DNA of 32,897 bases from Chloroflexota bacterium. Its GTDB lineage: Bacteria > Chloroflexota > Anaerolineae > DUEN01. Positions 1 through 32,897 of this stretch are shown in pieces. The stretch is from positions 1 through 32,897 of the forward strand of contig JAADGJ010000066.1 in assembly GCA_013152435.1 (NCBI GenBank). The letters are read 5' to 3'. The position numbers and the translations under genes were made by a program. Numbering within the stretch: the stretch's first letter is position 1; the number at the start of each line of letters is the position of its first letter. Below the pieces are notes generated by a model, which had not been told where the DNA came from, made no database searches, and worked only from the letters and a program-made list of their open reading frames with translations.

Positions 1-191
1 GTCGTGTGGGTGCCTGGTCCGCAGGAGGATTCCTGATGATTCGCCCCCTTTTCCCCCCTTTTTGTTGTAAACGTATTTCAGGACTTGACATCAGACACAC
101 CCCTAGAATGTGTCTGAAAATTTACCAGCAAGGTGCCTGAGGGTCCCCCTCAACGACCAGCTCCACAGGGGGAGGTGTGGAGGGGCCCTCC
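1..191. other. gene-free left end
   Basis: I see no supportable gene between the window start and the repeat at 192. The open frames here run antisense or out of phase to pgeF and its 3' flank and have no recognisable protein content. The stretch holds a perfect inverted repeat at 91-117, listed separately. A TTGACA at 85-90 has a TAGAAT only 13 bases downstream, which is too close for a standard sigma70 promoter. Confidence 0.6.
91..117. repeat. perfect 9-bp inverted repeat
   Basis: TCAGACACA (91-99) and TGTGTCTGA (109-117) are exact reverse complements separated by 9 bases. The left arm directly abuts a TTGACA hexamer at 85-90. No T-tract follows on either strand, so it does not look like an intrinsic terminator. 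It could be an operator or a small hairpin; no target gene is evident inside the window. Confidence 0.6.
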
Positions 192-290
192 CCTCCACGG
201 AAACCCCTCTTTTCCGGCCTGCACCTGCCTTTCTCGGCCCACCTCGAAGGACCCAGGCCGAGGCCGGGCAGGTCGAAGGCGAGAGAAAGG
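192..290 (-). repeat. dispersed ~98-bp repeat, copy A (inverted relative to copy B)
   Basis: Read on the minus strand, this segment matches 23411-23508 (plus strand) almost base for base, from the CTTCGACCTGCC block to the TTTCCGTGGAGG block. Both copies contain nested complementary arms: CCTGCC/GGCAGG outside, CTCGGC/GCCGAG inside, and a CCTTCG-centred tip. Differences at the tip keep pairing possible (T-A in this copy, T-G in the other). The copy starts about 42 bases after the pgeF stop and has the same orientation relative to pgeF as copy B has to radA. It is most likely a short non-autonomous or REP-like interspersed element. Confidence 0.8.
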
Positions 291-332
291 CTTTTTCCGG
301 AGGGGCGGAACTCCTCCCTCAGTCCCCCGGTG

Positions 333-1115
333 CTACACCAGGCAGGCGAACGCACCGTGATGTCCCGTGCGGCCATGTTCGGCCCGATGGGAGAAGAACT
401 CGTCCACATGGCACGCCGTGCATATCCCCGCCACCTCGATCCGCTGGACGCCCGCCTCCCGCAGCAACCGCGCGTTCGCCGCCCACAGGTCGAAGGAATG
501 CGCTCCATCGTCCCATCGGGGCAGCAACCCATCCGGGGACCCGAAGGCCGCGATCACCTCACGCACGACCTCAGGGCCCACCCGATAGCAACACGGGCCG
601 ATGGCCGGCCCGATGCCCGCGATGAGGCTCTCCGGGCGGGAGCCGAACTCCCGCCGCATGGCATCCACCAGGGCCGTCGCGATGCCGGCCACCGTGCCCC
701 GCCACCCCGCATGGGCCACCCCGATGGCGCGCCGATCCGGATCGTAGACGATGAGCGGCACACAATCGGCGAAGCGGAGCAGCAACGTCACACCGGGCTC
801 GTCCGTGACCAGCCCATCGCAGGCGGGCACGACCTGCCCGCACATCTCCCGCCCCACCCGCTCTACGCGAGCTCCATGCACCTGCTGCGGGCTCACCAAC
901 GTGGCGGGGTCCACGCCCAAAGCCACGCACAGCCGACGGTGATTCTCGGCGACCCGCTCCGGAGCATCCCCCCGGGCCGTCGTCAAATTGAGCGACGCGA
1001 AGGGCGCGGGGCTGACGCCCCCCAGCCGGGTGCTGACGGCATGGCACACCCCTCGCTGCTCGGCCAGCTCCGTGAACTGATAGAACGTAACCCCTTGAAC
1101 GGTGCGTCGAAACAT
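333..1115 (-). CDS. pgeF: peptidoglycan editing factor PgeF / YfiH-YlmD (laccase-domain) family protein
   Basis: A 260-residue cytoplasmic protein of the DUF152/YfiH family, known as polyphenol oxidase-like, purine nucleoside phosphorylase/deaminase-type enzymes. In E. coli the family is linked to removing misincorporated amino acids from peptidoglycan precursors. The family metal-site residues are visible: His80 in QQVHG, Cys118 in ADCVP and His135 in HAGWRGT. GPAIGPCCYRVG (about 169-180) and a C-terminal CTACHVDEFFSHR block are also typical. I chose the ATG at 1115 because family homology begins there; an upstream in-frame start would run back into the radical SAM gene. It lies 11 bases after that gene's stop and is probably cotranscribed with it. 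Length is normal for the family. Confidence 0.9.
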   Translation of the reverse strand: MFRRTVQGVTFYQFTELAEQRGVCHAVSTRLGGVSPAPFASLNLTTARGDAPERVAENHRRLCVALGVDPATLVSPQQVHGARVERVGREMCGQVVPACDGLVTDEPGVTLLLRFADCVPLIVYDPDRRAIGVAHAGWRGTVAGIATALVDAMRREFGSRPESLIAGIGPAIGPCCYRVGPEVVREVIAAFGSPDGLLPRWDDGAHSFDLWAANARLLREAGVQRIEVAGICTACHVDEFFSHRAEHGRTGHHGAFACLV

Positions 1116-1126
1116 GAGCAGCCGCG

Positions 1127-2896
1127 TTATCCCAACAGACCGGTCGGCTGACGGCGCGGCCGAGGCGAGCCCCCATCGCCCGTACGGCCACGTCGCCTGG
1201 GAGGGAGCCCCCCCAGGAAGCGAAACGCCCACGCCTCATCACAGGCGCCGCAGATCAAGCAGCCGGCCGAATCGATCGGGCAGGGCTGCCCCGGCCGGCC
1301 GCGTTCCGCCAGACGACGCTCCATGCGCCAGTAGCTCTCCCGGATCGCCGGGTTCACGATCCGCCAGGGCAAGGGACGGTCCTGGGGCCACGCCCCCAGA
1401 TACTCCTCGGCCGAGAGCCCGCACTCCGCCATCGCCCGGCGAAAGGCGGGGATCGATAGCTCCTCCACACGCAACAACACCTGGGCCAGGCGGCGGTCGC
1501 CACGGGCCAACACCCCTTGCACGGCAGCCCACTCGGGCGAATCCGCCCGGACGCCGACCCGATGTGGAGCGAGCTGCCGTTTGATCCACCGCTGTCGCCG
1601 CTTCAACACCTCCACGGGCGCCATCGGCTCCCACTGGAAGGGCGTGTGCGCCTTGGGCACGTAGGGGGTCGTGTTGATCGTGATGCGGCGTGAGAAACGC
1701 CCCCGGGCCTCCAACACGAAGTCGACCAGCGCCTGGATGTCCGCATCCGTCTCGGTGGGATGCCCGACCATGAAATACAGCTTGAGCTGCGGGAACCTCA
1801 GGCGCTCGGCCAGATCCACCGCGGCCAGCAGATCCTCCTCTCGCTGTGTCTTGCTGATCACGTCCCGCAGCCGCTGCGACCCTGCCTCCGGCGCGATGGT
1901 CAACGTCTGCGTGCCGCTCTCCGCCAACAACTCCACCAGCGGCACGCTGATGGGATCCGTGCGCATGGACGAGACGCTGACCCGGGCGCCCATGCGGCGG
2001 AGCTCCTCGGCCAGCCGGTCGATCTCCGTGTGGTCGGACACGGCGGCCGCGACCAGCCCGAGCTTGTCCCGATGCCGGAGCCCCTCACGCGCCCAGTCCA
2101 GGATGACATCCACCGGCACCTCACGGGGCGGGCGGTAAATGTAACCGGCCAGGCAGAAGCGACAACCCCGCCCACACCCGCGCGCGATCTCCATGAGATG
2201 CAGATCGCCGAACTCGGTATCCGGCGTGTACAGACAGGAAACGGTGGGATGCGCCGTCAGATCGCGCACCCACAGCCGATCGATGGGACGCCAGTCCGGC
2301 CGCGTGGGATCGTTATGGTGAACGAGCGGCACGTAAACGCCGGGAAGCTCCGCCAACCGCTCCAGCACGTCCCCCCGGGATGAATCAGCGGCATCTCGGA
2401 GCCGCTCGGTGAGGTCCCCGATGATCCCCTCCGCCTCACCGATGACGATGGCGTCGAAGAAGGGGGCCACCGGCTCCGGATTCATGCTAAGCGCCGGACC
2501 GCCTCCCAGCACCAGCGGCCAATCCTCGTCCCGATCCTCGGCCAGCGGCGGGATGCCCGCCTGTCGCAGCATCTCCACCACGTGGAAGTAATCCATCTCA
2601 TAGGAGACGGTGAAGGCGAGGACATCGAACTCATCCACCGGCCGCTGCGACTCCAGGGAGATCAGCGTCCGTCCCGCCTGGAGGCCACCCTTGTCCCAGA
2701 AGACGCGCTCACATACCACATGCGGCCGCTCGTTGAACGCACGATAGATCGTCTGCAGGGCCAGGCTGGACATCCCCACGTAATACGTGTTGGGATACGC
2801 CAGCGCGATCCGCAGCCGACCTCCCCAGTCCTTATAAATCGTGCCCTGCTCTCGATCCAGGATCCGCCGGGCTCGTGCAATCTCTTCCCACTTCAT
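1127..2896 (-). CDS. B12-binding-type radical SAM protein
   Basis: A 589-residue protein of the COG1032-like radical SAM group, similar to the TIGR03960 type. The N-terminal ~200 residues form the cobalamin-binding-like region, with the LRIALAYPNTYYVGMSSLALQ start typical of this group. The 4Fe-4S ligands are Cys241, Cys245 and Cys248 in ARGCGRGCRFC, and SAM-binding segments follow. A second Cys cluster (CPID-x3-CLICGAC) lies near the C-terminus and may bind another cluster or zinc. The start is ATG 2896, preceded by GAAGGGAAG; a TTG at 2923 in frame is a weaker alternative. Relatives often sit beside a DUF2344 partner in a tRNA or ribosome-related context; no such partner is present here. 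Substrate unknown. Confidence 0.8.
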   Translation of the reverse strand: MKWEEIARARRILDREQGTIYKDWGGRLRIALAYPNTYYVGMSSLALQTIYRAFNERPHVVCERVFWDKGGLQAGRTLISLESQRPVDEFDVLAFTVSYEMDYFHVVEMLRQAGIPPLAEDRDEDWPLVLGGGPALSMNPEPVAPFFDAIVIGEAEGIIGDLTERLRDAADSSRGDVLERLAELPGVYVPLVHHNDPTRPDWRPIDRLWVRDLTAHPTVSCLYTPDTEFGDLHLMEIARGCGRGCRFCLAGYIYRPPREVPVDVILDWAREGLRHRDKLGLVAAAVSDHTEIDRLAEELRRMGARVSVSSMRTDPISVPLVELLAESGTQTLTIAPEAGSQRLRDVISKTQREEDLLAAVDLAERLRFPQLKLYFMVGHPTETDADIQALVDFVLEARGRFSRRITINTTPYVPKAHTPFQWEPMAPVEVLKRRQRWIKRQLAPHRVGVRADSPEWAAVQGVLARGDRRLAQVLLRVEELSIPAFRRAMAECGLSAEEYLGAWPQDRPLPWRIVNPAIRESYWRMERRLAERGRPGQPCPIDSAGCLICGACDEAWAFRFLGGLPPRRRGRTGDGGSPRPRRQPTGLLG

Positions 2897-2944
2897 CCGC
2901 CGCTTCCCTTCGCCATCCCCCAACCCTTTCCATCGTTCACCCGC

Positions 2945-3607
2945 TTACCTCACGAACCCATCGTAGATCCATCCCTGTAACACCGCGGTCCAGGAAGAGT
3001 AACGCACCGGGTCCGGCAGATAGGACCATACCAGGGCGAGGGCTTCCCGCAGATCCAGGAAGGCCCGTCGCCGCCAGGGCATGGACGACACGGCCACGTC
3101 CGGGGTCGGGCTGGGGTATACGGCAACGCCCTCCCGGTGGAACATCCGGTACGTCCGATACAGATGCAACGGGTGGCTCACCACGATCGCCCGTCGCCAT
3201 CCATGACGGCGCATGAGGCTCGCGGCCACCTGCGCATCCTCCCAGGTGGAGAGGGAGCCCTCGGCCAGCCGGATATGCGAATCGGGGACGCCCCACGCCA
3301 GGGCCAGGCGGCGGGCCACAGCCGCGGCGGAGGCGGAATCGCCCGTGAACCCACCGGTCAGCATCAGATAAGGCGCCCATCCCTCCCGATAGAGGTTAAC
3401 GCCGTGCTGGGTGCGACTGCGAAGATCGGGACCCGGCTGGCCATCCGGCAGGACCCGGGCCCCCATGACGATGATCACGTCCGCCTGCTGTCGCCGATCG
3501 ACCTGTCCGTAGCGATCGATTCGCCATCCCAGGCCGACGATTCCCAGGATCCCTCCCAGGATCAGGATCCCCAGCCCACAGGCTATACCACGCAACCGAT
3601 TCCACAT
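2945..3607 (-). CDS. DUF218 (YdcF/SanA-like) membrane-anchored protein
   Basis: A 220-residue protein with one N-terminal hydrophobic segment (about residues 5-28, rich in G, I and L) followed by a DUF218 domain. Family hallmarks are seen: ADVIIVMGARVLPDG at the start of the domain, a TGG loop, EGSLSTWEDA, and VVSHPLHLYRTYRMF. The family includes SanA and YdcF, tied to envelope integrity and possibly to SAM or nucleotide binding; the reaction is not established. ATG 3607 is chosen because a TATAAT box ends 7 bases upstream, which suggests a leaderless or nearly leaderless message. Earlier ATGs at 3643 and 3631 would lie upstream of that promoter. The radical SAM gene follows 48 bases downstream. 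Confidence 0.8.
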   Translation of the reverse strand: MWNRLRGIACGLGILILGGILGIVGLGWRIDRYGQVDRRQQADVIIVMGARVLPDGQPGPDLRSRTQHGVNLYREGWAPYLMLTGGFTGDSASAAAVARRLALAWGVPDSHIRLAEGSLSTWEDAQVAASLMRRHGWRRAIVVSHPLHLYRTYRMFHREGVAVYPSPTPDVAVSSMPWRRRAFLDLREALALVWSYLPDPVRYSSWTAVLQGWIYDGFVR

Positions 3608-3614
3608 GAACACG

Positions 3615-3643
3615 ATTATAGCATGGCGCATTCGCGCCACCAA
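3615..3643 (-). promoter_or_regulatory. sigma70-type promoter for the DUF218 gene
   Basis: On the minus strand TTGGTG (3643-3638), a 17-base spacer, and a perfect TATAAT (3620-3615). The ATG of the DUF218 gene begins at 3607, so transcription would start at or next to the start codon and no ribosome binding site would fit. It probably also drives the radical SAM gene and pgeF. Confidence 0.6.
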
Positions 3644-3661
3644 ACGATCTCCGTCACGCCC

Positions 3662-4393
3662 CTATTCCGCCGAGGCCTCCCGCTCCCGTCGAAAGTCCAC
3701 GAAACGATACCCCACCCCGCGCTCGGTCAGGATGTACTTCGGATGGTTCGTGTCCTCCTCGATCTTCTGCCGCAGGTAGGCGATATACAGACGCAGCAGC
3801 TGGATATCATCCCGATACTCGAATCCCCAGACTTTCTGCAACAGGACCTCGGAGGGCACCACCCAGCCCGCGTTCTGCACCAGATGGTAGAGGAGCCGCC
3901 ACTCCGTCGGGCGGAGGTTCACCCGCTTGCCGTCCACGATCACCTCGCGGCGGGCGAAGTCGATCTGCAGCCGATCATCGACCTTGATCACCTCGTCGGA
4001 GCGCACCGAACGATCGGTGGCCCGACGCAACACAGCTTTGCAACGATCGCTTAGCTCCAAAGGGCTGAACGGCTTGGTCACGTAATCGTCCGCGCCGCCC
4101 GAGAAAGCCAGGTGCTTATCCCCCTCCTCTCCCTTGACGGTCAACATGATCACCGGCACATCGGAGATCTCCCGGATCGCCCGCAACGCCTCAAAGCCAT
4201 CCATCTCCGGCATCATCACATCCAGGATCACCAGATCGGGCAACTCGGTGCGTACCTTCTCCACCGCCTCCAGGCCGTTGGATGCGGTGATCACCCGGAA
4301 GCCATCGAGTTCCAGGTTCTTCTGGATGAATTGGACCATTCTCGGCTCATCATCAGCCACGAGAATCAGCTTTCCGGCAAAGGGGTTGCTCAT
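3662..4393 (-). CDS. OmpR/PhoB-type response regulator
   Basis: A 243-residue two-domain transcription factor. The receiver domain (about 8-122) has the acidic pair Asp14-Asp15, phosphoacceptor Asp58 in [12 protein letters not shown], the conserved Thr in MLTVKG and Lys107 in TKPFSP. The C-terminal winged helix (about 142-235) has [20 protein letters not shown] and ERGVGYRF, the family's DNA-binding signature. No histidine kinase gene lies next to it, so it is an orphan within this window. It has its own promoter in the divergent gap towards thrC and ends 18 bases before the DUF218 ORF region. The target genes cannot be told from sequence. Confidence 0.93.
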
Positions 4394-4444
4394 AAATCTC
4401 CTCTTCCTGGGTGCATCCCACCGCGGGCTGCAGGCTCATCAAAG

Positions 4445-4473
4445 ATTGTATCATGCCTCAGGGCCCTCGGCAA
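4445..4473 (-). promoter_or_regulatory. sigma70-type promoter for the response regulator
   Basis: On the minus strand TTGCCG (4473-4468), 17 bases, TACAAT (4450-4445). The start codon at 4393 has GAGGAG just upstream. It diverges from the thrC promoter, so one regulator bound in the 235-bp gap could affect both directions. Confidence 0.7.
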
Positions 4474-4549
4474 CACAAGGCGAAAGCCGGTAGCGTATCC
4501 AAAGGGATCAGAAATGACAAGCTGATGCACGATCCCCAAACGCCAGCCG

Positions 4550-4578
4550 TTGACAAAGCCCCCCTGCGATGGTACATT
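4550..4578 (+). promoter_or_regulatory. sigma70-type promoter for the thrC operon
   Basis: A perfect TTGACA (4550-4555), a 17-base spacer and TACATT (4573-4578), about 50 bases ahead of the thrC ATG. A GAGAGG ribosome binding site lies directly before the start. Confidence 0.8.
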
Positions 4579-4628
4579 GAACATGCCTGCCACGTGCACA
4601 AATCCGTACGATAGATGGTGAGAGAGGC

Positions 4629-5962
<1,334 letters not shown>

Positions 5963-5966
<4 letters not shown>

Positions 5967-6568
5967 TCCAGGAGCACGACCTGACGCTGTGCGGCCGGCG
6001 CATCGTGCTACGTCCCTTCACGGAGGCCGACCTTCCCACCGCCCTGGCCTGGTACCAGGACGAGGAGGTGCTGCGCCTGAGCGAGGGGAACGACATCGAC
6101 GCCCGATCGGTGGAGGACATCCGCCCCATCTACGAGTACCTCTCCCAACACGGCCTCCTGTTCATCATCGAGGTGAACGGGCGCGCCATCGGCGAGATCT
6201 GCCTGGAGCGCATGAACCTGCCCTGGGTGAACGAGCGCTACCCCGGCGAACGGATCTACCGCCTCCCCATCCTCATCGGCGACAGGCGGTACTGGGGGCA
6301 GGGCTACGGGACCGAGGCGGTAGAGCTGCTCCTGGCCTACGGATTCGATCAGTTGGGCGCCGATCGCTTCTACATCCCGGGCGTGTGGGGGTTCAATCAG
6401 CGCAGCCTACGCCTGTGGCGCCACTTCGGGTTTCGAGAGGTGGACTTCCGGCCTGTGGTGCTGGATCGACGCGGGCGCATCGACGAGACCGATGAGATCG
6501 ATCTGACGCTGACCCGGGCGGAGTGGAAGGCATATCAGGAGCGCCGGAGGGTTGGTCTCCATGAATGA
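5963..6568 (+). CDS. GNAT-family N-acetyltransferase (RimJ/RimL-like)
   Basis: A 201-residue acetyl-CoA dependent acetyltransferase of the Acetyltransf_3 type. Residues 10-30 ([15 protein letters not shown]) are the usual first strand of this class. The acetyl-CoA pyrophosphate loop is [16 protein letters not shown], and [16 protein letters not shown] is the typical final strand-helix-strand. The start is a GTG inside the thrC stop (GTGA overlap), which fits the spacing and the family's N-terminus. It also overlaps the next gene by 8 bases. The substrate is unknown; the operon places it with amino acid synthesis and an E1-like enzyme. Confidence 0.85.
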
Positions 6569-7589
6569 GCGCGAGCTATCCCGTTATAGCCGACAGATCC
6601 TGTTCCCCGCGCTGGGGGAGGCCGGCCAGCGCCGCCTCCTGCGCTCGCGCGTGGCCGTCATCGGGTGCGGGGCCACCGGCAGTGTGATCGCGAACCTCCT
6701 GGCCCGGGCGGGCGTCGGATACCTCCGGGTTGTGGATCGGGACTTCGTGGAGCTGAACAACCTGCATCGCCAGATCCTGTTCGACGAGGAGGACGCGGCC
6801 GAGGCGTTGCCTAAGGCGGTCGCTACGGCCCGCAAGCTGCGCCGGATCAACAGCCAGATCACCGTGGAGGACATGGTCGCGGACGTGAACCCGGGCAACG
6901 TATCGAGCCTGATCCAGGATGTGGACCTGGTCATGGACGGGACCGACAACATGGAGACGCGTTACATGCTGAACGACGCCTGCGTGCGCCTGGAGAAGCC
7001 GTGGATCTACACCGGCGCCGTCGCCTCCTACGGCATGACGATGACCATCATCCCACATGAGACGGCGTGCCTGCGCTGCGTGATGCCGGAGCCGCCCGCC
7101 CCGGGCTCCCTGGCGACCTGCGACACGGCCGGCGTGCTGGGCCCGGCCGTCTCCGTGGTGGCCTCCATCGCCGCCGGCGAGGCGCTGAAGTGGCTCTCGG
7201 GAATGGCCGAGATCTCCCGGGGGATGCTGCACTTTGATCTGCTGGACAACCGCCTGGAGCGCTTCGAGATCAAGGGGCCTCGCCCTGACTGTCCCACCTG
7301 CGGCCGGGGCGAGTATGCGTTTCTGGAAGCGGAAGCAGGCACCCAGTCGGTGACTCTCTGCGGGCGCAACGCCGTGCAGGTGTCCGCGACGGGAGGCTCC
7401 CCGCCGGACCTGTCCCAGCTCGCCCGCTCCCTGGAGAAGGTCGGCCGGGTCCGGGTGACCCCCTACCTGCTGCGGGTTCAGGTGGACGACTACGAGTTCA
7501 CCATCTTCCCCGACGGCCGGGCCATCATCAAAGGAACCGACGACCCGGCCCTGGCCCGGGCATTATACGCCCGTTACATCGGGCATTAG
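6561..7589 (+). CDS. ThiF/MoeB/HesA-family E1-like adenylyltransferase
   Basis: A 342-residue enzyme that should adenylate the C-terminal glycine of a ubiquitin-like sulfur carrier (ThiS- or MoaD-like). ATP-binding Rossmann fold: VAVIGCGATGS at 31-41, with Asp59 and Asn66-Asn67 plus Arg70 in the ELNNLHRQ block. Two zinc Cys pairs are present: Cys170/Cys173 and Cys244/Cys247. The catalytic cysteine is Cys187 in TCDTAGVLGP. The C-terminal ~75 residues form the small extra domain seen in many thiamine-type ThiF proteins, starting at LCGRNAVQV. ATG 6561 follows GGAGG at 6546-6550; a TTG at 6552 is less likely. No sulfur carrier or thiazole gene is nearby, so ThiF versus MoeB cannot be decided. 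Confidence 0.88.
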   Translation: MNERELSRYSRQILFPALGEAGQRRLLRSRVAVIGCGATGSVIANLLARAGVGYLRVVDRDFVELNNLHRQILFDEEDAAEALPKAVATARKLRRINSQITVEDMVADVNPGNVSSLIQDVDLVMDGTDNMETRYMLNDACVRLEKPWIYTGAVASYGMTMTIIPHETACLRCVMPEPPAPGSLATCDTAGVLGPAVSVVASIAAGEALKWLSGMAEISRGMLHFDLLDNRLERFEIKGPRPDCPTCGRGEYAFLEAEAGTQSVTLCGRNAVQVSATGGSPPDLSQLARSLEKVGRVRVTPYLLRVQVDDYEFTIFPDGRAIIKGTDDPALARALYARYIGH

Positions 7590-8169
7590 AGGGAAGGTCC
7601 GCCCCACAGAAGCAAGGGCGAAACGAGTTCCCAGATTAGGACATTTTGGGCATCTGTGATATAAAACACCACATTCGTTTATACAAGCCACAAGCCGAGA
7701 AGGCCAGGCGCAAAGCGGGAAATCAGGAGTGACATCCGCTTCTCGCTCCAGCACTCGGGTGCATTCCAGGTCCCGGAGCGCGATCACACCGGTATAGCGA
7801 TCACGCTCTCCAACCGAGACGAAAGCCGCAGAGGCGGCGGACGAAGAGTCTACACTTCCACCATCCCCACAAGCCAAGCCGACGCTTCTTCGCCGAGGCG
7901 TTCCACTCATACACCCTCACCTCCATCAACCACGCCTCAACCTTTGATCCGCGAGGCGGCTACAGCCCGGAACGCACGGGAGTAAATCAGACATCGATCG
8001 CTGAAGAGCTGCGAGGATTCCCCGGGTCTTAGCAGCCCCATCGGTTTCGTCGTGGTAACCTTACCAGGGAATCGCCCCAGGGCATGCTGCCGCCTTAAAT
8101 ACGCCCAAGATGTACTTTCCGACATCCCCCAGACCCTGCACGGCAACTGTGCGAGGAGGAGCCGACAGA
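7590..8169. other. gene-poor interval, possible minus-strand pseudogene remnant
   Basis: About 580 bases with no gene I can support and base composition less GC-rich than the neighbours. A minus-strand frame around 7690-7880 reads RYTGVIALRDLE, which resembles the core of a CBS domain, but the rest of the frame has no family features and no good start. It may be a decayed gene fragment. The plus-strand end supplies the GAGGAGGA ribosome binding site of the next gene. Confidence 0.4.
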
Positions 8170-9906
8170 ATGAACGACCACCAACCCACTCGACTTCAGT
8201 CACCCGCCTGGAGACGGGCGCTCCGCATCTGGCCTCATCTTCTGCTGTTGTTGACGATCACGCTCACGCTGATCGCGATGGAACAGCCGCTCTACGCAGC
8301 CTCGATCACGGTGAACACCACCCACATGGCGGTCGCCAACGATGGGCGTTGCTCGCTCATCGAGGCCATCATCGCCGCCGAAACCGACTCCGCATCCGGC
8401 AGCAAAAGCGGCGAATGCCCGGCCGGACACGGCGCCGACATCATCGTACTCACCCCATCCACGTACACGCTCACAGCGGTCTATACCGACAAGGTGGGGT
8501 CCTTCTTCATCGGCCCCACGGGATTGCCTCCGATCCTCTCCGCCATCACTATCGAGGGCAATGGGGCCACCATCCGCCGGGCGAGCAACGCGCCCGAGTT
8601 TCGCATCCTGGTCTTTGGAGGGGCGACCGGCCGGCTCACGCTCAACAACCTGACCATCCGCGGCGGCTACACCTCGGGCGAGGAAACCGGCCCGGCGATC
8701 TGGGGCGGCGGCGACGGTGTCTTGACGTTGAACAACGTCGCCATTAAGGACAACATCTCCCATCATACGAGCAACCCCAGGCCCGTCGACGGGAGCATCA
8801 ACGTGGGGCCTCTCACCCTGATCATGAACAACAGCAGCGTCACAGGAAACACCGGCGCCCATGGTATGGGGCTGTTGTTGTCTGAGGTGAAGGCCGTATT
8901 CACCAACAGCATCATCGCCAGCAACAACGACGTAGGGGTCTCCGCATACGGAAGCGACATCACGTTCATCGGTGGGGCCGTCCGCGACAACGCGTTCGTG
9001 GGGGTCGAGGCAGCCAAGAGCCGCGTGCGCATGGAGGGCGTGCGGGTGAGCGCCAATCGAGATGGCGGCCTCGATATATCCCAAAGCACGCTGACGATGA
9101 TCAATAGCCAGGTCGTCGACAACGTGGTCCGTAAGGATTTTGGCAACCTCGCCGCGGGCATCGCCATTCGCTCCAATTCCGCCGTCACCCTGACGCAAAG
9201 CTCGGTCACCGGCAACCGGGAGTTCAATTACCCCTCCTCGACGGAGGCCTCCGGCGGCGTGATCGGAGAGGATGGCATCAAAGTGATCGACTCGGCGCTG
9301 ACGCTGATCCGCAGCCTGGTCACCGATGACCTGACACAGGACAACGTCGATCTCGCCCTCGCCTTTTACGGCACTGATCTGGTCATCGACAACAGCACGG
9401 TGAGCGGCTCAGCCACTTCTCAGATCTACCTGGGCGACGCCGAGTCGGTGAGCATCTACCACAGCACGATCGTGTCCAGTGATGATGATCCTATCGCCTT
9501 GTATAACATCGGCGTCGATCATCAGGTCGTCAAGATCAGCAACAGCATCGTCGAATCGTGCGGTGAATATGTCACATCGCTCGGGTATAACATGACCAGC
9601 TCCAAATGGTGCGGATTCAAGGCCACCGGCGATGTCCTGGATACCAACCTCGACGGCTACCTTGGGCCCCTCCAGGACAACAGCGGCATCACCCATACCC
9701 ACGCCCTGCTGTCGGGCCCGGCCGTCAATGCCATTCCACCCCACGTGAACGGCTGCGACCCCGGGCAAAGCCGGGATCAGCGAGGCTATCTGCGGGCGGG
9801 CGGCACCGGAAAGGGGGACGACTCTTGCGATATGGGCGCGTACGAGGCCAGCTCAGCCCGCGGTTCCGGGGCCAGGACACACCTTCCGCTCATGATGAAG
9901 CGCTAA
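8170..9906 (+). CDS. secreted CSLREA-type right-handed beta-helix (choice-of-anchor Q) protein
   Basis: A 578-residue exported protein. A basic N-terminus and a hydrophobic run (about residues 22-36) form a signal peptide, probably cut near the YAAS at 42-45. CSLIEAIIAA at 61-70 matches the CSLREA domain that opens many predicted surface beta-helix proteins. The rest has repeated N/S/T-rich turns (LTLNNLTIRGG, SSVTGN, NSTVSGS), as expected for a pectin-lyase-like parallel beta-helix, and ends in a CDMGAYE block typical of the choice-of-anchor Q domain. The final residues, HLPLMMKR, resemble a tail common in Chloroflexota exported proteins. ATG 8170 is chosen for its GAGGAGGA site and because the signal peptide starts there. 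Function is probably surface adhesion or polysaccharide contact; no catalytic residues can be assigned. Confidence 0.8.
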   Translation: MNDHQPTRLQSPAWRRALRIWPHLLLLLTITLTLIAMEQPLYAASITVNTTHMAVANDGRCSLIEAIIAAETDSASGSKSGECPAGHGADIIVLTPSTYTLTAVYTDKVGSFFIGPTGLPPILSAITIEGNGATIRRASNAPEFRILVFGGATGRLTLNNLTIRGGYTSGEETGPAIWGGGDGVLTLNNVAIKDNISHHTSNPRPVDGSINVGPLTLIMNNSSVTGNTGAHGMGLLLSEVKAVFTNSIIASNNDVGVSAYGSDITFIGGAVRDNAFVGVEAAKSRVRMEGVRVSANRDGGLDISQSTLTMINSQVVDNVVRKDFGNLAAGIAIRSNSAVTLTQSSVTGNREFNYPSSTEASGGVIGEDGIKVIDSALTLIRSLVTDDLTQDNVDLALAFYGTDLVIDNSTVSGSATSQIYLGDAESVSIYHSTIVSSDDDPIALYNIGVDHQVVKISNSIVESCGEYVTSLGYNMTSSKWCGFKATGDVLDTNLDGYLGPLQDNSGITHTHALLSGPAVNAIPPHVNGCDPGQSRDQRGYLRAGGTGKGDDSCDMGAYEASSARGSGARTHLPLMMKR

Positions 9907-10002
9907 CCCAACGATCACAACGCGCTCCACCATGCCGATAGCGGGCTCCATCCCCAACCGCAGCACACATCGCCACGTCCGCATGCGGGAAGCCGATGCT
10001 CC

Positions 10003-10031
10003 TTGCTCCCAACCTCCTTCTATGGCATAAT
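10003..10031 (+). promoter_or_regulatory. sigma70-type promoter for the selenoprotein gene
   Basis: TTGCTC (10003-10008), a 17-base spacer and CATAAT (10026-10031), about 50 bases before the ATG at 10084. The start has a strong AAGGAGGAG site. Confidence 0.6.
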
Positions 10032-10083
10032 CCCTATCGCCTACATCCTATGCATTTGCACATCCATTCTAAGGAGGAGACCG

Positions 10084-10323
10084 ATGAAGATCCGAATCGA
10101 GTACTGTGCCGCTTGAAACTACACGCCCAGAGCCGTCAGGATGACGGAACAGCTTCTGTCGGACTTCGAACCCCAGATCGAGGAGCTCACACTGATCCCC
10201 TCTGATGGCGGCGTCTATGAAGTTGAGGTAGACGGCGAGCTGATTTACTCGAAGAAACAGACGGGGCGCCACGCGGAGTACGAAGAGGTGAAGCAAGCGA
10301 TACAGAAGAAGCTCGGTCAATAG
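10084..10323 (+). CDS. SelW/Rdx-family selenoprotein with in-frame TGA (Sec11)
   Basis: The reading frame starts at ATG 10084 after AAGGAGGAG, runs through TGA at 10114-10116 and ends at TAG 10321-10323. Reading TGA as selenocysteine gives a 79-residue protein beginning MKIRIEYCAAUNYTPRAV. This is the SelW/SelT/SelH (Rdx) thioredoxin-like redox family, with the C-x-x-U motif at Cys8/Sec11 in the expected place. The conserved C-terminal part has a GGVYEVEVDGELIYSKKQTGR block, the family's G-x-FEV-x-V-x-G signature. A SECIS-like hairpin lies just after the TGA. An automatic caller would report only residues 20-79 from ATG 10141, losing the active site. It probably acts as a small cytoplasmic thiol/selenol oxidoreductase. 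SelA, SelB, SelD and tRNA-Sec are not in this window. A strong terminator follows, so it is a single-gene unit. Confidence 0.88.
10128..10158 (+). promoter_or_regulatory. bacterial SECIS-like hairpin
   Basis: CCGTC (10133-10137) pairs with GACGG (10143-10147) around the loop AGGAT. CAGA (10128-10131) with TCTG (10155-10158) may extend it. The loop begins 21 bases after the TGA and has a G at its second position. This agrees with the published bacterial SECIS model: a small apical loop with a G among its first two bases, 16-37 nt from the UGA. It overlaps the coding sequence, as bacterial elements do. Confidence 0.75.
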
Positions 10324-10344
10324 GGATCGGTCAGCAGAAAATCG

Positions 10345-10371
10345 AAAGCCCTCCCAAATGGGAGGGCTTTT
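10345..10371 (+). terminator. intrinsic terminator after the selenoprotein gene
   Basis: A perfect 11-bp stem (AAAGCCCTCCC, loop AAAT, GGGAGGGCTTT) ending in a run of four T residues. It starts 21 bases after the stop codon. The sequence is near-symmetric, so it may also terminate the convergent zinc-ribbon gene on the other strand. Confidence 0.92.
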
Positions 10372-10426
10372 ACTCATCATTTTGGAGACCACACCTGCAC
10401 AGGGGCACATCACGCCGCCTCGCGAT

Positions 10427-10804
10427 CTACTCCTCATGCACCTCCCACCGCCCCTGCACCTCCTCTCGGGAATGCCATCCTGAGGCATCCCAAACATCCC
10501 GCCGCTGCCAGAAGTGGATCGTGACGCGCGGTCGTCCATGAGGCGCGGCGGTGGTCTCCGGCGGCGATGCCGGCAGCAGGGCTCGCTCCAGGAGGCCGCG
10601 CAGGATGGCCACGCCGGCACGGGCGGCCAGGCCGACGACGCCCACGGCGATGGGCACAGCCGCGCGGGCGAGCAAGGCGGGCAACTGAGACCGGGTCGGG
10701 GCAGGCACGGCATCCGGGGACCGCCCGCAGCGCGGGCAACGGGGCTCCAACACCGGATAGGCAGCCCCACAATGCGGACACACTCTTTGAACAGAGGACG
10801 CCAT
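10427..10804 (-). CDS. zinc-ribbon protein with a central hydrophobic segment
   Basis: A 125-residue protein of unknown function. Two CxxC pairs near the N-terminus (CPHCGAAYPV and CPRCGRSP, about residues 9-29) form a zinc ribbon. A long hydrophobic stretch (about 40-70, rich in A, V, G and L) could be a membrane segment. The C-terminal part has VTIHFWQRRDVWDASGWHSREEVQGRW, aromatic and charged. I prefer ATG 10804 over ATG 10810 because GGAGG lies 7 bases before it but only one base before the earlier ATG. It converges on the selenoprotein gene and has its own good promoter. Confidence 0.6.
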   Translation of the reverse strand: MASSVQRVCPHCGAAYPVLEPRCPRCGRSPDAVPAPTRSQLPALLARAAVPIAVGVVGLAARAGVAILRGLLERALLPASPPETTAAPHGRPRVTIHFWQRRDVWDASGWHSREEVQGRWEVHEE

Positions 10805-10858
10805 TTCCATCCCTCCCCACCCGTTTCGGACACCCGATGAGCGCTCCCGTCAAGATGT

Positions 10859-10887
10859 AGTATAACCAATCGCTCGCCAGGTGCCAA
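10859..10887 (-). promoter_or_regulatory. sigma70-type promoter for the zinc-ribbon gene
   Basis: On the minus strand TTGGCA (10887-10882), a 17-base spacer and TATACT (10864-10859), about 55 bases before the chosen start codon. Confidence 0.75.
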
Positions 10888-10990
10888 CTTCCCGCAAAAG
10901 GCAACTGTTCGAAGCGCGCCAAAGAGCGGCTTCATGAACCACCAGTGTAACGCCGCCACCGCGGGCTGAGGGGCGAGTTTTCGAATAAAT

Positions 10991-11019
10991 TTGACAAACC
11001 ATAGGTTCTGACTTATACT
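10991..11019 (+). promoter_or_regulatory. strong sigma70-type promoter for tRNA-Ala and probably the T-box operon
   Basis: A perfect TTGACA (10991-10996), exactly 17 bases, TATACT (11014-11019). Transcription would start about 6-7 bases before the first tRNA-Ala. I see no convincing second promoter between this tRNA and the T-box leader and no terminator with a T-tract, so the ilvE-leuS operon may also start here. Confidence 0.85.
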
Positions 11020-11031
11020 TCGCCGTTGTGA

Positions 11032-11105
<74 letters not shown>

Positions 11106-11109
11106 TGGT

Positions 11110-11164
11110 TTATCGTCTGCGGCATAGGATCCGGCCCAGACGGATTCCATGCCCTAGGCGATAA
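11110..11164 (+). repeat. long near-perfect hairpin between tRNA-Ala and the T-box leader
   Basis: The arms 11110-11133 and 11141-11164 can pair over 24 positions with only two mismatches (C-C and A-C) and a few G-U pairs, around a 7-base loop GCCCAGA. No T-tract follows, so it is not a standard terminator. In a transcript from the tRNA promoter it would lie between the tRNA 3' end and T-box stem I and could be a ribonuclease III-type processing site. Confidence 0.7.
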
Positions 11165-11356
11165 GCGAACAGGCTGTGAACAGGAGTAGTAGGCCAGCCC
11201 CACAGCGAGTCGGGAAAGACCAGGTGGGAGCCCGATCACGGTGGCAATGGGGCCCGCCATAAAGGCCGAACTCGCCTGGGAGCCCTGGCCCTCAAACCTA
11301 CATTAGGGGACAGCGGGAGCGCCCGTTATCGCGCATAGAGCGGTCGGAGATTGCAC

Positions 11357-11431
<75 letters not shown>

Positions 11432-11469
11432 TACTCGCTAGCTCCGACAACCAGGGTGGTACCGCGGAG

Positions 11470-11508
11470 AACCCCTTCGTCCCTGAAGGCGATGGGGTTT
11501 TCTTCTTA
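11470..11508 (+). terminator. T-box-controlled intrinsic terminator
   Basis: AACCCC-T-TCG (11470-11479) pairs with CGA-T-GGGGTT (11490-11499) with one T-T mismatch, followed by a T-rich run to 11508. The loop holds CCCTG, which is the 3' arm of the antiterminator, so the two structures exclude each other. Confidence 0.8.
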
Positions 11509-11576
11509 TTATCAACCTATTCCGTTCAGGAAGTGATCGAATCACCCGCTCGCGACGTCAAAAGGAGGAAGATCCC

Positions 11577-12497
<921 letters not shown>

Positions 12498-12512
12498 TAA
12501 GGAGAGGACCCC

Positions 12513-12851
12513 ATGGCAGCGCCAGACATCGTCCGCTGGGCGGATGTGGAGCCGGTCGAGATGACGCCCGGCCTATGGCGTCGGACGCTGGGCACGGGTG
12601 AGCGCGGCATGGTGGTGGAGATCCGAGCGGAGGAGGGCAGCACCGTCCCGGAGCACTCCCACCCGGCCGAGCAGATCGGCTACGTGGTCTCCGGCCAGGT
12701 GGAACTCACCATCGACGGCACAGCCTACCGCTTCGGTCCAGGCGACAGCTACGCGATCCCTGGTGACACGCCCCACTCCGCACGATTCCTGAGCGCCTGC
12801 GTGCTGGCCGAATATTTCTCGCCGGTGCGCGACGAGTATCGGAGGAGATGA
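12513..12851 (+). CDS. small single-domain cupin protein
   Basis: A 112-residue single cupin barrel. Cupin motif 1 is HSHPAEQIGYVVSGQVEL (about 49-66), with the His-x-His pair and Glu that bind a metal. Motif 2 is PGDSYAIPGDTPHSA (about 76-90), with the third ligand His. Such small cupins bind metal and a small ligand; the reaction is unknown. It starts 15 bases after ilvE, with AAGGAGAGG before the ATG, and belongs to the T-box operon. Confidence 0.85.
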   Translation: MAAPDIVRWADVEPVEMTPGLWRRTLGTGERGMVVEIRAEEGSTVPEHSHPAEQIGYVVSGQVELTIDGTAYRFGPGDSYAIPGDTPHSARFLSACVLAEYFSPVRDEYRRR

Positions 12852-12852
12852 C

Positions 12853-13275
12853 GTGCGCTATCTGGCGCTGCTTGTGGCCCTGGTGGGCTTCATACGCCGG
12901 GGATGGACCTATTTCCAGGAGCGCATCGCGCCGGAGCTCTCATGCATGGCCCGTTCCCTGGCCGCCCTGGTCTACGGCTACCTGGCGACCACGATGGTGG
13001 GCTTGCTGGTGGCCAGCGGGTTCCTCATCGCCACCCGGCTCGGGCTCTCCGACGGCATCGAGTGGCGCCTGGGCCCCTACCTGATCTTCGCCGTCACACC
13101 GGGGGCGCTCGGCACCAATTTGCAGGGTGGACCGGGGCTGATCCTCCTGTCCGCCCTGGTGGGTTTCGCCGCCGCCTTCTGGGTCCGGATCCGCTGCGCC
13201 ATCCAGATCCGACGAGACGCGCAGGAACGGGAGAGGCAGAGGGCACAAGAGCGAGAGACGAGGAAGGCCGCGTAA
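12853..13275 (+). CDS. small integral membrane protein of unknown function
   Basis: A 140-residue protein starting with GTG one base after the cupin stop. Hydrophobic segments lie at about 1-14, 35-60, 70-88 and 94-112, consistent with three or four membrane spans. The C-terminal 30 residues are strongly charged (RRDAQERERQRAQERETRK) and probably form a cytoplasmic helix. I do not recognise a family. It shares the leucine T-box operon with ilvE and leuS, but that does not fix a role. Confidence 0.6.
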   Translation: MRYLALLVALVGFIRRGWTYFQERIAPELSCMARSLAALVYGYLATTMVGLLVASGFLIATRLGLSDGIEWRLGPYLIFAVTPGALGTNLQGGPGLILLSALVGFAAAFWVRIRCAIQIRRDAQERERQRAQERETRKAA

Positions 13276-13295
13276 GGCGGATTGCGGGCTATATG

Positions 13296-13351
13296 TTGCG
13301 CATTACGTGTTGCGTGTTGCGTATTGCGTGTTGCGTATTACGTATTGCGTA
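13296..13351 (+). repeat. eight tandem heptamers TTRCGYR
   Basis: Eight uninterrupted 7-base units in perfect register, 13296-13351: TTGCGCA, TTACGTG, TTGCGTG, TTGCGTA, TTGCGTG, TTGCGTA, TTACGTA, TTGCGTA. All fit TTRCGYR. They lie between the membrane protein gene and leuS, ending about 10 bases before the leuS ribosome binding site. The repeat is open in several frames and creates false N-terminal extensions for leuS. Confidence 0.95.
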
Positions 13352-13372
13352 ATTGAGCAAGGAGTGAAGCGG

Positions 13373-16207
13373 ATGAGCGACCGTTACGTACCGCAGGAGA
13401 TCGAACCCAAGTGGCAAAAGAAGTGGGAGGAGGAAGGGCTATACCGCACGGTCGAGGACCCGAATCGACCCAAGTGGTACTTCCTGACCATGCTGCCGTA
13501 TCCCAGCGGTGACCTTCATATCGGCCACTGGTATGCGATGACGCCTTCCGATGCCGCGGCGCGCTACAAGCGCATGAAGGGGTACAATGTCTTCTTCCCC
13601 ATCGGGTTCGACGCATTCGGGCTGCCGGCCGAGAACGCGGCTATCCGGCATGGCATCCATCCTGCGCAGTGGACGTACCAGAACATCGAACGCATGCGCC
13701 GCCAGCTCAGGTCCATGGGGGCCATGTGGGCCTGGGACCGGGAGGTGATCACCGCCGATCCCCGTTACTACCGGTGGACGCAATGGTTCTTCCTCAAATT
13801 CTATGAGAACGGGCTGGCCTACCGGGACTTCATACCGGTCGACTTCTGCCCCACCTGCAACACGACGCTGGCCCGCGAGCAGGTGTGGGGCGAAGATCGC
13901 CACTGCGAGCGCTGCGGCACGCCGGTCATCAAGAAGGAGCTGAACCAGTGGCTCTTCCGCATCACCAAGTACGCGGAGGAGCTCCTGGACTTCTCCAAGA
14001 TCGATTGGCCGGAGCGCGTCAAGGTCATGCAGACCAACTGGATCGGCCGCAGCGAGGGGGCCGAGGTCGTCTTCAAGATCGCACCGGAGTTCCTGCCGGA
14101 TGGCGCCGATCCGTCCGAGGGGGACATGGTGGTGTTCACCACCCGGCCGGACACGCTGTGGGGCGCCACGTTCATGGTGCTCTCCCCGGAGCATCCGCTG
14201 GTGGATCGGATCACCACGCCGGAGCACCGGCAGGAGGTAGAGGCTTACCAGAAACAGGCCGCCCGGCTGGATGAGATCACCCGCACATCCAAGGAGCGGG
14301 AGAAGACGGGCGTCTTCATCGGCGCATACGCCATCAACCCCGTAAACGGCGAACGCATCCCCGTGTGGATCGCCGACTACGTGCTGATGACCTACGGAAC
14401 CGGCGCCATCATGGCCGTGCCCGCCCACGACGATCGCGACTACGAGTTCGCGCTGAAGTTCGGGCTGCCCATCATCCCGGTCATCGATCGCACGGACGGA
14501 CGGGCGAAGAGCCTGATCCGGCCGGGCGCCGTAGCCGAGGGCTTCATCGATCGCCTGCGGGAGGAGGGCTCCTCGCTCCAGGAGACGGACGAAGGCATCC
14601 TGGTCACGCTGGAGGGGGATGAGCAGGTCGATCGCTATGCGGCGCTGATCCGAGGAAACGTCCAGCCCGGGCACTGGTGCGAGATCGTGGGGCGTCGCTG
14701 GGAGTTCATCTTCCCCGACGGGACGTTGACGCTGGATTCGATCGCCGCGGATCGGGAGATCCTGCGACGCTGTCAGGCGCTGGACCCATCCCTGCAGGAT
14801 CGCCGCACCACCATGGAGATGTTGAACGCCGTCCAGGGCTATCGGGATATCCTGTTCCACGCCGAATACGGCACCATGATCCACTCCGGCCCGTTCAGCG
14901 GCACGCCCGGCGACGTGGCGGTGAAGCGGGTCACCGAATGGCTGGAGGAGCAGGGCATCGGCAAGTTCGCCGTGAATTACCGGCTGCGGGACTGGCTGAT
15001 CAGCCGACAGCGCATGTGGGGCGCGCCCATCCCCATCATCTACTGTCCCAAATGCGGGACCGTGCCCGTGCCGTACGAGGATCTGCCGGTGCTGCTGCCC
15101 GACGACGCGGAGTTCCTGCCCACCGGCGAAAGCCCGCTCAAATATCACGAGGGGTTCCGATACGTGAAGTGTCCCAAGTGCGGCGGCGATGCCGAACGCG
15201 AGACGGACACCATGGACACCTTCGTGTGCTCCTCCTGGTATCACTATGCCTATGTGAGCCCCTACTACAAGGCGGGCGAGCCCATCGGCCCCGACGACAA
15301 GCCGTTCGACCCGGAGAAGGGGGAATACTGGCTGCCGGTGGACCAATACACGGGCGGCATCGAGCACGCCACCATGCACCTGCTGTATACCCGGTTCTTC
15401 ACCAAGGCCATGCGGGACATGGGCATCGTGGACTTCGACGAGCCCATGCTGCGGCTGTTCAACCAGGGCACGATCCTGGGCGAGGACGGCGAGAAGATGT
15501 CCAAATCCCGCGGCAACGTCATCGCCCCGGACGACCTGGTGGAACGCTACGGGGCCGACACGGTGCGAGCGTACCTGATGTTTATCGGCCCGTGGGATCA
15601 GGGCGGGCCATGGAACTCCCAGGGCATCGAGGGCGTGCGCCGGTTCCTGGACCGGGTGTGGAGCACGGTGACGGAGCCCCCGGCCCGGCCCGCCGACGGC
15701 CAGCCGTCCGAGGAGGACGTTCGGGCGCTGCGCCGTAAGACCCATCAGACGATCCGCAAGGTGACACATGACATCGAGAACTTCCGGTTCAACACGATGA
15801 TCGCGGCGCTGATGGAGTTCAACAACTACCTGATGAAGGCCAAGGAGACGGCCGTGTACGGCACGGCCGCGTGGGATGAGGCCATCGACAACCTGCTCCT
15901 GATGATGGCGCCCTCCATGCCGCACATCAGCGAGGAGCTATGGCAGCGGCGGCATCCCGGTCCCAGCATTCACGTGCAGCCCTGGCCGGAATGGGACGAG
16001 GAGATCGCCAGGGAGGAGACGATCACGCTGGTCGTGCAGGTGAACGGCCGCGTGCGGGACCGGATCGAGGTGCCCGTCGACATCACGGAGGAGCAGGCCA
16101 AGGAGCTGGCGCTGGCCTCAAAGGGAGCGCAGCGCCACACGACCGGCAAGGAGATCGTGAAGATCATCTACGCGCCGGGCCGGCTGGTGAACATCGTCGT
16201 CCGATAG
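13373..16207 (+). CDS. leuS: leucyl-tRNA synthetase with a large extra insertion
   Basis: Charges tRNA-Leu with leucine. The 944-residue class I synthetase has HIGH at 49-52 and KMSKS at 708-712. Zinc-type Cys pairs are visible in CPTC/CERCG and again in CPKCG/CPKCGG. The CP1 editing domain has the Thr-rich TTRPDTLWGAT and the late AVPAHDDRDYEFA. Residues ~375-495 are about 115-120 residues longer than ordinary bacterial LeuS at this place, which explains the length. The C-terminal anticodon-binding and final domains are intact. ATG 13373 follows AAGGAG; upstream frames only translate the heptamer repeat. It closes the T-box operon, consistent with leucine control, and a terminator follows. 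Confidence 0.96.
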   Translation: MSDRYVPQEIEPKWQKKWEEEGLYRTVEDPNRPKWYFLTMLPYPSGDLHIGHWYAMTPSDAAARYKRMKGYNVFFPIGFDAFGLPAENAAIRHGIHPAQWTYQNIERMRRQLRSMGAMWAWDREVITADPRYYRWTQWFFLKFYENGLAYRDFIPVDFCPTCNTTLAREQVWGEDRHCERCGTPVIKKELNQWLFRITKYAEELLDFSKIDWPERVKVMQTNWIGRSEGAEVVFKIAPEFLPDGADPSEGDMVVFTTRPDTLWGATFMVLSPEHPLVDRITTPEHRQEVEAYQKQAARLDEITRTSKEREKTGVFIGAYAINPVNGERIPVWIADYVLMTYGTGAIMAVPAHDDRDYEFALKFGLPIIPVIDRTDGRAKSLIRPGAVAEGFIDRLREEGSSLQETDEGILVTLEGDEQVDRYAALIRGNVQPGHWCEIVGRRWEFIFPDGTLTLDSIAADREILRRCQALDPSLQDRRTTMEMLNAVQGYRDILFHAEYGTMIHSGPFSGTPGDVAVKRVTEWLEEQGIGKFAVNYRLRDWLISRQRMWGAPIPIIYCPKCGTVPVPYEDLPVLLPDDAEFLPTGESPLKYHEGFRYVKCPKCGGDAERETDTMDTFVCSSWYHYAYVSPYYKAGEPIGPDDKPFDPEKGEYWLPVDQYTGGIEHATMHLLYTRFFTKAMRDMGIVDFDEPMLRLFNQGTILGEDGEKMSKSRGNVIAPDDLVERYGADTVRAYLMFIGPWDQGGPWNSQGIEGVRRFLDRVWSTVTEPPARPADGQPSEEDVRALRRKTHQTIRKVTHDIENFRFNTMIAALMEFNNYLMKAKETAVYGTAAWDEAIDNLLLMMAPSMPHISEELWQRRHPGPSIHVQPWPEWDEEIAREETITLVVQVNGRVRDRIEVPVDITEEQAKELALASKGAQRHTTGKEIVKIIYAPGRLVNIVVR

Positions 16208-16228
16208 CAGGATCGCTACCGACGAGAC

Positions 16229-16255
16229 AGGGGGCGCCAAGCCCCCTTTTTCTTT
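16229..16255 (+). terminator. intrinsic terminator after leuS
   Basis: Stem GGGGGC (16230-16235) with GCCCCC (16241-16246), loop GCCAA, extended by an A-T pair, then a T-rich tract TTTTTCTTT. The next gene's ribosome binding site begins right after the T-tract. Confidence 0.9.
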
Positions 16256-16265
16256 GGGAGGTTCC

Positions 16266-16970
16266 ATGTTACTGGAAGACTGCAATTGGATGCAAGTCGA
16301 GGAGTATGTACAGCGCGACGATCGCATCGTGCTGGTGCTCGGATCCACGGAGCAGCACGGCTATCTCAGCCTGCAGACGGACACGCGCATCCCGTACGCG
16401 CTGGCCCGGGAGGTGGGGGAACGGGCGAACGTGCTGGTGGCGCCGCCCATTCCGTTCGGGGTCTCCCCCTACTTCCTGCGCTACCCGGGGACCATCTCGC
16501 TGCGAATCACCACGCTGCTGGCCATAGTAGAGGACGTGGTGCGATCGCTTTATCATCAGGGATTCCGTCGGGTGTTCGTCATCAACGGCCACGGCGGCAA
16601 CGCGCCGGTACAAGGCTATCTGCGGGAACTGGCGAATGAGCTGCCGGGGCTGCGGGCGCACATGGTGGAGTGGTGGCGACTGCCGGCCGTGCAGGAGGCC
16701 TGCGCCGATCTGCCCACGCCACCCACCCACGCCAACTACCTGGAGAACTTCCCGTTCACCCGGCTGCCGGGTGTGACGCTGCCGGATGATCCCAAGCCAC
16801 CCGTCGCGTTGGAGGTGATCGAGGGGGCGGACCGGGTACGTGCGTTGTTGGGCGATGGCTCCTTCGGCGGCGCGTACCAGCTGGACGACGCGACCATGGA
16901 TCGCATCTTCGAGGCCGCCGTGGACGCGCTGCTGGAGGAACTGGATAAACTGGGCCCGGCCGGGCGCTAA
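16266..16970 (+). CDS. creatininase-family amidohydrolase
   Basis: A 234-residue metal-dependent hydrolase of the creatininase/MftE/ArfB superfamily. The metal-binding motifs are clear: GSTEQHG (Glu and His ligands, about 28-34), QTDT (Asp, about 40-43) and VINGHGGN (about 108-115). The family cleaves cyclic or linear amides such as creatinine or formamidopyrimidines and clips peptide precursors; the substrate here is unknown and no mycofactocin or flavin genes are adjacent. ATG 16266 is chosen because GGGAGG lies 6 bases before it; an in-frame TTG at 16254 would lie in the terminator T-tract. Confidence 0.85.
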   Translation: MLLEDCNWMQVEEYVQRDDRIVLVLGSTEQHGYLSLQTDTRIPYALAREVGERANVLVAPPIPFGVSPYFLRYPGTISLRITTLLAIVEDVVRSLYHQGFRRVFVINGHGGNAPVQGYLRELANELPGLRAHMVEWWRLPAVQEACADLPTPPTHANYLENFPFTRLPGVTLPDDPKPPVALEVIEGADRVRALLGDGSFGGAYQLDDATMDRIFEAAVDALLEELDKLGPAGR

Positions 16971-17045
16971 GCAGCCACAGGGTGCCGCCCTAGGGATCGT
17001 CCCCACTTGAGAGGAGCCAGCGGGCGATCACCAGGACAATCCGTC

Positions 17046-17074
17046 TTGACAATGTTCCAAGCACGAGCTAGAAT
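17046..17074 (+). promoter_or_regulatory. sigma70-type promoter for ridA
   Basis: A perfect TTGACA (17046-17051), 17 bases, TAGAAT (17069-17074), followed by a leader of about 30 bases and AAGGAG before the ATG. Confidence 0.85.
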
Positions 17075-17109
17075 GTCCCCAGAGATACAGAGCAAGGAGA
17101 TGTGCATTC

Positions 17110-17490
17110 ATGGAGCGCGAGATCATCGCCACGGATCGCGCACCTGCCGCGGTGGGGCCCTACTCCCAGGCCGTGCGGGTGGGCGATTTCGTATTTACCG
17201 CCGGACAGATCGGCATCGATCCGGCCACCGGTAAGCTGCGCGAGGGTCTGGAGGCGCAGACCCGACAGATCCTGGACAACCTGCAAGCCGTGCTGGAGGC
17301 CGCCGGCAGCGGCCTGGAGCACGTCATCAAAACCACCATCTTCCTCACCGACATCGCCGACTTCGCCGCCGTCAACGCCGTGTATGCCACGGCCTTTCCA
17401 GAGCGACCGCCAGCTCGCTCCACCGTACAGGTCGCCGCCCTCCCCCTGGGCGCGCTGGTGGAGATCGAGGCTGTCGCCCTGGTACGCTAG
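17110..17490 (+). CDS. ridA: RidA (YjgF/YER057c/UK114) family enamine/imine deaminase
   Basis: A 126-residue cytoplasmic protein that hydrolyses reactive enamine/imine intermediates such as 2-aminoacrylate, protecting PLP enzymes. The family signature is complete: [28 protein letters not shown] at the N-terminus, the conserved Arg in [25 protein letters not shown], and [21 protein letters not shown]. Length is exactly that of the family. It stands alone between its own promoter and the promoter of the S1 gene. Functionally it fits with the ThrC and IlvE PLP enzymes elsewhere in the window, but it is not in their operons. Confidence 0.95.
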
Positions 17491-17525
17491 CACGTGTCAT
17501 CGCCCTCTTTGCTCGCGCGAGGCGT

Positions 17526-17554
17526 TTGCATCTCGTGGGGAAAGGGGGTATAAT
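17526..17554 (+). promoter_or_regulatory. sigma70-type promoter for the S1-domain gene
   Basis: TTGCAT (17526-17531), a 17-base spacer and a perfect TATAAT (17549-17554). AGGAGGAG lies between the promoter and the ATG at 17588. Confidence 0.85.
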
Positions 17555-17587
17555 GCTTTTACCCTTCAGGAGGAGAAGCAGGCACGC

Positions 17588-18931
17588 ATGGAACACGTGG
17601 ATAACGCCCAGCCCGCCCCAGAGGAGCAGGGGAGCGCCGTTCCACCTCTACTCGAGGAGGAAGTACCCGAAGAACAAGATGTCCATCCCATGGCTGAGCT
17701 GCTGGACGCCGAGGATTTCAGCGACTTTCAACCCCGCACAGGCGAGATCCGAGACGGCGTCATCGTCAGCATCAGCCCCACCGAGATCCTGATCGACATC
17801 GGTGCCAAGACCGAAGGTATCGTCTCCGGCCGTGAATTGGAGCGGCTCGGCCCTGAGATCGAACAGCTCAAGCCGGGAGACCCCGTCGTCGCCTACGTCG
17901 TCAGGCCCGAGGACAAGGACGGCAACGTTGTCCTATCCCTGACTCGGGCGCAGCAGGAGCGCGATTGGCGACGAGCGGAGGAGTTGCTCCGCACCCAGGA
18001 GGTCTTCGAAGGCGTTGTCAGCGGTTACAACCGCGGCGGCCTCATCGTGAAACTGGGCAAAGTGCGAGGATTCGTCCCCAGGTCTCAGCTCTCCAACACA
18101 CACCGCACCGAACAGACCGAGGAGGGCGATCCCGACGAGCCCTGGTGGGCCAGCATGGTTGGCACCACGCTGCAGCTGAAGGTCATCGAGCTGGACCGCC
18201 GCCGGAACCGTCTGATCCTGTCCGAGCGACAGGCGCTGCGCGAGTGGCGCAAGCATCAGAAGGAACGCCTTCTGGAAACCTTGAAGAAGGGGGACCGCGT
18301 CCGGGGACGAGTGAGCAGCCTAGCCAACTTCGGCGCCTTCGTCGATCTGGGTGGCGCAGACGGCCTGATCCATCTCTCCGAGTTGTCCTGGGAGCGGGTC
18401 AGCCATCCCAAAGAGGTGTTGAAGGTCGGGCAGGAAGTCGAGGTTGAGGTCATCAACGTCGACAAGGAGCGCAAGCGCATTGGATTGAGCTTGCGTCGAT
18501 TGCAACCCGAGCCGTGGAGTGTGGTGCACGAGAAGTTCGCCGTTGGGCAACTGGTCGAGGGCACCATTACCAAGTTAATGGACTTCGGCGCCTTCGCTCG
18601 CATCGATGACGGCATCGAGGGACTGATCCACATCTCCGAGCTCTCCGACGAACGCATCGGCCACCCCAGTGAAGTGGTCCAAGAGGGCGAGACCTACACG
18701 CTTCGCATCATCCGTATCGAGCCGCACCGTCGGCGCATCGGCCTCAGCTTGAAGCAGGTCGACGAGGACCGGTACGCGGAGTACGATTGGCGCGAAGCGG
18801 ACGACGAGGAAGAGGAGTGGGCACCCGCCCTGGCGGCCGAGGAAGAGGATGACGCGACGCCCGCGTCATCGGAAGAGCCGGACGAGGCTTACGAGGACGA
18901 AGCTGCCGGGGGAGAGGAAGACGAAGCGTAG
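17588..18931 (+). CDS. rpsA: 30S ribosomal protein S1-type protein with four S1 domains
   Basis: A 447-residue RNA-binding protein. After an acidic N-terminal segment (about 1-45), four S1/OB domains follow: about 51-123, 137-218, 230-302 and 318-390. The third and fourth carry the classical [20 protein letters not shown] and [21 protein letters not shown] cores. The last ~45 residues are almost all Glu, Asp and Ala. Four-domain S1 proteins are usual outside Proteobacteria, where six is common; they help mRNA binding to the 30S subunit. The ATG at 17588 follows AGGAGGAG and a good promoter. An open frame extends far upstream across ridA, but there it is only the ridA shadow. Confidence 0.93.
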
Positions 18932-19069
18932 CAACACACCAGGCGAGCAGCTTTCGGCCTCAGGGTTGACCGATCGCACCTCCCGTCAACGCCTGTGGCC
19001 GCGCGAGCCAAAGTAATCGAAATATCACCCCGGATCCAGCTACCGTCCGGGTCGCTATGTCATCAAGCG

Positions 19070-19108
19070 AGGGGGCAAGGGCCGAAAGGCGCGGCGCCCC
19101 CTTGTGTT
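19070..19108 (+). terminator. probable intrinsic terminator after the S1 gene
   Basis: AGGGGGC (19070-19076) pairs with GCCCCCT (19096-19102), with an inner GCC/GGC pair, followed by a weak T-rich run TTGTGTTT. It lies 140 bases after the stop, in a 336-base gap that otherwise holds only the clpC promoter region. Confidence 0.6.
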
Positions 19109-19205
19109 TATCTGCTCACAGCCGTTTCCGTGGAAGCCATGTGAACGCCATCGCACACCGGATTTGAATGGAACTCGGCTTACCACGTCCCAGGGGAAGC
19201 TACGG

Positions 19206-19211
19206 TATACT
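19206..19211 (+). promoter_or_regulatory. probable -10 element for clpC
   Basis: TATACT at 19206-19211, about 57 bases before the clpC start codon. No convincing -35 hexamer lies 16-18 bases upstream, so this may need an activator or another sigma factor. I see no CIRCE-type inverted repeat in the gap. Confidence 0.4.
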
Positions 19212-19267
19212 CAAAATAGCCCCGCTTTAGGCGATACCTTATTTTCAGATTCAAGGATGGGAACACT

Positions 19268-21763
19268 ATGTCTGACAAACTGGATCGATTTACGAAGCGG
19301 GCACGTCGGGTGCTCCAGCTGGCGCAGGAAGAGGCGCAACGCCTGAACCACAGCTACATCGGCACCGAGCACCTCCTGCTGGGCCTGGTGCGGGAGGAAA
19401 ACGGCATCGCCGCCCGTGTCCTGCGCGAATTGGGAGTTGATCCAGGACAGGTCATCCGTGCGGTGGAACGAACCGTCGGGCGGGGCGAACGAGCCCCCTT
19501 CTCCAAACCGACGCTCTCCCCCCGCACGAAGCGCGTGATCGAACTGGCCGTCGATGAGGCACGCCTCATGGGCCATCACTATATCGGCACCGAACATCTG
19601 CTCCTCGGCCTGATCCGGGAGGGAGAAGGGGTCGCCGTCAGCGTGCTCAGACAACTGGGCGTGGATCTGGACCGGGTGCGCACCCAGACCGCACGCAGCA
19701 TCCTGCAATCCCAGGCGCAATCCAAGGAGAAGCGCAAGAGCGAGTCCAAGACGCCGCTGGTGGATCAGCTCGGACTGGACCTGACCGCCCAGGCCGAGGA
19801 GGGCAAGCTCGACCCCATCATCGGTCGCGAGAAGGAGATCGAGCGGGTTATCCAGATCCTGAGCCGCCGGACGAAGAACAACCCGGCCCTCATCGGCGAG
19901 CCCGGCGTTGGCAAGACCGCCATCGTCGAAGGGCTGGCGCAGCGTATCGTGGCCGGGAACGTCCCCGAGCCGCTGCTGAACAAGCGAGTCCTCATGCTGG
20001 ACGTCGGATCCCTGGTCGCCGGTACCATGTACCGCGGCCAGTTCGAGGAGCGGCTGAAGAAGGTCATCGAGGAGATCAAGAACTCGGATAGCATCCTGTT
20101 CATCGACGAGGTGCACATGCTGGTGGGCGCCGGAGCGGCCGGCAGCAGCGTGGACGCGGCCAACATCCTGAAGCCGGCCCTGGCGAGGGGCGAGCTGCAG
20201 TGCATCGGCGCCACCACCCTGGACGAGTACCGGAAGTACATCGAGAGCGACGCCGCCCTGGAACGCCGGTTCCAGCCCATCCTCGTCGAGGAGCCCACCA
20301 TCGAGGAGACCATCGAGATCCTCCGCGGCATCCGCTCCCGATACGAGGAGCACCACAAGCTGAAGATCACGGACGAGGCCATTGAGGCCGCGGTGCACCT
20401 GAGCGCCCGTTACGTGCCGGATCGCTTCATGCCGGACAAGGCCATCGACCTCATCGACGAGGCGGCCAGCCGGGTGCGTATGTACAAGACACCCTACGCC
20501 GATACGCTGCGCGAGACCTACGTCAGCCTGAAGGCGTTGCAGAAGGAGAAGGAAGAGGCGCTGGAGACCCAGCGATACGACGACGCCATCGACCTGCGCT
20601 ATCGAGAGGTCGAGCTCCAGCAGAAGCTGGAGAGCCTGCGGCGGGCGTGGGAGTCGCTGGCCAACCGCCCCAAGGTCACGGCCGACGACATCGCTGAGGT
20701 GGTCTCCATGTGGACCGGGATCCCGGTCCACCGCATGGCGGGCGAGGAGTCGGAGCGGCTGCTGGAGATGGAGAAGGCGCTCCACAAGCGAGTCGTGGGG
20801 CAGGACGAAGCCATCGAGGCCATCTCCAAGGCCGTGCGGCGGGCCCGCGCCGGCCTCAAGGATCCCAAGCGCCCCATCGGCACCTTCGTCTTCCTGGGGC
20901 CCACGGGCGTGGGGAAGACGCTCCTGGCCAAGACCCTGGCCGAGTTCCTGTTCGGCTCAGAGGAGGCGCTCATCAAACTGGACATGAGCGAGTTCATGGA
21001 GCGCCACAATGTGAGCCGCCTGGTGGGCGCGCCTCCCGGCTACATCGGCTACGAGGAGGGCGGCCAACTCACCGAGGCCGTGCGGCGCCGCCCGTACTGT
21101 GTCATCCTGCTGGACGAGATCGAAAAAGCCCATCCCGAGGTCTTCAACATGCTGTTGCAGATCATGGAGGATGGGCATCTGACCGACGCCAAGGGACGAC
21201 GCGTGGACTTCCGTAACGCCATCATCATCATGACCTCCAATGTGGGCGCCAAGCTCATCAATCGGTCCGGCCCGCTGGGGTTCTCCGTGACCCGGGATGA
21301 GGCGCAAACGCAGGAGGAAGAATACAAGGAGATCCGGGAGCGGGTCATGGAGGCGCTCAAGAAGACCTTCCGACCGGAGTTCCTGAATCGCCTGGATGGC
21401 GTCATGGTCTTCCGGCCGCTCACCCGGGAGCAGATCAAGGACATCGTCGACCTGGAGCTGGATCGGGTACGCATGCAGTTGACCGAGCATGAGATCGACC
21501 TGGAGGTCACGGACGAGGCCAAGGGCAAGCTGGCCGACGAAGGCTACGACCGTGACTTCGGCGCCCGGCCGCTGCGACGGGTGATCCAGCGAGAGATCGA
21601 GGATGCCCTATCAGAGGGGCTGCTGGCCGGACGCTTCAAGCCCGGAGACAAAGTCCTGGCCGATCTGAACGACGAGGGCAAGCTGGAGCTGCGCGTGGTC
21701 GAGTCTCGGGGCTCGGATGTCGATGACGGCGAGTCGGAGATGCTCGAGGCGATGCTGGGATAA
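19268..21763 (+). CDS. clpC: ATP-dependent Clp protease ATP-binding subunit ClpC
   Basis: An 831-residue Hsp100 unfoldase that feeds substrates to ClpP. Two Clp-N repeats occupy the first ~145 residues, each with [11 protein letters not shown]. The first AAA domain has Walker A GEPGVGKT (about 210-217) and Walker [10 protein letters not shown] middle domain with [23 protein letters not shown] is typical of ClpC. The second AAA domain has GPTGVGKT (about 545-552), [14 protein letters not shown], and the C-terminal [10 protein letters not shown]. The ATG follows AAGGATGGG. No ctsR, mcsA or mcsB gene is adjacent, unlike the Firmicutes operon. A perfect terminator follows. Confidence 0.97.
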
Positions 21764-21784
21764 CCACGTGACCGTCAGCGATCG

Positions 21785-21814
21785 AGGGGGCAGGCGGATA
21801 ACCTGCCCCCTTTT
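21785..21814 (+). terminator. intrinsic terminator after clpC
   Basis: A perfect 10-bp stem AGGGGGCAGG (21785-21794) with CCTGCCCCCT (21802-21811), 7-base loop, followed by TTTT. It starts 22 bases after the stop codon. Confidence 0.92.
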
Positions 21815-21978
21815 CGCGTCCCCGAAGAACACGCACGATCCCGCAGATAGTGGAAACGGGGATACTCGAACGACGGAGGGGGCTCCCTTCGCCCCGCCCT
21901 TGAGGGCTTGCGATGGGCATCGTGGCTGTTTCGCGGCGTTTCCACCCTTTTGGATACGCCACCCCGAGGAGTTCCCCC

Positions 21979-22008
21979 TTGTGCCCTTCGCGCTCCTTGT
22001 GGTAAAAT
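21979..22008 (+). promoter_or_regulatory. sigma70-type promoter for radA
   Basis: TTGTGC (21979-21984), an 18-base spacer and TAAAAT (22003-22008), about 35 bases before the radA ATG, which has AAGGGG upstream. Confidence 0.6.
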
Positions 22009-22042
22009 CTCCTCGAACATTTGAGCGAAAAGGGGACGCCAC

Positions 22043-23536
22043 ATGGCCAAGGTGAGGACCCGATACGTCTGTCAACAGTGCGGCAGCACCCACATGAAAT
22101 GGATGGGGCGCTGTCCGGACTGCGGGGAATGGAACACGCTGGTCGAGACCCTCGTCGAGGAGGAGCGTACGTCCAGCCGCCGGCCCCGGATCGCCTCGGA
22201 CGCGGCGGCGATCCCCCTGCCGGACATCGCCGCCGACGGCTTCGAGCGCATCCCGGTCCCCATCGGGGAGTTAAGCCGCGTGCTGGGCGGCGGCATCGTG
22301 CCCGGCTCTGTCGTTCTCATCGGCGGCGACCCGGGCATCGGCAAGTCCACGTTGCTCCTTCAGATGTGCGCGCTGCTGACGGGGGACCGGCCGGTCCTCT
22401 ACGTCTCAGGCGAGGAGTCCGCCGCTCAGATCAAGATGCGTGCCACCCGGCTGGGGATCAACCACGAGAACCTCTACATCCTGGCTGACACGCGCCTGGA
22501 CACTATCCTGGCCCAGATCGAGCAGATGAACCCACGCCTCGCCGTGGTCGACTCCATCCAGGCCATCTACACCGACGCGCTCACCTCGGCCGCGGGGTCG
22601 GTCAGCCAGGTTCGAGAGTGCGCATCCCAGCTCCTGCGCCTGGCCAAAGCGCAGGCGATCCCCATCTTCCTGGTGGGCCATGTCACCAAGGAGGGCACCA
22701 TCGCCGGGCCGCGAGTGCTGGAGCACATGGTGGACACCGTGCTCTACCTGGAGGGGGAGCGATTCCACACCTACCGCATCCTGCGCTCCGTGAAGAACCG
22801 GTTCGGATCCACGAACGAGGTGGGCGTGTTCGAGATGGTGGAGCGCGGCATGCAGGAGGTGCCCAATCCCTCGGAGGCGTTCCTGGCCGAGCGAATGCCC
22901 AACGCGGCCGGCTCCGCCATCGCCGTCACGCTGGAGGGCACACGCCCGCTACTGGTGGAGATCCAGGCGTTGTCCTCCACGACGAGCTTCCCCTCGCCGC
23001 GACGCACCGGCAACGGGGTCGATTTCAACCGCCTGCTGCTCCTGGTGGCCGTGCTGAGCAAGCGGGTTGGGCTGCGGCTGAGCGATCAGGATGTGTTCGT
23101 CAACGTGGTGGGCGGCCTCACCGTTCGGGAGCCGGCGGCTGATCTGGCGGTGGCGTGCGCCATCGCCTCCAGCGTGCGCAACGTCCCCGTCGCCGCCGAC
23201 CTGGCCATCGTCGGCGAGGTCGGCCTGTCGGGCGAGCTGCGCTCGGTCCATCAGCTGGCCCGACGGCTGAACGAGGCCGGGCAATTGGGATTCCGACGCT
23301 GCCTGGTGCCCAAGAGCGGGCTGCGGCGCCTGGACCGGCCAGCAGACGGGATCGAGGTCATCGGGGTGCGCACGCTCAACGACGCGCTGGAGGTCGCGCT
23401 GGCCAAGTGTCCTTCTTCTGCCTTCGACCTGCCCCGCCTCGGCCCGGGTCCTTCGGGGAGAGCCGAGAAAGGCAGGTGCAGGCCGGAAAAATGGAGTTTC
23501 CGTGGAGGAGACGAAAGGGCACATCCGCTGGAGTGA
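22043..23536 (+). CDS. radA: DNA repair protein RadA with a repeat-derived C-terminal tail
   Basis: A RecA-like ATPase that helps branch migration and recombinational repair. The zinc finger is CQQCGSTHMKWMGRCPDCG (about 10-28), Walker A is GGDPGIGKST (about 94-103), and the RadA signature KNRFG is at 251-255. A Lon-protease-like C-terminal domain follows, with DVFVNVVGGLTVREPAADLA. The family normally stops near residue 455; here about 42 more residues (from about 456) are translated from the ~98-bp dispersed repeat at 23411-23508. The tail CPSSAFDLPRLGPGPSG is therefore unlikely to be conserved. cutA follows 31 bases later. The gene has its own promoter. Confidence 0.95.
   Translation: MAKVRTRYVCQQCGSTHMKWMGRCPDCGEWNTLVETLVEEERTSSRRPRIASDAAAIPLPDIAADGFERIPVPIGELSRVLGGGIVPGSVVLIGGDPGIGKSTLLLQMCALLTGDRPVLYVSGEESAAQIKMRATRLGINHENLYILADTRLDTILAQIEQMNPRLAVVDSIQAIYTDALTSAAGSVSQVRECASQLLRLAKAQAIPIFLVGHVTKEGTIAGPRVLEHMVDTVLYLEGERFHTYRILRSVKNRFGSTNEVGVFEMVERGMQEVPNPSEAFLAERMPNAAGSAIAVTLEGTRPLLVEIQALSSTTSFPSPRRTGNGVDFNRLLLLVAVLSKRVGLRLSDQDVFVNVVGGLTVREPAADLAVACAIASSVRNVPVAADLAIVGEVGLSGELRSVHQLARRLNEAGQLGFRRCLVPKSGLRRLDRPADGIEVIGVRTLNDALEVALAKCPSSAFDLPRLGPGPSGRAEKGRCRPEKWSFRGGDERAHPLE
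23411..23508 (+). repeat. dispersed ~98-bp repeat, copy B
   Basis: Matches the minus-strand copy at 192-290 almost throughout. It forms the 3' end of the radA reading frame and has its own nested arms (ACCTGCC/GGCAGGT, CTCGGC/GCCGAG) and a CCTTCGGGG tip. Sequence identity between the copies ends at TTTCCGTGGAGG; the flanks are unrelated. Confidence 0.8.
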
Positions 23537-23567
23537 ACGCACCGGACGAGACGATAAAGGAGGGAAC

Positions 23568-23893
23568 ATGGAGTATCTGGTGCTGACGACGGCGCCCCCG
23601 GAGGAGGCGGAACGACTGGCGAGGACGCTGGTCGAGGAAAGGCTGGCGGCCGGGATCAACGTCATCCGAGCTTCTACTGGTGGCAGGGGACCCTGCATGC
23701 GGACGCGGAGAGCCAGCTCCTGGCGCAGGTCCCGGGCGAGCGGCTGGAGGCGTTTATCCAACGGCTGCGGGAGTTGCACTCCTACGAGGTGCCGGAGGTC
23801 ATGTGCTTCCGCATCGACGCGGGCAACCCGGCCTACCTGCAATGGATCCACGATGAGGCCACCGGGCTTCCCCCGGAGCACACGCCCGAGTGA
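23568..23893 (+). pseudogene. cutA: cutA (divalent-ion tolerance family) with frameshift and small deletion
   Basis: The first frame from ATG 23568 (AAAGGAGGG upstream) gives MEYLVLTTAPPEEAERLAR and ERLAAGINVI, a good CutA1 N-terminus. From about 23670 the CutA match continues in the next frame: SFYWWQGTLHADAESQLL, then RLRELHSYEVPEVMCF and GNPAYLQWIHDEA, to the stop at 23891-23893. Between the halves, the residues expected as PGIR are missing, consistent with loss of about 10 bases after GTCATC. The family forms trimers of ~105 residues. It is either a real pseudogene or an assembly error; the loss of several conserved residues favours a true deletion. Confidence 0.8.
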
Positions 23894-24460
23894 TCCATGG
23901 GCATCCCCTCATCCCCAGATGTGAACCCGATCTCTAACGAAACACTAATACGCCTCTGATGAAATCCTTATACGCATCGTGTTTAATGAAGGTGCGGTGC
24001 GGCAAGGGGCGAAGCGCGCCGAGAGGGTTGGGATCTCGGCGTCGCGCCGCTGCGTTGCAGGCGACAGTTCCGTTCATGGCAACTGGTCGTTTGGACGCAC
24101 GCCGAACCCGAGTCTTGCGTGCCGTTGGAGAGGCTTGCAACACGACAAGTTCGCTGTTGCCGCCTGCTCCGGGCCCAGGACAGCGGCTTGCCGCCCGCCT
24201 GACCGCCACGCTGGCCCAACCCTGGCGTGGCTGTCGCAGAGCACGATCGGGCGTTGTGAGGCGTCCGTAAAGATATGCGACTCATCCTGCAGAGCAGGGA
24301 CGGAGGCATCTGGATCCGCAGACGAGGGCGGCCGGGAGGGCCGCGCTCGCTATCTGATTTCTCAGCGAGGTCAGGATGAGGCTACCGCCCCGAAGGGAGA
24401 GGAAAGAAACGATGTGGTGGTATGCTCATGCTTTGGGATGAGGAACTCGGAGGAGCCCAA
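23894..24460. other. 567-base gap before lon with hairpins, no supported gene
   Basis: No frame here looks like a real protein. One plus-strand frame reads GRTPNPSLACRW, reminiscent of intergenic PNPSL-type repeat translations in other bacteria, which is weak evidence. GCCGAGA/TCTCGGC flanked by GCGC/GCGC forms a hairpin at 24014-24047. A multi-hairpin element closed by a 9-bp helix is at 24281-24380 and is listed separately. Confidence 0.5.
24281..24380 (+). ncRNA. candidate structured RNA or leader upstream of lon
   Basis: CTCATCCTG (24281-24289) and CAGGATGAG (24372-24380) are exact complements 82 bases apart. Inside lie further hairpins: TCTG/CAGA (about 24310-24323), CGGCC/GGCCG (about 24329-24343) and CTCGCT/AGCGAG (about 24345-24369). 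A competing CCTGC/GCAGG hairpin shares the left closing arm, as in a switch. The element ends 80 bases before the lon start. It matches no RNA family I recognise, and pairing was judged by eye. Confidence 0.4.
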
Positions 24461-26941
24461 ATGATGATGTTCAAGAGCGGGGACGCGGTAGAAAAGGAAT
24501 ATCAGGAGATTCTCAAGCGACTCCCGGAGGAGTTGCCAATCCTGCCATTGCGCAACACGGTCGCCGTGCCGTTTGCCATCATGCCATTAGCCGTCGGCAT
24601 CCCTCGCTCGGTGAAGCTGGTGGAGGATGCCTTAGCGGGCAATCGCCTCGTCGGCCTGGTGGCGATGAAAGATCCCTCCATCGAGGAGCCTATGCCGGGC
24701 GAGGTCTACGAGGTCGGCACCGTCGCACTGATCCATAAAGTCATCCACACGTCTGATGGCACGCTCCAGGTGATCATCCAGGGGCTGGAGCGCTTCAAGA
24801 TCGACACGTGGACGGAGACCGAGCCCTACCTGAAGGCGCGCATCTCCCTGGCCCCAGACCAGGTCAGCGACGACCTGGAGACGGAGGCGCTGCACCGCAG
24901 CCTGGTGCAGCTGGCCAAGGAGGTGATGGCCCTCATGCCCAACCTGCCGGAGGGGATGAGCGCCTTCCTGGATCAGATCGACAATCCCCGACAGCTCGTC
25001 TACATGATCGCGGCCAACGCGCGCATGGAGGTGGAACAGGAGCAGGAGCTGCTGGAGACGGATGACCTGAAAGAGAAGATGCGCATGCTCATCTCCTACC
25101 TGACGCGAGAGAAGGAAGTGCTCTCGCTGGGGCAGAAGATCACGGAAGAGGCCCAGGAGGAGATGAGCCGACAGCAGCGCGAGTACTTCCTGCGCCAGCA
25201 GTTGGAGGCCATCCGCCGCGAGCTGGGCGAGACGGACGAGCAGACGGCGGAGATCGAGGAATACCGGCAGAAGATCGAGGAGGCCGGCCTGCCGGAGGAG
25301 GCATACAAGGAGGCTATGCGTGAGCTGAAGCGCATGGAGAAGATGCCGCCGCAGGCCGCCGAGTACTCCGTCATCAAGACCTACCTGGACTGGCTGGTCG
25401 AGCTGCCGTGGAATAAGCTGAGCGAGGACAACCTGGACATCGAGCATGCCCGCCAGGTGCTGGACGAGGATCACTATGACCTGCAGAAGGTCAAGGATCG
25501 CATCCTGGAGTATCTGGCCGTGCGCAAGCTCGTGAAGGAGCGCGGCGTCGAGGCCGAGGAGGGACGAGAGGAGGACGTGCAGGAGGCCATGGGGGCCATC
25601 CTGTGCTTCGTAGGCCCTCCCGGCGTGGGCAAGACCAGCCTGGGCAAGTCCATCGCCCGGGCGCTGGGGCGCCAATTCACGCGCATGAGCCTGGGCGGCA
25701 TGCGGGATGAGGCGGAGATCCGCGGTCATCGTCGCACCTACATCGGCGCCATGCCCGGCCGGATCATCCAGGCCATCAAGCGGGCGGGCACTCGCAACCC
25801 GGTCTTCATGCTGGACGAGGTGGACAAGATCGGCATGGACTGGCGGGGCGATCCCTCCAGCGCGCTGCTGGAGGTGCTGGACCCGCAGCAGAACCATGCC
25901 TTCCGGGACCACTATCTCGATGTGGACTTCGACCTGAGCGACGTGATCTTCATCACCACGGCCAACCAGCTCGAGCCGATCCCGGCCCCCCTGCGGGACC
26001 GTATGGAGATCATCGAGCTGGAGGGATACACCGAATACGAGAAGATCCGGATCGCCGAAGGGTATCTGGTGCCTCGCCAGCGGCGGGCCAACGGCCTGCG
26101 CAAGGGGGAGATCGAGTTCACCGAGGCAGCTCTGCGCCAGATCATCCGGGACTACACGCGAGAGGCCGGGGTCCGCAACCTGGAGCGCGAGATCGGCCGT
26201 GTGTGCCGCAAGGTGGCGGTCCAGATCGCAGCCGGTGAGGTCGAGCGGGTGGAGGTCACGCCGGAGTTGGTGCGCGAGTACCTGGGCAAGCCCAAGGTGT
26301 TCTTCGAGGCCGCCCTGCGGACGGAGACGCCCGGCGTGGCGACCGGGCTGGCATGGACGCCGGTGGGTGGCGACGTGCTGTTCGTGGAGGCCACCCGCAT
26401 GAAGGGCAAGGGCAACCTGATCATCACCGGCCAGCTGGGCGATGTCATGGAGGAATCCGTCCGCATCGCCTACAGCTGGGTGCGCGCCAACGCACCGGAT
26501 CTGGGCATCGACGAGACGGCCTTTGAGAACTGCGACTTCCATATCCACGTGCCGGAGGGGGCCATCCCGAAGGACGGCCCCAGCGCGGGCGTGACGATGG
26601 TGACCGCGCTGGTCAGCCTGCTGACCGGCCGCCCGGTGCGGGCGGACGTGGGCATGACCGGCGAGATCACGCTGCGCGGGCAGGTGTTGCCCATCGGCGG
26701 CGTGAAGCAGAAGGTGCTAGCAGCCCACCGCGCGGGCTTGAAGACGGTCATCCTGCCTCAACGCAACGAGGTCGACCTGGACGATCTGCCCGAGGACGTG
26801 CGGCAGGAGATGAACTTCGTTCTGGTGGAGCGCATCGACCAGGTGCTGGAGGCGGCTCTGCGCCCCGCTCCCGAGCCCACGACGGAGGAGAAGGTCCCAA
26901 CGAATGGGCGGGAGCATGAGGCGGAGGAGGAGCTCCCATGA
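24461..26941 (+). CDS. lon: ATP-dependent protease Lon
   Basis: An 826-residue cytoplasmic AAA+ serine protease that degrades damaged and regulatory proteins. The N-terminal LON domain begins at [20 protein letters not shown] (about 24). A coiled region with [19 protein letters not shown] is typical. Walker A is GPPGVGKT at about 385-392, with [11 protein letters not shown] as Walker B. The proteolytic dyad is Ser708 in PKDGPSAG and Lys751 in [15 protein letters not shown] chose ATG 24461, the first of three ATGs, because GGAGGAG lies 6 bases before it; an ATG at 24422 would add 13 residues without homology. The acidic C-terminal tail is unremarkable. Confidence 0.96.
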
Positions 26942-26999
26942 CCCCGTTGCTCAGGAATGACCGCCAAGACCGTCCACACGGGGAAGGGAGGTGAGCCAC

Positions 27000-27677
27000 A
27001 TGATCAACTACCATCTGACGACGAAGCGCTTCGACGCGACTCCCGCGGTTGTGGACAAGGTCGAGGAGTGGATCGCCAAGCTCGAGCGGCGGGCGCGTCA
27101 CTTCCCGCCGGATCTGCTGCACGTGGACGTGGAGTTGGAACGGCGAGCGCGCCGGGAGGAATATGTGGCCCGCTTGCGCCTGAGCGTGGGGAACACGGTC
27201 CTGGTGACGCGCAAGAAAGGGGCCACCGTGCAGGAGGCCTTGAAGGAGGCGGGCGAGGATATGGAGCGCCGCCTGGAACGGTACAAGGCCCGCCTGCGCC
27301 GGGACTACGCCCACGAGCGGAAGCGCGCCTCCCTGTCCGCCGAGGAGATCGCCTCGCTGGAGCGCGAGCTGCTGGAGGACAAAGAGCTGCTGGATCGCAG
27401 CCTGGCGGGCGATCGGGAGGCGTTCGAGGAGCTCACGGAGCGCGAGCTGCCGCGGCTGACCCGATATCTGCGCCGTCAGCTGCGCCAGCGCGGCGTCCCG
27501 GAGGATCGAATCGACGCGCTGCTGCCCGACCTGCTGGCGGACACCTTGCAGATGGCCTTCGAGCATCTGGCCCAGAAGCCGCCGCGGCTGAGCATGCAGG
27601 CGTGGCTGGCGCTCCAGGCTCGCGAGCTACTGCGGATACGCCCCCTGGAGGGGGTGGAGGTGCCGACGACCTCTTGA
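27000..27677 (+). CDS. HPF/RaiA-like domain fused to a sigma70 region-2-like domain
   Basis: A 225-residue protein. The first ~105 residues resemble the ribosome hibernation factor fold: MINYHLTTKRFDATPAVVDKVEEWIAKLER, a VDVELER strand, and the final VQEALKEAGEDMERRLERYKARLRR helix. After a charged linker, residues ~133-215 (GDREAFEELTERELPRLTRY, LLPDLLADTLQMAFEHL, MQAWLALQARELLR) look like sigma70 region 2 of ECF factors, but the conserved aromatic DNA-melting residues are weak and region 4 is missing. It may bind ribosomes rather than DNA. ATG 27000 has GGAGG upstream; a GTG at 26991 is in frame. It follows lon by 58 bases and ends at a terminator. Confidence 0.6.
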   Translation: MINYHLTTKRFDATPAVVDKVEEWIAKLERRARHFPPDLLHVDVELERRARREEYVARLRLSVGNTVLVTRKKGATVQEALKEAGEDMERRLERYKARLRRDYAHERKRASLSAEEIASLERELLEDKELLDRSLAGDREAFEELTERELPRLTRYLRRQLRQRGVPEDRIDALLPDLLADTLQMAFEHLAQKPPRLSMQAWLALQARELLRIRPLEGVEVPTTS

Positions 27678-27737
27678 GCTTATACTGGGTTTGGGTGAAT
27701 CGTCGCCCGGCGACGTTTCACCGCCTCTCTCGGGAGG

Positions 27738-27770
27738 AGCCGGGGGACAAAGGCGTCTCCCGGCTTTTTT
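27738..27770 (+). terminator. intrinsic terminator after the HPF-like gene
   Basis: An 11-bp stem (27738-27748 with 27755-27765, one G-T pair) around the loop AAAGGC, followed by six T residues. It probably ends the lon transcript. Confidence 0.93.
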
Positions 27771-27848
27771 GTAACCGCTCCAACACCCAGGCCGTCGGAC
27801 GGAAGCTAGGATAAGGATGGAGGCCGGAAACGATCGAGGGAGGAAGGA

Positions 27849-28127
27849 ATGCCTCTATACGAGTATCGCTGCACCGCATGTGGACACCACTTCGATCACT
27901 GGTTTCCGACTTTCCAGGCGGCGGAGACGGAGCCGACGCCGCCCTGCCCGGCATGCGGCGCCTCCGAGGTCAGGCGCTTGTTCTCCCGCGTGGCGGTACA
28001 CAGCGGGTCCGGGGATGCCCCAAAGGACGAGGAGGAGACGGCCCCGGCCGAGGAGAAGCCCAAGGTGTTTGGGCGCAAGGAGCTGAACGAGATCATGGAG
28101 CAGCGCCGATCGCTGGGCATCGACTGA
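27849..28127 (+). CDS. FmdB-family zinc-ribbon protein
   Basis: A 92-residue protein with the standard start MPLYEYRCTACGHHFDHW of the FmdB/CxxC putative regulatory family. Two CxxC pairs (CTACG and CPACG) bind zinc. The C-terminal half is acidic and Pro-rich, ending in FGRKELNEIMEQRRSLG. The family was proposed to regulate amidase genes but is broadly of unknown role. It has GAGGGAGGAAGG before the ATG and is followed 28 bases later by the receiver-like gene. Confidence 0.88.
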   Translation: MPLYEYRCTACGHHFDHWFPTFQAAETEPTPPCPACGASEVRRLFSRVAVHSGSGDAPKDEEETAPAEEKPKVFGRKELNEIMEQRRSLGID

Positions 28128-28155
28128 CTCGGCGAATCCGCCCGGGAGTGTCACG

Positions 28156-28590
28156 ATGAGCGTACAGCCCACACCACGCGATGTCCTGCTGATCGCGGCC
28201 GATTGGCGCAGCCGGGCGCTGACCCTGGCCGAGCTACAGGAGGCCGGGTACGACGTCATGGCCGTGCCCGGGCTGCGCTATGGGCTGAAGGCCGTCCTGC
28301 GTTCGCAGGTGGCACCCCGGCTCGTCCTGGTCGACGTGTGGAAAGACGACTTCGCGACGCCCGATCGTGTGGAGGAATTGACTCGCGCGTTGCCGGAGGT
28401 TCCCGTCGTTCTATTGGTGGGGGTATTCGAGCGCGCTGACTACGCCCCTCTCGCCGACCGTGTGGCGGCGCTGCTGGTGCGCCCGATGCGGGTGGGAGAC
28501 GTGGTCGAACACGTGCGCGCGTGGATCTCCCCCTCCGGGAACACGGAACCCGAGCGGCGACGCGAGGAGCAAGAGGGAATCCGCAAATGA
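28156..28590 (+). CDS. degenerate receiver-domain protein
   Basis: A 144-residue single domain with the alternating strand-helix pattern of response regulator receivers. Asp60 in LVLVDVW is in the phosphoacceptor position and VPVVLLVG is the fourth strand. However, the acidic pair normally near residue 13 is replaced (LLIAADW keeps one Asp), and the usual Lys-Pro is Arg-Pro (LLVRPMRVGDVVEHV). It is probably a pseudo-receiver that signals without normal phosphorylation, or by a changed mechanism. There is no output domain. It lies between FmdB and a CDP-alcohol phosphatidyltransferase with short gaps. Confidence 0.6.
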   Translation: MSVQPTPRDVLLIAADWRSRALTLAELQEAGYDVMAVPGLRYGLKAVLRSQVAPRLVLVDVWKDDFATPDRVEELTRALPEVPVVLLVGVFERADYAPLADRVAALLVRPMRVGDVVEHVRAWISPSGNTEPERRREEQEGIRK

Positions 28591-28602
28591 GGAGATTGGG
28601 CG

Positions 28603-29154
28603 ATGTTAGCATGGCTTGCGGACTTGCTGACGCTACTGCGCGTGCTCGTATCCGTCTGGCTGATCTGGCTGGGCGTGAGCCAGGGTGCCCAAGCCCTGCC
28701 GCAGGCGGTGGTCATCACGTTGATCGCATGGGTGGGCGACTCATTGGACGGCTGGCTGGCACGCCGGGCTCGACAGCCGACGCTGCTGGGCAAATACGAT
28801 TTCCCGATCGACGTGCTCCTGACGTGGAGCGCCCTGGTATACATCACGTTGAGCGGCTTCCTGCCCGTGTGGCTGACCGCCCTCTACACGCTTCTGGCCG
28901 GGATCGTCGTGGCCGTCATGCAGCGCAAGGCCATCATGATCCTCTTCATGAGGCCGGTGGATGTGACCTGCGGCGTGGTCGTGCTGACGAGCGCGCCTGA
29001 GGCGCGCTGGGTGCTCGCGGCCACGCTGGCCGGGCTGGCGATCGTCCAACGACAACGGCTGCGCGATCGGGTGCCGCGCTGGCTGCGAGAGGTGATCCGC
29101 CTTTTCCTGCCGTCGCGGCCGGGCAGAAGGGCGAGGGATCGGAGGCGAGGATAG
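28603..29154 (+). CDS. CDP-alcohol phosphatidyltransferase-like membrane enzyme
   Basis: A 183-residue membrane protein with about five hydrophobic segments. Family motif residues are present: Asp46 and Asp49-Gly50 in GDSLDGWLAR, Ala53-Arg54, then Gly63, Asp66 and Asp70 in GKYDFPID. The distance from Gly63 to the third Asp is one residue shorter than in the canonical D-x2-D-G-x2-A-R-x8-G-x3-D-x3-D motif. The family transfers a phosphatidyl group from CDP-diacylglycerol to an alcohol such as glycerol phosphate, inositol or serine; the acceptor cannot be told. The protein ends in a basic tail. The gene follows GAGGAGA and ends one base before the K+ channel gene. Confidence 0.75.
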   Translation: MLAWLADLLTLLRVLVSVWLIWLGVSQGAQALPQAVVITLIAWVGDSLDGWLARRARQPTLLGKYDFPIDVLLTWSALVYITLSGFLPVWLTALYTLLAGIVVAVMQRKAIMILFMRPVDVTCGVVVLTSAPEARWVLAATLAGLAIVQRQRLRDRVPRWLREVIRLFLPSRPGRRARDRRRG

Positions 29155-29155
29155 C

Positions 29156-30133
29156 ATGCAATGGCACCGACGGCTGCGCTCTCGGATTCAGCCCGCGCGG
29201 CCGGATGGCCGATGGGTCCTGGTGGTGCTCACCGGGATGTTCCTGCTGGGCGGCACCTGGGTCTTCCACCGCCTGGAGGGGTGGAACCTGCTGGATAGCT
29301 GGTACTTCGCCGTGGTCACGCTGACCACCCTGGGATATGGCGATCTGGTCGCCACCCGTCCCATCGCCAAACTGATGGTCAGCCTCTACGTCATCCTGGG
29401 GCTGGGCCTGGTCGGGTTGACCATCGAGGCTTTCCTGGGCGGATGGCTACGCAGCAACCTGCTGGAAGTGTTGAGAATGGAACGCACAAGACCGCTACGA
29501 CGACACGTGGTGCTATGCCGGTACAGCTCGCCGGCGCGGATCATCGCACAGGAACTCGCCGCGGCCGATCAGCCGTTCGTCATCGTGGAAGCCGATGAGG
29601 CGATCTGTCGCACCCTGGTGGAGAACACGAACTGGCTGGTCGTCCACGGGGATGCCCGCGAGGAGGAGACCCTGCAGCGGGCGTGCATCGCCGAGGCGCA
29701 GGTGCTGATCACGACTTTTGAGGAGGATGCGGACAACGTCTTCACCATCATCACGGCGAAGGGGCTGAACCCGAACCTGCGCGTCGTCTCAACGGCCACC
29801 CGCCCCGAGAACCTGGCCAAGCTGCGCCGCGTGGGCGCCGACGAGGTGGTCGCGCCGGAGATCATCGTGGGCAAGGTGCTGGCGCGCACGGCCATCCTCC
29901 CCCAGTTCTCCAGCCTGCTGGACCGGCTGCATCTGCTCCCCGGGATCGATCTGCAGAAGCGAGAGGCCGCGTCCGAGGAGACCGGGCGGAGCGTGGAACA
30001 GCTGGCCCGGGATGGCACCGTGGTGCTGGCCATCGTGCGGGATGGCCAGATCATGCAAACGTGGGAGCGGGACGAGATCGTGCAGCCGGGGGACGAACTG
30101 GTGGTGGTCGCCCCCTCAGAGGACGACGTTTAG
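29156..30133 (+). CDS. two-helix K+ channel fused to a TrkA-N/TrkA-C regulatory module
   Basis: A 325-residue membrane protein. Two transmembrane helices (about 20-37 and 72-95) flank a pore loop with the K+ selectivity filter TTLGYGD (about 57-63). A RCK/TrkA-N Rossmann-like domain (about 116-235) follows, then a TrkA-C domain (about 245-320) ending in PGDELVVVAP. This is the MthK/Kch architecture. The nucleotide-binding glycine motif expected after the first strand is changed: VVLCRYSSPARIIAQEL has no G-x-G-x-x-G. Ligand control may therefore differ or not use NAD(H). It starts one base after the previous stop. Confidence 0.85.
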   Translation: MQWHRRLRSRIQPARPDGRWVLVVLTGMFLLGGTWVFHRLEGWNLLDSWYFAVVTLTTLGYGDLVATRPIAKLMVSLYVILGLGLVGLTIEAFLGGWLRSNLLEVLRMERTRPLRRHVVLCRYSSPARIIAQELAAADQPFVIVEADEAICRTLVENTNWLVVHGDAREEETLQRACIAEAQVLITTFEEDADNVFTIITAKGLNPNLRVVSTATRPENLAKLRRVGADEVVAPEIIVGKVLARTAILPQFSSLLDRLHLLPGIDLQKREAASEETGRSVEQLARDGTVVLAIVRDGQIMQTWERDEIVQPGDELVVVAPSEDDV

Positions 30134-30299
30134 CTCCCAGCCTCCCGATACGAGGCTCCTCCTACCCCGTATGCGAACTCTAACGGATCGCTTACATTGA
30201 TCTGATGTTTTGCTTATGCAGCTTGTGTATCATTCAAGGCGGAATGGATCAGTCAATGGGATGGAAAGCGATGTGGAGTGTGGAAGGAGGTGAGGAGCG

Positions 30300-30818
30300 A
30301 TGTCCGAGCTGATGAGGTGGGATCCCTTCCGGGACTTCATGAGCCTGCGCAATGCCATCGATCGGCTGTTTGAGGACGCCTTCGTGATGCCGAGCCGGCT
30401 GTTGGCTCCGACGACGGAGTGGGGCCTGGCGTTGGATCTGGCCGAGGATGAGAACAGCTTCGTGGTCAAGGCGGCGATCCCGGGTGTCAAGCCGGAGGAT
30501 CTGGACATCAGCCTGGCGGATAACGTGCTGACCATCCGGGGCGAGATCAAGGCGGACGAGGAGATCAAGGAGGAGCAGTATCACATCCGTGAGCGACGGT
30601 ATGGCTCCTTCAGCCGATCCATCCGCTTGCCGGCCCCGGTGGACGCGGATCACGTTGAGGCCACCTACGAGAACGGCGTGTTGACGCTGCGTATCCCCAA
30701 GGCTGAGGAGGTCCGGCCCAAGAAGATCGCCGTGCAGACCCGGCACATGATCGAGGGCCAGGCTTCCGAGGTCAAGGAGCCGCAGCAGGACGGCCAGAAG
30801 GCGAAGGCGACGGCCTGA
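30300..30818 (+). CDS. small heat shock protein, Hsp20/alpha-crystallin family
   Basis: A 172-residue ATP-independent holdase chaperone that keeps unfolding proteins soluble. The N-terminal WDPFRDFMSLRNAIDRLFEDAF is typical. The alpha-crystallin domain spans about 45-145, with the conserved GVKPEDLDISLADNVLTIRG and YGSFSRSIRLP plus YENGVLTLRIPK. A Gln/Lys-rich tail follows. The ATG at 30300 has GGAAGGAGG upstream. A terminator follows, so it is probably a single-gene unit. No CIRCE element is visible in the 166-base upstream gap, and no clear promoter. Confidence 0.95.
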   Translation: MSELMRWDPFRDFMSLRNAIDRLFEDAFVMPSRLLAPTTEWGLALDLAEDENSFVVKAAIPGVKPEDLDISLADNVLTIRGEIKADEEIKEEQYHIRERRYGSFSRSIRLPAPVDADHVEATYENGVLTLRIPKAEEVRPKKIAVQTRHMIEGQASEVKEPQQDGQKAKATA

Positions 30819-30842
30819 TGCCTTCCGTGATACCGAATGCCA

Positions 30843-30880
30843 GGGCGGGAGCGGGCAGGTAACTCGCTCCCGCCTTTGTT
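30843..30880 (+). terminator. intrinsic terminator after hsp20
   Basis: A perfect 10-bp stem GGCGGGAGCG (30844-30853) with CGCTCCCGCC (30865-30874), 11-base loop, then TTTGTT. Confidence 0.88.
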
Positions 30881-30902
30881 CTTCAAGCGACGAGGAGCGA
30901 AG

Positions 30903-31703
30903 ATGTTTGATACACCGATTCATACGAACGAACAGAGCATTGACCGGGTGCTGAAGACGGGGCTACCGGTGCTGCTCGTCTTCTGGCGAGACGGCTGCGC
31001 CCCCTGTCAACAGTTGGATCCGATCCTGGACCGGCTGGCCCGTTCCTATGCGGGCCGGGCGTTGATCGCCAAGGTGAACGTGTCCGACAACCCGGGGCTG
31101 GTCCAGCGCTATCGCATCACGCGACTGCCCGGCCTGGTGTTCGTGAAGGACGGCCACGTGGAGGCCGAGGCGGCCGGAGCTGCCCCGGAGAGCAGCCTGA
31201 GGGCCTGGCTGGACTACCTGACGCGAGGGGGCACACGACCGACACTGCCCTCAGGGCCCGCGGTGCCGCTGGACGGGGCGGCGGGGCAGGCGTCCACGCA
31301 CGGCCGCAACGGACACAGGCCCTCGCGGCCGGAGCCCCGGAGCGGAGCGGAACCCTGGCGTTCGCGAGGGGCGAGCGCGGGCGGGCGCCCTATCACGCTG
31401 ACGGACGCGAACTTCGATCAGATCGTCATGGGGAGCGACGTCCCGGTCCTGGTGGACTTCTGGGCTGCGTGGTGCGGCCCGTGCCGCATGATCGCCCCGG
31501 TGGTGGAGCAACTGGCCCAGGAGTTCGACGGCCGGCTGATCGTCGGCAAGCTGAACGTGGATGAGAACCCGGCCGTGGCGCAGCGATTCGGCATTATGAG
31601 CATCCCCACCTTGCTGATCTTCAAGAACGGCCGCGTGGTGGACCAGATCGTGGGGGCACAGCCGGCCCATATCCTCCGTCAACGGGTGATGCGACATCTC
31701 TGA
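30903..31703 (+). CDS. tandem thioredoxin: two Trx domains in one chain
   Basis: A 266-residue protein with two thioredoxin folds joined by a Gly/Pro/Arg-rich linker (about 109-160). Domain 1 (about 1-107) has C32-A-P-C35 in [11 protein letters not shown] and the cis-Pro in TRLPGLVF. Domain 2 (about 161-264) has the classical WCGPC (Cys191, Cys194) and the cis-Pro in MSIPTLLIF. No signal peptide is visible, so it should be cytoplasmic. The first domain is atypical (CAPC, no preceding Trp) and probably has another redox potential. ATG 30903 follows GAGGAG; the earlier in-frame start lies in the hsp20 terminator. Confidence 0.9.
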
Positions 31704-31727
31704 CGGGTCAACGGGGGTAGGTAAGCC

Positions 31728-31952
31728 ATGTGGAATGAGCTGGGACGCTGGCTGATCACCGTCGGCGGAATGCTGGTGCTGATCGGCGTGATCCTGTTGA
31801 TCGTGGGGCGTGTCCCCGGCCTGGGGCGCCTACCAGGAGACATCGTGATCGAGAAAAAGGACTTCGTGTTCTACGCCCCGCTGGGCACGATGCTGCTGCT
31901 GAGCATCGTGTTGACCGTCCTGCTGAACCTTCTGATCCGCCTGTTCCGCTGA
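31728..31952 (+). CDS. DUF2905 small membrane protein
   Basis: A 74-residue protein with two transmembrane segments (about 8-26 and 48-71) separated by the conserved GRLPGDIVIEKKDFVFYAPLG segment. The family is widespread and its function is unknown. It starts 24 bases after the tandem thioredoxin stop and is probably in the same operon. Confidence 0.9.
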   Translation: MWNELGRWLITVGGMLVLIGVILLIVGRVPGLGRLPGDIVIEKKDFVFYAPLGTMLLLSIVLTVLLNLLIRLFR

Positions 31953-32049
31953 CGCTCTTGACGAGCAACGAGCGACCGGGGATCAGGCGCACAGTGAATG
32001 GCGATCGATCCAAAGCGCAACGCGACGACACACGTGGAGGGAAGAACTC

Positions 32050-32499
32050 ATGCTAGTCGGATATAGGCGTTTGGAGACCCTGTTCCGGCGCAGTGCCGGC
32101 CTGGATCTGACCAAGGAGCGGGCGAAGGAGGCCTGCGAGTTCGTGCAGAAGAAGCTGCATGATCTGCTCCTGGTAGGCGAGCGCAACGCCAGCTACAACG
32201 CCCGAGAGGTGATCTGGGAATCGGATCTGCCCATCACGATCGGGCTGGCGAACTCGATCCAGGCGTACAAACAACTCGAGCTGGAGGAAGAGGTCGAGCT
32301 GGGGCCGATCAAGGAGTACCTGGCCACGGTCCCGCCCCTCAAGTATCCCTTGGAGGTGGAACTGGAGAACAGGTTGCCCGACATCGTCGGCGGGTTGATG
32401 GTCTGCCTGGCACAGGTGATCCGCCGCCTGACCAACGAGCGGGGCTTCCATGCAGAGGATCTGGCCCGGGCGTGCGAGATCCTGGACCTGACCCTGTAA
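32050..32499 (+). CDS. DUF1931 bacterial histone-fold protein
   Basis: A 149-residue protein of the DUF1931 family. Its members from Aquifex and Thermus have known structures with two histone folds in one chain. The sequence begins VGYRRLETLFRRSAGLDLTKERAKE (first fold helix and loop) and contains REVIWESDLPITIGL and ENRLPDIVGGLMVCLAQVIRRL. Whether these proteins bind DNA is not settled. GGAGGGAAG precedes the ATG. The gene ends at a terminator. It is a thermophile-biased family and supports the impression of a warm-living host. Confidence 0.88.
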   Translation: MLVGYRRLETLFRRSAGLDLTKERAKEACEFVQKKLHDLLLVGERNASYNAREVIWESDLPITIGLANSIQAYKQLELEEEVELGPIKEYLATVPPLKYPLEVELENRLPDIVGGLMVCLAQVIRRLTNERGFHAEDLARACEILDLTL

Positions 32500-32523
32500 T
32501 CGATACCCCGCAAGCCACCTCGG

Positions 32524-32563
32524 ATCCCCTCTCATCCCACCGAGGACGGGAGGGGATTCTTGT
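32524..32563 (+). terminator. intrinsic terminator after the DUF1931 gene
   Basis: ATCCCCTC (32524-32531) pairs with GAGGGGAT (32550-32557), followed by TTCTTGTT. Confidence 0.8.
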
Positions 32564-32657
32564 TAACCGCCGATTCGCCGCCAGACCGCCCCCGTTTCCA
32601 TTGATCTTCGCGTGGTGAAAGAAACATGCAAGCCGCGTCACTCGTTTCGGATAAGTA

Positions 32658-32679
32658 GGGGCAGCCCTTGTGGCTGCCT
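32658..32679. repeat. hairpin of intergenic-repeat type
   Basis: GGCAGCC (32660-32666) and GGCTGCC (32672-32678) form a perfect stem around CTTGT. The surrounding TAGGGGCAGCCCTTGTGG text resembles a short hairpin repeat that I associate with Cyanobacteria and Chloroflexota intergenic DNA. Only one copy is in this window. Confidence 0.5.
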
Positions 32680-32835
32680 ATTCGCATCAACTGAACAGCA
32701 TGGGCGAGGCCCCCCAGGGCTTTTTCAAAGTCAGTGATGGAAATCGGGATGGTAGGAACACCCCGCGTGTCGCCCGACGCAAGATATTCCCCTGATCATC
32801 GACCGCGGGAAAACGGCCCTCATCCCCCAACCCCC

Positions 32836-32857
32836 CTTCTCCCAAGCCCGGGAGAAG
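32836..32857. repeat. second intergenic-repeat hairpin at the right end
   Basis: CTTCTCCC (32836-32843) pairs with GGGAGAAG (32850-32857) around AAGCCC, preceded by a C-rich run. The pattern is like widespread short repeats of other bacteria with CTCTCCC and GGGAGAG arms. The stretch 32564-32897 has no gene I can support. Confidence 0.5.
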
Positions 32858-32897
32858 AGAGCTCAACGGTGGGTGGTGGCGGCGGCGCAGCTCCGCT

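Follow-up and report, generated by a model that had tools for sequence, protein, structure and literature searches.

A SelW-like gene from a Chloroflexota bacterium whose in-frame UGA very probably encodes selenocysteine

We asked how an in-frame TGA is read in a short gene of the SelW-like family, located in a 32,897-nucleotide stretch of a Chloroflexota genome (hereafter the window). A standard ORF finder reports only positions 10141–10323 of the plus strand, a 60-amino-acid frame from which the active site is absent, just as the initial annotation had anticipated. Read from the ATG at 10084, the frame continues to a TAG stop at 10321–10323 and is interrupted solely by the TGA of codon 11 (10114–10116, plus strand). 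The selW-like gene of the Rdx family delimited in this way (10084–10323, plus strand) comprises 79 codons with a putative selenocysteine (Sec) at codon 11, and its 79-residue read-through product begins MKIRIEYCAAUNYTPRAVRMTEQLL; positions 10324–10371 are 3′ flank. The TGA falls on the U of a C-x-x-U active-site motif (TGT GCC GCT TGA, 10105–10116, plus strand), and a Shine-Dalgarno region, AAGGAGGAG (10074–10082, plus strand), lies just 5′ of the ATG and is, by direct reading, identical in a same-genus relative. Both the codon assignment and the strong ribosome binding site of the initial annotation therefore held. Together, the comparisons described below make it highly probable that the gene encodes a bacterial SelW-like selenoprotein, with UGA inserting selenocysteine at the active site.

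The proposed kinship with SelW/Rdx proteins was evaluated using a profile query with Cys written at the U position. Pfam Rdx (PF10262) matched residues 2–74 of 79 (2.2e-24; 85.9 bits versus a cut-off of 22.6), and the NCBIfam SelT/SelW/SelH models NF041051 (92.7 versus 88) and TIGR02174 (67.8 versus 34.2) also exceeded their cut-offs, bearing out the family assignment. An AlphaFold2 model with Cys in place of Sec (pLDDT 96.1) shows the thioredoxin-like Rdx fold, in which the CxxU motif (C8-A-A-U11) follows the first strand (residues 2–8) and precedes a helix (residues 14–31). The best PDB matches of the model are all SelW-related proteins, with TM scores of about 0.9. The 4.97-Mb genome contains no further Rdx gene. 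From the family we infer that the product would be a small thiol/selenol oxidoreductase, in which Cys8 and Sec11 may form a reversible selenenylsulfide.

Next, we examined the conservation of the UGA. Rdx homologues were found in 17 of 41 related genomes, each with exactly one internal stop, a TGA at the same position. A scan covering some 85,000 species, performed with five query sequences and with peptide patterns that exclude the U codon, likewise returned TGA at the Sec codon in 80/80 nearest homologues. By their record titles, these derive from Chloroflexota, Actinomycetota, Planctomycetota, Acidobacteria, Bacillota-type thermophiles, Latescibacterota, Neomarinimicrobiota and others, the nearest named ones belonging to Ardenticatenaceae. 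C8 and position 11 are invariant in alignments of 17 and 32 homologues. Cys forms of the family (TGC or TGT) are present in other classes of Chloroflexota, and the Sec/Cys label switches at least six times on a poorly resolved tree of 155 proteins. Relative to the same-genus relative, which retains the TGA, codons 1–10 carry two synonymous and no amino-acid changes and codons 12–79 carry 24 synonymous and five amino-acid changes, such that 26 of 31 changed codons in the whole gene are synonymous. Because these changes are mostly synonymous, we conclude that both flanks of the TGA are under purifying selection. By these comparisons, we take the UGA to be old and selected.

A bacterial selenocysteine codon is expected to be followed by a SECIS element, for which the published model specifies a loop of 3–9 nt, a stem of 4–16 bp, a distance of 16–37 nt from the UGA, a G in the first two loop positions and a minimum free energy (MFE) of −7.5 or lower (PMC13188914). 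The stem-loop CCGTCA-GGA-TGACGG at 10133–10147 (plus strand; +17 to +31 after the UGA) agrees with all of these constraints: it has a 6-bp stem and a 3-nt GGA loop, 22 nt from the UGA, and an MFE of −8.7 kcal/mol was obtained for the segment from +9 to +40. The initial annotation had described a compact hairpin whose loop starts 21 bases after the TGA, which is correct if a 5-bp stem with the loop AGGAT is counted, and had suggested a SECIS prediction; beyond the agreement with the model, codon choice and covariation argue for the element. The loop G, at 10139 (+23 after the UGA), is invariant among Sec homologues. In a comparison of 109 distinct Sec with 46 distinct Cys sequence windows, leaving out two Sec homologues (L179 and L182) that were misparsed by the motif finder, G occupied +23 in 109/109 Sec but only 13/46 Cys homologues. 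The residues encoded at this codon in the Sec forms are S, R, G and W, all of which permit G at the second codon position, and Ser is encoded there by AGY in 55/55 cases, compared to 11/38 elsewhere in the same windows. Similarly, the four core pairs were complete in 79/109 Sec and 0/46 Cys homologues.

Synonymous shuffling yielded a consistent picture. The mean six-pair score of the Sec homologues was 5.12, compared to 4.04 ± 0.08 for synonymous shuffles, whereas observed and shuffled scores of the Cys homologues were both 3.09; the shuffles drew on a codon table taken from the genes of the window, which is approximate for other species but was applied alike to the Cys control. In the selW-like gene itself, 130 of 20,000 synonymous-codon randomizations retained all six pairs and the loop G. 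This proportion, and the recurrence of the TGA and the hairpin position in more than 100 homologues, indicate that the hairpin is more than chance. Furthermore, pair +18/+30 underwent six switches between Y-R and R-Y on the tree, each requiring a two-sided change, and pair +21/+27 underwent two such two-sided switches. With the register fixed, 30/109 Sec homologues, about a quarter, lack at least one of the four core pairs and may pair differently. On this evidence, we identify the hairpin at 10133–10147 as the SECIS.

The signals flanking the gene matched the initial annotation less well. It had placed a good promoter around the unit, which was not borne out by a promoter scan that found zero sigma-70-type promoters. 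Of the good terminator that it had also described, the structure is real, in that an 11-pair inverted repeat lies 3′ of the gene (10345–10370, no strand assigned) as a possible terminator, but the scan scored it as a terminator on the minus strand only. On the plus strand the T run is short and partly within the stem, and the terminator is weak. The unit looks monocistronic. Two tRNA-Ala genes with CGC and GGC anticodons, 95% identical to each other, lie near one another downstream of the selW-like gene (11032–11105 and 11357–11431). Elsewhere in the window, positions 89–317 and 23409–23511 belong to a repeat, roughly 200 bp long and dispersed through the genome, whose copies are 80–93% alike and recur in many of the other genomic loci examined (L010/L022, L013, L017/L024, L058, L062, L064/L065 and L243). 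The RadA-like ORF at 22043–23536 carries a partial copy as an in-frame C-terminal fusion. Toward the end of the window, 143 bp (32715–32857) match the first bases of contig C62 at 94% identity, pointing to a repeat located at contig ends.

We then considered the selenocysteine machinery of the genome, the complete absence of which the initial annotation had named as an observation that would speak against its reading. Profile matches over the cut-off identified an intact selB (contig C62), selD (contig C61) and selA (contig C147), the C-terminal part of the latter lying at the end of contig C96, such that the gene is split at contig ends. The three genes expected by that annotation are therefore present, with the reservation that the fourth, tRNA-Sec, is absent from the draft contigs. 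selD carries a UGA at its catalytic position (CAGUASK) and itself needs UGA read-through, and two FdhA genes have a UGA within the motifs HCARLUHSPTV and HQARIUHSATV. These further selenoprotein genes, SelD (L017, C61) and FdhA (L236, C140:523–2631; L238, C28:85541–86296), each have a hairpin after the UGA. Since the selW-like gene, selD and two fdhA genes carry an in-frame UGA, at least four genes would depend on its read-through. UGA also serves as an ordinary stop, with TGA terminating 11 of the window's 25 ORFs.

The search for tRNA-Sec in the organism's own assembly (149 contigs, 95.8% complete) was negative by several approaches. The Rfam covariance model found canonical tRNAs, and its matches were rejected as tRNA-Leu, Ser, Cys, Arg, Gly, Lys and others. 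A tRNA-Sec pattern that, judged by eye, fits 17 aligned relatives returned nothing from the assembly beyond one tRNA-like sequence (L043 1495–1567, on C58), which was rejected by stem reading for its short variable arm and CTC anticodon loop; this sequence is uncalled by ARAGORN and scores 27.3 bits against the Rfam tRNA cut-off of 29. BLAST of the same-genus tRNA-Sec gene and its flanks gave no match in the assembly, and tRNA-Sec was found neither beside selA, selB or selD nor at the site syntenic with the same-genus genome, in which it sits between genes that are here on two separate contigs (C3 and C76). The neighbourhood of tRNA-Sec is not conserved within the family, with L045 and L046 aligning over the tRNA alone. 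Among the relatives, tRNA-Sec exceeded the Rfam cut-off in 16/16 that have the selW gene, including the same genus, and ARAGORN confirmed the TCA anticodon in 12 of these. It was also present in 18/24 relatives without the selW gene, and the association of SelW with tRNA-Sec is thus consistent, not strong evidence. An assembly gap is the simplest reading because the genome is in 149 contigs and selA is cut by a contig end, and the missing tRNA-Sec is likely such a gap.

Several other explanations of the TGA have to be weighed against selenocysteine insertion. That the TGA is an artefact of sequencing or assembly within a normal CxxC Rdx gene would be in keeping with a draft metagenome-type assembly and with the Cys forms of other Chloroflexota classes. 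However, the same codon is TGA in an independently assembled same-genus genome, as in all 17 relatives with the gene and the full set of 80 nearest homologues, and the Cys homologues show no hairpin constraint; we consider an error already refuted by these homologues and its remaining chance vanishingly small. We likewise attach negligible probability to the gene being a pseudogene, or its true product being the 60-residue protein from 10141, even though that frame is what the standard ORF call delivers. The first ten codons differ from the same-genus relative by synonymous changes only, in line with the 26/31 overall, C8 is invariant across the aligned homologues, and it is the ATG at 10084 that the ribosome binding site serves. 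Moreover, the hairpin itself contains the ATG at 10141, and a product starting there would lack both the active site and the first strand.

Non-canonical decoding, either through reassignment of UGA or through a recent loss of the Sec machinery with the gene now decaying, draws on the failure to find tRNA-Sec in the assembly, and we judge it very unlikely. Against it, 11 of the 25 window ORFs use UGA as an ordinary stop, selB is intact, and selD and two fdhA genes also have UGA at Sec positions, with no signs of decay. In addition, tRNA-Sec occurs in every one of the 16 relatives with the gene, same genus included, and the assembly consists of 149 contigs, with selA itself broken at a contig end. 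That the organism truly has no canonical tRNA-Sec, and that an unrecognized tRNA reads UGA in SelW, SelD and the two FdhA proteins, strikes us as exceedingly improbable. At the level of sequence, the comparisons establish a recoded reading frame and a constrained SECIS and show that selA, selB and selD are present. In the preferred reading, selenocysteine insertion, ribosomes would start at the ATG at 10084, and the hairpin at 10133–10147 would bind SelB carrying Sec-tRNA(Sec) at the UGA (10114–10116), SelB-dependent decoding being predicted from the protein families. Selenocysteine would thereby become residue 11 of the 79-residue, thioredoxin-like product, placing a Cys8-x-x-Sec11 redox motif where helix 1 starts.

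The locus is a clean example of how standard ORF calling truncates a gene and removes its active site. It also reveals a codon-level signature for the bacterial SelW SECIS, a G fixed at +23 with Ser there always encoded by AGY, which could aid the annotation of other truncated selW genes; the understanding of selenocysteine decoding is unchanged. SelW-like proteins with PF10262 and CxxU are listed as a prokaryotic selenoprotein family (PMC9312934; the family is also listed in PMC1794560), one for which Sec-using organisms have hardly any Cys homologues (PMC1794560) and with 427 Sec versus 56 Cys forms in marine samples (PMC2398784). The universal TGA of the nearest homologues agrees with this predominance of Sec. 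The family is thus already described, and the gene is a further member in which we found no distinguishing feature: it shares with bacterial SelW-like selenoproteins the domain, the CxxU motif and a UGA with a downstream bacterial SECIS, and differs in host lineage only (a Chloroflexota class). Bacterial Cys-containing SelW-related proteins (PDB 2fa8, 2obk, 2oka, 2ojl, 2p0g and 3dex) have the same fold, the model superimposing on these six entries with a TM score of about 0.9 and about 1 Å rmsd over 73–77 columns. Mouse selenoprotein W (PDB 2npb) has the Rdx family and thioredoxin-like fold in common with the product but is distant (Foldseek TM 0.72, 26% identity), and its SECIS is in the 3′ UTR, whereas here the element is inside the coding region. 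The Chloroflexota Cys homologues, unlike the selW-like gene, have TGC or TGT for the fourth motif residue and lack the hairpin constraint. Compared to the SECIS of E. coli formate dehydrogenases (FDH; fdhF/fdnG), which also begins about 16 nt after the UGA, has a loop G and is read by SelB (PMC13188914), the hairpin described here is shorter, at 15 nt with the triloop GGA, and belongs to an unrelated protein.
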